Below, in pieces: positions 1-64,000 of a stretch of DNA of 64,000 bases. Under the pieces are notes generated by a model. It did no database searches and was not told the origin of the DNA. It was given only the letters and a program-made list of their open reading frames with translations. Position numbers and translations under genes: made by a program. Each line of letters begins with the position of its first letter. Positions within the stretch are counted from its first letter, which is position 1. Origin of the DNA: Phycisphaerae bacterium RAS1 (GTDB taxonomy: Bacteria; Planctomycetota; Phycisphaerae; UBA1845; Fen-1342); NCBI GenBank assembly GCA_007859745.1, contig SMLU01000001.1, positions 2,604,001-2,668,000 on the forward strand. Direction: 5' to 3'.

Positions 1-101
1 GCTCCAGCCAGTTGCGAAGCCACGCCGGTCGTGATGCATCCATGCCGAGCATCTTAGCGGCTGCGATTCGTGGCCGCGGGTGCGCGCCGCGGGCCACTCT
101 G

Positions 102-130
102 TCCGAACCCGCCGCGCCAAGCGGCGGGTC
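102..130. repeat. family C palindrome, single arm
   Basis: A GC hairpin of the form CCCGCCG-N7-CGGCGGG. The same palindrome appears as paired inverted copies near 51.23 kb and 57.2 kb. I see no gene in positions 1-275: the open frames there are compositional, and this hairpin is the only structure. Confidence 0.7.
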
Positions 131-275
131 GACGTCGCCGGCTGTTTGCGCACCCCGCCCTCGATCCGCGGCGACTGGCAAACGATTCCCCACGGGTGTA
201 CAACTACCCTGGGTCGGAAGGCGGCGCGGCCCGCCATCCGGCAGGATCGGGGAACCAACAGAAGGGAGCATCGCC

Positions 276-815
276 ATGATCCGCAAACTCGGAACTCTCG
301 CTTTCGCAGCGCTGATCAGCATCGGAATGACCGGTTGCGCTTCGCAGAAAAAGGTCGCCTATTTCGGCGAAGAGATGAAGCACGCTGACGCCAAGAAGGT
401 CTCGGTCGACAAAGTGCTCAGCAAGCCGCAGGAGTACGAAGGCAAGGTGATCCGCGTCTCCGGGACGGTCACCGAGGTCTGCCAGAGCAAGGGCTGCTGG
501 ATGACCATCGCCGACAACAAGGGTGAGGAAGGCCTGTTCGTGAAGTTCACCTGCCCGGTCGAGGGCGTTCTGATTCCGCCGGACGCCGTCGGCCACAAGG
601 CCACCGTGGAGGGGCAACTGGTCATCAAGGAAGTGTCGGAAGGCGACGCGCGACACCAGGCCGAGGAAGCCGGCAAGTCGGTCGAGGAGATCAAGAAGAT
701 CGTCGGCCCGCAGAAACGCGTGACGATGGCGTCGCCCGCGGCGATGGTCGAGGGCATCGAGAAGCCCGGCGCCAAGATGCCGACCGACAAGCCCGCCGAG
801 GAGAAGAAGGGCTGA
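276..815 (+). CDS. DUF4920-like OB-fold lipoprotein
   Basis: A 179-residue predicted lipoprotein. Residues 1-21 form a signal peptide with a lipobox ending in TGC (Cys21). Residues about 45-125 match the DUF4920 pattern: GKVIRVSGTVTEVC, then SKGCWM, then a stretch like LFVKFTCP. These proteins are thought to adopt an OB fold and sit on the periplasmic side; their function is unknown. The two Cys in VCQSKGCWM and the later Cys in FTCP are typical of the family and could bind metal. I chose the ATG at 276 because GAAGGGAG lies just upstream and the signal peptide starts there; the frame is open further upstream but holds only repeat sequence. The C-terminal 50 residues are charged and low in complexity. 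Confidence 0.75.
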   Translation: MIRKLGTLAFAALISIGMTGCASQKKVAYFGEEMKHADAKKVSVDKVLSKPQEYEGKVIRVSGTVTEVCQSKGCWMTIADNKGEEGLFVKFTCPVEGVLIPPDAVGHKATVEGQLVIKEVSEGDARHQAEEAGKSVEEIKKIVGPQKRVTMASPAAMVEGIEKPGAKMPTDKPAEEKKG

Positions 816-874
816 ACACGCGGAGAATTCCGCACGGCTGACGCGAAGGGAGGCGGGCGCTGCTTCATTCTGCC

Positions 875-2476
875 ATGCTGGCGCTCTTCGCGATCACCGC
901 GTTGGGATTGGCCGTCGGCATGCTCCGCCTGGGGGGCGTCGCCCTCGGCTCGGCGGGGGTGTTCTTCGTCGCGCTGGGCTTCGGCCACTTCGGCGTCGCT
1001 TTGCCGCGCGAGATCACCGAACTGGGTCTGGTCCTGTTCGTCTACTCGGTCGGGCTGGAGGCCGGGTCGCGGTTCTTTAGTCTGCTGCACGGCCGCGGAC
1101 TGGCGCTGCTGGCGGTGGGGACCGGCGCGACCGCCGCCGGAGCGCTGGGCGCGGCGCTGATCGCGCTCGCGCTGGGACTCTCGGCCCCCATGGCGGCCGG
1201 CGTTTTCTGCGGCGCGACGACCTGCACGCCGGCGCTCGCCTCCGCCCTCGACGCCATTCGAAGCGCCGCGCCGGACGTCGCCTACCTGGCTTCCGTTGCG
1301 TACGGCGCCACGTACCCGTTCAGCGTCGCGTCGGTCGTGCTGACGGCGCAGCTTCTGCCGCGCTGGCTACGCACTACGCCCGACGCCGCGGCTGACGAGT
1401 ACCACCTGGAAGAGGCCGCCCGCACGCCGCCGCTCGAACAGTGCGTTTTCCGCGTTGAGAATCCGAACTGTGTCGGCCGCACGATCGAAGACCTCGTCTC
1501 GCTGGACATGTTTCGCGCCGTCCTTTGTCGCGTCAAGCGCGGCTCGCGGGTTGAGCCGGCCCGCCCTGGGCTGATTCTCGAACTGGGCGATGCGGTTCTG
1601 GCCGTCGGTCCGCCGCAGGAACTCGCAAAGCTGGAAGCACTGATCGGCGGCGTCGTGGTCGAGGTGATGCACGACGCGAACGGCCGCGTGACCAGCGACG
1701 AGGTCGTCGTCTCGCGCGGCAGCGCCATCGGCCGCACGCTCGGCGAGCTTTGCCTGTGGGAACGATTCAGCGTGGTCGTGTCGCGCGCCCGGCGCGACGG
1801 AATCGAAATCAGCCCGGACGGCCACTTCCGGCTCGAGCCCGGCGACCTGTTGCGACTCGTTGGGCCGCCGGATGCGGTCGCCAGCGTTACGACGCTTCTG
1901 GGCCGCGAAGAGGCGCGGCTCAATGAAACCAGCCTTCTTCCTTTTGCCGCCGGGATCGCGCTCGGGGCCGCGCTGGGCGCGATCGCGATCCCGCTGCCCG
2001 GCGGCCTGCGGATGCAGCTTGGGCCGGCCGGCGGGGCGCTGCTCGTGGGGCTGCTGCTCGGACGCTTCGGCGCCCTCGGTCCGCTGCGACTGCACGTGCC
2101 CGTCGCCGTGAAGCACTTCGGCCGCGAGCTGGGGCTGGTCATCTTTCTGGCCGGAGCAGGCAGCGCCGCCGGAGAGCAGTTCCTGACCATCATCGCACAA
2201 ACTGGCGTCAGGCTGTTTCTGGCGGGTGCATTGGTCACCGCGGCGACAACGGCCACCGCGATTCTGGTGGCCTGTCGTGTGCTGCGCTGGAACGCACTGG
2301 TCGGCGATGGCGCCGTTTGCGCCTGTCTGACCAACCCCGCGGCGCTTTCGGCCGCGCGACGACTCGCCGACTCAGAGGCCGCCGCGGTCGGATTCGCCAG
2401 CGTGTATCCCGTGGCTCTGCTCTCGAAGATCCTCCTGGCGCCCGCGCTGTACCTTCTGTTGGCCCGCCTAACGTAG
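875..2476 (+). CDS. AspT/YidE-type permease with two RCK_C domains
   Basis: A 533-residue integral membrane protein. About five hydrophobic helices fill residues 1-165, two RCK_C (TrkA-C) ligand-binding domains lie at about 190-265 and 275-355, and another block of helices fills 360-533. This is the layout of the aspartate:alanine antiporter/YidE/YbjL family, where the RCK_C pair lies between two membrane halves. Members exchange small anions or amino acids, but the substrate here cannot be read from sequence. The start at 875 follows the DUF4920 gene by 59 bases on the same strand, so they may be co-transcribed. The length and symmetry fit the family well. Confidence 0.8.
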   Translation: MLALFAITALGLAVGMLRLGGVALGSAGVFFVALGFGHFGVALPREITELGLVLFVYSVGLEAGSRFFSLLHGRGLALLAVGTGATAAGALGAALIALALGLSAPMAAGVFCGATTCTPALASALDAIRSAAPDVAYLASVAYGATYPFSVASVVLTAQLLPRWLRTTPDAAADEYHLEEAARTPPLEQCVFRVENPNCVGRTIEDLVSLDMFRAVLCRVKRGSRVEPARPGLILELGDAVLAVGPPQELAKLEALIGGVVVEVMHDANGRVTSDEVVVSRGSAIGRTLGELCLWERFSVVVSRARRDGIEISPDGHFRLEPGDLLRLVGPPDAVASVTTLLGREEARLNETSLLPFAAGIALGAALGAIAIPLPGGLRMQLGPAGGALLVGLLLGRFGALGPLRLHVPVAVKHFGRELGLVIFLAGAGSAAGEQFLTIIAQTGVRLFLAGALVTAATTATAILVACRVLRWNALVGDGAVCACLTNPAALSAARRLADSEAAAVGFASVYPVALLSKILLAPALYLLLARLT

Positions 2477-2497
2477 TTATCGCCAACCGACGGCGCG

Positions 2498-4690
2498 CTA
2501 TCGCCACGTCACGGGCTCCGATTCGGGGAGCATCGGCGTCTCGCCGGTGCGCACCGGCGGGACGCCGATGCTCGCCACGAGCGCTGGATACGCGGCGATG
2601 GAGCAATGCAGCGCACCCGCCCGCCGCTGGCTCTCGCTACATACGATCGGGATGACTTCGACGCCGGGTCCGAGCGCAGCGCGAAAGGCGCCCGCTGCCG
2701 CAGCATCGAGCGGCGCATAGAGACCGCCGCAGGCGGGCATGAAATAACGCCGCAGATCGTGGACTCCGTTCACGTAGTTGATCGCGCGCTCCGCGTCGGG
2801 AAGCCCGGGGATCCGAACCAGCTCGAATCCCTCTCGCTCAAGCTGCTGGTGCAGTGCCGTGCGCTGCGCGGCGCTGCGCCGCAGGGCCGCCAGGTAGTCA
2901 CGCGAGGGCGGGCTTTGCGGCTGCTCGCCGGGCGCCAGGGCCTCCAGCGTCAGCACATCGAGCGCCAGCAGAAATCGTTGAAAATTGCCGACGCCGGAGT
3001 CCACGCCGCCGGCAGTGAACAACCGCGCCAGCGACTCAGGAAAGTGCCCGAACCGCACGGCCCTGTTCATGACCGGTGGTGCGATGGTCGCGAGGAACTC
3101 CCGCGCGGCGCCGCCCGCCAGATGCCGGCGGGCCGCGTCCGCGTCCGCGGCGGAGATGATCCCCCCGCTCCGTAACGCGTCGGTTCCCGCGGACAGCACG
3201 AGCTGGACGCCGGCGGCGGTGTCGTTCACGAATGCGACGAGTCGATCGCGCCCGCCGCGCGCGCACAGCTCGGTGTCGATGTGAAACGCGACCGCGGGCA
3301 GCACGAGGCAGCGCTGCACGTCGAATTCGCTGCGGAACGCCTCGATCGTCTGATCGTAGCTCAGTCCCAGCGCCGTATTCCGGTAGATCTCCGCTTCGCC
3401 GACGAGCAACAGGCGAGCTCTCGTTGCCGGATGGGTGACGACCAGCAGGTTCCCTCCCTGGAAGATCAGGGGCGATTGCACAACCGCGTGTTCCGCCGTC
3501 ATCAGCCCGCGCGCCAGCAGCGACTCGCCCGGCACAAACGTCGAGCCGTCCTCGCCGCGGCTGGCGTAGCGCGGCGTCAGCGTGGCCAGGCGCCGTCGTC
3601 CGTCCGAATCGACGAGCGATCCGGCTTTTCCATTGTCCTGCGCCCATTGGGCCACCGTGTAGGGCTCGACCACGACCGTCATCGACCGCGGCGGCCCTGG
3701 CCACGCCGCTAGCGATTGCATCAACTCACCTTCAAACGTGCTCTGAATGCTCAGCAGCAACGGAATGTCCGGCGCGACGGCGGCGAGCTGCCTGACGATG
3801 TCGAGGCTGCAGCCGTCACCCTCGCCCTGCCAGTACGTCCCGCGCGTCAGTTGCAGGCGCATCAGGCCGATCCCCTCGGCGCCGCTCTCATCCGCCGCGC
3901 GAAACGGCGACTCGCGCCGCGGCCAGTGGAATTCTCGCCGCTGCAGCTCGGCGATGACCGCTTCCGCGGATTCGCCGCGTGCCAGTCGGGCGACCGCCTC
4001 GTCGAGCACTAGTGTCGGACTACCGCCGAACGCGCTGAGCAGATCGGTCGGGAAGCCGACGCGATCCAGAAGCTGCGTCACCGCGCCGACGTCGCCGCTG
4101 CGGACAACCACCATCAGTGCAGGCGATTCCAGTACGTGCACCAGCGCGGCCCGCAGACCTTCTCGCGCCAGTCGCCGCGCGACCCGATCAGCAGCCGCCT
4201 GCAGGATGCCCGGCTCGATCGCGGGCGGCGCCGTCGCGGCCGAGTCGGCCGGCGTGAGCGGCGCGCGAAACCCGCGCAGTGCCGGCCGGGCTTCCGGCAC
4301 CGCCGCAAGCGCCGCCGCGTCGGGCGCAGGGACGTGGCGCACGACGCGGCAGATCGCAATGGGAGCAAACGGCTTGGACGTGGGAGCAGAAGCGGTTGCG
4401 GCCGGTTGCGAGGACGGCGCGGCGCCTGGCGCCGAATCGTGAACCACGATTCGGAACTGCCGCTCAAACGCCTTGCGAATGAGCCGATCGCCGCATCGTC
4501 GCAGCAACTCTTCCGGAAGCTGTAGATCGTCCAGCGTGTGCGACCCGATCGGCTGGGCGCGCATATCGGCGAGCAACTCGGCTTCGGTCGCGGTGGGCTG
4601 GGTCGATGGAGGGTCGCCGGCAGAGACCGCCAGCGCGCCGATCACCAGACATGCGGCGGTCGCCGGACCAGCGTAGCGAGCTGAACTCAT
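2498..4690 (-). CDS. secreted amidinotransferase-fold (GME superfamily) protein
   Basis: A 730-residue protein with an N-terminal signal (GPATAACLVIGALAVSAG). The C-terminal 400 residues carry the motif order of guanidine-modifying enzymes (agmatine deiminase/PAD fold): VAQWAQDNGK, then FQGGNLL, then FHIDTELC (His-x-Asp), then GALHCSIAAYP with the putative nucleophilic Cys. These fit a Cys-His-Asp active site for deimination or amidino transfer. The first 330 residues match nothing I recognise. The signal peptide and lack of membrane segments suggest an exported enzyme. The ATG at 4690 fits the signal peptide; longer frames run into the promoter of the divergent pyruvate kinase gene. The last 20 residues come from a family A palindrome and are probably not part of the ancestral protein. 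Confidence 0.6.
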   Translation of the reverse strand: MSSARYAGPATAACLVIGALAVSAGDPPSTQPTATEAELLADMRAQPIGSHTLDDLQLPEELLRRCGDRLIRKAFERQFRIVVHDSAPGAAPSSQPAATASAPTSKPFAPIAICRVVRHVPAPDAAALAAVPEARPALRGFRAPLTPADSAATAPPAIEPGILQAAADRVARRLAREGLRAALVHVLESPALMVVVRSGDVGAVTQLLDRVGFPTDLLSAFGGSPTLVLDEAVARLARGESAEAVIAELQRREFHWPRRESPFRAADESGAEGIGLMRLQLTRGTYWQGEGDGCSLDIVRQLAAVAPDIPLLLSIQSTFEGELMQSLAAWPGPPRSMTVVVEPYTVAQWAQDNGKAGSLVDSDGRRRLATLTPRYASRGEDGSTFVPGESLLARGLMTAEHAVVQSPLIFQGGNLLVVTHPATRARLLLVGEAEIYRNTALGLSYDQTIEAFRSEFDVQRCLVLPAVAFHIDTELCARGGRDRLVAFVNDTAAGVQLVLSAGTDALRSGGIISAADADAARRHLAGGAAREFLATIAPPVMNRAVRFGHFPESLARLFTAGGVDSGVGNFQRFLLALDVLTLEALAPGEQPQSPPSRDYLAALRRSAAQRTALHQQLEREGFELVRIPGLPDAERAINYVNGVHDLRRYFMPACGGLYAPLDAAAAGAFRAALGPGVEVIPIVCSESQRRAGALHCSIAAYPALVASIGVPPVRTGETPMLPESEPVTWR
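2525..2573. repeat. family A palindrome overlapping a coding end
   Basis: An imperfect palindrome, GCATCGGCGTCTCGCCGGTG followed by its reverse complement. It is one of at least seven copies in the window. It lies inside the 3' end of the minus-strand gene 2498-4690, where it is translated as IGVPPVRTGETPML. Confidence 0.9.
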
Positions 4691-4912
4691 GGGACACCCG
4701 GTACGCGCCGGCCGGCTCCTGTGCAAGCGCCGGTTCGCGCCGCCTGATGGTATCGCGGCGTCGGGGCGTGCGGACAGCGCTGCCGCCGGCCGCGCCGACC
4801 GGGCGCGGGCGCCGCACCCCTTTCTGCCGCGCCGCGGGACAAATAGAATGCCGCCCGTCATGTCCGGTATTGGAACCGGCGCGACGGCGTCCGTCGCGCC
4901 CGAGGTCAGCCG

Positions 4913-6352
4913 ATGAGCGAGCCTGCCGTTCCGCTGGTCCGAACCAAGGTTGTCGCCACGGTCGGCCCGGCCAGCGCCTCGCGCGAGCGGCTGGCCGAGC
5001 TGATCGACGGCGGCGTCGACGTGTTCCGGCTGAATTTCAGCCACGGCCAGCTTGCCGATCACGAGCGCGTGCTGGACCTTGTTCGCAGCTTGTCGCGCGA
5101 AGGCGACGTGCCCCTCGCGGTGCTGGGCGACCTGTGCGGACCGAAAATCCGGCTGTGCGAAGTCGAGGCGGGCGGATTTGAAGTGGCGACCGGCTCGCAG
5201 GTGCGCGTGGTGCGCGGCCAGCAGCCGTGCCGCCCCGGAATGCTGACGACGACCTACGCCCGCCTCCTGGACGAAGTGGACATCGGGCATCGCGTGTTCA
5301 TCGACGATGGGCTGGTGCGGATGATCGTGGTGGACAAAACCGCCGACGCCCTGCTGTGCAACTGCACCGTCGGCGGGCGTCTATCGAGCCGCAAGGGCAT
5401 CAACCTGCCTGACACGCAGCTTTCGATTCCCGCGTTCACCGAAAAGGACCAGGCCGATCTGGCATGGGCCATCGATCACGGGCTGGATTACGTGGCGCTT
5501 TCGTTCGTGCGCCGGCCGGCGGATCTGGACGAGCTGCGCCGTCGGCTCGACGAGCGCGGCAGCCGCATCGGCGTGATCGTGAAAATCGAAAAATTCGAGG
5601 CGCTCGAGCACATGGCGGAGCTGGTCGAGGAGACGGACGGCGTCATGGTGGCGCGCGGCGACCTGGGCGTGGAGATGGATGTCTGGCAGGTGCCGCTCAT
5701 TCAGAAATCGATCACCGCCCGCTGCCGCGATGCGGGCAAACCGGTCATCGTCGCGACGCAGATGCTGCAGAGCATGGTCGCCAATCCCATGCCGACGCGG
5801 GCCGAAGTCAATGACGTCGCCAATGCCATCATCGACGGGGCGGACGCCGTCATGCTGTCGGCCGAGACCGCCAGCGGCCTGTTTCCCGCGGCCGCGGTGG
5901 ACATGATGCGGCGCATCTCGCTGTCGACCGAGGCGTACGTGGCGCACTTCCCGCCGCGCGACGTGCCCGACGACGGCGTCGGGGCGTCGGAGATTACGTC
6001 GGCCATTGCGCGCGGCGCGGTGCAGACGGCCATTCATCTCAATGCCCGCGTGCTGGCGGTCTGGACGGCCACAGGCCTGACGGCGCGCATGCTCGCGCGG
6101 CACCGCGTCCCGGTCCCGATTGTCGCGCTGACGGACGACGAGGGGGTTCGGCGACGACTGAACCTGGTTTACGGCGTGATTCCAATCTGCGTCGAGCCGC
6201 TCAGCGACCCGCGGCGGATGGCGAGCGTGCTGAACGCCGAACTCCTGCGGCGGCGGTTGGCGGCGGCAGGCGATCTGGTCGTGGTCGTCACATCGACCCG
6301 GCCGTCAACGCCGGGCGCGACTGACACGATTCACGTGCATCGCGTGGTGTGA
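4913..6352 (+). CDS. pyk: pyruvate kinase
   Basis: A 479-residue pyruvate kinase, which converts phosphoenolpyruvate and ADP to pyruvate and ATP at the end of glycolysis. The N-terminus RTKVVATVGPAS and VFRLNFSHG are family hallmarks. IVKIEKFEALEHM contains the catalytic Lys, and VMVARGDLGVE and KPVIVATQML are the metal and substrate site motifs. Residues 340-479 form the C-terminal allosteric domain. Length and motif order are normal. It is divergent from the amidinotransferase-fold gene, with 222 bases between the two starts that should hold both promoters. Confidence 0.97.
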   Translation: MSEPAVPLVRTKVVATVGPASASRERLAELIDGGVDVFRLNFSHGQLADHERVLDLVRSLSREGDVPLAVLGDLCGPKIRLCEVEAGGFEVATGSQVRVVRGQQPCRPGMLTTTYARLLDEVDIGHRVFIDDGLVRMIVVDKTADALLCNCTVGGRLSSRKGINLPDTQLSIPAFTEKDQADLAWAIDHGLDYVALSFVRRPADLDELRRRLDERGSRIGVIVKIEKFEALEHMAELVEETDGVMVARGDLGVEMDVWQVPLIQKSITARCRDAGKPVIVATQMLQSMVANPMPTRAEVNDVANAIIDGADAVMLSAETASGLFPAAAVDMMRRISLSTEAYVAHFPPRDVPDDGVGASEITSAIARGAVQTAIHLNARVLAVWTATGLTARMLARHRVPVPIVALTDDEGVRRRLNLVYGVIPICVEPLSDPRRMASVLNAELLRRRLAAAGDLVVVVTSTRPSTPGATDTIHVHRVV

Positions 6353-6372
6353 AGCCCGCTCCGCAGGCCGAA

Positions 6373-7470
6373 CTACGGGCGAGCCATCAGCCAGCCTTGC
6401 CATTCGTCCTGTTTGGAGCTGACGCCGACCAAGCGGCCTCTGGCGTCAATGACGAACACGGTCGGCAGCTTCTCGACCGCCCAGCGGCGGACGAACTCGC
6501 CTCCCCAGCCCATGCCGTCGTGCAGTTGCGGCCAGGTAATTTCCCGCTCGCTCATCGACGCTCGCATCCGGGCCGGCGAGTCGTCGAGATTGACTCCGAT
6601 CACGTGGAGCGCAGAGTCGCTCGCAGGCCGGGCGTGCAGCCATTCCATCGCGCGAAGCGAGCTCAAATCCGACGCCGCCCACACGACCACCGCGATCGGG
6701 CCGCCGCGAAGCGCCGACAGATTGACCAAGCGCCCGTCCGCCGCCACGAAGCTCAGCTCGAACCCTTGCCCGGCTTGCTCGACGCGGCGCAGCAATCCGG
6801 CCAGCCGTTGCGTCGTCGGATGCTCGGGAAACGACGCCTCCAGGACGTTCAGCATCGCCCGCATCGTCTCGCGCTCGCCGCGGTCCGCGGCGTCTTCGAA
6901 CACGAGCTGCGCCAGCCGCGGCGTGTGCCGGGCGGAGGGGTAGTCGCGCACAAAGTCGCGGTACGCCGCGATGAGCGACGGATCGCTGGGCGAACGCAGC
7001 GCACCGACCGGCTGGGTAGCGGATTGCGGCGTCATGCGATCGGCGTGGATCTTCCAGAACGCCGCTTCGGCCCCCGACTCGCGAGAGGGAGGGTTCTTGA
7101 GGACGTCGCGCAGGCGCTGGGTGAATGCGGGCAGCGTGTCCGCAGAGAGCGAGGCGAGCTCGAACCGTGCGGCGAGCTCGATCCGGATGATCTCGTCGCG
7201 ATGGGCGCCGCCTGGGTAGAGGGCCAGGTAAGCGGTCGCCTGATCGATGATCTCCGCGTTGCATCGCCGCAGATCGGCCAGCCGCTCGACGTAGGGCTGG
7301 GATGCGGGCTGCGGGTGCTGTCGCAACCCCGCGACCGCCCGCCAGAGCGTCTCTTCGCCGGCGTCTCTACCGGCCGACTGAGCAGCCAGCGGCGCCGCGA
7401 GCATGATCGCGCCGACCAGCAGGCGCCAGGTCCAGCGTGCGGCAATCGATTCTGCCCGCCGCGTGGCCAT
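6373..7470 (-). CDS. exported thioredoxin-fold protein lacking CxxC
   Basis: A 365-residue protein with a signal peptide (RLLVGAIMLAAPLAAQSAG). Residues 30-235 are helical, perhaps TPR-like. Residues about 235-365 form a TlpA/AhpC-type thioredoxin fold: FVAADGRLVNLSALRG, then a VVVWAASDLSSLR strand, then HVIGVNLDD, then LPTVFVIDARGRLVGV with the usual cis-Pro. The CxxC site after the VVVWA strand is replaced by SDLS, so it should not act as a disulfide oxidoreductase. Its ATG overlaps the stop of the upstream protease gene (TAATG), so the two are translationally coupled. The role is probably binding or scaffolding, which is inference. Confidence 0.65.
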   Translation of the reverse strand: MATRRAESIAARWTWRLLVGAIMLAAPLAAQSAGRDAGEETLWRAVAGLRQHPQPASQPYVERLADLRRCNAEIIDQATAYLALYPGGAHRDEIIRIELAARFELASLSADTLPAFTQRLRDVLKNPPSRESGAEAAFWKIHADRMTPQSATQPVGALRSPSDPSLIAAYRDFVRDYPSARHTPRLAQLVFEDAADRGERETMRAMLNVLEASFPEHPTTQRLAGLLRRVEQAGQGFELSFVAADGRLVNLSALRGGPIAVVVWAASDLSSLRAMEWLHARPASDSALHVIGVNLDDSPARMRASMSEREITWPQLHDGMGWGGEFVRRWAVEKLPTVFVIDARGRLVGVSSKQDEWQGWLMARP

Positions 7471-8204
7471 TACCAGAATGACCATTCGCCGACTCGCAGG
7501 ACGTGCAGGTAGAGCGCCAGGTTGGTGACGGCGTGCACGATCACCAGACAGAGCACGCTGCGGGTCCGGTAGAAGAGCGCGTTGAAAAACAGCCAGCAGA
7601 GGATGCTCACGCCCCAGTTGTCCGGATGCTGAAGCGTAGACAGCACGGACGACAGCAGCATCGCCCGCCACGCGAACGCTCCCAGCGGCAGGCGATCGAA
7701 ATGGTGCCAATCGACCAGCGCCCGCAGCATGAACGCCCGCCAGAAGAGCTCCTCCACCAGCGGCACCGCCGTACACGCCACCAGAATTCGCATCGATGCC
7801 GCGGTCCAGAACAGCTTGCCCGCCCCGAGCGTGTCGCGCGGGTCGATCCACTCCTTCGTACCCGGAAAAACGGGCAGCCGCCCGCCAAGACCAAGGTCGT
7901 CAAACAGGTACTGCCCCGCCATCCACCCCCACGCGGCAAAAAGTCCGGCCGGCAAGGCGATCAGCAGGTGCGGACGCCCCCACGGCGGCAGATAGCGGCG
8001 GAACACCCACACCACGGCGAGCGAACCCACGCCGCGCATCGCCGCCGCGATCGGCAGCCACTCGACCGGCACCAGGTCTTTCAACGAGAGCAGCGCCAAA
8101 TAAACCAGGAACGGCCCCATCAACACGACGTCGGGCCGTGCGGAGGCGAGCGCTTCCCAACGATTGCGGGGAATGGGGATGGGGATCGGCGAGGCGTCGG
8201 TCAT
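7470..8204 (-). CDS. CPBP intramembrane protease, PEP-CTERM-associated type
   Basis: A 244-residue membrane protein with about six to seven helices. Residues around 150 carry the EExxxR motif (VEELFWRAF), and later helices carry TLQHPDNWG and IVHAVTNL, giving the Glu and His residues expected of the CAAX/CPBP (Abi) glutamic protease family. The segment around GGRLPVFPGTKEW resembles the subgroup called CAAX prenyl protease-related, which is found in genomes with exosortase and PEP-CTERM proteins; two PEP-CTERM proteins occur in this window. I chose the ATG at 8204 because upstream residues are Arg-rich. It is followed by a coupled thioredoxin-fold gene. Confidence 0.75.
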   Translation of the reverse strand: MTDASPIPIPIPRNRWEALASARPDVVLMGPFLVYLALLSLKDLVPVEWLPIAAAMRGVGSLAVVWVFRRYLPPWGRPHLLIALPAGLFAAWGWMAGQYLFDDLGLGGRLPVFPGTKEWIDPRDTLGAGKLFWTAASMRILVACTAVPLVEELFWRAFMLRALVDWHHFDRLPLGAFAWRAMLLSSVLSTLQHPDNWGVSILCWLFFNALFYRTRSVLCLVIVHAVTNLALYLHVLRVGEWSFW

Positions 8205-8320
8205 ACGTCTTCGCGGCACCGTCGGCGGTTCGGTCGCTGACCGACCGGACCGGCGCGTCGCCGGGCCGGCGTCGCCGCCCACTATAGCCGCCGGTTCCTA
8301 TTGTCCAAAGGCCGCGCGAG

Positions 8321-9022
8321 TCACCGCGGCGGCGGCGCACCGTCATCGACTGCCGGCGTCCGCAACGCGCGAACCTGAAGATCGTCGAATGAGGTGACGG
8401 CGTCGGCCTTCGTCCAGAGGCCGATACAGCCGGGCTTGGTGATCGTGCTATCGCGGGCGTGCAGATGCGGAGTGCCGTCCAACCAGCAGGTGATCTCATC
8501 GCCGACCATGCGGATGCGAAGCTCATACCAGCGGCCCGCCGCCAGCTCGAGCTTCACTGTCTCCAACTGCCGCCGCTTGCCGCCGGAAACAACGTACACG
8601 CGGAAGTTCCCCTCCAGCGGATTGAACCGGCTGATGTAGTAGTTGTTTTCATCCTGGACGCGCCAGATCGGGCCGCCGCCCTGATCCTCCTTGCCGGCGT
8701 CCGCCCGCACGCGAACGCTCAACTCGAGATCCGCGAAGTGCGCCTGCTCGGCGATGGCCAGGTTGTACGTGCCGTCGTAGTTCTGCGACCGCGTGAGCGC
8801 GAACAGCTTGGAAACGCCCGCCCCGTCCGCGGCCCGGACCGCCCACTCCGCCATCGGCGCGGTGGGGTTCGTGGCCGTGATGCGCCAGCCGGTCGGGACG
8901 CGCCCCGGCGGCGAATCCTCGAAATCTGCTGAGAACTGATCGGTCTCGCGCCGGGCCGCCGCGCTGCATCCCGAAAGAAGAAGGCACACTCCCGCGAATC
9001 CCACGACATTGCAGTTCTTCAT
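8321..9022 (-). CDS. lipoprotein with concanavalin-like (DUF1080-type) domain
   Basis: A 233-residue predicted lipoprotein. The signal VCLLLSGC gives lipobox LSGC at about Cys19. The rest is one beta-rich domain with phrases typical of the DUF1080/LamG jelly-roll group: FSADFEDSPPGRVPTGW at the start, NYDGTYNL, FADLELSVRVRAD, ENNYYISRFNPLEGNFRVY, WYELRIRMVGDEITCWLDG, and GCIGLWTKADAVTSFDDL near the end. Such domains often bind or cleave glycans, but no catalytic residues can be assigned here. It is not tightly linked to its neighbours. Confidence 0.7.
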   Translation of the reverse strand: MKNCNVVGFAGVCLLLSGCSAAARRETDQFSADFEDSPPGRVPTGWRITATNPTAPMAEWAVRAADGAGVSKLFALTRSQNYDGTYNLAIAEQAHFADLELSVRVRADAGKEDQGGGPIWRVQDENNYYISRFNPLEGNFRVYVVSGGKRRQLETVKLELAAGRWYELRIRMVGDEITCWLDGTPHLHARDSTITKPGCIGLWTKADAVTSFDDLQVRALRTPAVDDGAPPPR

Positions 9023-9091
9023 TGGCTTTCTCGAATGAACCTGCTGTTGACCCCGACCGGTAACAGACGCCCGCTCTGCTACGCGAAATGC

Positions 9092-10228
9092 TCAGCGGGC
9101 CTTCTCACGGCGGTCGCCCGCCCTTGCCCGCGCCTCTTCCAGCAGTTTCTCGAATTCCTGTCGCTGCGGCTCGGTCATCATCTCCAGCAGGTCGCGCTTC
9201 ACGTTTTCGCCGAGCGTTTTCCTTCCGGCCGCGTCGCGGCGGGCGAGCCGGCGCTCCAGCGTCGCCGTCGCCCGCTCGATTTCCCGCAGCTTCTGCTTCT
9301 GCTCGTCGCTCAGCTCGATTCGTTTCGCCAGCCGCAGCATGAGCCGCAGCTCGTCGCCCTCCGCGTGTCCGCCGCCGGCGAGCGTCGATTCGCGGATTTC
9401 GGCGAGTGCGGCCTTCTGCCCGTCGTTCAACACGGGTTCCAGCTCGTCGAACAGTTTCTCGAACCGCCGTCGCGGGTTGGGGCGGAGTTCCTCGATTTTC
9501 GCGGCCAGGCTCGCCGCACGCGCCTCGTCGCCCGCCTCGCGCGCCGCGTGCTGCTCCTCGTAGAGCTGCCGCAGTTCGTCGCCGCGCCCGGCCTCGACCC
9601 CGGCCTGCTCGCGCATCTGCGCCACCAGCTCGTCGAATTTCGATCGCTGCGGCTCGTCCAGCTTCAACTCGTCCGGCAGCGTGCGGACCAGCTCGCGCAG
9701 CGCCGTTCCGTCGCGCGTCTGGTCCACCAGCTCGTGGCGGATCGCCTCGAACTTCTCCCTTTGCTCCGGCCGCATGAGTCCGCCGGCGGCCTGGAGGAAT
9801 GGGCCGAGCGGGTCGCCCTCCAGCCCATCGGCCCGTCGCCGCGATTCCAGCTCCGCGATTTGTGCTTGAAGCTGTTCGACGCGCGGCGCGTCCGCGGCCT
9901 GCCGCGCATCACGCAGCTCGCGATACAACGCGGCGATTTTTCGCCCGGCGCGGCGATCCTCGGCGACCAGCTCGGCGTGCCGCGCCGCGAGTGCTGCGAG
10001 CTGCGCCTTTTGCGGTTCGTCCAGATCCAGTTCGCGCTCCAGCCGACGCTGGATCATCTCAAACCGGTTTCGCGGCAGCGCGCCGGGCTGCGCTCCCGGC
10101 GCCGGGCGTGTCGCCGGCGGCTGCGCCACCTGGCCGGGCGCCAGACTCGCCGCCGCCAGCGCCGCAAAGACGGCCAGCGACGCGACGGCTGGCGCGACCA
10201 AGACTGCTTTCAGGCTCGAAATACTCAC
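9092..10228 (-). CDS. exported Spy/CpxP-like helical repeat protein
   Basis: A 378-residue protein. Residues 1-35 form a signal peptide, followed by a Pro/Ala linker. The rest is almost wholly helical and charged and contains several LTxxQ-like units: ELDLDEPQKAQLAAL, ELKLDEPQRSKFDELV and RIELSDEQKQKLREIE. LTxxQ repeats mark periplasmic chaperone-like Spy/CpxP proteins, although those are much shorter. The start is a GTG at 10228, preceded on the minus strand by GGGAGA at a good distance; no ATG in frame precedes the signal peptide. A general long coiled-coil protein is the alternative reading. Confidence 0.6.
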   Translation of the reverse strand: MSISSLKAVLVAPAVASLAVFAALAAASLAPGQVAQPPATRPAPGAQPGALPRNRFEMIQRRLERELDLDEPQKAQLAALAARHAELVAEDRRAGRKIAALYRELRDARQAADAPRVEQLQAQIAELESRRRADGLEGDPLGPFLQAAGGLMRPEQREKFEAIRHELVDQTRDGTALRELVRTLPDELKLDEPQRSKFDELVAQMREQAGVEAGRGDELRQLYEEQHAAREAGDEARAASLAAKIEELRPNPRRRFEKLFDELEPVLNDGQKAALAEIRESTLAGGGHAEGDELRLMLRLAKRIELSDEQKQKLREIERATATLERRLARRDAAGRKTLGENVKRDLLEMMTEPQRQEFEKLLEEARARAGDRREKAR

Positions 10229-10310
10229 GTGCGTCTCCCGGGTGCATCACGATAATTCACGGCGGCTGTTGACCTTACCGTCCTGCCGGAAGTATTCTAC
10301 CCGCTGACGC

Positions 10311-10385
10311 CGGGGCGTGGCGCAGTTTGGTTAGCGCGTCTGCATGGGGTGCAGAAGGTCGCAGGTTCGAATCCTGTCGCCCCGA
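10311..10385 (+). tRNA. tRNA-Pro (anticodon GGG)
   Basis: A 75-base cloverleaf. The acceptor stem CGGGGCG pairs fully with CGCCCCG. The D stem is GCGC/GCGC, the anticodon stem TCTGC/GCAGA encloses a seven-base loop ATGGGGT with anticodon GGG, and the T arm is GCAGG-TTCGAAT-CCTGT. The C1-G72 pair is characteristic of bacterial tRNA-Pro. The discriminator is A and CCA is not encoded. It stands alone and marks the left border of the accessory island. Confidence 0.95.
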
Positions 10386-10408
10386 GTTTTCGAGAGTTCA
10401 AGCCCTTC

Positions 10409-10536
10409 GGCACGTGTGCCACTGCTCTGCGAGCAGTGACTTGGGCCGTTGGCACGTGTGCCACTGCTCTGCGAGCAGTGACTTGGGCCGTTGCGCGGGG
10501 TGGCACCGTTCATTCTCCAAGTGAACTCCACGTGTG
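10409..10536. repeat. tandem partial rayT-element ends
   Basis: Two perfect 42-bp direct repeats (10409-10450, 10451-10492), each containing the palindrome CACTGCTC-TGC-GAGCAGTG. They are followed by 10493-10536, which is the reverse complement of a rayT-element right end (GGGGTGGCACCGTTCATTCT). They look like solo ends stacked outside the first full element. No gene is seen between the tRNA and the first rayT. Confidence 0.8.
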
Positions 10537-11287
<751 letters not shown>

Positions 11288-11310
11288 CCAAAGACCATTT
11301 GGTGCCGCAC

Positions 11311-11727
11311 ATGCCGGTAAACACCTGCGCGAAAGCCAGGGCACGAACGCTCGCGGTGATGATCTCGCTATCGCTCGCTGCCTGTGACAAAGGTGATCGG
11401 GAACCCCGGTTGGCAGCTTCGTCTCCCACAACCGCGCCCAGCAACGCGCCATACGCCCCTCTGACGCTGCGCGAGCTATCGGTTGACTTTATCAGCGCGA
11501 TTGGCGATGTTCGCCGTCGCGATCTCTGTATTCGCGCTATGGACGTGGGAGTGCTGACGACTGGCCTTCCCAAACGAGACCTCCAGCTACTCTTCGGCGA
11601 TGAACTTCATGAGTTGGTGGATGAGGCTGAAGCTAGCGACGGTGTTGCGTGCAGCGCCGTTACGTTTCGTCATTCCGCCTCATCCGGTGAGGTTCACGGC
11701 CAGGTGTCAGCCGCAGGCTCTACGTGA
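11311..11727 (+). CDS. lipoprotein, first half of split tandem-domain protein, copy 1
   Basis: A 138-residue product. Residues 1-26 are a lipoprotein signal (VMISLSLAACDKG). The rest is one copy of a domain around RRDLCIRAMDVGVLTTGLPK, followed by LLFGDELHELVDE. The next reading frame contains a second copy of the same domain. The last residues here (QVSAAGST) are probably out of frame: one base over, the DNA reads RRLYVIHRNQLVSYFEL, which matches the end of domain 2 (LRLVVKHDRGIIYDYHL). So this and the next frame are probably one protein broken by a frameshift. The G....V...FG pattern is loosely BamE/SmpA-like. Base composition is less GC-rich than its neighbours. Confidence 0.55.
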   Translation: MPVNTCAKARARTLAVMISLSLAACDKGDREPRLAASSPTTAPSNAPYAPLTLRELSVDFISAIGDVRRRDLCIRAMDVGVLTTGLPKRDLQLLFGDELHELVDEAEASDGVACSAVTFRHSASSGEVHGQVSAAGST

Positions 11728-12113
11728 TTCACCGTAATCAGCTTGTATCCTACTTCGAGCTAACAAATACGTACAAGGAAGCAAGCTCGCCACCGAAACC
11801 GGACCCGCTATCACTTAACGATATGGCAGCCAGCTACCGGCGAGCCGAAGCCGGCGCTGTGAAGCGCGACATTTGCCTGCGCGCGATCGACGCAGGCTAT
11901 CTGAGCACGACCCAACCGGTATCGGTAGTGCGGCAGCTTTGCGGAGAGGACTTTGACGAGAACGCCGGCGTCGACGACCGTGGAGTAGCCTATGGTGTCG
12001 TGCGTTTTCCAGATGCAAACAGAAGTGAGCAACAACAGGTTGCTTGTTATGGTACGTTGCGACTCGTGGTGAAGCACGACCGAGGCATCATTTATGATTA
12101 CCATTTAACCAGC

Positions 12114-12865
<752 letters not shown>

Positions 12866-12888
12866 CCAAAGACCATTTGGTGCCGCAC

Positions 12889-13305
12889 ATGCCGGTAAAC
12901 ACCTGCGCGAAAGCCAGGGCACGAACGCTCGCGGTGATGATCTCGCTATCGCTCGCTGCCTGTGACAAAGGTGATCGGGAACCCCGGTTGGCAGCTCCGT
13001 CTCCCACAACCGCGCCCAGCAACGCGCCATACGCCCCTCTGACGCTGCGCGAGCTAGCGGTTGACTTTATCAGCGCGATTGGCGATGTTCGCCGTCGCGA
13101 TCTCTGTATTCGCGCTATGGACGTGGGAGTGCTGACGACTGGCCTTCCCAAACGAGACCTCCAGCTACTCTTCGGCGATGAACTTCATGAGTTGGTGGAT
13201 GAGGCTGAAGCTAGCGACGGTGTTGCGTGCAGCGCCGTTACGTTTCGTCATTCCGCCTCATCCGGTGAGGTTCACGGCCAGGTGTCAGCCGCAGGCTCTA
13301 CGTGA
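12889..13305 (+). CDS. lipoprotein, first half of split tandem-domain protein, copy 2
   Basis: A 138-residue copy of the 11311-11727 product with two substitutions (Ser to Pro after LAA, and Ser to Ala in LRELAVDF). It has the same lipobox LAAC and the same break in frame near its end. Because the frameshift is present in both copies, it predates the duplication, or the break is tolerated or used. Confidence 0.55.
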   Translation: MPVNTCAKARARTLAVMISLSLAACDKGDREPRLAAPSPTTAPSNAPYAPLTLRELAVDFISAIGDVRRRDLCIRAMDVGVLTTGLPKRDLQLLFGDELHELVDEAEASDGVACSAVTFRHSASSGEVHGQVSAAGST

Positions 13306-13691
13306 TTCACCGTAATCAGCTTGTATCCTACTTCGAGCTAACAAATACGTACAAGGAAGCAAGCTCGCCACCGAAACCGGACCCGCTATCACTTAACGAT
13401 ATGGCAGCCAGCTACCGGCGAGCCGAAGCCGGCGCTGTGAAGCGCGACATTTGCCTGCGCGCGATCGACGCAGGCTATCTGAGCACGACCCAACCGGTAT
13501 CGGTAGTGCGGCAGCTTTGCGGAGAGGACTTTGACGAGAACGCCGGCGTCGACGACCGTGGAGTAGCCTATGGTGTCGTGCGTTTTCCAGATGCAAACAG
13601 AAGTGAGCAACAACAGGTTGCTTGTTATGGTACGTTGCGACTCGTGGTGAAGCACGACCGAGGCATCATTTATGATTACCATTTAACCAGC

Positions 13692-14443
<752 letters not shown>

Positions 14444-14782
14444 GTTTGTATTTGCCAAGATGGGACAATGGGCCAGAGATCCCAACAAACCGCCCAAGAA
14501 GCGAGGCGATCCATGGGGTGAGCCAACGCCTGCTGACGACGGGTCGGTTCCAGGGACCAGCATCGAACGCCCGAAGACTCCGGAGCACGTTGTCTTTTAC
14601 AACTACGTTACTGTTATTACCAACGACGATGGTATTACCCCGGTCACTAAACATTGGACATTTCTACCCTGCGGCGTAGCGCACGGGTTCGGCTTGGAAG
14701 TAATTCCTGATGATGTTGGGTCGGCGTTGCGTGTCGCGGAGGTAGCCTTGGAGATTGGCGATCAACTCGGGTTTGGTGGCGG
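14444..14782. other. gene remnant between two rayT elements
   Basis: This stretch lies between copies 3 and 4 of the rayT element and has lower GC. Two partial frames look protein-like. On the minus strand, the 3' part encodes PELIANLQGYLRDTQRR, then PNIIRNYFQAEPVRYAAG and a stop at about 14674, entering from the element. On the plus strand, KMGQWARDPNKPPKKRGDPW runs into HVVFYNYVTVITNDDG. Neither has a start or matches a family I recognise. It is probably the tail of a host gene cut by element insertion. Confidence 0.4.
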
Positions 14783-15530
<748 letters not shown>

Positions 15531-15534
<4 letters not shown>

Positions 15535-15732
15535 GAACCAGCGGTGCACGGTGCTCTTCGAGCCGAACTCCGACGGCAAGTCTTTCCACTTCGCGCCATT
15601 GTCCAGAATCCAGAAGATGCCGCGCAGCGTCCTGCGTTTGTCCGCACACGGACGTCCACCCTTCGGTCGCGCCGGCGGATCGGGTATCTTCGCCGCAATC
15701 CAGTCCAATTGCTCATCCGTGAGTATCAACAT
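15531..15732 (-). pseudogene. truncated IS5-type transposase
   Basis: The first 67 residues of the transposase found intact at 19090-19869: MLILTDEQLDWIAAKIPDPP through STVHRWF, with a few substitutions. After TVHRWF the frame enters the rayT element. The rest of the gene is not found on the other side of that element, so the insertion was accompanied by deletion, or the copy was already partial. The IS right end, GGTTTTGGGATAGGTTCT, is preserved at about 15761-15778. Confidence 0.85.
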
Positions 15733-15875
15733 GTAGCATTATACGGATTCCATAAGTGTCTGGTTTTGGGATAGGTTCTAATCTGCTCAACCTCCGCTTC
15801 ATGGTTTCAGCCTATACCAGCCTACGCTGCCGCATCGCAGGCCGGCCGCGCACAATGCCTGCCGATTCAGTGCAT

Positions 15876-16403
15876 CTACGGGCCAGGTTGGTTTCCGTCT
15901 GCCCGCTGGAACCCAGCAAGCACTATTCGGCGCGCTGCCTGTTCCGCGGTCGCAATGCGCTCGCCGCGTGTGCGGCCCAGGTACCTCACGGGCACCCATG
16001 AATCCGGCACGTCACACGCACTGTACCGCTCTACGCTATTACTCGTGTGCAACAGTGGGACGATATCCAGTGCACAATCGCGCAGCGCCGTCTCGTCAAT
16101 GGCACCCAACACGTCACCCGTCGTGACAACGACAAGCCGATGCACTGCGCCTATCGACCGCACCTCTATCACCGCCCCCGACGTAAGCTCACGCACTTGC
16201 AACGGCCAGTCGCCCGTCAGCTCATGGTACGCTACCAGAGCACACGCAACCGCCGTAACTGTGTTGCTGCTTCGAATGTCCGCCTGCGCGCGTGCCAGTC
16301 CAGTTGTCAGATTGACCACGAAGTACCCTATGCACAATGTACTCAGAAGCGCAACGCACCACACTCGGCGCGCGAGCGAGCACGTTGTTCCTGTTGCGGC
16401 CAT
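15876..16403 (-). CDS. membrane-anchored protein downstream of RHS tip 1 (immunity candidate)
   Basis: A 175-residue protein with one N-terminal hydrophobic helix (WCVALLSTLCIGYFVVNLTTG) and a soluble remainder containing AYHELTGDWPLQVRELTSGA and HRLVVVTTGDVLGAIDE. I do not recognise a family; the helix followed by an Ala-rich segment is mildly pseudopilin-like. It starts 33 bases after the RHS gene stop on the same strand, the usual position of an immunity gene for the preceding RHS toxin tip. The start is ambiguous: the ATG at 16403 is chosen because longer frames overlap the RHS gene. Assignment as immunity protein rests on position only. Confidence 0.5.
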   Translation of the reverse strand: MAATGTTCSLARRVWCVALLSTLCIGYFVVNLTTGLARAQADIRSSNTVTAVACALVAYHELTGDWPLQVRELTSGAVIEVRSIGAVHRLVVVTTGDVLGAIDETALRDCALDIVPLLHTSNSVERYSACDVPDSWVPVRYLGRTRGERIATAEQAARRIVLAGFQRADGNQPGP

Positions 16404-16435
16404 ACAAGCCAGCCTATTCACTACAACCCATGAGA

Positions 16436-18628
16436 TTACCGTGGACCGACTATTGAATGGCATTCGCGAAAAGCTGGTGCATCCTGAAGCCATTGGAGTC
16501 CAAGGGAACGACATTGGCGACACGGAAAGCAGTATGTCCCCGGCGTCTCCCCATTGATGGCATCCAGTAGATTCGTCGCGTCCTCGCAGGACACAACCTT
16601 TGCGCTTACGACTAATGCTGGAGGCACTGGAGTGGCCGCAAACCCTGGCTGGGGGTTGATCACTCCTGGACCCCAGAGTGGATTAGTGCGGTCCGAGTTG
16701 TAAAAGTCGACTGTATGCGTTGAAGTCGGACACTGAATGACCAGCCAATGGTGGGTGTAGCACGGATTCAGAGGGCTGAATACACCATCAATGGTAAACC
16801 TGAGTGGATCGCGGACTACTGACACAGTGCAGGTGCAGCATGAACCGAAGTGTGCCGCAACGAGGCGCCGCTGGAACCAGCGTTCTGGTTCGCCAAGAAA
16901 GTAGTCAGACCAATCGCGCTCGCGAGAACAGCTAGCCTTGCAACAACTCTCTGGCGACTGCGAGCCTGCGGGACACGGCTCTTCTATAAAGCAAGCATCG
17001 TCTAGAGACCGGCGTAATGTAAAGGTGCCGCCGCCGTACTCGTACTCACCGCTGTCTTTGTACTTACAGCACGCTCGCCCAGATTGGGCGTTGCGCCCAT
17101 GTGCGTCAACGAGGACAATCGGGCTCCCGTGTACAAATGTGTACAAGTGCGCGCCGTCAGTTTCGCCTATCGGATCCCGACTGATCCACCTCCCCGCTCT
17201 CGGATCATAGAGTCGATACAACCACGCCCCGAATCCCGTCTCCGCATCAAACGACCGTGTGCTGAACGTCATCGGCTGAATAAGCTCGCCACTGGTCGGC
17301 GCGTTCACGCGCTTGCCGTAGGGGTCGTATTCGTACTTGACGGCGATCGCGCCGGTGTCGGCGTCGAGTACCTGCGTGACGTTGCCGTTGGCGTCGTAGC
17401 AGAACAGATAGCCGCCAGAGTAGCCGGATTGGACGCCGGAGGCTTGCTCCATCGCCAGCAGGCCTCCGATGCCACCCGCGGAAGACCGGCCGTCGTCGGT
17501 TGACCGGTTGGAAACCGGTCCCACAGCGCCGTTCAAGCCGGCCAGGTCCAGGCCCCAGGTGTACTTGCGGATCACAGCCGGGGGCGGCTGTGCTACAGTG
17601 CCGTCAAGCTCCAACAGCAGCAGCCAGCCGTCATAGACGAACCGGCGGTCAAGCGTCAGATTCCACTCGTCTTCAGTGGCGTCCCACGTGTAGACGCGCT
17701 TGATGACGCGGCGGCCAAGATAGTCGTACGCATATTCGCTGCGCGTGATGCCGTCGGCGAGCACATCCTCCTCCGCCGCCGGGCGGACCTCGATCAGCCG
17801 ATTCTCGGCGTCCCAGACGTACCGCGTGTAGCCGCCGGAGTTGCCGGACAGGATCAGGTACACGTACGGCGTGATGTCGAGGATGTTGATGTATCCGTCA
17901 TTGTTCACGTCGGCGTTGATGATCTGGCAGTTCGGGTACTGCGCCGCGTAGGCCGCCGGGTCGGATAGGGCCAGGTTGAAAGCGTTGGTGTCCAGCACGT
18001 TCACCTGCCCGTCACAGTTCATGTCGCCCACCAGCCACTTGAGCGACAGATTGCCGTCCTCATCATGCTCGACCCAGTTAGAAATCGCCTGCGTGCCTTC
18101 GCCTGCGGTCGACGAGACGCGATCGTATTGGTTCAGACTGTTCGCAACGCCGCTCGGCGCGCCGTAATCCGTGCTGATGATCGGATCCTCGCCTTCCGGC
18201 CCCATCCACGACCCGCGGCGGTTGCCGATCGGGTCGTAGTCGTACTTGAAATGCTCGTTGGGCACGGGGTCGTCCGTGTCTTCCAGGTCGTCACCGAGAT
18301 AGCGGTACGCCGTCGTCAGCTCGTTCCGGTCGTTGTAGCCGTACCGATTATACGCCGCCGTGTGCGGCGAAGGCAGCGAAAACGCCGTGCCCTCGGTCAG
18401 CACCGACGTCCGGCGGGCCAGGCGGTCGTTCGTGTACGTGTACCGGGACTTCACGACCGGTGTCCCGGCCGGATCCCACTTGTTCTCGACCGACGTGAGC
18501 AGGTCGCGGTGATCCTCGAACCCGCGCGTGGTTTGCAGCAGCACGGCGTTCGCGGCGTTCTTGATCTCGGTTTTTTCGACCAGCTCTTCGTCATGCGCGA
18601 TCCAGTTCGACACGGACGGCGCGTCCAC
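16436..18628 (-). CDS. orphan RHS core with embedded dockerin pair and Cys-rich tip
   Basis: 730 residues. The frame starts directly in YD-repeat sequence (RYTYTNDRLARRTSVLTEG), with no signal peptide or N-terminal secretion domain, so it is a core-tip fragment rather than a full RHS. Residues about 200-262 are a dockerin-like pair (GDMNCDGQVNVLDTNAF; ADVNNDGYINILDITPY) inserted between YD repeats. The core ends at about residue 512 with the conserved LYDPRAGRWISRDPIGE, then LVDAHG. The 215-residue tip is rich in Cys (CCKYK, CCKASC, CCTCT, CRQC) and has a YTHHWLVI motif; I cannot name its activity. A small membrane gene follows it. GTG start. Confidence 0.75.
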   Translation of the reverse strand: MDAPSVSNWIAHDEELVEKTEIKNAANAVLLQTTRGFEDHRDLLTSVENKWDPAGTPVVKSRYTYTNDRLARRTSVLTEGTAFSLPSPHTAAYNRYGYNDRNELTTAYRYLGDDLEDTDDPVPNEHFKYDYDPIGNRRGSWMGPEGEDPIISTDYGAPSGVANSLNQYDRVSSTAGEGTQAISNWVEHDEDGNLSLKWLVGDMNCDGQVNVLDTNAFNLALSDPAAYAAQYPNCQIINADVNNDGYINILDITPYVYLILSGNSGGYTRYVWDAENRLIEVRPAAEEDVLADGITRSEYAYDYLGRRVIKRVYTWDATEDEWNLTLDRRFVYDGWLLLLELDGTVAQPPPAVIRKYTWGLDLAGLNGAVGPVSNRSTDDGRSSAGGIGGLLAMEQASGVQSGYSGGYLFCYDANGNVTQVLDADTGAIAVKYEYDPYGKRVNAPTSGELIQPMTFSTRSFDAETGFGAWLYRLYDPRAGRWISRDPIGETDGAHLYTFVHGSPIVLVDAHGRNAQSGRACCKYKDSGEYEYGGGTFTLRRSLDDACFIEEPCPAGSQSPESCCKASCSRERDWSDYFLGEPERWFQRRLVAAHFGSCCTCTVSVVRDPLRFTIDGVFSPLNPCYTHHWLVIQCPTSTHTVDFYNSDRTNPLWGPGVINPQPGFAATPVPPALVVSAKVVSCEDATNLLDAINGETPGTYCFPCRQCRSLGLQWLQDAPAFRECHSIVGPR

Positions 18629-18649
18629 GCCGATCGACGCCAGCGCCGA

Positions 18650-18949
18650 TCAGCCGGATGCGCTGCAGCGCGTGCCGCATTCGGGACACACGCAGGAAGT
18701 ATTCCCTGTCAGATCGTACTTGCACTTGTGGCACAACGTGCTTCCCCGGCTTGCGGGGCGCCAGGCCCAAGAGGCGATGCAAGCTACAAGCGAGCCAAGC
18801 AGCGCCAGCTTGCTCCACATGGGAATAAGCATGAAGCTCCATGACATCTGCTTACTATGTCCGATTACTACCCAGCCGAGTACGGCACACAATGCTGCCA
18901 GAGCTAATGTTGTCGCAGTTGTGAGTATCCTTATCGCTACCACGGCCAC
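18650..18949 (-). CDS. small membrane protein with C-terminal zinc ribbon (immunity candidate)
   Basis: About 99 residues from a GTG at 18949. Two hydrophobic helices (ILTTATTLALAALCAVLGWV and LALLGSLVACIASWAW) are followed by CHKCKYDLTGNTSCVCPECG, a four-Cys zinc ribbon near the end. The frame is open to a GTG at 19042, but that region is the other frame of the RHS tip 2 gene if the IS is removed. The reconstructed RHS stop overlaps the start used here. The order tip, overlapping small membrane gene, next core-tip module matches RHS orphan arrays, making this an immunity candidate by position. Confidence 0.5.
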   Translation of the reverse strand: MAVVAIRILTTATTLALAALCAVLGWVVIGHSKQMSWSFMLIPMWSKLALLGSLVACIASWAWRPASRGSTLCHKCKYDLTGNTSCVCPECGTRCSASG

Positions 18950-19086
18950 AGACCATCTGAATCTGGCATCCGCGGATCTGGGAGCCCCTTGCAGGACCGG
19001 GCGACGATTGCTCGCAGCGCTGGAGTAAGAACATCGGACCACGACTCATACCCGATACAATTGTGCAAGGCGCATCTTGTCACTAG

Positions 19087-19914
19087 AACCTATCCCAAAA
19101 CCGGTCTAAGCAACAGGAGCGTGCAGCCGAGATGCAGGAAGCCCTGAAACAGCTTTGTGGACTTCTCCCAGCGAATGCACAGTCTCCGGAAGTTCTGAAT
19201 CCAGGCAATGCTGCGTTCGACCGTCCAGCGCCGCCGGTAACGCTGCAATGGACGGCGATCCTGCGTCACGTTGTCCGGGCTGCGATTGCTGCGGTGCGGA
19301 GCGATCAATTCAATGCCGCGCTCGGCCAGCTCCGCGTCCAGTTCGTCACAGTCATACGCCTTGTCGCCAATCACGCGCGGCGGCGTCTCGCGGGTCAACA
19401 TGAAATCGAACAGGCGCTGGACCAGCTTGCTCTCGTGCGGACCGGCGGACATGGTCTCGACCGCCACCGGCAACCCGCGTGCATCGACCAGGACCATGAT
19501 TTTCACGCCTTTTCCGACTTTCGTCAGTCCAACGCCGTCGCCGCCGCTCTTGGCCTTCGCAAACGTCCCGTCAATGTAGCATTCGTACAGACGGTAGCCG
19601 CCCCGCGTCTCGACGAGCCGGCCAGCCAATTGCAACAAGCGCTCGAAGACACCTTCGGCGACCCACCGGGCGAACCAGCGGTGCACGGTGCTCTTCGAGC
19701 CAAACTGCGACGGCAAGTCTTTCCACTTCGCGCCATTGTCCAGAATCCAGAAGATGCCGCGCAGCGTCCTGCGTTTGTCCGCAATTGGACGTCCGCCCTT
19801 CGGTCGCGCCGGCGGATCGGGTATCTGCGCCGCAATCCAGTCCAATTGCTCATCCGTGAGTATCAACATGTAGCATTATACGGATTCCACAGGTGTCTGG
19901 TTTTGGGATAGGTT
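19087..19914 (-). mobile_element. IS5-type insertion sequence, intact
   Basis: About 828 bp with inverted ends AACCTATCCCAAAACC (left) and GGTTTTGGGATAGGTT (right), flanked by CTAG on both sides. CTAG fits the YTAR target duplication of IS5-family elements. It interrupts the tip of RHS module 2. Removing it and one CTAG joins the tip frame to a continuation of about 45 codons. Confidence 0.88.
19090..19869 (-). CDS. IS5-family DDE transposase
   Basis: A 259-residue transposase. The N-terminal half (LTDEQLDWIAAQIPDPP, RRTLRGIFWILDNGAKWKDL) is the IS5-type helix-turn-helix region (DUF4096-like). The DDE site is read as CYIDGTFAKAKSGG (D), VIGDKAYDCDELD (D) and RRRWTVERSIAWIQNFRRL (E, with the Y/R-rich signature). 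The stop codon lies inside the terminal repeat, as is common in compact IS. The frame is intact, so the element may be active. A truncated second copy lies at 15531-15779. Confidence 0.93.
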   Translation of the reverse strand: MLILTDEQLDWIAAQIPDPPARPKGGRPIADKRRTLRGIFWILDNGAKWKDLPSQFGSKSTVHRWFARWVAEGVFERLLQLAGRLVETRGGYRLYECYIDGTFAKAKSGGDGVGLTKVGKGVKIMVLVDARGLPVAVETMSAGPHESKLVQRLFDFMLTRETPPRVIGDKAYDCDELDAELAERGIELIAPHRSNRSPDNVTQDRRPLQRYRRRWTVERSIAWIQNFRRLCIRWEKSTKLFQGFLHLGCTLLLLRPVLG

Positions 19915-21625
19915 CTAGCGTGGCAACCAGTCTCTGGCGCACAGCATCTACGCACTGTTGATCGCGACATTCATTGCGAATTGCATCTGCAAGGCAAGTG
20001 GCCTCCGCTCCGTAGCCAGAGCATTCGCCAGAATCACAGATAACTCTGTACCCTTGCCGCGAAAGAGTGCCGCACGTACCACACGGATAGCAACTGGGGT
20101 TTGTTGTACCTTGATCCACATGGGTCTCTTCGTGCTTAAGCGTACACTTTTCAATTATTCCTTCGGCCGTCCCTGGCGCACCGCCGGGAATTTTCGACCG
20201 ATTTGTACACGCACACCGGCAACCATCCGGTCGGCAGATTACTCCCCCTTCATCGGTTCCCAAGAGTGCTTGACCGGCCGCCGACATACATGTAATCCAG
20301 CACGTCGAGCAATCAGACGGACAAGGGCTTGCGCCTAGCATATCGATGTATCCGATTGGCCCGTTCCGGAAGGCGCTATACAGGTGCGTTCCTCCGCTTT
20401 CCCCAATCGGATCCCGGCTCATCCACCTCCCCGTCCTCGGGTCATAGAGCCGGCGCAGCCACGCGCCGAAACCGGTCTCGGCGTCGAACGGCCGCGTGCT
20501 GAATTTCATCGGCTGGTCGAGTTCGCCGCTCGTCGGTGTGTTCACGCGGTTGCCGTACGGGTCGTATTCGTACTTCACGGCAATCGCGCCGGAGTCGGCG
20601 TCGAGCACCTGTGTCACGTTGCCGTTGGCGTCGTAACAATAAAAATAGCCGCCAGAGTAGCCGGATTGGACGCCGGAGGCTTGTTCCATCGCCAGAAGGC
20701 CGCCGATGCCGCCCGCGGAAGACCGGCCGTCGTCGGTTGACCGGTTGGAAACCGGTCCCACAGCGCCATTCAGCCCGGCGAGGTCGAGCCCCCAGGTGTA
20801 TTTGCGAACGACCGGCGGGACGCCGGTCCCACCCAAGGCGTCGAGTTCCAGCAGCAAGAGCCAGCCGTCGTAAACGAAGCACCGATCCAAAGTCAGCGTC
20901 CACGAACCCGGCGAGCCGGGCGTCCACGAATACACGCGCTTCGCGACACGCCGGCCCAGATAGTCATACGCATACTCGCTCCGCAGCGTTCCCGCGGGGA
21001 TCGCCGACTCGTCCGCCGGGCGGGCCTCAATCAGCCGGTTCTCGGCGTCCCAGACGTAGCGGATGTTCAGCCCGGTCGGCGCGTCCTTCAGCCCCAGCAA
21101 GTCGGTGAACGGATTGATGTCGAGCACGTTCACCAGCCCGTCGCCATTGATATCGCCGCTGGTCAGGTTGCAGTTCGGATATTGCGCGGTGTACGCGGCC
21201 GGGTCGAGGATCGCCAGCGTGAAGGCGTTCAGGTCGAGAATGTTCACGACGCCGTCGCAGTTCATGTCGCCCGTCAGCCACTCGCCGGACAGGTTCCCGT
21301 CGGCGTCGTGCGTGAAGTTCTTCCGCGGCGCGGCCTGGGCCGAGTCGATCTGCACGTACTGGTTCAAGTTGTTCCGGGCGTACGTCACCATCGCCGGCGT
21401 CTGCTGACCCTTGCTAGCCGTCTCGCGGTTGCCGATAGGATCATAGTCGTAGTCGAAGAACTCTTCATCGACCGGGCCGGACGGGTCGCCGATCGTCGTG
21501 TTGGAAAAGCGGTTCGCCCGTGTTCGGCTCCCCCTGCTGTTCGCCGTAATAGTGGAAGGTCGTCGTGGCGCCGCGGGCCTGAGTGCGCGTCTCAAGCCGG
21601 CCCGCGGGCGTGCAGCCTGGACTGC
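19915..21625 (-). pseudogene. RHS core with dockerin pair and HExxH tip, broken
   Basis: A second RHS core-tip module, nearly the same in the core as module 1 (DLAGLNGAVGPVSNRSTDDG in both) but damaged. It begins abruptly at about 21625 in a YD repeat (TPAGRLETRTQARGATTTFH), shifts frame near 21520-21540, and is cut at the 3' end by the IS. The dockerin pair (GDMNCDGVVNILDLNAF; GDINGDGLVNVLDINPF) again lies between YD repeats. The tip contains CTLKHEETHVDQ, a HExxH zinc-protease motif, with many Cys. Without the IS the tip continues to about 18940. It could still donate its tip by recombination with another RHS core. Confidence 0.78.
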
Positions 21626-21690
21626 CAGAATCTCCTGTTATGCCCGGAAAACGCATCCCTATCCGCCGCGCGCTTCGCGGCTGCTTCCGC

Positions 21691-21696
21691 TACAAT
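21691..21696 (+). promoter_or_regulatory. possible -10 of hsp20-lon
   Basis: TACAAT about 64 bases before the hsp20 start. No convincing -35 is present 17 bases upstream, so a heat-shock or other sigma factor may be used. Weak call. Confidence 0.3.
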
Positions 21697-22148
21697 CTCC
21701 CCGGCGTCATGCGCCGTGTGCAGCAGGTTCCTGTCGACGGCTTCTTGTGCGAGAGCCACATGTCCAGCAAGTTCGGCTCGGATGAACCGATGTCGGAATG
21801 GTCGCGGAAGATCGGCGACATCATGGACGAGATGCTCAACCGCAGCTTCGTCCAGTACAAGGACAGCGGCGCGTGGCAGCCCGCCACGGACGTGTTCGAG
21901 TCGCGCACCAGCTACTTCGTCTGCGTCGAGCTGGCCGGCATGGAGAAGCAGGACATCGACGTGGAATGCCTCGACGACCGCCGCGTCCTGGTCAGCGGCC
22001 GCCGCAAGCAGCCGCGCCCCAGCGGCGTCAGCGGTCCGCTGAGCGTGCACGTGCTTGAGATTGATGAAGGGCCGTTCCAGCGGGAAATCGACCTGCCCGA
22101 ACCGGTCAAGGTGGACCAGGTCGAGGCCGGCTACAGCAAGGGCTATCT

Positions 22149-24707
<2,559 letters not shown>

Positions 24708-24864
24708 AGCACCGTTTTTCGCGGTTACATCACGCGTCGGGCGCGATTACGGGACGCCCCGGAACGTCCGGATTGTCCGCGCCCGCGTCCGATACGGCTT
24801 CCACCGTACGCCGCAACGCTATTTCAAATAGAGACTTAAGAATTCCGATCGGCCTGATTTCGGC

Positions 24865-24893
24865 TTGAACCGGATGGACGTTTCTCCTATCAT
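24865..24893 (+). promoter_or_regulatory. sigma-70-like promoter of the HU-like gene
   Basis: TTGAAC (24865-24870), 17 bases, then TATCAT (24888-24893), about 100 bases before the HU-like start. Spacing is ideal and both boxes match at four or more positions. The lon-HU gap of 284 bases holds nothing else I can support. Confidence 0.55.
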
Positions 24894-24991
24894 GCGAATC
24901 TGGACGAAACGGCACGGCGCGGAGAGACGCTGTGCATGGGCGTGACTGATACTGGACCGGGTCGAGTATCTGATTGACTCTGGGGTACGCG

Positions 24992-25336
24992 ATGAAAACG
25001 ATTACAAAGAAAGACCTTGTCGACCGTATTTCGGAAGAGACCGCTACCAAGCGAGTTACGGTCAAGAAAATCATCCAGTACTTTCTCGATGACATCGTTC
25101 ACGAGCTCGGGAACGGCAACCGCCTCGAGTTTCGCGATTTCGGCGTGTTCGAGCTTCGTTCCCGAGCGGCCCGCGTGGCCCAAAACCCCAAGACCATGGA
25201 AAAAGTCGCCGTGCCGCGTAAGCGCACGGTGAAGTTCAAGATCGGCCGGCTGATGAAAGAGCGGCTGCTCTCCATCGAACAGCCCGCGGCGCAGGTGATC
25301 GGCAGCAACCACCAGCCGGCCGCGCAGCAAGCCTAG
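24992..25336 (+). CDS. HU/IHF-family DNA-binding protein
   Basis: A 114-residue nucleoid protein. The HU fold is clear: MKTITKKDLVDRISEE (helix 1), VKKIIQYFLDDIVHEL (helix 2), GNRLEFRDFGVFELRSRAAR (beta saddle and start of the arm) with KTMEKVAVPRKRTVKFKIGR closing the arm. The GxNP arm tip of canonical HU is replaced by AQNPKT, which keeps the bend-forming Pro. A 22-residue Gln/Ala-rich tail follows the fold. I start at the ATG at 24992 (MKTITKKDL); a TTG upstream would add only six residues. Confidence 0.92.
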   Translation: MKTITKKDLVDRISEETATKRVTVKKIIQYFLDDIVHELGNGNRLEFRDFGVFELRSRAARVAQNPKTMEKVAVPRKRTVKFKIGRLMKERLLSIEQPAAQVIGSNHQPAAQQA

Positions 25337-25359
25337 TATCTCGTCCCCCCTTCGTCTTC

Positions 25360-25405
25360 GGGGAGCATCGGCGTCTCGCCGGTGCGCGCCGGCGAGTCGC
25401 CGATG
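25360..25405. repeat. family A palindrome containing the galK start
   Basis: GCATCGGCGTCTCGCCGGTG followed by a near reverse complement. The final CCGATGC of the palindrome supplies the ATG of the galactokinase gene at 25403, so the repeat forms the whole translation initiation region. Confidence 0.85.
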
Positions 25406-26581
25406 CGACCTGTCCCTGCCTCCGACGCCTGTGAACATGCCCATCGCTTGGCCTTCGGGGTTCCGGCTCAGGTAATCGCATCCGCTCCCGGCCGGGTGAA
25501 CCTGATCGGCGAGCACGTCGACTACCACGACGGGTGCGTACTTCCGATCGCCATCCAGCGCCGCACCTTGGTCACCGCCGCGCTCGATCGGTCCGGCCGC
25601 GTCGCGGCTAACTCATCGACTGAGGGTCACGCCGAATTCGCTTGCGACGCAGCCGAGCCGGCAACGTCTCCGCACTGGTCGAACTACGTTCGCGGGGTCG
25701 TGGCCGAATTACGGGCTTTCGGCGGCGCCATTCCCGGAGCCACGCTGCGGATCGAGAGCGACCTGCCGCCCGGCGGCGGGATGAGCAGCTCGGCTGCGCT
25801 GTCTGTGGCCACGACGCTGGCCTTGTCGGAACTGGCCGGGCTGACTCTCCCGCTGTTGGAGGTGGCGCAGCTCTGTCGCCGCGTCGAGCATCGCTTTGCC
25901 GGCACGCCCTGCGGGATCATGGACCCCTACGCATCCTGTTTCGGCCGGGCCGGGCATGCCCTGCTCCTTGACTGCCGCGCCATGCGGCACGAGCACATTC
26001 CGCTGCCGCTCGGTCCGGTCCGGCTGCTGGCCGTTCCCAGCGGTGTGCGACATGCCCTCTCGGATGGAACTTACCAGCAGCGGCAGGCCGCCGGGTTTCG
26101 CGCTGCCGCGCTCCTCGCCGGACCGGGACGAACGCTGCGGGACGCCTCTTGGGCGGCGCTTGAATCTGAATCGGCCGGCCGGCTGATCGATTCGGAGGCG
26201 CTTCGCCGCGCCCGGCACGTTGTTTCGGAAATGCGCCGCGTGCGCGAGGCGACTGGCGCGTTGAATGCCGGTGATTGGCCTCACTTCGGCCGGTTGCTGT
26301 CTGAATCACATCTCTCGCTTCGCGACGACTACGAGGTCTCGTGCGATGAGATTGACCAAATCGTCGCGGTCCTGGCGCGGCAGCCCGGCGTGCTTGGGGC
26401 GCGGATGGTGGGCGGCGGTTTTGGCGGGGTCGTCGTCGCGGCTGTGCGAAGCGAAGCGTGCGAGGCCGTAATCAAGGCGCTCGAAGAGAGTTACTACAAG
26501 GAGCGTGGTTTACTAGAGCGGCCGTTTGAGCTTCAGCCATCGGATGGTGCGTGGGTGCGGTCAGTCGTGCATCGCGAATAG
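25403..26581 (+). CDS. galK: galactokinase
   Basis: A 392-residue GHMP kinase that phosphorylates galactose in the Leloir pathway. The galactokinase signature is APGRVNLIGEHVDYHDGCVLP near residue 28-48, the ATP loop is LPPGGGMSSSAALSVA, the catalytic Asp region is CGIMDPYASCFG, and the third motif is GARMVGGGFGGVVVA. The order and length fit. The ATG lies within a family A palindrome and no clear Shine-Dalgarno precedes it; a GTG 21 bases upstream is also inside the repeat. It is on the same strand as the HU-like gene, 66 bases away. Confidence 0.94.
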   Translation: MRPVPASDACEHAHRLAFGVPAQVIASAPGRVNLIGEHVDYHDGCVLPIAIQRRTLVTAALDRSGRVAANSSTEGHAEFACDAAEPATSPHWSNYVRGVVAELRAFGGAIPGATLRIESDLPPGGGMSSSAALSVATTLALSELAGLTLPLLEVAQLCRRVEHRFAGTPCGIMDPYASCFGRAGHALLLDCRAMRHEHIPLPLGPVRLLAVPSGVRHALSDGTYQQRQAAGFRAAALLAGPGRTLRDASWAALESESAGRLIDSEALRRARHVVSEMRRVREATGALNAGDWPHFGRLLSESHLSLRDDYEVSCDEIDQIVAVLARQPGVLGARMVGGGFGGVVVAAVRSEACEAVIKALEESYYKERGLLERPFELQPSDGAWVRSVVHRE

Positions 26582-26827
26582 GAACCCATCCCACCAGGGT
26601 CAGCCGGAAAGGGCCGCGAGGATCAGCAGCCAGGGGGCAGCTTGGGGCTGATCCTGATAGTCGACCAGCGCCTCGGCTCTTGCACGGAGCGCGTTGTGGT
26701 TTTCGGTCGCCACGTTGGCAAACCACCGTGAACCGTGTCTTTACTTTGCGAGAATTGGGGCCGTAGAATTACGGAGGCTGGAATCTGGCGCGTTGGGTGG
26801 ATTGGGCTTGGTGCGGTGAGATGTGCG

Positions 26828-27967
26828 ATGCGCGAGAATCTGGTAACAACTAGTCTTGTGATCATCATATTGCTGGTGACGGGGAGCGCTGCTGTCGCAG
26901 CGAGCTTCGCTGGTTTGGGGGATTTCCCGGGCGGGCTGACGAGCAGCGTGGCGTTCGGCGTCTCCGGTGATGGCGCAACGGTCGTAGGCGCGGGGAACCA
27001 TCCCGGACTACGGGTCGAGGCGTTTCGCTGGACGGCCAGTGGCGGGCTGGTCGGTATTGGCGTTCCGACCGGTTGCGTCTGGAGCGAAGCCTACTCTGCA
27101 TCCGCTGATGGTTCGGTGATCGCAGGCTGGGGCTATCGCACGCCGATCGGCGACTCGTTCAATCGCGCCGCTTACCGATGGACGGCGGAGACCGGGATCA
27201 TGAGCCTTGGTGATCTGCCGGGCGGACCCGATCGGAGCTTTGCGAACGCCGTCTCGAATGACGGAAGTACAATAGTGGGTCAAGGGCGGTCAGCCAAGGG
27301 CTCCGAGGCTTTTCGCTGGACCGAGGCGGAGGGAATGGTGGGAATCGGTGACTTGCCAGGCGGAGCCTTTGGCAGCGAAGCGTACGCGGTCTCCGCAGAC
27401 GGGTCAGTCATCGTGGGCGTCGCGAGCGACGAAACGGGGATTGTTCCCTTCAGGTGGACGGAGAGCGGCGCGATGGCACGCCTGCCGAGCATGGATGGTG
27501 GATTTACCGCAGGCATCGCGCAAAACGTGTCGCCTGACGGAACCGCCATCGTGGGACGCCTGAGCGCCCCGCTGGCCAGTCAGGCGTTCCGTTGGACTGA
27601 GGCAGACGGCACAATCGGACTCGGCGACCTTCCCGGCGGCGCGTACTATAGCTCGGCGTATGGGGTCTCCGGCGACGGCAGCGTCGTCGTGGGATATTCG
27701 TCGTCTGCCGCAAACAGTGCGACGGCGTTCATCTGGGACGCGTCCCACGGGATGCGACCGCTGAGGGATGTGTTGGTGAACGACTACGGGCTCAACCTGG
27801 ATGGCTGGGAGCTCGGTTTTGCCAACGACATTTCATTCGATGGAACCGTGATTGTCGGAGGTGGGACGGACCCGTCCGGGAACGGGCAAGCGTGGATGGC
27901 GGTGATACCGGAACCGGCGACGCTTTCACTGTTCTGCATCGCTCTTGCCTGTCGGCGGCGGCGATAG
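26828..27967 (+). CDS. HAF-repeat PEP-CTERM protein
   Basis: A 379-residue secreted protein. A signal peptide (LVTTSLVIIILLVTGSAAVAA) precedes about six HAF-type repeats, each reading like GLGDFPGGLTSSVAFGVS, DGATVVG and EAFRWT. The C-terminus VIPEPATLSLFCIALACRRRR has the PEP motif, a hydrophobic helix and an Arg cluster, which is the PEP-CTERM sorting signal recognised by exosortase. The protein is probably exported and processed at the PEP site. I chose the ATG at 26828, directly before the signal peptide; the frame is open upstream without support. Confidence 0.85.
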   Translation: MRENLVTTSLVIIILLVTGSAAVAASFAGLGDFPGGLTSSVAFGVSGDGATVVGAGNHPGLRVEAFRWTASGGLVGIGVPTGCVWSEAYSASADGSVIAGWGYRTPIGDSFNRAAYRWTAETGIMSLGDLPGGPDRSFANAVSNDGSTIVGQGRSAKGSEAFRWTEAEGMVGIGDLPGGAFGSEAYAVSADGSVIVGVASDETGIVPFRWTESGAMARLPSMDGGFTAGIAQNVSPDGTAIVGRLSAPLASQAFRWTEADGTIGLGDLPGGAYYSSAYGVSGDGSVVVGYSSSAANSATAFIWDASHGMRPLRDVLVNDYGLNLDGWELGFANDISFDGTVIVGGGTDPSGNGQAWMAVIPEPATLSLFCIALACRRRR

Positions 27968-28185
27968 GCGTTGGGGCGCGCCGGTGGGGCGCCGGCTCTC
28001 GCTTACGTTTTCCGGCCGGGGCGGGGCGGCACTGCTCATTCTCCAAGCGATGTCCATGAGTGCCACTGCTCTGGGAGCAGTGTACTCAGGCGTGGCCCGC
28101 GCGCTCAACCGTCGGGGTGGTCCCTCACCAGCGTCGATGTCGACACGATACCGAGGCGTCGCCGAATCGGAAAGCACTGCTCACA

Positions 28186-29175
28186 GAGAGGATTTCGCGC
28201 CGGGAGCGCGCACGCTTGCGCCAAGTCGTTAAAGCGTCCATACTTGCGTTTGTTGTCTTGCATTCAACAAAGGAGCAAGTATGGACAGGGACGTCTGGCG
28301 TGTATTGACGGCGGCGGCTCGGTCGGCGGCGCGACGAGTACCCGGCAGCGACCGGCGGATGCGCTACTGCGATCATCTCATTCTGCGCATGTACCTCTGG
28401 TCGGTCTGGCACGAACGACCACTCTGCTGGGCCAGCGATCCACGACATTACAACACCCTCTTCCGTCCGCGGCAACTACCGTCGAACTCCCAATTCTGCC
28501 GCCGCGTAGGCAGCCCGCGCTTCGCGGCGCTGCTGGCCGCCGTTCAGGACTCTCTCGTGCGAGCGGACGCCGGTGTGTCCTTGTCCTACCTGGATGGCAA
28601 GCCACTGCCGGTCAGCCTCTGTTCGCGCGATCCCGATGCGCGCATCGGCTGGGCGGTGCGCGGCTTCGCACGCGGCTACAAACTCCACGTCTGGGCCCGC
28701 GACGATGGATTCGTGCCGAAATTCTCGGTTCGCCCGATGAACCAGGGCGAGGCCAAAGTGGCCCGCCAAATGGCGACCGCGCCTTGCCGCGGCGCGGTGC
28801 TCGCCGATGCCAACTACGACACGCGAAAGCTCTACCAGGCCATTGGCGCCTGCGGCGCGCAGCTCTTCACGCCCCTGAAACGCTTCTCGCCAAACCACAA
28901 GCGACTCAAGACCATGGACCCGCATCGCCGCTTTGCCATCGAACTGTGCGCCGACTATCCGGAAGCCTACCAGACCATTCTCGATCGCCGCGCGCGTGTC
29001 GAACGCATCCTCTCGGCGCTGACCTGCTTCGGCGGCGGACTCACCCACCTACCTCCCTGGGTCAGACGCCTGCGCCGAGTCCAACGCTACGTCAGCGCCA
29101 AGATCGCCATCTACCACGCGCGACTCCGCTGCAGAACCGCAGCAGGATAACCCCCGCTTCGTGCGAAATCCTCTC
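28186..29175 (+). mobile_element. 990-bp insertion sequence inside the MITE palindrome
   Basis: Inverted ends GAGAGGATTTCGC / GCGAAATCCTCTC. The flanking sequence is CACTGCTC-ACA on the left and ACA-GAGCAGTG on the right. Deleting the IS and one ACA restores the perfect palindrome CACTGCTCACAGAGCAGTG, so the IS landed in the 3-base loop and duplicated ACA. The IS holds one transposase gene. Confidence 0.88.
28281..29150 (+). CDS. IS4/IS5-like DDE transposase
   Basis: A 289-residue transposase. Reading the DDE triad: LSYLDGKPLPVS (D), AVLADANYDTRKLYQAIG (D) and RARVERILSALTCFGGG (E). The N-terminus has HLILRMYLWSVWHERPLCWA, like the dimer/DNA-binding region of DDE transposases in the IS4/IS5 superfamily; I cannot place the subgroup. 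The frame is intact. The start ATG follows AAAGGAGCAAGT, a strong ribosome site. Confidence 0.85.
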   Translation: MDRDVWRVLTAAARSAARRVPGSDRRMRYCDHLILRMYLWSVWHERPLCWASDPRHYNTLFRPRQLPSNSQFCRRVGSPRFAALLAAVQDSLVRADAGVSLSYLDGKPLPVSLCSRDPDARIGWAVRGFARGYKLHVWARDDGFVPKFSVRPMNQGEAKVARQMATAPCRGAVLADANYDTRKLYQAIGACGAQLFTPLKRFSPNHKRLKTMDPHRRFAIELCADYPEAYQTILDRRARVERILSALTCFGGGLTHLPPWVRRLRRVQRYVSAKIAIYHARLRCRTAAG

Positions 29176-29806
29176 ACAGAGCAGTGGCACACGCATCATT
29201 GCCTACTCTTGACGCTCTCTTTCCCGACCGTGCCACCAGTGCCACCCGTCCCGAAACGTCGCGATCAATGGTCAGCCACAGCTCCCCGCCGTCGCCGTTG
29301 CCGTCGCTCTTGATCGTCAGCGGGCCGGTCAGGTCGCCGGTGATGTGAGAGCCTGATCCGTTTGACGAGTGACCGGTCCAGCTTGTCGCGTCGAGGTTGA
29401 TCGTGCCGACGTTGGCCGCGCCGGGCTGGTCGCCCTGCTGCGTGGGCCGGACGATCGTCACGCCGAAGATCTCTGCCGAGGGTGGCGTCGGGTTGATCGT
29501 CAGTGAGCCGATGTTGGCGGGCTGCCCGGTCGGCTGGCCGCTAACGACTTGCTCGGATGAGACGATCCAGTTTGCACCCGTGATGAGTTCGATCGCGGGG
29601 TTGGACGGGTCGGCAAACGACATGCGGAAGTCCTGGTCCGGCACGGGATCGCCAAGTCCGTCCCAGCGCAGGCATACCTCGATCGTTTGGCCGCTGTCCC
29701 TGAGGCATCGCGATCCGTCGGCGATCGCTTGGGTCGAGGAACACACCCAGATGGTGCTCCCGAGGAGCGCCGCCCGAACGACGGTTCGCAGAAACGTCGC
29801 TGTCAG
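29174..29806 (-). CDS. secreted protein truncated by the MITE, CTG start likely
   Basis: About 210 residues. A signal peptide (FLRTVVRAALLGSTIWVCSS) is readable only if translation starts at the CTG at 29806, six bases after a strong AAGGAGG; no ATG, GTG or TTG gives the whole signal peptide. The body is beta-rich and low-complexity (PANIGSLTINPTPPSAEIFG, TINLDATSWTGHSSNGSGSH) and resembles secreted planctomycete proteins ending in PEP-CTERM or dockerin. The coding sense ends near ELWLTIDRDVSG; from there the frame runs through the rayT-derived MITE, so the native C-terminus and sorting signal are lost. It is divergent from the dockerin gene at 29881. Confidence 0.5.
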   Translation of the reverse strand: MTATFLRTVVRAALLGSTIWVCSSTQAIADGSRCLRDSGQTIEVCLRWDGLGDPVPDQDFRMSFADPSNPAIELITGANWIVSSEQVVSGQPTGQPANIGSLTINPTPPSAEIFGVTIVRPTQQGDQPGAANVGTINLDATSWTGHSSNGSGSHITGDLTGPLTIKSDGNGDGGELWLTIDRDVSGRVALVARSGKRASRVGNDACATAL

Positions 29807-29880
29807 CTCAGACCTCCTTGTGTTACAATCTGGTTGTTGGCCTATTTACGGTCCAGCCAACGCAATACTCGCGGCAAGCC

Positions 29881-30939
29881 GTGTGCCAGAAAGCGCATAA
29901 TCCGACATCCGGTCTTGGGCTGGCTGCATTGCTCGCGGCAAGCGGCGCAACCGCTTTCGGCGGTGTTTTCAGCTACGAGTGCACGGACTTCCCGGAGAAT
30001 GCTGGGTGGAAAATCACGCAGATTGTGTGTGATCCCACGTTGCGTCTGGATCAAGGCTGGTTCTTACAACACGTAGAGCTTTGTCCCGGGTACCCACCAC
30101 CGGGCGGGCAGATGGCGGTCTACTGGCGCTCGCTGAGCGACCTCGCGGGCGCTACCGACACGTACGTCGAGTGGCGCGTCGAGACCGATGCACCGCGAAC
30201 TGAGATCCCCTGGGGTGGCGGGGCTGCCATCGCGCCCGCCGACGATGTTTCGCTATATAACTTCTTCATCGCGCGCGACCAGGCTCGGATCTACCGCAGC
30301 GCGAGCTTGCCGATTGTGTTCGTGGATGTCGCGCCCGGAGTCCCGCATACTTACCGCCTGGAAGTTCACGGCGCGGCGTTGTTCATTTGGTACGTCGACG
30401 GGAAGGTGGTCGATGCGGGCACTCCAGTCGCCGCGTTTCCCTCCGCTAATCCACGCCTCAGTTGGCGCGCGCGCGCGGCGTGGGTCGAGAACACGACGCG
30501 CTGGGACTACCTCCGCTACGGCACGATCCCCGCCGAGGCCAGCGGCGACTACGACAGCGACGGGAGCGTCGACGAATTCGATCTGTCGTTCTTTGTCGAA
30601 TGCCTGCTGGGGGAGGGGATTCCGAGCGGCCCCGGCTGCCGGTTTGCGGATTTTGACGCAGACGGGGACACGGACTGCGACGACTGGGCCGCGTTTGTCG
30701 CTCATTGGACCGGCCCTCCCGCAGTCCCGCCCATTCCGCCGCCGTGCGCCGCAGTCGGCGACACGAATTGCGACGGCGCCGTCAATGTCCTTGATATCAA
30801 CGCATTTGTCATGGCACTTTCCGATCCGAGTGCCTACGCCGCCCAGTTCCCGAATTGCCCCATTTCCACCGCCGACGCCAATGGCGACGGCGCCATTGAC
30901 ATCCTCGACATCAATGCCCTCGTGACCTTGATCGAATAG
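29881..30939 (+). CDS. secreted LamG-like protein with two dockerin pairs
   Basis: 352 residues from a GTG. A signal peptide (GLGLAALLAASGATAFGG) precedes a beta-rich domain (residues 30-215) with YVEWRVETDAP and HTYRLEVHGAALFIWYVDGK, the pattern of a concanavalin-like lectin fold. Two EF-hand-like dockerin pairs follow: GDYDSDGSVDEFDLSFFVEC with FADFDADGDTDCDDWAAFVA, and GDTNCDGAVNVLDINAFVMA with ADANGDGAIDILDINALVT. Ca-binding DxDxDG loops are intact. Dockerin pairs recur in several secreted proteins here. The start is uncertain because the frame is open to 29818. Confidence 0.75.
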   Translation: MCQKAHNPTSGLGLAALLAASGATAFGGVFSYECTDFPENAGWKITQIVCDPTLRLDQGWFLQHVELCPGYPPPGGQMAVYWRSLSDLAGATDTYVEWRVETDAPRTEIPWGGGAAIAPADDVSLYNFFIARDQARIYRSASLPIVFVDVAPGVPHTYRLEVHGAALFIWYVDGKVVDAGTPVAAFPSANPRLSWRARAAWVENTTRWDYLRYGTIPAEASGDYDSDGSVDEFDLSFFVECLLGEGIPSGPGCRFADFDADGDTDCDDWAAFVAHWTGPPAVPPIPPPCAAVGDTNCDGAVNVLDINAFVMALSDPSAYAAQFPNCPISTADANGDGAIDILDINALVTLIE

Positions 30940-31005
30940 GGTGGGCATCGCCCACCAATTCCATCCCTCGCGCGTCGGAGTGGAATGGTGGGCAGTGTCC
31001 ACCCT
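30938..31005. repeat. inverted repeat between convergent genes
   Basis: AGGGTGGGCATCGCCCACCA and its imperfect reverse complement flank a short spacer, with inner arms ATTCCAT/TGGAAT. It begins at the stop of the dockerin gene and ends 40 bases before the histidine kinase stop. It may act as a bidirectional terminator. A related GGTGGGCAGTGCCCACC hairpin lies at about 57984-58002. Confidence 0.7.
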
Positions 31006-31044
31006 ACGTGTCAGCGGGCACGGACCACCCGACGCCTCGGTCGT

Positions 31045-32712
31045 TTACCCCACGCCCACCGGCGAAGCCACGAGCCCGGACGGCTCGGTTGTTCCGGCGT
31101 TCGCGCCGTCCGCCCATTCCAGCACCGTAATGCTGGCGCGCGTGTCGCGAATGGTCGGCTCGTCCGGCGACGGTTCACGCGTCGGGAAGGAGACGATGAA
31201 ACACGTGCCGTCCCCGCGGCGGGAACGAAGGAAGATATGCCCGCCGCTCTGCTCCACGATCTCGCGCACAATCGCCAGCCCCAGTCCCGTGCCGGGGATC
31301 GCCGCCGCCAGCGCATTGTTGCCGCGGCGAAAGGCGTCAAAGATCGACCCGCCCACGTCCGGCCGCGCGATTCCGTCGAGCGTCGCCGCGTCCAATCCGG
31401 CGCCCGTGTCGGCGACGCTGATCGCCACATGATCCGGCGGCCAGGGCGGCGCGTGCCTATCAAAGAACGCGAGACGCGCAGTACCGGCGTCGGCAGAGGC
31501 GGCGGCGGCTTCGGACGCGGGATGCACGTCGACCGTGACTTCGCCGGGGCTGCCAGTGTACTTGATGGCGTTGTCTACAAGATTGCTGACGCAATCGAGC
31601 AGATCGGACGGATCGACCAGGGCCGTCAGGTCGTCGCTCTCGGGAAGGTCGCAATGCAGAATGACGCCGCGCGACTCGGCCAGCGGCAGGTAGCGGCGGC
31701 AGATTTCGCCCACGGTCCGGACGACATTCGTCGTCGAACGGCGGTGGCGGGTCGGGTCGGCCCGCTGCACGCGCGCCAGGGCCAGCAGCTCGGTCACCTG
31801 CTGCACGCCGTCGCGGCAGCGCTGGCGGACTTTTTCGTAGGTGCCCAGGACCGCGTCGGCGGGCACAATGCGGTCGATCAGCAGTCCGACAAGCGTCTCG
31901 ATCGCGGCCAGGGGGGACTTGAGCTGGTGTGCGGCCGTCTGCAGAAATCGCGAGCGTCTCTGCTGCAGGTCGAAGATCGCCGCCTCTGACTGCTTCAGCG
32001 CGTGATGCGCTCCGCGAAGCTGATGCTCGCGCTGCACGAGGCGGCCGGTGATGTGCAGCGTGAAGTACAGCGTGGCCATGACGCCGGAGGCCATCACAAT
32101 CAGCGCCGCGGCGACGAACTCTCCGCGCACATACAGCCCGGGCGAGGGGAACTGCGGCAGAAAGTCCATATGCGGGGCGATGCCGCCGGCGTATTCGCCG
32201 AGGGCCAGAGTCGCATAGAGCAGCATGGCCCACAGTCCGTGGCCGATGGCGTGCCAGGGCCGCAGAAGCAGCGCGCCAATGCTCATGTGGAATACATAAA
32301 ACACCGCCATCGGGTTCTCGACGCCGCCGGTGTAGCGCAGAATGGCAGTCAACAGGAACAGGTCCACGCCGATCTGCGCATTGGCGAACAGCAGCGTGTT
32401 GCGGATCTTCTTCGGGTCGTCAGCGTCCAGGCGGCGGAACTGGCCCAGCAGGTAGTCCTGAATGCCCATCCAGATCAGGTTCACGATCGCCAGCAGGAGA
32501 ATCGGAATGACCAGCGCCGTGGGCCGCACCGCGGACGGCGTCACGAAGCGCTCGAGTCCGAGCACACCCAGCGCGACGGCGACAAACGCCCAGCGCAGGC
32601 GGATAAACCAGCGCACCTGCAAGAGCGAGACGAGCGCCGCCGTTCGCGGATAGATCATCTGCCCGGGCGGCGCCTCGTCGGGCAGGTCGGGGACGCTGAT
32701 TCGCTGAATCAC
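31045..32712 (-). CDS. membrane sensor histidine kinase
   Basis: 555 residues. Six hydrophobic helices occupy residues 35-220 (for example FVAVALGVLGLERF, ALVIPILLLAIVNLIWMG), with no large periplasmic loop. A short coiled linker leads to the H box HQLKSPLAAIETLVG near residue 265. The ATP domain has the N box LVDNAIKYTG, G1 ISVADTGAGL, F box IFDAFRRGN and G2 IPGTGLGLAIVREIVEQSGG. Membrane topology resembles RegB-like redox sensors, but the RegB Cys box is not seen. Its start overlaps the response regulator stop by four bases, and both follow the hydrogenase genes, suggesting a redox or H2 regulatory role (inference). Confidence 0.9.
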   Translation of the reverse strand: MIQRISVPDLPDEAPPGQMIYPRTAALVSLLQVRWFIRLRWAFVAVALGVLGLERFVTPSAVRPTALVIPILLLAIVNLIWMGIQDYLLGQFRRLDADDPKKIRNTLLFANAQIGVDLFLLTAILRYTGGVENPMAVFYVFHMSIGALLLRPWHAIGHGLWAMLLYATLALGEYAGGIAPHMDFLPQFPSPGLYVRGEFVAAALIVMASGVMATLYFTLHITGRLVQREHQLRGAHHALKQSEAAIFDLQQRRSRFLQTAAHQLKSPLAAIETLVGLLIDRIVPADAVLGTYEKVRQRCRDGVQQVTELLALARVQRADPTRHRRSTTNVVRTVGEICRRYLPLAESRGVILHCDLPESDDLTALVDPSDLLDCVSNLVDNAIKYTGSPGEVTVDVHPASEAAAASADAGTARLAFFDRHAPPWPPDHVAISVADTGAGLDAATLDGIARPDVGGSIFDAFRRGNNALAAAIPGTGLGLAIVREIVEQSGGHIFLRSRRGDGTCFIVSFPTREPSPDEPTIRDTRASITVLEWADGANAGTTEPSGLVASPVGVG

Positions 32713-33116
32713 GGGTGAGCCTCCGCAGGCGTCAGGATTTCGCGCACAGCCTGGCGCAGGACGGCCGCGTTGATGGGCTTTTCGAGGAATCGCCGCACGG
32801 GCAGAAAGTCGGTGCCGACTTCGCGCGCGAAGTCGAAACCCATCGACTGCCCGACGGCGGAGATCACGATGACGGGGATGTGCTCGAGCCGGGGGTCCTT
32901 CTTCATCTGGTAAACCAGGTGGAAGCCCTCGCTGGGCGACGCGAGCATGATGTCGAGCAGCAGCAGGTCCGGCGGCTGGCGCCGCATGGCGTCCAGCCCG
33001 GCCGGGCCGGTGAGGCTCGTCCGCAGCTTGTAGCCTTCCGGCTCGAGGATCATCTTGACCGCGTCATGGACATACGGATCGTCGTCGATGACGAGGATGT
33101 CTGCGTTCGGGTTCAT
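32709..33116 (-). CDS. single-domain response regulator
   Basis: 135 residues, one receiver domain and no output domain. ADILVIDDDPYVHDAV holds the acidic pocket, LLLLDIMLASPSEGF the phospho-acceptor Asp near residue 54, VIVISAVGQ the switch Ser, and RRFLEKPINAAVL the conserved Lys. It is coupled (ATGA) to the histidine kinase. With no DNA-binding part it must act by protein contact or as a phosphorelay step. I start at MNPNADIL; eight upstream codons are open but lack support. Confidence 0.92.
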   Translation of the reverse strand: MNPNADILVIDDDPYVHDAVKMILEPEGYKLRTSLTGPAGLDAMRRQPPDLLLLDIMLASPSEGFHLVYQMKKDPRLEHIPVIVISAVGQSMGFDFAREVGTDFLPVRRFLEKPINAAVLRQAVREILTPAEAHP

Positions 33117-33143
33117 TGCGCTGCTCCAATCACCGCTCATTCA

Positions 33144-33274
33144 CGCCGGACCTCTGCGCCTCGCGCCGGGTCAGGCCCGCTCTTCCCGCCGGACGCGGAG
33201 GTCCGGCGCTGCGCACGTACGCGGCACTACGCTGTGCCGTGCACCGTCGGACGCGGCGGTCCGACGCTGCGCAC
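33144..33274. repeat. family E repeat cluster (GTCGGACGCGGCGGTCCGAC type)
   Basis: Three related GC-rich pieces, CGCCGGACCTC, GGACGCGGAGGTCCGGCG and GTCGGACGCGGCGGTCCGAC, each near GCTGCGCAC. The last two are palindromic. The last one overlaps the 3' end of the HybB-like gene, where it encodes the final residues (SVGPPRPTVHGTA). The same word recurs as a 28-bp tandem array at 57864-57975. Confidence 0.7.
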
Positions 33275-34393
33275 CTGCTCGGCGGCGTGCGTGATCGGCA
33301 GCGAGCGGTTCATCACCGAAAGCACCAGCAGTCCGCCGGCCACGACGCCGGCCGACACCAGAATCTCAATCCAGCGCGGCATGTACCCGCTCGACGACGC
33401 CAGCATGCCCAGCAGCGCCACGTTCAGCCGGTTCATGACGACGCCGGCGATCACCATGACGCAGCAGCCGAAGAGCCTCAATCGATCGTAGCGCACGCTG
33501 GCGCTCAGCAACAGCAGACCCGGCAGCATCACGCCGACCACCATCTCCAGCAGAAACGCCCATGTCTCCAGGGAAGGCTCCAGCAGGCGGTGCAGCTCTC
33601 CCCGCCCGCTCAGGTCCATCAGCCGCAGACCGACGTACAGCGACAGGATGAGCGGCAGCGCCCCGGCCAGGTCGCCCAGCAGCCGGATCGGATAGCGGTG
33701 TCCGAAGATCATGCCCGACAGGATCGCCTCGAAGATCACCATCGCCACGCCCACCGCCAGCGAGGACATCAGGAACAGCAGCGGCAGGAGCGGCGTGAAC
33801 CACAGCGCGTGCAGGCGGTGGCCCATCATCACGAACAGCGAGCCCAGCGAGCTCTGGTGCACGGTGGACAGGACGATGCCGGCCAGCACGAAGATAATCA
33901 TCACGCGGTTCAGCGCGCGCAGGGCGCGCGTGAAGCCGAAACGCTCGCAGACGATCGGCAGAAACTCCAGAAAGAGCACGGTCGTATACAGCATGACGCA
34001 CCAGGCGACCTCGAACATCACCGAGCGCGGCTGCCACATCACCATCGGGTGCCAGATCACCCACGGCCGGCCGAGATCCATCATCAGGCCGATGACCGCC
34101 AGCAGGTAGCCCAGCAGGGCCGTGACGATCGCCGGCCGCACGAACGGCTCGTAGCGCTTCAGGCCGAACACGTGCACCGTGCCGGCCAGCACAAACCCGC
34201 CCGCCGCCAGCGCGATGCCGCACAGCATATCGAACCCGATCCACAAGCCCCACGGCATCGAGTCGGTCAGGTTGGTCGCCGCGCCGAGTCCTCCGAGAAA
34301 GCGGTAGATGGCCAGCCCGAACGCGATCATGACCAGCGCCGAAAGCGCCAGCCGTACGAGCGTAACTCTGCGGATGATCTCGGTGGTTTTCAC
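33227..34393 (-). CDS. hybB: HybB/NrfD-like hydrogenase membrane subunit
   Basis: 388 residues, about nine or ten transmembrane helices. Family motifs are MPWGLWIGFDMLCGIALAAG near residue 45, RPAIVTALLGYLLAVIGLMM, DLGRPWVIWHPMVMWQPRSV, HQSSLGSLFVMM, and LHALWFTPLLPLLFLMSSLA. HybB-type subunits take electrons from the ferredoxin partner and pass them to quinone without heme. The GTG start overlaps the stop of the HybA-like gene (GTGA). The last dozen residues come from a palindromic repeat. Confidence 0.88.
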   Translation of the reverse strand: MKTTEIIRRVTLVRLALSALVMIAFGLAIYRFLGGLGAATNLTDSMPWGLWIGFDMLCGIALAAGGFVLAGTVHVFGLKRYEPFVRPAIVTALLGYLLAVIGLMMDLGRPWVIWHPMVMWQPRSVMFEVAWCVMLYTTVLFLEFLPIVCERFGFTRALRALNRVMIIFVLAGIVLSTVHQSSLGSLFVMMGHRLHALWFTPLLPLLFLMSSLAVGVAMVIFEAILSGMIFGHRYPIRLLGDLAGALPLILSLYVGLRLMDLSGRGELHRLLEPSLETWAFLLEMVVGVMLPGLLLLSASVRYDRLRLFGCCVMVIAGVVMNRLNVALLGMLASSSGYMPRWIEILVSAGVVAGGLLVLSVMNRSLPITHAAEQVRSVGPPRPTVHGTA

Positions 34394-35292
34394 GACACGC
34401 CCTCCCGCCCGGCGCCGCTCCCCGGCGCGGATGGCGCATCCGCGGCCGCTGCTTCCTGGCGGGCCTGCAATCGTCGCAAGGCCCCCAGGAAGAGCGCCAG
34501 CCCGACCACCCAGCCGGGCACGGCGCCGAGGATCGGCTCGGCGAAGCTGGCCGGATTGGTGGGCGGCAGCTTCGGCATTCCCAGCTTCTCGAGCGGGATG
34601 GCCGAAAGAATCAGGTAGCTCGTTCCGCCGCCCTCGAACTCGCCGTAGACGTGATCGATGTAGCGGCCCGGCTCGCGCTCGATGCGATGCCGCGCTTCGC
34701 TGATGAGCTGCTTTCGCGTGCCGGCGACCAGCGCCGCCACCGGACAGGCCTTCACGCATCCCCCGTTCAGGTTGCACTTGCGGACGCGCGGCATGCGGTC
34801 GAACCACTCGTAGCGCGGCACCTCGTAGGGGCAGGCCAGCATGCAGTAGCGGCATCCGATGCAGCGGTCTTCGAAGTACAGCACCGGCCCCTTGTCGGTC
34901 TTCCGAAGCGCCGCAACGGGACAGGCCGACGCGCACGCCGGCACGTTGCAATGCATGCAATTCCGCTTGAGAAACGACCAGGGCCGCGGCGCGGCGCCCG
35001 GCCCTGCCGGCGCTTGAAACGCCTGAATCACCATCAGGTTGATGTGCGAGAGCTTGTGCGGTTTGTCGAACGCGACGCCGTCCACGAGACCCTCGTCGGG
35101 CGGCAGTTTGTTCACCTCGCGGCAGCGGCGAGCGCAGGCGCGGCAGCCGATGCAGCGGGTCGCGTCGTAGAGAATGGCAAAGGCGTTGTCGAACGTGGGC
35201 AGCGCCGCCTGCGGATCGGCCGCGGTCGCGACCTGCGCCGCGCCCACCGACCCCGCCAGCGCCAGGAATTGCCTACGGTTGAGGCCGCTCAT
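34390..35292 (-). CDS. hybA: HybA-like 4Fe-4S hydrogenase subunit
   Basis: 300 residues. The Tat-type signal NRRQFLALAGSVGAAQVA is followed by ferredoxin clusters: CIGCRACARRCREVN, CMHCNVPACASACPVAAL, CIGCRYCMLACPYEVPRYEW and CNLNGGCVKACP. The count and spacing fit the four-cluster HybA/DmsB family. A C-terminal helix (GAVPGWVVGLALFLGALRRL) anchors it to the membrane. The ATG at 35292 has AAGGAGG upstream and overlaps the small-subunit stop by 20 bases. It should carry electrons from the small subunit to HybB. Confidence 0.9.
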   Translation of the reverse strand: MSGLNRRQFLALAGSVGAAQVATAADPQAALPTFDNAFAILYDATRCIGCRACARRCREVNKLPPDEGLVDGVAFDKPHKLSHINLMVIQAFQAPAGPGAAPRPWSFLKRNCMHCNVPACASACPVAALRKTDKGPVLYFEDRCIGCRYCMLACPYEVPRYEWFDRMPRVRKCNLNGGCVKACPVAALVAGTRKQLISEARHRIEREPGRYIDHVYGEFEGGGTSYLILSAIPLEKLGMPKLPPTNPASFAEPILGAVPGWVVGLALFLGALRRLQARQEAAAADAPSAPGSGAGREGVS

Positions 35293-36454
35293 GTCGCGCC
35301 TCCTTGGTCGCCGGCGAAGCTTCGAGTTCTTCGTCAAACTCGGCTGGCTCCGTCTGCAGCTTGCGGGCCGCCGTCGCCACGCCCACGCCGCCCAGAAACG
35401 CCGCTACACCGATCATCCCCACAGCCGCGTACGTATTCGCGTCCGCCTGCCGGTGCGAGTCTTTCCCGGTCGCTGGATACGTGCCGGGGAAGGTGAGCTG
35501 CACCGGCTGCACGGGCTGAAAGAGCGAGCCTTCAAACGGAAACCCTGGTTCGCAGCAGCCGATGCACGGATGCCCGGCCTGCACGCACCAGTTGACGCCG
35601 CCGTTCCAGCGGCGGATCGGGCAATCGGCCTTCGTAAGCGGCCCCTTGCAGCCGAGCTTCACGAGGCACCCGTGCTCGCCGAAGCGCTGGGCAAACTCGC
35701 CGCGCTCGAAATGTCCGCGGTAGGGGCAATTGTCGTGAATGAGCTGCGAGAAGAACGCCGCCGGACGATGATGTTCGTCCAGCTTCAGCGCTTCGAGCCC
35801 GCCCAGGAGCAGCGTGGCGATGCTGCCGATGATCCAGTCCGGATGCGGCGGGCAGCCGGGGATATTGATGATCGGGTTCAGGATGTGCTCGCGGTGGAAC
35901 AGGGCCTCGACGCCGATGCAGTTGGTCGGATTGGGCGCGGCGGCCGGAATGCCGCCAAACGAAGCGCACGACCCGACCGCGACGGTGGCCAGCGCGTTGC
36001 GGCCCAGGTCGCGCACGTGCGAATAGCCGCTGACCGGGTCGCCGTCGCGCTCTCCAATGGAGCAGAAGCGTCCGGTGTCTTCGATCGCTGTGGCGCCGTC
36101 CACGACGAAGACATACCCGCCGGAATGCTCCTGCACGACGCGCTCCAGCACGCGCTGGGCCGACTCGCCGCTGGCCGCCATGAGCGTGGCGTGGTAGGCC
36201 AGGGCCAGCCGCTTGCCGGGCAGAATGTCACCGACCAGCGCGAAGCGCACCGTCGGCGAGGCGGCGTTCAGCAGAGAAACCGAGCAGCCGGTGCAGGCGC
36301 CGGTCGCCATCCAGATGATTGGAATCTCGGCCGCGCGTTCCGCGACGGATGGCTGTCCGCCCTCGGCCCATTCGGACAGCTTGTAGAAGGAGAGGCTCAG
36401 CACGCTGAACGTGCCGATGCCGGTGCCGAGAAACTCACGACGTGTCAGTTCCAT
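35273..36454 (-). CDS. hybO: [NiFe] hydrogenase small subunit
   Basis: 393 residues. Tat signal TRREFLGTGIGTFSVLSLSF. The three Fe-S clusters are placed by ATGACTGCSVSLLNAASPTV, VAVGSCASFGGIPAAAPNP, NIPGCPPHPDWIIGSIATLL, then LGCKGPLTKADCPIRRWNGG, NWCVQAGHPCIGCCEPGFPF. The C-terminus has one helix (VGMIGVAAFLGGVGVATAAR), typical of membrane-bound uptake enzymes. It oxidises H2 with the large subunit and hands electrons to HybA. The start overlaps the maturation protease end; the usual small-before-large order is reversed here. Confidence 0.93.
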   Translation of the reverse strand: MELTRREFLGTGIGTFSVLSLSFYKLSEWAEGGQPSVAERAAEIPIIWMATGACTGCSVSLLNAASPTVRFALVGDILPGKRLALAYHATLMAASGESAQRVLERVVQEHSGGYVFVVDGATAIEDTGRFCSIGERDGDPVSGYSHVRDLGRNALATVAVGSCASFGGIPAAAPNPTNCIGVEALFHREHILNPIINIPGCPPHPDWIIGSIATLLLGGLEALKLDEHHRPAAFFSQLIHDNCPYRGHFERGEFAQRFGEHGCLVKLGCKGPLTKADCPIRRWNGGVNWCVQAGHPCIGCCEPGFPFEGSLFQPVQPVQLTFPGTYPATGKDSHRQADANTYAAVGMIGVAAFLGGVGVATAARKLQTEPAEFDEELEASPATKEARHERPQP

Positions 36455-37212
36455 GGCTGGCCCTCCGCGCCCCGCGCGGCGGCAGCGCCCGGCTGCGGTG
36501 CCGGATGTTCGCTGCCTGGTTCGCAGTTGTCGGTTGCCGGTCTGCACTGGAGGCCGGCCGCAGCGGGCGGTGGGGTCGCGAATCGCTCTGTTACGGCACG
36601 CGTTCCGATTCGCATCCCCCACCGCCGACTCAATGTTTCGCTATTCGTCCACGGCCGGCGCGGCCGGCCGCCGCCGTTGCCGGCATGAATCGCCCGCAGC
36701 GCCCGCCGCACGATGGCGGCCAGCGCTGGGGCGACGTCTGGGGAGAGTCCGATTCCGGACGAGACATCGGCCACCTGGACCGTGAGCACGCGCACTTCGC
36801 GCGGCGCCTGTTCGAGCAGCTCCAATTCCGCCAGTGCATCCAGCAGGTGGAAATCGTGCAGGCTCAGGCCGCTGCGCACCGCGGGCTGCAACTGCTCCGG
36901 CCGCATCCATGCGATCGCGCCGGGCACGGCCCCGCGGTCGATCGCGTCGATCACGACGACGCGCTCGCGCCTCGCCAGTACGACGGCCAGCTCCAGCCCG
37001 CCGGCGCCGCCGTCGTAGATTTCGAAGGAATGGGGAGCATCGGCGTCCCGCCGGTGCGCACCGGCTGGAAGCCGATGCTCCCTAGATTGGCAGGCGCCGA
37101 CGCGCGTATCCGCGTTCGACAACAAACAACGAACCGCGTGAATCCCGACGCCGTCATCGCGCCGCAGGAGATTGCCCACTCCCAGAATCAGTCGCGGGCA
37201 AACAGCAGCCAT
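36445..37212 (-). CDS. hybD: hydrogenase maturation protease with in-frame repeat insertion
   Basis: 255 residues; the family is normally about 150-170. The core matches HyaD/HybD: LILGVGNLLRRDDGVGIHAV (with the Ni-sensing Asp), FEIYDGGAGGLELAVVLARR, VVVIDAIDRGAVPGAIAWM, and LSLHDFHLLDALAELELL with a conserved His. These enzymes cut the C-terminal peptide of the large subunit once nickel is in place. Between ADTRVGACQSR and FEIYDGG lies a family A palindrome read in frame (EHRLPAGAHRRDADAPHS). The ~75 residues after AAIVRRALRAIHAGN are low-complexity and may be an artefact of a lost stop. It sits between the large and small subunit genes. Confidence 0.82.
   Translation of the reverse strand: MAAVCPRLILGVGNLLRRDDGVGIHAVRCLLSNADTRVGACQSREHRLPAGAHRRDADAPHSFEIYDGGAGGLELAVVLARRERVVVIDAIDRGAVPGAIAWMRPEQLQPAVRSGLSLHDFHLLDALAELELLEQAPREVRVLTVQVADVSSGIGLSPDVAPALAAIVRRALRAIHAGNGGGRPRRPWTNSETLSRRWGMRIGTRAVTERFATPPPAAAGLQCRPATDNCEPGSEHPAPQPGAAAARGAEGQPWN
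37032..37083. repeat. family A palindrome inside the maturation protease gene
   Basis: GCATCGGCGTCCCGCCGGTG followed by an imperfect reverse complement containing CACCGGCTGGAAGCCGATGC. It lies in frame in the hybD-like gene and adds about 17 residues without a stop. Confidence 0.88.
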
Positions 37213-37224
37213 CTCACGGCCTCC

Positions 37225-38781
37225 TCAGATCACGCGGAAAGTCCCGCGGTCGAAGCCCTTCGGCGTCACCAGGTGGATCGAACACGCCAGGCACGGATCA
37301 AACGAGCGCACGATCCGCACCAGCTCAAACGGGTTCTGCTCATCCTTGACGCGCGTGCCTTCCAGGGCCTGCTCGCAGGCGCCCGGCTGGTCGCGGTCGT
37401 CGCGCGGCGAGCAGTTCCACGTGGTCGGCACGACGGCCTGGTAGTTTGCGATGACGCCGTCGCGAATCTCGATCCAATGTCCGACCGAGCCGCGCGGCGC
37501 CTCGGTGATCCCCATGCCGCTGCCGGCCGCCGGCACGCTCGATTCGGCGCAGGCCGGCTCGCCGGGCCGAAGCTGCAGGACCCACTCCGCCATCGCGTCG
37601 GCGACGAGCTTGCACTCGATCGCCCGCGCTGCGTGTCGGCCGAGCACGGAAAAGAGCGCCGCCGGCGGCGCATTCAGCTCGGAAAGCACCATGTCGACCA
37701 GCTTGCGGACGCGCTCGTGCCCCTTGGCGTAAGCGATCAGCATCCGCGCCAGCGGCCCGACCTCGCACACCTCGTTGGCGTAACGCGGCGCCTTCAGGAA
37801 CGAATACGCCGAGGGCTTGGTCGGATCTGCGGCAGTTTCGCCCACGGACGGCCGCAGGTCGCTCGTGCTCTTGTACCAGGCGTAGCGCACCTGCTCCGTG
37901 ATGCGCTGCGGATCCAGCGGCAGCAGCTCCTGTGTCTGCGTGTTCAGCACGCCCGCCGGCAGGTAGCGTCGCCGCCGGGTCAAATCCGCCGCCTGATCCA
38001 GGTCCCACGCGCCGTAGGAGAGGAACCGCTTGCAGCCGGGGCCGATCTCGGCGTAATCGGGGTAAGCGCGCGCCACGGCCAGCACGTCGGGCAGGTAGAT
38101 GTTGTCGATGAAATCCCGCAGCCGCTCGAGCCGGTGGCGGAAGGAGACGATCTTGTCGACCGTCGCCTGCTCGAGGGCGCCGCCGGGGAAGATGCTCATC
38201 TGGTGCGGCATCTTCCCGCCGAACACCGCCAGCATCTCGTGCGCTTCGCGGCGCTTGTGCAGCGCCTCGACGTAATGCGAGACGCACGCCTGGTTGGCGT
38301 CGCGCGACAGACGATAGTCCCCCTCGTAGCGCGGCAGGAACGGCGAGTAACTGCCGCCGCTCAGGTATTGCGCGACCAGCCGCAGGTTGCGGTCCGCGCC
38401 GCTGTAGCCGGCGGCCGCGGTGGCGTCGACGAAATCGAGCGCCGCCAGGTGATAGAAGTGGAGGATGTGCGACTGGATGAAATTGCTGCCGAAGATCAGG
38501 TTGCGGATGACGCGGCCGTTGTGCGGGACCAGGTCGGCGACGTGAAAGGCGTCGTCGAGCGCCAAGGCGCTGGCCATGGCGTGCGCGATCGGGCACACGC
38601 CACAGATGCGCTGCGTAATGACCTGCGCGTCGCGCGGGTCGCGGCCGCGGAGAATGACCTCCAGCCCGCGGAAGAGCATGCCCGCGCAGCGAGCTTCCTT
38701 TACCACGCCGTCCTCGGTGACGGCCTCGATTTTGAGGTGCCCCTCGATCCGCGTGACGGGGTCGATGACGATTCTGGACAT
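37225..38781 (-). CDS. hybC: [NiFe] hydrogenase large subunit
   Basis: 518 residues. The N-terminal motif IDPVTRIEGHLKIE, the first Cys pair in QRICGVCPIAHAMAS and the second in DPCLACSIHLVTPK hold the Ni-Fe site. The 15 residues after His (LVTPKGFDRGTFRVI) are the peptide removed by the maturation protease encoded next. Length and motifs fit group 1 membrane-bound uptake hydrogenases. It is the first structural gene, 33 bases after the MarR-type regulator and 12 bases before the protease gene. Confidence 0.95.
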   Translation of the reverse strand: MSRIVIDPVTRIEGHLKIEAVTEDGVVKEARCAGMLFRGLEVILRGRDPRDAQVITQRICGVCPIAHAMASALALDDAFHVADLVPHNGRVIRNLIFGSNFIQSHILHFYHLAALDFVDATAAAGYSGADRNLRLVAQYLSGGSYSPFLPRYEGDYRLSRDANQACVSHYVEALHKRREAHEMLAVFGGKMPHQMSIFPGGALEQATVDKIVSFRHRLERLRDFIDNIYLPDVLAVARAYPDYAEIGPGCKRFLSYGAWDLDQAADLTRRRRYLPAGVLNTQTQELLPLDPQRITEQVRYAWYKSTSDLRPSVGETAADPTKPSAYSFLKAPRYANEVCEVGPLARMLIAYAKGHERVRKLVDMVLSELNAPPAALFSVLGRHAARAIECKLVADAMAEWVLQLRPGEPACAESSVPAAGSGMGITEAPRGSVGHWIEIRDGVIANYQAVVPTTWNCSPRDDRDQPGACEQALEGTRVKDEQNPFELVRIVRSFDPCLACSIHLVTPKGFDRGTFRVI

Positions 38782-38814
38782 GGTCGCCTCCGCCGGTCTT
38801 ACGGGCCGGGCAGA

Positions 38815-39453
38815 CTATGTGTGCGGAGCGTGCGCCGTGCCGCCGCGACGGCGCTGCCGCTGATACGGGCAGCCGCCGTGAACGCGCCGCACGGCGCACT
38901 CCGATTCGAGATAGGCGCCGCAGCGCAGGCAAACGTCGGACTCGACCCGCGTCGCCTCGTACAGCGCCGTCGAAAACCGCTCCAGCAGGCCGGTCAACCG
39001 CAGCAGGTCGTCGTCCGCGAACTGCCGCACGATCTTCTGCATGCGGGCCGCCTTCAGCGCGTCGCAGCGGCGGACGATCTCCCGGCCGCGAGCGCTGACC
39101 GAAAGGCTCAGGGCGCGACGGTCGTCGGCCGACGGCCGCCGCAACAGGAGCCCCAGGCGAACCAGCTTGTCGATGTTCTTAGTGGCGGCCGGCGCGCTGA
39201 CGCCCAGGAAATCGGCCAGCTCTCCCGCCTGATGCTGGCCATTGAGCACCAGCAGCTTGAGCAGGTGAAACTGCGCCAGCGTGAGCGGACGCGGGCAGAC
39301 CTCGCGAAGGAGGGCCGACTCGAGCGTCTCGCGCACCGCCGCCGAGAAGATGTGACACGCGCGCATCAGCCGCGTCGCGCGGTCGCCCGCGCTCCCGCCG
39401 CCGGGCGGCGGGGGCGTGATCGACGGGTCGGCGGCCGGACGCAGCGCCTTCAT
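38815..39453 (-). CDS. MarR-family regulator with Cys-rich tail
   Basis: 212 residues. Residues about 60-150 are a winged helix of the MarR type: LTLAQFHLLKLLVLNGQHQA, ELADFLGVSAPAATKNIDKL, VRLGLLLRRPSADDRRALSL. The C-terminus adds CLRCGAYLESECAVRRVHGG and CPY, four Cys that could bind an Fe-S cluster or zinc and so sense redox or O2 (inference). It heads the hydrogenase gene set, so it likely controls it and itself. Start choice: the ATG at 39453 leaves about 29 bases after the predicted transcription start; the ATG at 39468 would leave too little leader. Confidence 0.82.
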   Translation of the reverse strand: MKALRPAADPSITPPPPGGGSAGDRATRLMRACHIFSAAVRETLESALLREVCPRPLTLAQFHLLKLLVLNGQHQAGELADFLGVSAPAATKNIDKLVRLGLLLRRPSADDRRALSLSVSARGREIVRRCDALKAARMQKIVRQFADDDLLRLTGLLERFSTALYEATRVESDVCLRCGAYLESECAVRRVHGGCPYQRQRRRGGTAHAPHT

Positions 39454-39467
39454 ATCTGTTAACCCCA

Positions 39468-39486
39468 TTACTAATTAACCTAGTAA
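39468..39486. promoter_or_regulatory. MarR operator palindrome
   Basis: TTACTA-ATTAACC-TAGTAA, a perfect inverted repeat in an AT-rich stretch of otherwise GC-rich DNA. It lies immediately downstream of the predicted -10, over the expected transcription start, ideal for repression by the adjacent MarR-type protein. Confidence 0.65.
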
Positions 39487-39488
39487 AT

Positions 39489-39516
39489 AGTATACCTGAT
39501 TTAACTCGCTTGGCAA
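39489..39516 (-). promoter_or_regulatory. sigma-70-like promoter of the hydrogenase locus
   Basis: On the minus strand TTGCCA (39516-39511), 16 bases, then TATACT (39494-39489). Both boxes are near consensus. The palindromic operator follows directly. Confidence 0.65.
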
Positions 39517-39700
39517 GCGGAATCGGGGACCGGGTGCTGGTCAGGGCTTACGGTGGGCGCCGTGAAGCGCCACGGGCGCCAGGCCGACGGGCTTTGCTCC
39601 GGCCTGCCCACGCAAAAGCCGTCCGCATGGCACTCACGGCAACCCAAACTCGACCAGCGTTCTGAACCGCGGTCGCGGGTCGCACGCGCCCGTTTGACGG

Positions 39701-39806
39701 TACTGGTCAAGTTTGACTCCCGGCGCGGGGGGCATCGGCGTCCCGCCGGTGCAATTCTGCACTCGCACCGGCGGGACGCCGATGCTCCCCGCGAACTTGA
39801 CCAGTA
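39701..39806. repeat. 106-bp composite repeat, copy 1
   Basis: TACTGGTCAAGTTTG at the left and AACTTGACCAGTA at the right enclose a family A palindrome whose arms are separated by AATTCTGCACTC. A second 106-bp copy in the opposite orientation lies at 43780-43885. This is the only structure seen between 39517 and 39918. Confidence 0.88.
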
Positions 39807-39918
39807 CTCGTTTAACCGCCGTGCTGGACTTTTCGCGGTCAGCGGCCATAGAACGTTCCGGATTGGCATGGCCCGTTCTACGGACACGCTCCTGTCGTTT
39901 TTCTCAGAGGGAACCAGC

Positions 39919-40857
39919 ATGAACTCGCTCGCACGCATGGCCGCGGCCGCCTGCCTTGTCGCTCTGGGCGCCGGCACGATTAGCGCACAGACCGTGGATC
40001 CGTTCTACGCGGGAAATTATTCGTACGCGGACCTCGGGTCCGTTCCCGGCGTGCCGGCACGATACGGCGGGTTGACGCTCAAGTACGACGATCCCAACAC
40101 GCTCCTGATCGGCGGCGAGGCGAATGCCGCGTCCGGTGCGCTCTACGCCATCAACGTGACCCGCGATATGGACAACCACATTATCGGATTCTCGGGATCG
40201 GCGATGCGTTTTGCCGACGCGGCGTTCAACGACGGCGGCGTGGCGTACGAGCCTGCCAGCAACGTGCTCTTCGCTTCGCGTTGGCCGGTCAACCAGCTCG
40301 GCCAGACCCGGCCCGGCAGCTCGATCACGGACAAGATCATCGACCTGGCGCCGTTGGGAGTGGCCGGATCGCACGCGGCGCTCAATTTCATTCCGACGGG
40401 GTTCGGACCCGCCGGGCGGCTCAAGCTCGTGAGCTGGGGCGGCGGGCAGTGGTACGATGCCGAGATCGCGCCGGACGGCACGGGGTTGTTCGACCTCGCG
40501 ACGGTCACGGCGATTCCGGCGTCCAACCTCGGCGGCGGCCCGGAGGGTTTCGCGTACGTGCCGCTGGGGTCGCCGCTCTTTTCGGCGCCGAGCATGGTGG
40601 TTTCGGAGTTCAGCGCCGGAAACGTGGCGACGTACGAGCTGGACGCCAACGGCGACCCGATCGTCGCATCGCGCCGCACGCTGATGAGCGGTCTGTCAGG
40701 CGCTGAGGGCGCATTCATCGACCCGCTGACGGGCGATTTCCTGTTTTCGACCTTCGGCGGAGGCGACCGCGTGGTCGTCGTTCACGGCTTTGTGCCGGAG
40801 CCAACCACGTTCGTCCTCGCCGCCCTCGCCGGCGTGTTCGGGCTTCGGCGAAGATAG
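39919..40857 (+). CDS. PEP-CTERM secreted protein
   Basis: 312 residues. Signal peptide MAAAACLVALGAGTISAQ. The body is beta-rich (YADLGSVPGVPARYGGLTLK, DDPNTLLIGGEANAASGALY) and resembles a beta-propeller-like PEP-CTERM protein of unknown function. The C-terminus FVPEPTTFVLAALAGVFGLR followed by RR is the exosortase sorting signal. AGAGGGA precedes the ATG at a good spacing. It stands alone and is followed by a hairpin. Confidence 0.85.
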   Translation: MNSLARMAAAACLVALGAGTISAQTVDPFYAGNYSYADLGSVPGVPARYGGLTLKYDDPNTLLIGGEANAASGALYAINVTRDMDNHIIGFSGSAMRFADAAFNDGGVAYEPASNVLFASRWPVNQLGQTRPGSSITDKIIDLAPLGVAGSHAALNFIPTGFGPAGRLKLVSWGGGQWYDAEIAPDGTGLFDLATVTAIPASNLGGGPEGFAYVPLGSPLFSAPSMVVSEFSAGNVATYELDANGDPIVASRRTLMSGLSGAEGAFIDPLTGDFLFSTFGGGDRVVVVHGFVPEPTTFVLAALAGVFGLRRR

Positions 40858-40890
40858 CGGTTGAATGACAGCCTGGAGCTGAAACGAGAA

Positions 40891-40924
40891 TGGGACGGCG
40901 CGGCGGGCAAGCCGGGCCGTCCCA
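40891..40924 (+). terminator. hairpin after the PEP-CTERM gene
   Basis: TGGGACGGC pairs with GCCGTCCCA around a 16-base loop, 34 bases after the stop. No T-run follows, so it may terminate weakly or only protect the 3' end. Confidence 0.4.
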
Positions 40925-40968
40925 CTTGTGACCAAGGCTCGCAGACGTGAATCGCAGCGCACGCATCC

Positions 40969-41831
40969 TCACTCAGGCGGATCAACCACCATCGTCGCCT
41001 CCGCGGCTACGCGAATCGTCCCGCTCGATAGTGTGCATGGCACGATGAACTCGGTGTTGTCCTCGACGATGAACAACCCGCCGCCGTCGATGACCAGCGG
41101 CCAGTCGATGTTTAGGCTGTGACACCAGGTCGTGAACCGAAGCGTCCCCGACTTGACCCAGAGCCGCTTCAACGCCGACTGGCTGTTGGCGAACGCGACG
41201 TTCCAGAAGATGATCTCGCTGTCATCGTCCGCGATCAGCTTGCCCTGACCATCCAGCCGGATCGCGTCGCTGGTCTGGCCGCCGACGTTGATGGTGTCGG
41301 TGCCGTCTCCGACGACGTTTCCGTCGAGGATCATGTGGCAATTCAAGTCGAGCTCGCCGGTCAGCGTCAATCCGCCGATCGTCACGTCATTGTCAGTGTC
41401 GTTCAGGATTTCGCCTTCTCCCAGCCCGATCGCGGTGCGGGCGTCGATGACTCCAGTGCCGCTCAGCGTGATCGGCGTGCAGGCGTAAATGCGCCCGTCG
41501 GCCAACTGCAGGTCGCCGTTGATCTGCATCGCCGTCTCGATCGTCAGCTGGCGGCCCTCGATGTATACAACGCCTCCGCTGTTGACGTTCACCGTCGCGC
41601 AGGTTGGTTCGCCTGTTCAATCACGCAGGTCTTGCCGTCGGGGATCGTGGCCGTGTCGCCGCTGACCGGCACGCCGTTCGGGGACCAGTTGATTGCGTAG
41701 GTCCAGTCGCCACTGGAGCCTCCGTTGGCCGTGAATGTGAAACTCGTGGCGCCGTACGCCACCGAGACGACAAGGCACGCGCAGGCAAGCGCGCAGATTT
41801 TCGAAAATGCAATCTTGGAGTGGGTTGACAT
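40969..41831 (-). pseudogene. secreted beta-helix-like protein, frameshifted
   Basis: Two frames form one protein. The first gives a signal peptide (ICALACACLVVSVAYGATS) then WTYAINWSPNGVPVSGDTAT, IPDGKTCVIEQANQPA. It then fails, and the continuation VNVNSGGVVYIEGRQLTIET appears two bases out of phase near 41600, where GCGCGA stands for an expected GCGA; a two-base CG insertion would explain it. The C-terminal part is a run of short beta strands with LTLTGELDLNCHMILDGNVV, like right-handed beta-helix surface proteins. Without the frameshift the product would be about 285 residues. A sequencing error is an alternative. It follows two related secreted-protein genes on the same strand. Confidence 0.65.
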
Positions 41832-41863
41832 AGTGGTTCTCCTCGATGCTCGCTGCACCGCGG

Positions 41864-43069
41864 TCATCGCGCGAGTTGAGCGACGAACGGGTTGATGTCA
41901 AGTACGTTCACTTGCCCGTCGTCATTCACGTCGGCGAGTTCCGCGTCGCAGGTTGGATAGTTCAGTGAATACAGCTCCGGACTGATGAGCACAAGAACAA
42001 ACGCGTTTACGTCCAGCACATTGACAAGCCCATCGCAGGTCAAGTCGCCGACCGCGTATCGCCGAAACAGTCGAATGTCCGTCTCGAACGGATCATGGGC
42101 ATGCCAGACAAAGTCGCCCCGGTCATTCAGACCGCTGACGAAGTTCCAATATGGATCGAACGTCAGTTGGCCAGAGTGTCCGTCACGGTAGTGCCACACC
42201 TGCCACGTCTGCGTGTCTTCGTGCCAGCGGTCGTAGAACATGTCCCCGCGAGCATTCAGGCGCACGTTGCCGCCGCCCGGGCCGAATGGTGTGACCACTC
42301 CGTTGCGCCAGATTTCGATTTCAAAATCATAGAGCGGCGGCTCACGATGAGCCCACGCCACGTCGCCCTTGCTGGTCAGCGCGGGAAGACCTGGCGCCGT
42401 CAGGCCGTTCGAGAGGCGCGAAACGACTCCATCACGGAAACGATAAACATCGCCGGAATACGGCGACGTACAGAAATTGAAGCGAGTCCAGACGATATCT
42501 CCAGCGTCGTTGATGTCGGCGCCCTGATTCGACCATCCGTCGCTGACAAGCGTCAACTCCGCTACGCCATCAAACATACACACATCGGCGCTGGCGTTGC
42601 CACAGCCTGAGCCGTGCGCCTTGTACCACACGATCTTACCGAAGTTGTCGATCCGTGGCGCATAGTCGTTTGGCGTGTCCTGCGTCAGTTGGGAGAGCGC
42701 ACCGTTCTGCCACGTCACGATCTCGAGCTTGCCGTCTGGACCGATGCCCCGGCTCCAGACCATCGTCCCGGCATCATTGATGTCCGGAAACTCGTCCAGA
42801 ACGTTGTCATTCGTGATTTGTATCAGGACGCCATTGTCCCAGAGCATGATCTCCGTCGTGCGATCGTCCGACGCAATCATCCGCCGGGAGAACACTATCT
42901 GTCCGTGGTTGTTGATTTGCGCGTCGCGCTCAAACCACTGCGGCGTGTTCGTGATGTCGATCAACTCGTATCCCGGCAGCGACTGCCCGGCCGCCGGCAG
43001 CGCCATAAGCGCCGCCGCAACGAAGGACTCTCGCCAATGTGTGTGCATTTTCCGCTCCGATGCCGTCAT
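41864..43069 (-). CDS. secreted repeat protein with C-terminal dockerin pair
   Basis: 401 residues. A signal peptide (SFVAAALMALPAAGQSLPG) leads to about seven propeller-like repeats with the phrase INDAGTMVWSRG, IDNFGKIVWYKA, INDAGDIVWTRF, LNDRGDFVWHAH. The C-terminus is a dockerin pair: GDLTCDGLVNVLDVNAFVLV and ADVNDDGQVNVLDINPFVAQ. The ATG at 43069 overlaps the stop of the upstream gene (ATGA), so the pair is translationally coupled; a second ATG at 43048 is also possible. It presumably acts outside the cytoplasm. Confidence 0.8.
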   Translation of the reverse strand: MTASERKMHTHWRESFVAAALMALPAAGQSLPGYELIDITNTPQWFERDAQINNHGQIVFSRRMIASDDRTTEIMLWDNGVLIQITNDNVLDEFPDINDAGTMVWSRGIGPDGKLEIVTWQNGALSQLTQDTPNDYAPRIDNFGKIVWYKAHGSGCGNASADVCMFDGVAELTLVSDGWSNQGADINDAGDIVWTRFNFCTSPYSGDVYRFRDGVVSRLSNGLTAPGLPALTSKGDVAWAHREPPLYDFEIEIWRNGVVTPFGPGGGNVRLNARGDMFYDRWHEDTQTWQVWHYRDGHSGQLTFDPYWNFVSGLNDRGDFVWHAHDPFETDIRLFRRYAVGDLTCDGLVNVLDVNAFVLVLISPELYSLNYPTCDAELADVNDDGQVNVLDINPFVAQLAR

Positions 43070-43500
43070 GGGCCGTTGATTACCTGAATCGTCGCGCCGC
43101 TGAACGTGACCTCGACGTCCGCCGCGGCGATCCCGGTTGAAATTGTCAACGTCTGGCACTTCAACGTCGGCGACCCGCTCACCGGTCCGAACGTCACGTC
43201 CCCGTAGATCGTCACGTCGTCGAGATGATCAATCGAGATCACGTTGATCGTCCATCCGCCCGATTCATAGGGTATCGTCACATCATCCGAGTTCACGCTC
43301 GGATAGCAGGCCGGCGGCAATCCCGTGTACGTCCAGTTGTCGCAGGTCGTCCAGGTCGATCCCCGTTGCCCCGTCCATTCGAACGAGGCCGCCAGCGCCG
43401 TCGCGCCAACCGCGGCGGCCAATCCCGCCAATCCCCTTCTTCGCCAGGTTCGCGGATGCCTGAGCGCATCCTCCTTGTTCCCCACAAGCCGTTTGTACAT
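43066..43500 (-). CDS. small secreted protein of the beta-helix type
   Basis: 144 residues. A basic N-terminus and hydrophobic stretch (LAGLAAAVGATALAASFEW) suggest export. The body WTGQRGSTWTTCDNWTYTGL, SDDVTIPYESGGWTINVISI, DHLDDVTIYGDVTFGPVSG resembles the start of the frameshifted protein at 40969-41831 (both have CDNW/INW.P followed by a DDVTIP/DTATIPDG strand). So this group of three minus-strand genes includes two relatives. I start at the ATG at 43500; the frame is open upstream. Confidence 0.65.
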   Translation of the reverse strand: MYKRLVGNKEDALRHPRTWRRRGLAGLAAAVGATALAASFEWTGQRGSTWTTCDNWTYTGLPPACYPSVNSDDVTIPYESGGWTINVISIDHLDDVTIYGDVTFGPVSGSPTLKCQTLTISTGIAAADVEVTFSGATIQVINGP

Positions 43501-43779
43501 CGCACAACCGGCCGCCCCGGAGCGTGCAACCCGCGAAGAAACGCCGCGCCGCGCACTCAAGCGCCGACGCCGCCCCGCCGGGCCGCGCGTCCGGCGCAGC
43601 CCGCAAATCTCAACCATCATGCGCTCAGTGAATCTCGCCGTCCCACACAGAAATGCCCGCACCCTGCGGCCCGTCGCCGCTCCCTGGCGCAGCCCCTACA
43701 AGCACTGTGCCTGCCATCCTGTAGTATAGCTGCGCCCCCTCCGTATGCAAAGTCAAGACCAGTTTTTTCGGCAATCCCG

Positions 43780-43885
43780 TACTGGTCAAGTTTGCGGGGA
43801 GCATCGGCGTCCCGCCGGTGCAATTCTGCACTCGCACCGGCGGGACGCCGATGCTCCCCGCGCCGGGAGTCTAACCTGACCAGTA
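43780..43885. repeat. 106-bp composite repeat, copy 2 (inverted)
   Basis: The reverse complement of the 39701-39806 copy with a few changes (TACTGGTCAAGTTTGCGGGG at one end, AACCTGACCAGTA at the other). A family A palindrome is the core. It lies in the gap between the secreted-protein genes and homogentisate dioxygenase. Confidence 0.88.
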
Positions 43886-44014
43886 CCCGAATTTCCATCT
43901 TTTTTTCGGCTTCTGAAATCCTGCGAAGAACGCAGGCCGGCGCGATGCCGGTGAAGAGTCCGACTGCGCCGGAGATGCCAACGTGCTCACATGCCCCAAT
44001 CCCGATGGCGGCGC

Positions 44015-44020
44015 TATAAT
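44015..44020 (+). promoter_or_regulatory. -10 box of the homogentisate dioxygenase gene
   Basis: A perfect TATAAT 40 bases before the ATG. No good -35 at 17 bases upstream (TGCCCC). GAGGAG at 44046-44051 is the ribosome site. Confidence 0.5.
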
Positions 44021-44059
44021 GCCGACTCACGGCAACACCCGGTATGAGGAGCAAGACGC

Positions 44060-45298
44060 ATGATCCACCGCCTTACGCTCGGCCGCATCCCCGCCAAGCC
44101 GCACACGTCTTTCTACGACGAGGGCGGCAAACTGCTGATGGAGCAGATGATCACGCGCGAGGGATTCAGCGGCCCGTTTTCAATCCTCTACTACCGCATC
44201 CCGCCGACCGACGAATTCGAGGTCGAAAACCTGGCCATCCCCGGCTTCTGCCCGTTCGAGCTGGTCAAGGAGCAGCAGCTTCACCGCCGGCACGTCAAGA
44301 CGCAGGACATGAAACCCGCCGGCGATTTCCTGACCGGGCGGCGGACGCTGATGGTTAACGCCAACCTGCAATTCTGCGCCTGCAAGCCGTGCGAGCCGGC
44401 GAAGCGTTTCTTCTCCAACGGCGACGGCGACGAGCTGTATTTCATCAAGAGCGGCCGCGGGAAGCTCGAGAGCCTGTACGGGCTGCTGCCCTTCCGCGAG
44501 CACGAGTACGTGCTGATTCCAAAATCGACGCCCTACCGCATGCACTTCGAGGGCGACCAGGCGACGATGATCGTCTTCGAGGGGCGGCCGCGGCTGGGGA
44601 TTCCGAGCGAGTATCGCAACAAGTGGGGGCAGATCACCGACTACGCTCCGTTCTCGCACCGCGATTTCCGCGCGCCGCAGGAACTGCTGCACTTCGGGCA
44701 GAACTGCGACCCGATCCAGCTTCCGTTTGAGCTGGTGGTCAAGATGAGCGACCGGCTCAGCACGCATCGCTACAAGCACTTCCCACTCGACATCGTCGGC
44801 TGGGACGGCGTGCTCTATCCGGTGGCGTTCAACATCCACGACTTCCAGCCGAAAACGGCCCTGGTGCATCTGCCGCCGACAATTCACACGAACTTCTCCG
44901 GCGAGGGATTCGTGGTGTGTTCGTTCGTGCCGCGGATGGTGGACTATTTCGATCGCGACGGCGTGAAGGCCGTGCCCTGTCCGTATGCTCACGCCAGCGT
45001 GGACATGGACGAGATTCTGTACTACGTTGAGGGCAACTTCACGTCGCGGCGCGGCATCGACTCGGAGTCGATCAGCCTGCATCCGCTGGGCGTCACGCAC
45101 GGCCCGCACCCCGGCACCTACGCCCGTTCGATCGGCACGCGCCGCACCGATGAGCTGGCGGTGATGTGCGACGCCTACGAACCGTTCAAGATGACGACGT
45201 TCGCCGACGGGATCGAAGATAAGGGCTATCACACCTCCTGGGTGAAGCAGGAGAGCGACAACCCGGACAAGCCGGAAGCCTGGCGACCGATTGGATGA
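44060..45298 (+). CDS. hmgA: homogentisate 1,2-dioxygenase-like protein
   Basis: 412 residues of the HgmA cupin family, which opens the homogentisate ring in tyrosine and phenylalanine breakdown. Cupin features include FFSNGDGDELYFIKSGRGKL, HEYVLIPKSTPYRMHF, PFSHRDFRAP, PPTIHTNFSGEGFVVCSFVP and SLHPLGVTHGPHPGTYARSI, with the His and Glu residues that bind Fe(II) (EGNFTSRRG, HPLGVTHGPHPG). It is close in length to the ~430-residue family. No other aromatic catabolism gene lies nearby, so the pathway link is by family only. Confidence 0.85.
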   Translation: MIHRLTLGRIPAKPHTSFYDEGGKLLMEQMITREGFSGPFSILYYRIPPTDEFEVENLAIPGFCPFELVKEQQLHRRHVKTQDMKPAGDFLTGRRTLMVNANLQFCACKPCEPAKRFFSNGDGDELYFIKSGRGKLESLYGLLPFREHEYVLIPKSTPYRMHFEGDQATMIVFEGRPRLGIPSEYRNKWGQITDYAPFSHRDFRAPQELLHFGQNCDPIQLPFELVVKMSDRLSTHRYKHFPLDIVGWDGVLYPVAFNIHDFQPKTALVHLPPTIHTNFSGEGFVVCSFVPRMVDYFDRDGVKAVPCPYAHASVDMDEILYYVEGNFTSRRGIDSESISLHPLGVTHGPHPGTYARSIGTRRTDELAVMCDAYEPFKMTTFADGIEDKGYHTSWVKQESDNPDKPEAWRPIG

Positions 45299-45324
45299 TG
45301 CTTCGTCGCAATTGAGATCTCCGC

Positions 45325-45399
45325 CGGGGAGCATCGGCGTCCCGCCGGTGCGTCTCGACGCTCGGACGGCGCGCACCGGCGAGACGCCGACGCTCCCCG
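45325..45399. repeat. family A palindrome
   Basis: Arms GCATCGGCGTCCCGCCGGTG and a near reverse complement separated by about 26 bases. It fills the gap between homogentisate dioxygenase and glucose-6-phosphate isomerase. Confidence 0.88.
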
Positions 45400-45423
45400 A
45401 ATTCTCCGGACAGGACCGCACTC

Positions 45424-46836
45424 ATGCCCGCACTCACGTTGCAACTGGACTATGCCAACGTGCTCGACTCTGCCGTCGGCCCGGCCCACGGCCTCGCTGA
45501 CGCCGAGATCAAACGCGCCGAAGCCGGAGTGCGCGAGCTGGTCGGACGGATCGAGGTCGAGCGGAAAGGCGGCGCGCATCGCTATCGCGATCTGCCCGCT
45601 GACGCCGCCATGCTGAAATCCGTGCAGGCCGCGGTGAAGAAATATCGCCGTGAGTGCGACAACCTGGTGGTGCTGGGCATCGGCGGCTCGGCCCTGGGGA
45701 ACATCGCGCTGCAGACGGCGCTGAGCGCCCCGACCTACAACCTGCTGCCGCCGGCCAAGCGCCGCGGTCCGCGGCTGTTCGTTATGGACAACGTCGATCC
45801 GGTGCAGATCGGGGCGCTGCTCGACCTGCTCGGCCCGAGCCTGAAAAAGACGGTGTTCAACGTCATCAGCAAGTCCGGCGAGACGGCCGAGACCGCGGCT
45901 CAGTTTCTGATCGTTCACGACCTGCTCGAAAAGAAACTCGGCCGCAGGGGACTGCTGAAGCAGATGGTCATCACCACCGATCCGCAGGGCGGCACGCTGC
46001 GGCAATTCGCCGACCAGCGCGGCTTTGACACGCTACCCGTGCCGGCGGGCGTCGGTGGACGCTTCTCGGTGTTGTCGGCCGTCGGCCTCTTCTCGGCCGG
46101 CATGTGCGGAATCGACCTGAAGAAGCTGCTGGCGGGCGCGAAGGACATGGGCAAGCGGGCGGCGGAGGCCAATGTCCGCAAAAATCCGGCGGCGATGCTG
46201 GCGCTGTTGCTGAACGCGTTCTACATTCGCGGCAAGCGGCTGCACGTCATGATGCCCTACAGCTTTCAGCTCAAGGACATGGCGGACTGGTACCGGCAGC
46301 TCTGGGCCGAAAGCCTGGGCAAGCAGAAGGATCGCCAGGGCCGGCCGACGACCGTCGGTGCGACGCCCATCAAGGCCCTGGGCGCGACCGACCAACACTC
46401 GCAGGTGCAGCTCTACCGCGAGGGACCCAATGACAAAGTGTTCATTTTCCTGGAGGTCGAGAAGTTCGGGCGCGAGGTGAAGATCCCACGCGGCGGCGAG
46501 CTGCCGGAGTCGATGACCTACCTGCAGGGTGCGACGCTGGGCGACCTTTTCAGGGCGGAAAAACGGGCGACGGAATTCGCCCTGGTCGCCAGCCAGCGGC
46601 CATGCCTGACGATTCGATTCCCGAAAGTGGACGAGGCCGGCGTCGGGCAGTTCATCATGCTGTGGGAAGCGGCGACAACGATCATGGGCGGACTGCTGAA
46701 TATCGATCCCTATGATCAGCCGGCGGTCGAGCTGGGCAAGCAGATGACCTTCGGGCTGATGGGAAAACTGGGATACGAGTCGCAGGCGGCGGCGTATCGG
46801 CAGTTCGCCCGGCGCGGGGGCAAGTTCGTCGTCTGA
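45424..46836 (+). CDS. pgi: glucose-6-phosphate isomerase
   Basis: 470 residues. Interconverts glucose-6-phosphate and fructose-6-phosphate. VVLGIGGSALGNIALQTAL and FNVISKSGETAETAAQFLIV are the sugar-phosphate binding motifs of the SIS fold, GGRFSVLSAVGLFSAGMCGI the PGI signature 1 region, and GATDQHSQVQLYREGPNDKV holds the catalytic His. It is shorter than E. coli Pgi (~550) but normal for the bacterial short form. The ATG follows a family A palindrome by about 25 bases. Confidence 0.95.
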   Translation: MPALTLQLDYANVLDSAVGPAHGLADAEIKRAEAGVRELVGRIEVERKGGAHRYRDLPADAAMLKSVQAAVKKYRRECDNLVVLGIGGSALGNIALQTALSAPTYNLLPPAKRRGPRLFVMDNVDPVQIGALLDLLGPSLKKTVFNVISKSGETAETAAQFLIVHDLLEKKLGRRGLLKQMVITTDPQGGTLRQFADQRGFDTLPVPAGVGGRFSVLSAVGLFSAGMCGIDLKKLLAGAKDMGKRAAEANVRKNPAAMLALLLNAFYIRGKRLHVMMPYSFQLKDMADWYRQLWAESLGKQKDRQGRPTTVGATPIKALGATDQHSQVQLYREGPNDKVFIFLEVEKFGREVKIPRGGELPESMTYLQGATLGDLFRAEKRATEFALVASQRPCLTIRFPKVDEAGVGQFIMLWEAATTIMGGLLNIDPYDQPAVELGKQMTFGLMGKLGYESQAAAYRQFARRGGKFVV

Positions 46837-46853
46837 CGCCGCGAGCCCAGCGC

Positions 46854-46901
46854 GGGGAGCATCGGCGTCCCGCCGGTGCGTTATCAGGCGCGGGCCGGCG
46901 G
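46854..46901. repeat. family A palindrome, half copy
   Basis: GCATCGGCGTCCCGCCGGTG followed by a decayed second arm (GCGGGCCGGCGGCC). Just after the pgi stop. Confidence 0.75.
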
Positions 46902-47016
46902 CCTCCACTCAGAGCCAAGCGCCGGCGAAAAGGCTTTGCCTCGACGCGTCGGGCGGGCTAAAATGTCCGGTGTCGGGCCCTTCAATCTCCACACTCCCCG
47001 TCGTCGAGGCACTTTG

Positions 47017-49614
47017 ATGCGCCCGCTCTCGCCCTATTCCATGCTCGTCCTTGCGGTTCTTGCCCTCGCGTCGGTTGATGGCTGCCCGCCGGCCGCCGAC
47101 ATGGGCGCCGACGACCCGGACAACGCCAATTCGAACGCGAACGCCAACGACAACAACGGCGGATCGAATTCATCGCTCGTGCCTGAGAGCAAGCCGGTCG
47201 TTCCCGATGCTGCGCCCGCGGCGCCCGTTGAGCCGGCCCCGCCGCCGCTGACCGGCGCGACCGCGCTGCTGAACGAGATTCGCTTCTCCCCGCGCGAGGG
47301 CGAGCATGCGTTCGCCGAGTTGAAAGCCGCCGCCGGCAGCGCCTTGGCCGGCCTGAAGCTGGTGAGCGATGGCGGCACGGAATTCGTGATACCGGCGGGC
47401 GCCGCCGCGGATGATTCCGGGATCGCCGTGGTTCTGTTCGACGACGCCAGCGGTATGGCCGGCAATCAAATCAGCGCCGCTCCCGGCGATTTCCTGAATC
47501 CGACCGCCGGCTCACTGACGCTGATGAGCGCCGCCGGGGCCGAGCTGGATCGTATCGCCTGGGGCCCGGACCAGCCGGAGACGGCTCGTCTCTCGCGTGG
47601 CGGCGGAAGCGGCCCGGAGGACGCGGCGCCGGGAATGTCGATTGGCCGCTTTCCACAATCGGTCGGCGTCGGTTGGGAAGGATGGACGGCTTTCGCGCCG
47701 GGGCAAACCACGCCGGGCGCCCCGAATCCCAATCCCGGCGCGGCGGTGCTGCTGCCGCTCTCGGGCTTCACGGTTCTGAGCGGGCAGGTGCAGCTTTCGT
47801 GGTATCCGGTCGAGAACGCGACCGCGTACATGATTCAGGTTTCAACGAGCGCCGATTTTGCATCGCTGACGCTGGATGCGATGGTGGATACCGCGGTCAC
47901 CCAGACGACGCTTGCGCAAGGCACGTATTACTGGCGCGTGCAGTCGATCGACGCCGACGGAATGGCGGCCGACTGGTCGCCGGTGAACGTCCTGTACGTC
48001 ACGGACACCGTCGACACCAGCGCCACGGGGGACTCGAACGACACGTCCAAGCCGCGCGGGCGGCTTCAGGGGCGCGGCACGGTCACGCGCGTGAATCTCG
48101 ACGGCCGCTCGCCGGGCGGCGCGTTCCCCAGTTTCTCGCAGAAGAAGGACTCGCCGCTGCTGCTGCTCGAGTCCGATCGCACCGCGATGGGCCACGCCTG
48201 GGACGGGCCGCACATGACCTGCGACACCAACGACCCGGCCGACAACATGAACTGCACGCTGGCCTCGACGCAGATGATCAACCACTTCTACGGCGGCGAT
48301 TTGACGCAGGATCGCATCGGCTACGACGCGCACCACGCGGACGCCGCCGGCCCGGAGACCGACCTGAATTTCAACGAGGGCAACTGGCCGGACAAGCCGC
48401 TGCGGTTTGCGCTGGGCGCCCCGGTTGGGTACACGACGCCGGCGGCCTACAGCTACGCCACGCTCTGGATGGCGTTGACGGACGCGATCGACGACGGCCG
48501 GCCGATGCTGCTGGTGATCATCTCCGGCGCCGGCACGCACAGCATCGCAGCACACGGGTACGAGATCGACACGACCGTCGTGCCGACGAAATTCTCCATT
48601 ATTGTGAATGACCCGTGGAACCACGGCAGCGCGTCGGCGCTGCGCGGGCCGATGGAGTACTACGCCCTGGCAAACCGCTTGGCGCGCATCTACATCGTGC
48701 CCAAGGGCGTCGCCGGCAAGAAGCAGGAGAAGGAAGTCACCACCGACACCGACCGCGACGGCGTGTTTGATTTCGACGAGAAGAGTCGTTTCGGCACGCG
48801 CTGGGACGGCCGCACCGTCAACCAGATTCCCTCCAGCGACTCCGACAAGGACTGCCTGACCGACAAGATGGAGATCGAGCGCAGCGTGCTCGATCCCAAG
48901 CACGGCTACGCCATCAAGCTCAACCAGAAGAAGGGCGACGGAAAAGCCCGCGGAAATCCGCCCGGCAACGCCTCTCCCGGCGGACGGAAGCCCGAACTCC
49001 TGTTGGACACCGACGGCGGCGGATTGCCGGACGCGGCCGAGGACTGGAACCTCGACGGAAAGCCGCAGGACGCCAAGGGCGAGTCGGATCCGTATGACAA
49101 GTCCGACGACCCGCGGACGATCACCGGCACGCTGCGCATCGGCCGTAACCAGATTGAGGACATCACCGGCATCATTGAGGACATGTACGTCGAGCACATG
49201 TGCCGGCTGGGGGCCGACGGCAAGATCACGGGAACCGTCAAAGTCACGCACAATTCGTACCAGTACTACGACGCCGCGGCGACGGACGAATGCGCTGCGC
49301 GGCGGATCGAGACGAACTGGGACGAATGGACGTACATGACCAGCGTCAAGGGGCGTTTCGATTGCGTCCACCCCGTGATTGAAGCCGTAATGATCCACTC
49401 GCTCGATCCCGTCGGAATCACAATCGTCGATCCGTGCGACGGAACCGACCGCGTCACCGGCGCCAACTATTTCGGAACGTGGGGCATCACGCAGTTCCCC
49501 AACCTGGAGATTTCGGGCTCACCCGGGCGCGTCGTCTACAAGGGACACCACGGCGACCCGGCCGAGCACAGCCCGTCGCAATTCTCGATGGTGGAGCTGA
49601 CGTTCACGCGCTAG
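47017..49614 (+). CDS. exported multidomain protein with C39-like peptidase
   Basis: 865 residues. A signal with lipobox-like VDGC (about Cys23) precedes an Asn-rich linker. Domains: lamin-tail (TALLNEIRFSPREGEHAFAE, residues ~85-230), fibronectin III-like (FTVLSGQVQLSWYPVENATA through GTYYWRVQSIDADG, ~245-330), then a C39-like papain fold with Cys in DNMNCTLASTQMINHFYGGD, His in ISGAGTHSIAAHGYEI and IIVNDPWNHGS (~380-570). Calcium-binding TSP3-like runs follow (TDTDRDGVFDFDEKSRFGT, SDSDKDCLTDKMEI) and a beta domain of unknown type. It probably acts at the cell surface; the substrate is unknown. The ATG at 47017 gives the signal peptide. Confidence 0.7.
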   Translation: MRPLSPYSMLVLAVLALASVDGCPPAADMGADDPDNANSNANANDNNGGSNSSLVPESKPVVPDAAPAAPVEPAPPPLTGATALLNEIRFSPREGEHAFAELKAAAGSALAGLKLVSDGGTEFVIPAGAAADDSGIAVVLFDDASGMAGNQISAAPGDFLNPTAGSLTLMSAAGAELDRIAWGPDQPETARLSRGGGSGPEDAAPGMSIGRFPQSVGVGWEGWTAFAPGQTTPGAPNPNPGAAVLLPLSGFTVLSGQVQLSWYPVENATAYMIQVSTSADFASLTLDAMVDTAVTQTTLAQGTYYWRVQSIDADGMAADWSPVNVLYVTDTVDTSATGDSNDTSKPRGRLQGRGTVTRVNLDGRSPGGAFPSFSQKKDSPLLLLESDRTAMGHAWDGPHMTCDTNDPADNMNCTLASTQMINHFYGGDLTQDRIGYDAHHADAAGPETDLNFNEGNWPDKPLRFALGAPVGYTTPAAYSYATLWMALTDAIDDGRPMLLVIISGAGTHSIAAHGYEIDTTVVPTKFSIIVNDPWNHGSASALRGPMEYYALANRLARIYIVPKGVAGKKQEKEVTTDTDRDGVFDFDEKSRFGTRWDGRTVNQIPSSDSDKDCLTDKMEIERSVLDPKHGYAIKLNQKKGDGKARGNPPGNASPGGRKPELLLDTDGGGLPDAAEDWNLDGKPQDAKGESDPYDKSDDPRTITGTLRIGRNQIEDITGIIEDMYVEHMCRLGADGKITGTVKVTHNSYQYYDAAATDECAARRIETNWDEWTYMTSVKGRFDCVHPVIEAVMIHSLDPVGITIVDPCDGTDRVTGANYFGTWGITQFPNLEISGSPGRVVYKGHHGDPAEHSPSQFSMVELTFTR

Positions 49615-49659
49615 CGGTCCCGCCCCCACCCGCGCGGGCCAGACAGCTTGTAACATCTG

Positions 49660-49906
49660 GGTGGGACGGGCGTCTCGCCCGTCCCTGCAAGCTCGAACGG
49701 GCAAGATGCAGCAGGATGCCCGTTCCACCCGAAGAAGTCGACAGGCTCAGAGGCCCGCGCGGCCCGCGGCAACGGCGCCGGTCGGCAATACCTGCCCGCT
49801 TTCGCCGTTTGGCCGGATGCACTGGCGTAACGCGGATCGCCGTTCATCATGGGTGGGACGGGCGTCTCGCCCGTCCTGCGCGACGGGCGAGACGCCCGTC
49901 CCACCC
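49660..49906. repeat. family B palindromes (two copies)
   Basis: TGGGACGGGCGTCTCGCCCG with an inverted partner: the copy at 49660-49730 has a decayed partner, and that at 49851-49906 is nearly perfect. A third copy is at 54561-54616. The gap 49615-49962 holds no gene. Confidence 0.88.
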
Positions 49907-49962
49907 AATTGCGATGCAAACGGCGTGACTAACTACTCTAGACCGCCGATCGGCTGGGACTC

Positions 49963-51177
49963 ATGCGCTCGTTGTCGAATAGCCGCACGTCGCGACCTTC
50001 CGCCCTTCTCCTCATGCTTGTGTGCGCGACGGCGACCGGGCCCTCTTGCCCGCGGAAGTCCGCGCCCCCGCCCGCGGACACCGGAACCGGCGACGTCACG
50101 TCCGATGCGCTCGCGGCGTCGCGCGTCCCGTCAACCGCAGATGCGCCCGGCGCGTACCAGAACGCCGCCGGACCGTTTGAGGTAGGCGTGCTGACCGCGT
50201 CGCTCGACGATCCGTCGAACGAGAAGCAGCTTCCGATTTTGGTCCGCTGGCCGCGTGAATTGCGAGACGCGGGACAGCCGACGCCGGGTTCCTTTCCGCT
50301 GGTCATCTTCTCGCACGGCGCCGGCGGCAGCAGCGACGCCTTTCCCGAGCTGAGCGACCACTGGGCCGGCCACGGTTACGTCGTCGTGCACCCGACGCAC
50401 TCGGATTCCGTCAAGCTCCGCCGCGAGCAGGGTGAGCGCATCCGGGATTTCGCAAACGCCGCCCAGCAAGTCGTCTCGAAAGTTCGACCGCAGGAGCGCG
50501 TCGCCGACGTCGTTCTGATCCTCGATTCGCTTGCTCAGATCGAAGAGATGATCGCCCAGCACGCGCCGGACTCTGCAGCGGGCGATGGAGAGCCGCGCGA
50601 TCCGGCGGTGCCCGCCTCGGCTGTCATGCGCATCGACCGCGAACGCATCGCGATCGCCGGCCATTCCGCGGGCGCCCTCACGGCCCAGATGCTGGCGGGC
50701 GTTCGTTTCACGGGACGGGGCAGTCGGCTCATCGGCAATCGCACGTTTCGCGACCCGCGCATCAAGGCTGCCATCGTCATCAGCGGCCAGGGGCTCGGCC
50801 GCCCGGCCTTCTCCGCCGATTCGTGGAAGAAGATCGAAATCCCCATGATGGTCTACGCCGGCAGCAACGACCACTCGCCCGTCTCCGACGAAACACCCGC
50901 CGGCCGGCGGCATCCTTTCGAGTACGCCCCGCCCGGCGACAAGTATCTCGTCTACATCGACGGCGCCACGCACGGCGCCTACCAGGGCCGCGAGACGGCG
51001 CGCATCCTGCGCGAGGGTACGCCCGACAACATCGACTACATCACCGACGTGGTCGCCTTCGGCACGCTGTCCTTCCTGGATGCGTACCTGAAGAATGACC
51101 CCGCCGCCCGCGCGTACCTCGCCTCCGACGAGATCACTCGCTATCCCGGCGGACGAGTCGAGTTCCGCCGCAAGTAG
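49963..51177 (+). CDS. secreted alpha/beta hydrolase (PAF-AH/dienelactone-like)
   Basis: 404 residues. A signal region (ALLLMLVCATATGPSC) suggests a lipoprotein or exported enzyme. The fold: LVIFSHGAGGSSDAFPELSD (oxyanion region), DRERIAIAGHSAGALTAQML with nucleophile Ser in GHSAG near residue 235, GSNDHSPVSDE (Asp), and DGATHGAYQGRETA (His). This matches the platelet-activating-factor acetylhydrolase-like group that includes plant chlorophyllase relatives. The substrate is probably a lipid or ester and is unknown. Confidence 0.8.
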   Translation: MRSLSNSRTSRPSALLLMLVCATATGPSCPRKSAPPPADTGTGDVTSDALAASRVPSTADAPGAYQNAAGPFEVGVLTASLDDPSNEKQLPILVRWPRELRDAGQPTPGSFPLVIFSHGAGGSSDAFPELSDHWAGHGYVVVHPTHSDSVKLRREQGERIRDFANAAQQVVSKVRPQERVADVVLILDSLAQIEEMIAQHAPDSAAGDGEPRDPAVPASAVMRIDRERIAIAGHSAGALTAQMLAGVRFTGRGSRLIGNRTFRDPRIKAAIVISGQGLGRPAFSADSWKKIEIPMMVYAGSNDHSPVSDETPAGRRHPFEYAPPGDKYLVYIDGATHGAYQGRETARILREGTPDNIDYITDVVAFGTLSFLDAYLKNDPAARAYLASDEITRYPGGRVEFRRK

Positions 51178-51225
51178 CCGGGTCGTCGGCCATTCAGGGG
51201 TGCATCCGTTTCACGTGGCGATCCG

Positions 51226-51326
51226 TCCGAACCCGCCGCGCCAAGCGGCGGGTTGACGATCGATAGCGATCGGCGCCCCACAGGCCGGGAACGTCAACCC
51301 GCCGCTTGGCGCGGCGGGTTCGGAAA
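51226..51326. repeat. family C palindrome, paired copy
   Basis: Two inverted copies of CCCGCCG-N7-CGGCGGG separated by about 50 bases, together a large stem in the gap between the hydrolase and the propeller gene. Confidence 0.85.
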
Positions 51327-51454
51327 GACGCCGCCAATTGCAACTTCTATCGGGATGCGTCCGCCGTTCAGTGTAAGCGTCATTTTCTGACAGCAGACGC
51401 CCCGCTCCCGTGTCTACTCGCACAATCGCCCCTGAACCCATCCGAGGAACCCAC

Positions 51455-52702
51455 ATGCCGCGTCGATCCTTGTTCGCCCCGGCCGTTGCCGGCGTCGCCT
51501 TCTGCGCTCCGCTTTGCCCCGCGCAATGGACGCAGTGGGGCGGCCCGCAGCGTGATTTTCAGATCGCCGCCCCCGCCAGGCTGGTTGAAAACTGGGGCGA
51601 AGACGGCCCGAAGGTGCTCTGGAAACGCGCCCTGGGCGCCGGCTACTCCGCTATCCTCGTCGACGGCGACCGGCTCTACACGATGATGCGCCGCGGCGAT
51701 GACGACGTCGTGCTCTGCCTGAAGGCTGCCGACGGCGAAACCATATGGGAGCGCCCCTACAGCGCCCCGCCCAAGCCCGACATGCAGCTCGAGTTCGGCC
51801 CCGGACCGCATTCAACCCCGGTGCTGACGGCCGACCGGCTCTTTTGCGTCAGCGCCACGGTCATCCTGAACGCCGTCGAAAAGTCGTCCGGCAAAATCCT
51901 CTGGACCAAGGACCTGATGGCCGAACTCGGCGCCAGCCACATGGGCCGCGGGTACGGCCCCAGCCCCCTGATCTACCGCGATCTGCTGATTCTCCCCGTG
52001 GGCGGCAAGCAGACCGGCGTCGCGGCCTTCAAGCAGGACAGCGGCGAACTGGTCTGGAAGACGCCGCCGATGCGCGGCTGCCAGGCCTCGCCCCGCATCG
52101 TGCGGATTCACGACGAGGATCATCTGGTCGCGTCCATGGGAACGGATCGATTGGCGCTGGACCCGGCCACGGGCGAAATCCGCTGGAGCATCAAGGCTGA
52201 CGATCAGTCCGCCGCGATCATGGCCTCCCCCTGTTTCATCGCGCCGGACTATGTGTTCTTCTCCGCGGCGTACGGCGGCGGCAGCGACCTGATCAAGGTT
52301 CTCCGCGACGGTGGGAAGTACTCGGCGGAAGTCACCTGGCATTCTGCGAAGATGAAAGTCCATCATCAGACGATCGTCTCACGCAACGGCTACGTCTACG
52401 GCTCCAGCGGCGACTTCGGTCCGGCGTTTCTGGCGGCGGTTGAGCTGGAAACCGGGAAAGTGACGGGACGGCTGCGCGACTTCGCGAAGTGCAACCTGCT
52501 GCTGGCCGGGGACAAGCTCATCGTGCTCGACGAGGAAGGCTGGCTTGCGCTGGCCAAGCCCGAATCGGATGGCATCAACGTCGTGTCGAAAGCAAAGCTA
52601 TTGCAGGACAAGGCCTGGACCGTACCGACCCTCGTAGGTACGAAGCTCTATCTGCGCGACACGCACGACATTATGGCTGTTGACCTGGGAGCCGAAGGAT
52701 GA
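51455..52702 (+). CDS. exported PQQ-type beta-propeller protein
   Basis: 415 residues. Signal peptide (LFAPAVAGVAFCAPLCPAQ) then a WD/PQQ-type propeller: QWTQWGGPQRDFQIAAPARL, VLWKRALGAGYSAILVDGDR, GKILWTKDLMAEL, GELVWKTPPMRG and PATGEIRWSIK. No PQQ-dehydrogenase active-site residues stand out, so it is probably a binding or structural protein, as is common for such planctomycete outer-wall proteins. GAGGA precedes the ATG. It overlaps the next gene by four bases (ATGA), so they form an operon. Confidence 0.82.
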   Translation: MPRRSLFAPAVAGVAFCAPLCPAQWTQWGGPQRDFQIAAPARLVENWGEDGPKVLWKRALGAGYSAILVDGDRLYTMMRRGDDDVVLCLKAADGETIWERPYSAPPKPDMQLEFGPGPHSTPVLTADRLFCVSATVILNAVEKSSGKILWTKDLMAELGASHMGRGYGPSPLIYRDLLILPVGGKQTGVAAFKQDSGELVWKTPPMRGCQASPRIVRIHDEDHLVASMGTDRLALDPATGEIRWSIKADDQSAAIMASPCFIAPDYVFFSAAYGGGSDLIKVLRDGGKYSAEVTWHSAKMKVHHQTIVSRNGYVYGSSGDFGPAFLAAVELETGKVTGRLRDFAKCNLLLAGDKLIVLDEEGWLALAKPESDGINVVSKAKLLQDKAWTVPTLVGTKLYLRDTHDIMAVDLGAEG

Positions 52703-53856
52703 AAAACCTGTGCAGACATTCCGCCGCGGCGCTGGCGATTCTCGCGCTGATCGCGCCGCTGTCCGCCGGTGAGATTCCGCCGCGCACCGAATCCGGCCAG
52801 ATGCTGGCCGCGCCCGCCGAGCTGGGCGACCGCGGCGAAATCTACCACGTCTCCGCCGGCGAAGATGCGCAACTCGTCATCACCTCCGACGCCCAGCTTC
52901 AGCGCACGCTCGTGACGTGCCGCCGCGTCGTCGGATATTTCGCGACGCCTTTCGAGTTGCAGGATGGCGAGCCGCCGCTGCTTGTCGGCGCCCTGCGAAT
53001 CCCCGTCGCGTCGCTCTTCAGCGGTTCCGACGGATTTGACCAGTTGCTGCGCAGTCCGGCGATGCTGGACGCCGCGAAATACCCGGAGATGACGGTTGAA
53101 CTGACCGGCGTGCAGGACGCCCGGCGTTTGTCTGGGGGCGATCGCGATCCCGTCGCGTACGAAATGACGCTGAAGGGCGTTCTGAGCGTCAAGGACAAAG
53201 CGATCGAGCTCTCCGCGCCCGCGAAGCTGACGCTGCTGCCTTTCACTTGGCGCACGATGAGCCGTTTTCCAGGCGACCTGATGACGCTGCGAACGAGCTT
53301 CGAGCTGAAGCTCGCCGACCTGGCTGTTCAGAAGCCCGACCGCTCCTGGAACGACAAGCTGACAGACGCCGTCAAGGTCGATGTGTTTCTGCTGGCCAAC
53401 ACCGTGCCGCCGGAGAAATCGCTCGATCCGAAGATCACCAGGCAGCAGTTGGTGAAGCACCTCAAGTACCTGACGCTGATCCGCGATTTCAATCAGCCGG
53501 CCGAGGGCTACGCCTGGGGCCGCCGGCTCCTGGCCGACCCGGCTACCGAGGCCGAGGCGCTCAACCGGCTGGCGATGGACACGCTGCTCGAGGACGGCAT
53601 CCGCACGCGCGATCTCGACTTCGCCCTGGCCGCTGCCCGCAGGGCCAGCGAAATGAAAAAAGACGCCGACGCGGCGATCCTCGACACGGTCGCCTTGGCT
53701 CATTTCCGCCGCGGCGACCCCAAGCAGGCCGCGACCTGGCAGCGAAAGGCGGTCGAGGCGCTCGGCGAGGCGCGCGAGGCGGAAGATTTCAAGAAGCGGC
53801 TGGCCGAATACGAGGCCGCGGCGGGAGCGATGCCGGACGGCGCCGCGACGCGCTGA
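52699..53856 (+). CDS. exported YceI-like domain plus TPR protein
   Basis: 385 residues with a signal peptide (SAAALAILALIAPLSAGEIP). Residues 30-240 resemble a YceI lipocalin-like domain: VTCRRVVGYFATPFELQDGE, AALRIPVASL-type strand, MLDAAKYPEMTVELTGVQDA, VAYEMTLKGVLSVKDKAIEL. The C-terminal 130 residues are helical TPR-like repeats (YLTLIRDFNQPAEGYAWGRR, DAAILDTVALAHFRRGDPKQ). The two-domain form is unusual because YceI proteins are normally single-domain. It is coupled to the preceding propeller gene. Confidence 0.65.
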   Translation: MKNLCRHSAAALAILALIAPLSAGEIPPRTESGQMLAAPAELGDRGEIYHVSAGEDAQLVITSDAQLQRTLVTCRRVVGYFATPFELQDGEPPLLVGALRIPVASLFSGSDGFDQLLRSPAMLDAAKYPEMTVELTGVQDARRLSGGDRDPVAYEMTLKGVLSVKDKAIELSAPAKLTLLPFTWRTMSRFPGDLMTLRTSFELKLADLAVQKPDRSWNDKLTDAVKVDVFLLANTVPPEKSLDPKITRQQLVKHLKYLTLIRDFNQPAEGYAWGRRLLADPATEAEALNRLAMDTLLEDGIRTRDLDFALAAARRASEMKKDADAAILDTVALAHFRRGDPKQAATWQRKAVEALGEAREAEDFKKRLAEYEAAAGAMPDGAATR

Positions 53857-53937
53857 CTCAGAACGCCAGCGAGCGCGCAGCTCACCACGGCTCGGCGCGC
53901 TTCGCGCTCGCCCTTCAGAGAGCACCGTCGACCAGCT

Positions 53938-54552
53938 TCAGCGATCGTCGCCGTCGCTGCGCCCGGCCGACAGGTCCTCCGGTGTATCGATATCCATCGT
54001 CACCGCGGCCGACGCGCAATCCACCAGTCGAACGCGCGCCGAAAACGCGCGCGGCAAGGCGTGCAGCCCGGCATCACACGCGCTCGACTCAACGAACGGC
54101 ACGTCGCTAGCGGGAAAGAGAATCGGGTGGCCGCGTCGTCCCGCGCGGGCGGCGAGCACGATCTGCGTCGGCCGGGCGCGAAAGGCGTCCATGCAGGCGT
54201 CGAAATCAGCCGGCGCGATGCCGGGGTGGTCGCCGGGGCAGACGAGAAAGCCACCCGTCTCCGCTGCCGCGCCGGCGTCGCGCCACGCGGCAAGGCCGAT
54301 CCGCACCGAGTCGATCATTTCGCTGTCCGCGACGTTATTCTGTGCGATGGTGAGCCGCGGCCGCGGCGGAATGTGGCACGCGATCTCGGAGCGCGTCACG
54401 ACCACCACGCCATCAACGCGCGACGCCAGCAGGGCATCCAGTACACCCAGCAGCATCGGCTTTCCGCCTACGACGAGAAGCTGCTTGTCCGCGCCCATGC
54501 GCCGGCTGCGCCCTGCGGCGGCCACGATTGCGGAGATACGTGTATGGCACAT
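53938..54552 (-). CDS. MobA/MocA-like nucleotidyltransferase
   Basis: 204 residues. The glycosyltransferase-A fold motif AIVAAAGRSRRMGADKQLLV contains the GxxxRMGxxK nucleotide loop, and GGFLVCPGDHPGIAPADFDA has the metal-binding Asp, then AARAGRRGHPILFPASDVPF. This is the MocA/MobA type, which adds CMP or GMP to molybdenum cofactor; closest in pattern to MocA (CTP: molybdopterin). No molybdoenzyme lies nearby. A related glycerol or purine catabolic transferase cannot be excluded. Confidence 0.8.
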   Translation of the reverse strand: MCHTRISAIVAAAGRSRRMGADKQLLVVGGKPMLLGVLDALLASRVDGVVVVTRSEIACHIPPRPRLTIAQNNVADSEMIDSVRIGLAAWRDAGAAAETGGFLVCPGDHPGIAPADFDACMDAFRARPTQIVLAARAGRRGHPILFPASDVPFVESSACDAGLHALPRAFSARVRLVDCASAAVTMDIDTPEDLSAGRSDGDDR

Positions 54553-54560
54553 CAGGAAAC

Positions 54561-54616
54561 GGGTGGGACGGGCGTCTCGCCCGTCGCGTGGGACGGGCGA
54601 GACGCCCGTCCCACCC
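54561..54616. repeat. family B palindrome
   Basis: TGGGACGGGCGTCTCGCCCG and a perfect inverted partner around a short loop; lies between the nucleotidyltransferase and the next minus-strand gene, where it may act as a 3'-end structure. Confidence 0.9.
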
Positions 54617-54643
54617 TCCGAAGCGGGGCTGCGTGACGCGGCA

Positions 54644-55861
54644 TCAGGGCGCTGACTGCACCGGCGGCAGCGCGATCACCATCGGCTCGGCCGCACGCTG
54701 GCCGGTGAACACTTCGATCATCTTCACGATCTGCTGCTGCCTTTCGGCGCTGTATTTCGGGCCGCGATAAACAAAGTCATCCAGTCCGGGGCCAAAGAAC
54801 CGCAGCATCGGAATGTCGCGCGCCAGGTCGTCGCCCCATCCGCGGAAAAGCTGCCCGCCGATCCGCAGCGCGTTGCGGTCCAGCGCCTGCACCAGCTCCA
54901 TCCGCGGATCGAGCGTGAAGGTCTGAAAATCAGGCGGCACGTAAATCAAATCGCGCACGTCGTATACCGCAGCGTACCATTCGCGGCCGTCCTTGTCGCT
55001 CCACGAGCTGCTGCGAGCGATCTGTCCGCCTTCCCACTGCTTGCGGCGGGCGACGCGCTGCGGCCAGTCGTCCGGGTAGCTGACCCAACTCTCGCCGGCG
55101 AGGCGCGCTTCGTCGGCTTCGGTGATGCGGCGGGCTTCATCGGCCGCCACCGCCTCGCGCAGGCTGCCCTCGTGGAAGATTCGTTGCCGATCGCGCTCCA
55201 GCACTGATTCCGTGTCGATCACGGCCTTGCCCGGACGCGGCCCGAGCGAACCGGACGAATCCTGCGCGGCCATCCGCCGCCGAATCACGTCCTCGTTGCC
55301 GGTGGTGTCGATGTCATCCGTGTCCGTGCCGGCGAAGCTGCGCGCGATGCGGGCTGCCGCCCGAACGCCGGGATCATCCGAAGTCGCCGCATTGGCTCCC
55401 TCCGTGCTGGCGGCGATTGCTTTCTCAATGACGTTGATTTCGACGCCGCTCCGGGCCGCCTTGGCCAGCACGCCCTCCGCCTGTAGCTCGATCTCGCCCG
55501 CGTCGACCGCGGCCGGCGCTGCCCGCAGCCCGCGCAGCACGCCGGCGGCGCGGCGCGCCGCCTCGTCGAACGCCTGGTCGCGCAGCGCCTTTCGCGCCAG
55601 GATCATCTCCAGCTTTGCCGTCGCCAGGGCCGCGTCGACCCGCGCCTGCCGCTCCAACCGCGACAGCTCGTCGCGCTCGACGCCGCTGGTGGCCGGCTCC
55701 GCTTTCGGCGACGCCGGTGCGCCGCGCGCGGGCGCCGTGGCCCGCACCGTCGATGCTTTCGCGATCATCTCTCGGTCTGACGCCATTTCGTCCGCCGCCA
55801 GCCGAGCGGTCAATCCGCCGGCCGCCAGCATCACTACGAACGCGAATCGAGTCGGGGACAT
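54644..55861 (-). CDS. exported protein of unknown function, coupled gene 2
   Basis: 405 residues. A signal peptide (FVVMLAAGGLTARLAADE) precedes an Ala-rich helical region (residues 40-180; ATAKLEMILARKALRDQAFD) and a conserved-looking C-terminal half with WVSYPDDWPQRVARRKQWEG, EWYAAVYDVRDLIYVPPDFQ and FFGPGLDDFVYRGPKYSAER. I do not recognise a family. The ATG at 55861 overlaps the stop of the upstream gene (TGATG). This suggests the two products work together, probably in the periplasm. Confidence 0.6.
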   Translation of the reverse strand: MSPTRFAFVVMLAAGGLTARLAADEMASDREMIAKASTVRATAPARGAPASPKAEPATSGVERDELSRLERQARVDAALATAKLEMILARKALRDQAFDEAARRAAGVLRGLRAAPAAVDAGEIELQAEGVLAKAARSGVEINVIEKAIAASTEGANAATSDDPGVRAAARIARSFAGTDTDDIDTTGNEDVIRRRMAAQDSSGSLGPRPGKAVIDTESVLERDRQRIFHEGSLREAVAADEARRITEADEARLAGESWVSYPDDWPQRVARRKQWEGGQIARSSSWSDKDGREWYAAVYDVRDLIYVPPDFQTFTLDPRMELVQALDRNALRIGGQLFRGWGDDLARDIPMLRFFGPGLDDFVYRGPKYSAERQQQIVKMIEVFTGQRAAEPMVIALPPVQSAP

Positions 55862-57123
55862 CAGCGTTGCTCCTGGTACCAACGGGCCCACGCTTCCACA
55901 TCAAACCCGAAATTCTGCCCGGTCAGCGCCTTCAGCGCTTCGAGCACTTCCGTACGATACACCGTCACATTCCGAAATTGCGGCACATTCGCCACGTTCG
56001 CCAGCACGCCGCGCCCGAAGGCGATCACCGGCGGCACGCTCACGCGCCGCCCGTCGGCGCTGGCGACGGTCTGCCGATTGAAGGTCCTGCACATTCCGCC
56101 GACCAGCCCCACCACCGGCGTTTCCACCCACTTGTCGCGCTGCACGGTGAGCACCTGAATCAGGTCGCCCACCGCCGCCTTATCTTCGACCACTGCCAGC
56201 CCGCGCGCCGCCCGCGCCACGACGCCGTCGTGGTTGTTCACGTACAGCGCCGCGCGAAACTGAGACGCCACACGCGGGTCCTTCCGCCGCGCCAGCTCCC
56301 GGGCGCAGCGATCCACCACGGCCGGCTCGCGATCAAGCAGAAACAGCAGCGACAGGTTCGCGGTCGCATCGTCCTGCGGGAACTTGCTCAGGGCGTCAAC
56401 AAGCAGGAGGCGGCAGGCGCCATCGCCGTGCACCAGCACTTCGGACATCGGCTCGATCGCCAGCGGATCGGAGATCGACAGGATTTTTCGCTGCCCCTCG
56501 TCCACGCGCTCGGCGATCGGGCTTTCGAGCATGATGGATTTGATGCCCTTGATCTGGCGTCGCCACTGCACGCGCGCCGCGGCCGCCAGGCGTTCGTCGT
56601 CGTCTGCGCCTTCGGCCGCCGTCGGCCTCGGGCCGGATTTCTGCCCGTCGCCGCCATTCGGTTTTCGTAAGATCCAGCCCGCGTCCGTCTTCTCGAAGCC
56701 CAGCGCGGCGCGGGCGCCTTCATGATCCGCGTCGAGCTCCACGGTCCGTTGCAGGTGCCGCTTGCGCTCGGCGAACAACCCGCGGCGATCGCACCACGCC
56801 GCCAGATCGAAGTTCCCGTCAGCAGTGTCGCTTGACTGCGCCCTCTGCGTTTCATATTCGGCCCACGGGGATTCCCGCTTCTCGACGCGGACGATTGACT
56901 CCGCCGAAACAGTCACCGGGCCGACCAGCGAACGGATCTGGATCTTGCCCGCCGACTGGTCCACCAGCTCCCCCTCCATCGACGCACCGTTCGCGAAGTG
57001 GAAAATGTCGGCTGCCGCTTGCAACGCGGCGAGGCAAAGGACAGATGCGAGAAACGCTCCCCCCGGACGCCGCTGCGTCCGGCGAGGGGCCGAACGTCGA
57101 ATTCCTAAGTGTCGGCGGCGCAT
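55861..57123 (-). CDS. exported HEAT-like repeat protein, coupled gene 1
   Basis: 420 residues with a signal region (GGAFLASVLCLAALQAAADI). Residues 45-85 have a small beta domain (FHFANGASMEGELVDQSAGK, then PVTVSAESIVRVEKRESPW). The remainder is helical, with repeats such as VDRCARELARRKDPRVASQF and VVARAARGLAVVEDKAAVGD typical of HEAT repeats, and ends GQNFGFDVEAWARWYQEQR, which looks like a common domain of planctomycete secreted proteins. Start at the ATG at 57123; the longer open frame upstream is Arg-rich repeat sequence. Coupled to the following gene. Confidence 0.6.
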   Translation of the reverse strand: MRRRHLGIRRSAPRRTQRRPGGAFLASVLCLAALQAAADIFHFANGASMEGELVDQSAGKIQIRSLVGPVTVSAESIVRVEKRESPWAEYETQRAQSSDTADGNFDLAAWCDRRGLFAERKRHLQRTVELDADHEGARAALGFEKTDAGWILRKPNGGDGQKSGPRPTAAEGADDDERLAAAARVQWRRQIKGIKSIMLESPIAERVDEGQRKILSISDPLAIEPMSEVLVHGDGACRLLLVDALSKFPQDDATANLSLLFLLDREPAVVDRCARELARRKDPRVASQFRAALYVNNHDGVVARAARGLAVVEDKAAVGDLIQVLTVQRDKWVETPVVGLVGGMCRTFNRQTVASADGRRVSVPPVIAFGRGVLANVANVPQFRNVTVYRTEVLEALKALTGQNFGFDVEAWARWYQEQR

Positions 57124-57202
57124 GCGGATATCTCGCCGGGGCTTCAGTCCCGCTGAATTATACCACCCTCGGCCAGTCTCGCCGCCGGCGGAGTTATCTG
57201 TC

Positions 57203-57300
57203 CGAACCCGCCGCGCCAAGCGGCGGGTTGACGTCCCCGGTCTATGCGGCGCCGCCCGCCTACGCTCCTCAACCCGCCGCTTGGCACGGCGAGTTCTGAA
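57203..57300. repeat. family C palindrome, paired copy
   Basis: Two inverted CCCGCCG-N7-CGGCGGG arms, the second with one or two mismatches, upstream of the HEAT-like gene. Same layout as 51226-51326. Confidence 0.8.
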
Positions 57301-57444
57301 AAACAGTCTCAAAAGGAGCGACCCCGAATGACGAATCCCGTATCGGCGCTGATGTTGCGCGCCCGCCCGGCGTTCCAGCGGCGGTTGGAACCGGACGTTG
57401 AATTGTAATGCCGCTACTTTTTGGAGGCGTTAGACTTACGACCG

Positions 57445-57852
57445 ATGGAAACAAGCGGCGGCATGGCCTCGCGGATTACTGAAAAGATCGTCACCGGCGT
57501 CGTCTTTGCGTTGCTCGTGGTGCTGGGCGTCACGCTTTGGCGTATGGACCCGGCCACGCGCACCGCCATTTGGAACGGCATCTGGAAAACGGCGGCCTGG
57601 TGCGTGCTGGCGGCGGCGCTGCCGTGGTCCGGACGGCTGTTCATCGCGCGCGTCTCAGAGATCGGCACGAACTGGGCCGGCGCGGGCTTGATCGGGGCAT
57701 ACGTCCTGATTGACGTCGTCGCGGCCCTGCTCTTCATGGGTGGCCTGCCGGGCGGCGGCTGGGCCTGGACCGCGACGCTCGTCGGCCTCGGTCTGGCTGG
57801 TTCGTATAATTACCTGGTGACGGAGTACCTGGCCGAGCAGTGCGGCGGTTGA
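57445..57852 (+). CDS. four-helix membrane protein of unknown function
   Basis: About 135 residues. Four hydrophobic helices: IVTGVVFALLVVLGVTLW, TAAWCVLAAALPWSGRLF, GAGLIGAYVLIDVVAALLFM, AWTATLVGLGLAGSYNYLV. No family motif recognised. Start choice between ATG at 57445 and 57463 is open; neither has a clear ribosome site. Followed by a repeat array. Confidence 0.6.
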   Translation: METSGGMASRITEKIVTGVVFALLVVLGVTLWRMDPATRTAIWNGIWKTAAWCVLAAALPWSGRLFIARVSEIGTNWAGAGLIGAYVLIDVVAALLFMGGLPGGGWAWTATLVGLGLAGSYNYLVTEYLAEQCGG

Positions 57853-57863
57853 CAGTCGGTTTG

Positions 57864-58140
57864 TACCGTCGGACCCCCGCGTCCGCCGACGTAGCGCCGG
57901 ACCTCCGCGTCCGCCGACGTAGCGTCGGACCTCCGCGTCCGCCGACGTAGCGCCGGACCTCCGCGTCCGACGGCGAAATGTCGGGTGGGCAGTGCCCACC
58001 ATCCGTCGTCGGCCACAGAGGGCCGGCGCTACGACGGCCAGCGTCACGACGGGCAGCATCACGACGGCCGACTCGGAGGTCGGCCGCTACGTGCTCGGCC
58101 GCTACGGGTCCGGCCGAGGGCGGCCGGGATACAGGCCGAC
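57864..58140. repeat. 28-bp tandem array and adjoining palindromes
   Basis: Between 57864 and 57975 a 28-bp unit starting TAGCGCCGGACCTCCGCGT repeats at 57892, 57920 and 57948 plus a partial copy. A hairpin GGTGGGCAGTGCCCACC follows (about 57984), then GTCGGCCACAGAGGGCCGGC and degenerate ACGACGGCC-like repeats to 58140. The word is related to that at 33144-33274. No gene is seen in the 318-base gap before the kinase. Confidence 0.85.
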
Positions 58141-58170
58141 GTGACGGACAGCGGGTTAGGACGGTGTGAG

Positions 58171-59241
58171 ATGGCTCGCTATCAGCAAGGCACGCGCGTC
58201 AGCGAATACGTCCTCGAAGAGCCGCTGGGCGCCGGCGCGTTCGGTGAGGTGTGGCGCGCCCGGCATCACATCTGGAAAGACGACCAGGTCGCCGTCAAGC
58301 TGCCGACCGAGCCGCAGTACGTCCGGCACCTGCAGCGCGAGGGTGTCGTCGTTCACGGCCTTCGCCACCCGAACATCGTCCGCGTGCTGGGGCTGGACCC
58401 CTACGCGGACACGCCTTACATGGTGATGGAGCTGGTCCGCGGGCCGTCGCTCAAGCAGGTGCTTACGGAGAATCCGACCGGGCTGCCGGCCGAAACGGTC
58501 GAGCTGATCCTGCGCGGCGTAACCGCCGCACTGGTTGCGGCGCATGGGGCGGGCGTGCTGCACCGGGACCTGAAGCCTGGCAACATCCTGCTGAATCTCG
58601 CGGGCGGAACGCTCAACGGGCTCACGCTCGACGCGGTGAAGGTTGGAGATTTCGGACTGGGCATGGACGACTCGGAGTCGCTGCGGGCGATGGCGCAGTC
58701 GGCGTCGATCGCGCGCGAAGACAAGCTGGTCGGCACCATCGCCTACATGGCCCCCGAGCTGCGCGACGGACTCAAGAAAGCCGACGCACGCGCTGACCTC
58801 TACGCGGTCGGCGTGATTCTCTTCGAGATGCTGACGGGCGAGCGGCCGGCCGGAGCGGAGCTGCCCAGCACGCTACGGCCCGGCGCGCCGTCCGGGCTGG
58901 ACGAGATTTTCCGCCGCCTCTACGCCCACTACGACCGACGCTACGAGAGCGCACAGGCTGTCTTCAATGACCTGGACCGGCGCAGCGGCGTGCGCCGCCC
59001 GCTGCCGCCCGTACCGCCTGCCGCGGCGCCGGCCGGCGCACATCGCGCGGCGCCGCCGCGCGACCTGCACGTCTGCCCCGGTTGCTCGCACGCGCTGGCG
59101 GTCGACGATCAGTTCTGCACGATGTGCGGCCGCCAGGTCGCGGCGGACATTCGCCGCTGCCGGGCTTGCGGGGCGTATCCGGCGGCGGCCGACCAGTATT
59201 GCATCTTCTGCGGGGCGGCGTTGCCGCTGGCGAGGGTGTGA
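58171..59241 (+). CDS. Ser/Thr protein kinase with two zinc ribbons
   Basis: 356 residues. A Hanks-type kinase domain fills residues 1-275: LGAGAFGEVWRARHH (P-loop), VAVKLPTE (Lys), VLHRDLKPGNILL (catalytic loop), VKVGDFGLGMDD (DFG), GTIAYMAPELRDG (APE), ARADLYAVGVILFEMLTGER. After a Pro/Ala linker come two Cys4 ribbons: CPGCSHALAVDDQFCTMCGR and CRACGAYPAAADQYCIFCG. No membrane helix, so it is soluble. It is the first gene of a same-strand group with a membrane zinc-ribbon protein and three helical proteins, any of which could be a substrate (inference). Confidence 0.92.
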   Translation: MARYQQGTRVSEYVLEEPLGAGAFGEVWRARHHIWKDDQVAVKLPTEPQYVRHLQREGVVVHGLRHPNIVRVLGLDPYADTPYMVMELVRGPSLKQVLTENPTGLPAETVELILRGVTAALVAAHGAGVLHRDLKPGNILLNLAGGTLNGLTLDAVKVGDFGLGMDDSESLRAMAQSASIAREDKLVGTIAYMAPELRDGLKKADARADLYAVGVILFEMLTGERPAGAELPSTLRPGAPSGLDEIFRRLYAHYDRRYESAQAVFNDLDRRSGVRRPLPPVPPAAAPAGAHRAAPPRDLHVCPGCSHALAVDDQFCTMCGRQVAADIRRCRACGAYPAAADQYCIFCGAALPLARV

Positions 59242-59244
59242 GCC

Positions 59245-59565
59245 ATGTCGAGCGTCTTCGTCTGGACGCCTTTGCTGATTCTGCTGGGGCTGGTCGGCTT
59301 TTTCGTCGTCGCTCTGCTGGCGATCGTGAAAATGCTCGGCATCGTATTCCGCGGCATCGGCGGCTGCGGGACGCGCTTGACTCACGCGCCGGCCCCGCCG
59401 CTGTCGACCGGCCTGAGCGGCGTGCTTTGCCCGCATCCGCGCTGCGGGCAGGCGAATCCGCGGCAGGCGCGGTACTGTGCCCGTTGCGGGCGGCCGCTGC
59501 ACGGAGATGCGGGACCGGTCTCCGACCGGTCGTACGGGCCGCACGACGTGAACACGTATGGATGA
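59245..59565 (+). CDS. membrane-anchored zinc-ribbon protein
   Basis: 106 residues: one N-terminal transmembrane helix (FVWTPLLILLGLVGFFVVAL) then a Cys4 ribbon (VLCPHPRCGQANPRQARYC, then ARCGRPLH). It starts three bases after the kinase stop and overlaps the next gene by eight bases, so it is part of the operon. The zinc ribbon resembles those on the kinase, suggesting a shared partner. Function unknown. Confidence 0.75.
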   Translation: MSSVFVWTPLLILLGLVGFFVVALLAIVKMLGIVFRGIGGCGTRLTHAPAPPLSTGLSGVLCPHPRCGQANPRQARYCARCGRPLHGDAGPVSDRSYGPHDVNTYG

Positions 59566-61039
59566 ACGCAGCCGACATCGCGATTTCGAGAGCCGCTTCC
59601 TTCAGCAGCTTCGTACGCGGGCGCAGCTTTTGACGCGCGGCGTCTTGCCCGCGGACCGCGTCGAAATCGAAGGCAGCCCCGACGGCGTCGAGGCCGTGCG
59701 CGCGTCGCTGCGCCGGCTGGACGTGCTCGATCGCAATCTCGCAGACGACCTGCCGGGGGCGCTGGCGCTGCAGCTTCGCTTTTCGCGCCGCGTGCTGGGC
59801 GGGCTGATGCGATTCTCCGTGTCGCGGCTTCGAGGCCGCATCATCGCACCGGTCGACGCCATGCTGAACGGCAAAGGCGCCGGCCCGGTCGGCCGCGAGG
59901 AAGTGCTCGACGCCCTGGCGCGCTACGAGCTGTTGCCTTCGCACGTGCGACCCAGCGCGGTCGTCTTCGGCAGCGCGACCGGCTTCAACGCCGCCGCCAA
60001 AGCGCTGGTCAGTTCGACGACGGGGATCAAGCTGATCCTGATCGGCGGTCGCGACGACGGCGGCTGGGAAGTCACGCTGCCGGAGAGCGTCGAGAAATCG
60101 CCTTGGAAAACGCTCTTCGAGTTCGAGACGCAGGACGAGCGCCTGCGCCGGCTAAACAAGCATCTGGATGAGCGCGGCGACCTGCTCGACTCGCGCGGCG
60201 TGCCGCTCGCTGAGCTGTCCGAGAAGCTCGGCCTGCCCGAGCCGATCACCGAGGCGCTCGTGCGCAAGGCCTGCCGGGCCGACTCGCGGCTGATGACCAT
60301 CAATGTCGGCGGCTCGCTGCACGTCTGCCGCAGCCCGCTTGAGGATGAGGTGAGCACCATGAGTCTATGGAGCCGGATTCGCCGCCTGCTGCGGCTGAAG
60401 CCGAGCGTGGCGGAGCGCGTGCGGACGCTGACGGAGCAGCGCGTCAAGCTGGAGTCGGGCCGCTCCTCGGTGGATCGCAAGGTGGACGCGCTGGAGGGCG
60501 AGGAGCGTGCTGCGCTGGAGCAGGGGGCGGCGGCCGGCAGCGACGCGGTGAAGAAACAGATCGCCGGCAAGCTGGTGCGCGTGCGGCGCGAGCTGAAGCG
60601 CGCCCGCACGCAGGCGCAGATGTACTCGCAGCAGATCGACGTCATCGGCACCCACATCCACCACCTGACCCTCAAGGAACAGGGCCGGCGGATGGAGCTG
60701 CCCAAGGCCGAAGACTTGACGCGCGAGGCGGCCGAGGCCGAGCGGGTCATTTCCGAATTGTCCGTGAACGCCGACCTGGCCCGCAGCATCGAAGTCTCCG
60801 CCGAGACGCCGATGATGGCGGATGAAGAGGCGGCGATCATGGCGGAGTTCGAGCAGGCGGCGACGAAGAAGGCCGAGTCGGCGAGCGGGGCGGGGTCGGC
60901 CGTGTCTGGCTCGAAGGCCGGGGCGGGTCCGGAGCGCGGCGGCGCGCCGCCGGTGCCGGGCGCCGCGCGGCGCGAAGATGGCGCGCGTGCGTCGGGCAAT
61001 GCCACTCGCGGCGAAGCGGCACGGCCGGAGTTGAGCTAG
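59558..61039 (+). CDS. winged-helix plus ESCRT-III-like helical protein
   Basis: 493 residues. Residues 1-110 are helical. Residues 130-175 are a beta/alpha piece (AVVFGSATGFNAAAKALVSS, IKLILIGGRDDGGWEV). Residues about 200-265 look like a winged helix (GVPLAELSEKLGLPEPITEA, DSRLMTINVGGSLHVCRS). From SLWSRIRRLLRLKPS (about 268) comes a basic helical hairpin: VRTLTEQRVKLESGRSSVDR, KKQIAGKLVRVRRELKRART, then an acidic Met-rich segment ending EEAAIMAEFEQAA. A winged helix before an ESCRT-III-type domain is the plan of eukaryotic CHMP7. The tail after 440 is low-complexity. The ESCRT reading is inference from pattern, not from a match; a plain coiled-coil protein is the alternative. Confidence 0.5.
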   Translation: MDERSRHRDFESRFLQQLRTRAQLLTRGVLPADRVEIEGSPDGVEAVRASLRRLDVLDRNLADDLPGALALQLRFSRRVLGGLMRFSVSRLRGRIIAPVDAMLNGKGAGPVGREEVLDALARYELLPSHVRPSAVVFGSATGFNAAAKALVSSTTGIKLILIGGRDDGGWEVTLPESVEKSPWKTLFEFETQDERLRRLNKHLDERGDLLDSRGVPLAELSEKLGLPEPITEALVRKACRADSRLMTINVGGSLHVCRSPLEDEVSTMSLWSRIRRLLRLKPSVAERVRTLTEQRVKLESGRSSVDRKVDALEGEERAALEQGAAAGSDAVKKQIAGKLVRVRRELKRARTQAQMYSQQIDVIGTHIHHLTLKEQGRRMELPKAEDLTREAAEAERVISELSVNADLARSIEVSAETPMMADEEAAIMAEFEQAATKKAESASGAGSAVSGSKAGAGPERGGAPPVPGAARREDGARASGNATRGEAARPELS

Positions 61040-61093
61040 TGTCGCAAATTGCTCCACGCGTCGCACCTGCAATTCGACCTGCGACCGGTCTTT

Positions 61094-61173
61094 CCGAGCC
61101 GCGACCGTGAGGGAGCGGTTGGCTGAAACACCGTTTCTGCAGCCGGAACCGCTCCCTCACGGTCGCGGCTCGG
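61094..61173. repeat. family F palindrome
   Basis: CCGAGCCGCGACCGTGAGGG, then GAGCGGTT, with the full reverse complement 26 bases on. It is followed by GTCGGCCACAGAGGGCCGAC (about 61213-61232), a word also at about 58008. Fills the 219-base gap in the operon. Confidence 0.9.
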
Positions 61174-61258
61174 ACAAGACGCAGGCGGTCCGAGCGCGCG
61201 TCTCGATGACCGCTGCGCATCCGTCGGCCACAGAGGGCCGACGCTACTGGGATAACGA

Positions 61259-61864
61259 ATGGACTTCTTCACCTGGCTGACCACGAAGCGTAAGACCCTC
61301 GGCACCATGACCGCCGCCGAGCTGCGCGCCGAAGAAATGCTCCTCGAAAACGACTGCAACCGGATGTTGGCGAAGGTCACCAAGCTCGCCGGCGACAAGC
61401 AGAAGGTCGTCGCCCAGGGCGCGACGGAGAAAACGCCCGAGCTGCGCCGCACGTTCGCGCAGCAGTTCGACCTGCTGCACACCGAGCAGATGATGGTCAG
61501 CCGCCAGCTCAACATCCGCAGCAAGGAGCGGCTGACCGTCTCGCGGCTGCGCATGTTGCGAGAGAACACGCAGGCCGCGCGCGTCGGTCAGCCCGGCCGC
61601 ATGCTCATCCGCGACGCCGACCTGGCGCTGATCGAACGCCTGATCGAAAACGACAAGATCGGCAGCGAGCTTTACCAGGAGCGGCTCGACCAGATTCTGC
61701 AGCTTGGCCACGAAGCCGATGAATCCGGCGCGGCAGTGTCGCCCGCGGCGCAGGAGTTGATGCGCATCTGGGGCGACATGGACGCGGGACTCATCAAGGA
61801 CTCAAAAGAGGCGTTTGACGAAGCGGAGCGGCGAGTGCGCGAACGCGAGCGCGCGGAGGGCTGA
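61259..61864 (+). CDS. helical protein, possible ESCRT-III-like paralogue
   Basis: 201 residues, almost all helical. MDFFTWLTTKRKTLGTMTAA is a short amphipathic start, then a long hairpin: LLENDCNRMLAKVTKLAGDK, QGATEKTPELRRTFAQQFDL, LHTEQMMVSRQLNIRSKERL, TVSRLRMLREN. The acidic second half has IERLIENDKIGSELYQERLD and ends DEAERRVRERERAEG. The hairpin pattern resembles the C-terminal half of the preceding protein (LEQGAAAGSDAVKKQIAGKL then MYSQQIDVIGTHIHHLTLKE), so they may be paralogues. It is five bases from the next gene. No named family was recognised. Confidence 0.5.
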   Translation: MDFFTWLTTKRKTLGTMTAAELRAEEMLLENDCNRMLAKVTKLAGDKQKVVAQGATEKTPELRRTFAQQFDLLHTEQMMVSRQLNIRSKERLTVSRLRMLRENTQAARVGQPGRMLIRDADLALIERLIENDKIGSELYQERLDQILQLGHEADESGAAVSPAAQELMRIWGDMDAGLIKDSKEAFDEAERRVRERERAEG

Positions 61865-61869
61865 TTGGC

Positions 61870-62481
61870 ATGGGTCTGTTTAAGTCGAAAGAGGAACGGC
61901 GTCTCGAACGCGACATGAAAATCCGCCAGGGCATCCGGCGGATTGAAAAAGCCATCGTCGAGCAGAACAAGTTCTCCGACGAGTTCGTCAAGAACGCCCG
62001 CCACGCGCGGCAGATCGGCGACAACCAGTCGTACCTGTTCATCCGCAACTCGCTCAAGAAAACCGCCACGATCAAGAAACTGCTCGAGCGCCAACTGCTG
62101 GCGGTGAAGAACGCCCTGCTCATCAAGCGCCAGGCCGAGGCCTCGGCCGACTTCGCCTCCGCCATGAACCTCATGGCCGGCGAAGTCAGCAAGCTCTACG
62201 GCGAGACGGACCTGACCAAGACGCAGATGCAGTGGGAAAAGGCGATGATGCAGTCGCAGAGCATGGAGGAACGCATGCAGATGTTCCTCGACTCGGTCGA
62301 GCAGGGCGCCGCGGCGGACGTCTCGGCGACGCCGGTCGAGGCCATCAGCGATGAAGACATCGATCGCATGCTCGCGGCGGAGGAGCAGGTGGAGCAGGCG
62401 AAGGAGACGGCGCAGATGAGCGATCTGCGGGCGGAATTGGCGAAGCTGAAGGGGGAGGGCGGGGCGAAGGAGACGAAGTGA
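61870..62481 (+). CDS. ESCRT-III (CHMP/Snf7)-like protein
   Basis: 203 residues, the length of CHMP proteins. It starts MGLFKSKEERRLERDMKIRQ like CHMP3 (MGLFGK). Helix 1 (KIRQGIRRIEKAIVEQNKFS) and helix 2 (DNQSYLFIRNSLKKTATIKK, LLERQLLAVKNALLIKRQ) are basic and joined by ARHARQIGD, the usual ESCRT-III loop position. Then comes AMNLMAGEVSKLYGETDL, an acidic Met-rich region (QSMEERMQMFLDSVEQ), ISDEDIDRMLAAEE (alpha5-like) and C-terminal SDLRAELAKLKG, close to the MIM1 rule (D/E)xxLxxRLxxLK. Basic front, acidic rear and a terminal motif are ESCRT-III traits. Bacterial members known to me are PspA and Vipp1, which this does not resemble at the N-terminus. Confidence 0.55.
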   Translation: MGLFKSKEERRLERDMKIRQGIRRIEKAIVEQNKFSDEFVKNARHARQIGDNQSYLFIRNSLKKTATIKKLLERQLLAVKNALLIKRQAEASADFASAMNLMAGEVSKLYGETDLTKTQMQWEKAMMQSQSMEERMQMFLDSVEQGAAADVSATPVEAISDEDIDRMLAAEEQVEQAKETAQMSDLRAELAKLKGEGGAKETK

Positions 62482-62508
62482 GGCGTGCGGGCGGGATTCA
62501 AGGTGCGC

Positions 62509-62546
62509 AAGGTGCGCAAATCTTGAGAGGCCTAATTGCGCACCTT
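62509..62546 (+). terminator. hairpin after the ESCRT-III-like operon
   Basis: AAGGTGCGCAA pairs with TTGCGCACCTT around a 16-base loop, 27 bases after the stop. No T-run, so termination strength is unclear. The rest of the gap to 62722 holds no gene. Confidence 0.45.
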
Positions 62547-62722
62547 CGGCGGACGGGTGAGAAAACGGCCGAATTATCAGGCCCTGTATGGCGAATTCGG
62601 GATGGCTGCGCATCTTGAACCCCCTTGGGCGGCGCGGCGGGCGCGGCCCGGAGGGGGATTGTAGCTGGCAAGAATAGGAAAACCAGGCGATGTCGACGGC
62701 TCGGATTTGATCGAGGACGTAA

Positions 62723-62956
62723 ATGCCGACGATCGCGAGAATCGGCCCGTACCGGATATACTTCTTCAGTCTCGTGGTGAACCGCCGCATGTTCACGTGG
62801 ATCGCGATGACAGTACGGCCAAGTTCTGGCTCGATCCGGTCGCGCCGGCGTATACGATCGGGTTTCGCGCGAAAGAGCTTCGCGACATTCGGCGGCCAGC
62901 ACGCGACCGAGTGGATGGAGCTGTGGAATGACAACTTCGGCCCCCAGGCCCGGTGA
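62723..62956 (+). pseudogene. DUF4160 protein, double frameshift
   Basis: The family pattern is split over two frames: MPTIARIGPYRIYFFS in one, then RGEPPHVHVDRDDSTAKFWL, DPVAPAYTIGFRAKELRDIR in the next, then WNDNFG back in the first. So one base is missing after YRIYFFS and the frame is restored near 62925. DUF4160 proteins are about 80 residues and are usually paired with DUF2442, as here. Not functional as read unless the sequence has errors. Confidence 0.75.
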
Positions 62957-63200
62957 GCGCGTCGCCGACGTGCGCTTCGATGACGACTCGATGAGCGTCG
63001 ACCTGACCGACGGCCGCACGATTACTGTACCGCTGGCGTGGTATCCGCGGCTGCTCGACGCGACGCCGCAGCAGCGTCAGAACTGGCAGCGCTGCGGGGG
63101 CGGGTTCGGGATCCACTGGCCGGAGATTGACGAGGATCTGAGCACGCAGGGTCTGCTCGAAGGAGTTCCCGCCCCGCGCCGGCCGGAAGCGGCGAGGTAA
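62928..63200 (+). CDS. DUF2442 protein
   Basis: 90 residues. VADVRFDDDSMSVDLTDGRT, ITVPLAWYPRLLDATPQQRQ, NWQRCGGGFGIHWPEIDEDL fit DUF2442: the W/YPRL and G.GIHWPxIDEDLS motifs are diagnostic. These proteins accompany DUF4160 in many bacteria and have been suspected to form a toxin-antitoxin-like module; that role is not proven. The start overlaps the end of the broken DUF4160 gene. Confidence 0.88.
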   Translation: MTTSAPRPGERVADVRFDDDSMSVDLTDGRTITVPLAWYPRLLDATPQQRQNWQRCGGGFGIHWPEIDEDLSTQGLLEGVPAPRRPEAAR

Positions 63201-63272
63201 TGGGCCGGCGCTTGCAGCGGTCGATCAGCGCAAGCCAGTGATTGGCGCGCGGGCGGCGAGCACGTGCGTCCG

Positions 63273-63344
63273 GCGCAGATGAGCGACTTGCGGGCGGAAC
63301 TGGCGAAGCTGAAGGGCGAGGGCGGGGCGAAGGAGACGAAATAA
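63273..63344 (+). pseudogene. duplicated C-terminus of the ESCRT-III-like gene
   Basis: 24 codons reading AQMSDLRAELAKLKGEGGAK plus ETK and a stop, the same peptide as the end of the 61870-62481 gene. At DNA level the 23 codons from AQ to the stop differ at six third or first positions, all synonymous (GAT/GAC, CTG/TTG, TTG/CTG, GGG/GGC, AAG/AAA, TGA/TAA). No upstream coding sequence of that gene is seen. It looks like the remnant of a lost paralogue. Confidence 0.7.
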
Positions 63345-63539
63345 CCGCGTTGAATTGGTAGCGTCGGGCTTCTGTGGCCGACGGCGTTTTGGCTTGAAAG
63401 TGCAGAGCAGCGGCACTACGTGGAGCGGACTTGGAGCATGACCAGCACCGCCCATCCGCACGGGCGGTAGGGCATCGCTATTCTCTCGAGAGCAGCAGTG
63501 TTTGGACACATAGTCCGTGTATTGTAAGAGCCCCATACC

Positions 63540-64000
63540 GTGCGTCGCGTGATCATTCTACTGGTTCTGACGTTAGCATGTGGCGCAGCCTGTCTAGGCT
63601 TGCGGTACTGGGTTCGGTCGGGTGCAGGTATCGGCCCGCGGCCGATGTTCCATGAACTCATTACCAATGACCGTGGCGAAGCCTGGCAATTGCGTTGTGT
63701 GCCGGACGACGGCGACGGCGCGCGGGCGTTCATCGATCCCACACTCAACCTCGTTGTCATCATGCTCTGCGACAGTCCGTCGATTGGCGTAGTCCATGCC
63801 ATCACCGCAGATTCTGCGACAATTCAACTGGATACTAATTGCACGGTAACTATGGCGGCTGCTACTGATCTACTCGTGGCGTTTGCGAATGGATCCGAAT
63901 TCGCCCGTATTCACGTCGATCCCGGCTTTGCAGAGTGCTTTCGTTTGGCGACCGACTGTTCCTACGTACCCGGGGGGCTCGATACATGTCTTCTTCGGTG
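63540..64000 (+). CDS. exported protein of unknown function, partial
   Basis: The frame is open from the GTG at 63540 to the window edge (153 codons). It begins RRVIILLVLTLACGAACLGL, a signal or lipobox-like helix, then HELITNDRGEAWQLRCVPDD, DPTLNLVVIMLCDSPSIGVV and CFRLATDCSYVPGG. Composition is less GC-rich than the neighbours, as in the lipoprotein cargo near 11.3 kb. I do not recognise the family. Confidence 0.55.
   Translation, partial: MRRVIILLVLTLACGAACLGLRYWVRSGAGIGPRPMFHELITNDRGEAWQLRCVPDDGDGARAFIDPTLNLVVIMLCDSPSIGVVHAITADSATIQLDTNCTVTMAAATDLLVAFANGSEFARIHVDPGFAECFRLATDCSYVPGGLDTCLLR

Follow-up and report, generated by a model that had tools for sequence, protein, structure and literature searches.

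Organization of the locus

The stretch of DNA analysed here (the window), which comprises 64,000 nucleotides of the genome of Phycisphaerae bacterium RAS1, carries on one and the same strand, the minus strand, a promoter, a palindrome, a gene for a MarR-type regulator (marR) and a set of hydrogenase genes. The promoter, of the sigma-70 type and with the composition TTGCCA-N16-TATACT (39489..39516, minus strand), was the sole site recovered when positions 33000-39700 were scanned, where it appeared in two versions that overlap and match at 10 and 9 of 12 positions, as compared with a mean of 0.5 in shuffled sequence. In 22 of 28 loci (the window and the 27 relatives described below), a similarly placed promoter resembling TTGACA/TATAAT scored at p<=0.05 relative to shuffled sequence. 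The preferred form of marR (38815..39453, minus strand) begins at ATG 39453 and encodes 212 amino acids (MKALRP...), and the first hydrogenase gene begins 34 base pairs past its stop codon on the same strand; both the promoter, running from 39516 to 39489, and the placement of marR and the hydrogenase genes downstream of it were thus as the first-pass annotation of this DNA had described them.

The five genes behind marR, all on the minus strand, appear to specify a membrane-bound, H2-uptake [NiFe]-hydrogenase. They comprise a large subunit (37225..38781), assigned from an above-cut-off match to NF033181 and from its cysteine ligands; a maturation protease (36445..37212; TIGR00072, above cut-off); a small subunit (35273..36457; TIGR00391, above cut-off) with a twin-arginine-like start, MELTRREFLG, at a start position chosen by the analyst; and a HybA-like ferredoxin subunit (34390..35292) and a HybB/NrfD-like membrane subunit (33227..34420), whose best NCBIfam matches, PRK10882 and PRK10881 respectively, lie below cut-off and whose starts are approximate. 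The gap that separates marR from the large-subunit gene showed nothing resembling a terminator, and the regulator and the genes behind it would be co-transcribed.

Searches for relatives of the regulator returned matches in 20 of 298 genomes of the class, 33 of 114 of the order and 21 of 392 of the phylum (several of the last via the helix-turn-helix part only), each count including the window's own genome, as well as in 5 of 297 genomes from the phylum to which G347 belongs (G347 being the genome that contains locus L048, an Acidobacteria record), a set without the window's genome. A scan of genome contigs supplied 27 loci (L043-L069), which together with the window form the main comparison of 28 loci; five of their contigs are, judging from length, duplicates of genome contigs (L043=G089, L049=G281, L051=G208, L059=G212 and L065=G065). 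These loci are labelled as Phycisphaerae or other Planctomycetota, as Acidobacteria, Acidobacteriota or Thermoanaerobaculia, as Latescibacterota (one) and as an uncultured bacterium (one), while two records are named 'uncultured Acidimicrobiaceae' yet bear isolate names that say Acidobacteriota. No close relative was confirmed in viral contigs, and none of 69 plasmid records with partial matches covered 80% of the query.

A MarR-type regulator with an invariant cysteine tail

The regulator, which is present in one copy in the 5.5-Mb host genome, possesses a MarR winged-helix domain that matches PF01047 with 50.1 bits (cut-off 24.6; E 2.6e-13) and PF12802 with 45 bits (cut-off 27). Its fold, as predicted from the 28-sequence alignment (mean pLDDT 74.7), is of the MarR type and matches those of YusO, MarR and ST1710. 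In its winged-helix domain and fold, and in the position of its gene before putative targets, the protein resembles known members of the family such as MarR, SlyA, OhrR, HpaR and AdcR; it differs from them in possessing a C-terminal module of four cysteines, and in being associated with four arrayed half-sites where a single palindrome is usual.

The module (38869..38931, minus strand) reads CLRC-GAYLESE-C-AVRRVHGG-C and contains C180, C183, C191 and C200, in the numbering of a 217-residue form. While the first-pass annotation correctly noted four cysteines in the tail, the spacing that it gave, CxxC-x9-C-x8-C, was a miscount, the actual pattern being CxxC-x7-C-x8-C. The same annotation had named conservation of the tail beforehand as a refutation test, and all four cysteines proved invariant in 28 of 28 aligned sequences, where they are found among 26 invariant columns in an alignment (A3) of the window protein with 27 relatives that are 42-50% identical to it. 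Among 77 distinct homologous frames, drawn from loci that were themselves found via this protein, its alignments or its neighbours, the motif is present in 65, with spacing x7/x8 in 63 and x7/x9 in two (L173 and L174); in two more (L175 and L176) the contig ends after the third cysteine. The remaining 10 frames matched over the helix-turn-helix part only, and as those matches end at or before profile position 171, they are MarR proteins without the tail. A second group in the same class, only 20-29% identical, carries a tail of identical spacing.

The near-fixed spacing of the four cysteines bears upon the possibility that they act as a metal-free thiol-disulfide switch, sensing oxidation in the manner of OhrR and related MarR proteins. 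Such switches are known in the MarR family, and the tail does offer a CxxC pair and two further cysteines; the retention of exactly x7/x8 in 63 of 65 tails, however, points to a four-ligand site over one reactive pair, and we regard this explanation as improbable.

A site with four ligands would bind a metal, most likely as an iron-sulfur cluster. When five tails alone were searched against Pfam, four were without a match at E<=5, a result that counts against a cluster, and the fifth gave a sub-threshold match to Fer4_8 (E 0.064). The sequence CxxCG is also a typical beginning of a zinc knuckle, and the resemblance of CLRCG and CLQCG to such knuckles favours an alternative in which zinc has a structural role in the tail and a pathway metabolite, such as an acyl-CoA or a 2-oxoacid, releases the array-bound repressor. 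The spacing of the tail is, on the other hand, not a standard zinc-finger pattern. Against the model of the AdcR/ZitR zinc regulators (NF038251), for which the cut-off is 175, the protein scored 28.9 bits. The predicted structure of the tail was set aside, its confidence being too low (block means of 41-52 for residues 171-210), and among the solved-structure sequence matches listed (60 of 100) none reaches past profile position 170, that is, into the tail.

Two winged-helix repressors provide precedents for sensing through C-terminal cysteines (PMC12343034, PMC6034842). ArnR, a [4Fe-4S] repressor of nar in Corynebacterium, shares with the window protein a MarR/ArsR-like helix-turn-helix and, as proposed here, a C-terminal cysteine-ligated sensory part and the control of anaerobic energy metabolism; it differs in possessing three conserved cysteines (179, 193 and 223) of quite different spacing, in being almost exclusive to Actinobacteria, and in controlling nitrate reductase and hmp (PMC12343034). 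SufR (Rv1460), an Fe-S repressor of suf, is likewise a winged-helix repressor with a C-terminal cysteine cluster and heads its own operon in M. tuberculosis, but its cysteines lie at 203, 216 and 244 and it controls genes of Fe-S assembly (PMC6034842). The C-x2-C-x7-C-x8-C tail therefore corresponds to neither published spacing. The NCBIfam library contains a model for SufR, and that model was absent among the 11 NCBIfam matches of the window protein at E<=1e-3. No tailed MarR-type Fe-S regulator was found among the open-licence PMC papers searched.

A conserved array of alternating half-sites

The -10 box is separated from the start codon by a 29-base-pair array of four half-sites, TTTAC, GTTAA, GTAAT and GTTAA (39459..39487, minus strand), in alternating orientation and with a pitch of 8 base pairs, which conservation and a dyad scan together point to as the putative operator. 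Its core, GGTTAA-N10-GGTTAA (39459-39480, minus strand), was first spotted through a comparison of DNA upstream of six orthologues. The exact core occurs 12 times in 777,320 positions (28 loci, both strands), in all 12 cases directly upstream of marR, and was absent from 3.9 million positions of shuffled sequence (ten mononucleotide shuffles, one strand). With up to two mismatches it lies upstream of marR in 24 of the 28 loci; among the 22 loci outside the discovery set, 15 harbor it with at most one mismatch and 18 with at most two. A gap-free alignment of 27 loci yielded the consensus TTAAC-N3-GTTAA-ATA-nTAAC-N3-GTTAA (by column counts, TTAA(C)-N3-GTTAA-ATA-(n)TAAC-N3-GTTAA), and the array is seen again in relatives whose records carry the labels Planctomycetota, Acidobacteria and Latescibacterota. 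Counting against its generality are four loci with no copy within two mismatches, namely L061, L063 and L066 (three mismatches) and L046 (four), and a match with one mismatch that lies 6.9 kb from marR in L044. In L066 and L067 a match with two mismatches also occurs, at a distance of some 1.4 kb from the marR match, and the remaining ten matches elsewhere in the loci are found on the minus strand within about 100 nucleotides of the start of the marR match.

A scan for dyads of the form 5-N3-5 at all positions of the 28 loci ranked left-arm starts of -7, +9 and +1 at the top, with mean pairing of 0.74, 0.61 and 0.56, respectively, against an overall mean of 0.25. These axes correspond to four alternating half-sites 8 base pairs apart, and since the two left arms favour that arrangement over a plain direct repeat, GGTTAA-N10-GGTTAA was retained as the core only. 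In one further locus (L146:10500-10516, minus strand) three GGTTAA-like repeats with a spacing of 16 base pairs stand in a row before marR, and the array can thus be longer.

The first-pass annotation had placed the operator elsewhere, at a palindrome, TTACTA-N7-TAGTAA (39468..39486, minus strand), which overlaps the array. That element is indeed present, perfect and unique in the 5.5-Mb genome, beside the -10 box, and its 6-N7-6 axis ranks fourth of 89 positions in mean pairing over the 28 loci (0.41, or 0.39 without the window, against a background of 0.25), a rank that reflects its position inside the conserved array. The pairing is nevertheless specific to the window, at 6/6 there; L052 reaches 5/6, the 26 loci that remain pair at only 1-4 of 6 positions, and the best axes are those with left arms at -7, +9 and +1; the palindrome was accordingly rejected as the operator. 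The wider proposal to which it belonged, in which the regulator is in addition a dedicated sensor for the hydrogenase, is very improbable, and its second element is considered with the neighbouring genes below.

In the 22 loci with a promoter of this kind, the end of the -10 box sits 4-13 nucleotides before the first GGTTAA, such that the array covers the expected start of transcription. In 23 of 27 loci with a listed site, an in-frame start codon follows 3-5 nucleotides past the second GGTTAA (the others being L045, L052, L061 and L063), which argues that ATG 39453 is probably the true start of marR, rather than the ATG at 39468 that opens the 217-residue long form (39468 to 38815, minus strand) and falls inside the array. 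The location of a conserved array between the promoter and the start of the regulator's own operon fits autorepression, as had been suggested. The host genome, of 5.5 Mb, contains one exact copy of the core, and the extended pattern with up to three mismatches also finds a single match; as the backwards control returned one match too, the regulator likely, though not certainly, has just one target promoter.

Genes adjoining the regulator in relatives

Genes for a KorD-type ferredoxin and a KorA-type protein, belonging to a 2-oxoacid:ferredoxin oxidoreductase (KOR), follow marR on the same strand in 25 of the 27 loci L043-L069, one of which (L044) shows only KorD and a shortened KorA in the frames called. 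KorB-type frames were found in 23 of the 27, KorC-type frames in 20 and HdrBC-type frames in 15, with several contigs ending early. Only two loci, L061 and L065, were used to assign these family names; there KorA lies above the PRK08659 cut-off and the other Kor and Hdr names represent below-cut-off NCBIfam matches with supporting Pfam domains. After KorC the two loci diverge, one continuing with HdrA-like and FlpD/MvhD-like genes and the other with GltD-like and FlpD genes. KOR genes also lie near marR in L146 and L149. In L064 (by its length the contig of L185) a gene with a hemerythrin domain is situated between marR and korD.

Hydrogenase genes, by comparison, adjoin marR in only two of the 28 loci, the window and L043, the latter with a large subunit 84% identical and all five hydrogenase genes in order. 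Remnants are found in one more (L051/L026), consisting of residues 1-38 and a piece around residue 294 of the large subunit and residues 314-389 of 397 of HybB, while the marR gene, its tail and an exact core remain intact there. The fragmented state of that operon (L026:11568-11990) may represent real decay or a fault of MAG assembly. Conversely, a hydrogenase 73% identical in G314 is without such a marR in the 12 kb examined. A dedicated hydrogenase sensor is at odds with this distribution, and the suggested autorepression, while compatible with an operator-like array in the regulator's own operon, does not extend to the hydrogenase specificity once attached to it.

In the genomes with hydrogenase- or remnant-linked marR (G000, G089 and G208), KorA homologues are only 30-37% identical and not of the marR-linked type. 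A midpoint-rooted tree requires two changes to account for the three hydrogenase-linked rows, two of which are placed near its base; as that tree does not settle which linkage is older, the view that KOR linkage is ancestral was withdrawn. A third type of neighbour, citrate synthase, stands behind a tailed MarR with a two-mismatch array in L147 (5214-6488), so that the family is connected not only with KOR but also with the TCA cycle. The retention of the array before hydrogenase, KOR and (with two mismatches) citrate-synthase genes indicates that it travels with marR across different targets, and that it probably belongs to the regulator as its own site and not to those targets.

More distant tailed relatives

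The surroundings of marR were covered in seven intermediate tailed loci (L177, L178, L181-L184 and L186, L180 having yielded no frame; the family scan covered L177, L181-L183 and L186), and in three of the seven they contain genes resembling those of the benzoyl-CoA pathway, most of the matches falling short of curated cut-offs. In L186 marR adjoins two HGD-D genes and an ATPase gene of the BadF/BcrA type, and their best or high-ranking matches are to benzoyl-CoA reductase C, B and A (below cut-offs); in L183 there are genes of the crotonase and alcohol-dehydrogenase types, for which oah, dch and had rank among the leading matches (below cut-offs); and a bcrD-like ATPase gene lies about 4.4 kb away in L182. 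In Thauera, benzoyl-CoA reductase is supplied by 2-oxoglutarate:ferredoxin oxidoreductase. A hemerythrin-domain gene is present in L181 and a DUF362 gene in L177.

The array does not accompany these intermediates, the best matches having two mismatches in L158, three in L175 and L176 and 4-5 in other tailed loci, nor is it found in the 20-29% identical group (best, 3-5 mismatches), where no neighbouring family is common to more than three of 11 loci apart from frames antisense to marR. Both results weigh against the mechanism favoured below.

The neighbours of these intermediates recall BadR, a MarR-type repressor of cyclohexane carboxylate degradation, an anaerobic alicyclic/aromatic pathway; its operator, CAA-N4-TTG, and its effector, the CoA thioester CHC-CoA, which releases it, are different from what is proposed here (PMC9795900). 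The response of BadR to CoA thioesters lends support to the alternative of a structural zinc site and release by a metabolite, as does the presence of CoA-dependent enzymes (KOR-type, citrate synthase and benzoyl-CoA-pathway-like) among the putative targets. One fixed tail is, however, maintained over pathways with different metabolites, which a shared physical signal would explain more easily, and we consider the zinc and metabolite explanation less probable than a cluster, yet the main and a serious alternative to it.

A proposed redox switch

The original observation was real, but with a wrong spacing and the wrong symmetry; the conserved tail and the conserved array together would constitute a new and testable form of MarR regulation. 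In the mechanism that we favour, the regulator is a winged-helix repressor encoded by the first gene of an operon under its own control, and its dimers would occupy the four half-sites that separate the -10 box from the start codon, preventing marR and the five genes that follow from being transcribed. The invariant CxxC-x7-C-x8-C module would carry a metal center, most likely an Fe-S cluster, and a change in the redox state of that cluster, its loss, or its reaction with NO or O2 would alter DNA binding, restricting synthesis of an oxygen-sensitive enzyme to sufficiently reduced cells.

The neighbours are repeatedly low-potential, oxygen-sensitive Fe-S systems (KOR-HDR-like, hydrogenase and, through matches mostly below cut-offs, benzoyl-CoA-pathway-like), although the citrate synthase of L147 is not oxygen-sensitive. 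Such chemistry, shared by most targets, favours a tail that reads redox state, O2, NO or cluster supply, and a strictly conserved tail and an own control site before oxygen-sensitive enzymes suggest that oxygen, redox state or a metal is sensed. An autorepressor with a metal-binding tail, most likely an Fe-S cluster, that is common to several low-potential, oxygen-sensitive pathways has, in our estimation, about an even chance of being correct. The fuller proposal is put forward more tentatively: that these proteins form an undescribed MarR subfamily in which the Cys4 module senses the low-potential (ferredoxin/H2/O2) state through an Fe-S cluster, that gene and TTAAC array act as a portable switch before KOR-HDR and [NiFe]-hydrogenase genes across phyla, and that distant versions without the array accompany benzoyl-CoA-pathway-like genes.

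If correct, this would represent a compact and testable redox or oxygen switch governing ferredoxin-dependent metabolism in Planctomycetota and Acidobacteriota that are mostly uncultivated. The MarR family proper would then be added to the regulators known to sense through Fe-S clusters, and a named operator would be available with which regulated operons can be found in metagenomes.

Additional features of the hydrogenase genes and the window

Ten related hydrogenase large subunits from the order genomes (L114-L123) appear to stop directly after DPCxACAVH, and thus to lack the C-terminal extension that is cleaved off by the maturation protease and that the large subunit in the window retains. 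Selenocysteine was considered for these subunits and rejected: the alignments of L116 and L119 pass a stop located after the final histidine, the other eight stop-flagged alignments end at that histidine, and the stops are therefore read as gene ends. Finally, an interspersed, hairpin-forming repeat is found in the window at 39719-39793 and 43788-43862 and at 37024, 45318 and 46846; it is 69 nucleotides long and 99% identical between two copies, with a 34-nucleotide core in five copies and near-perfect stems of 28-29 nucleotides.
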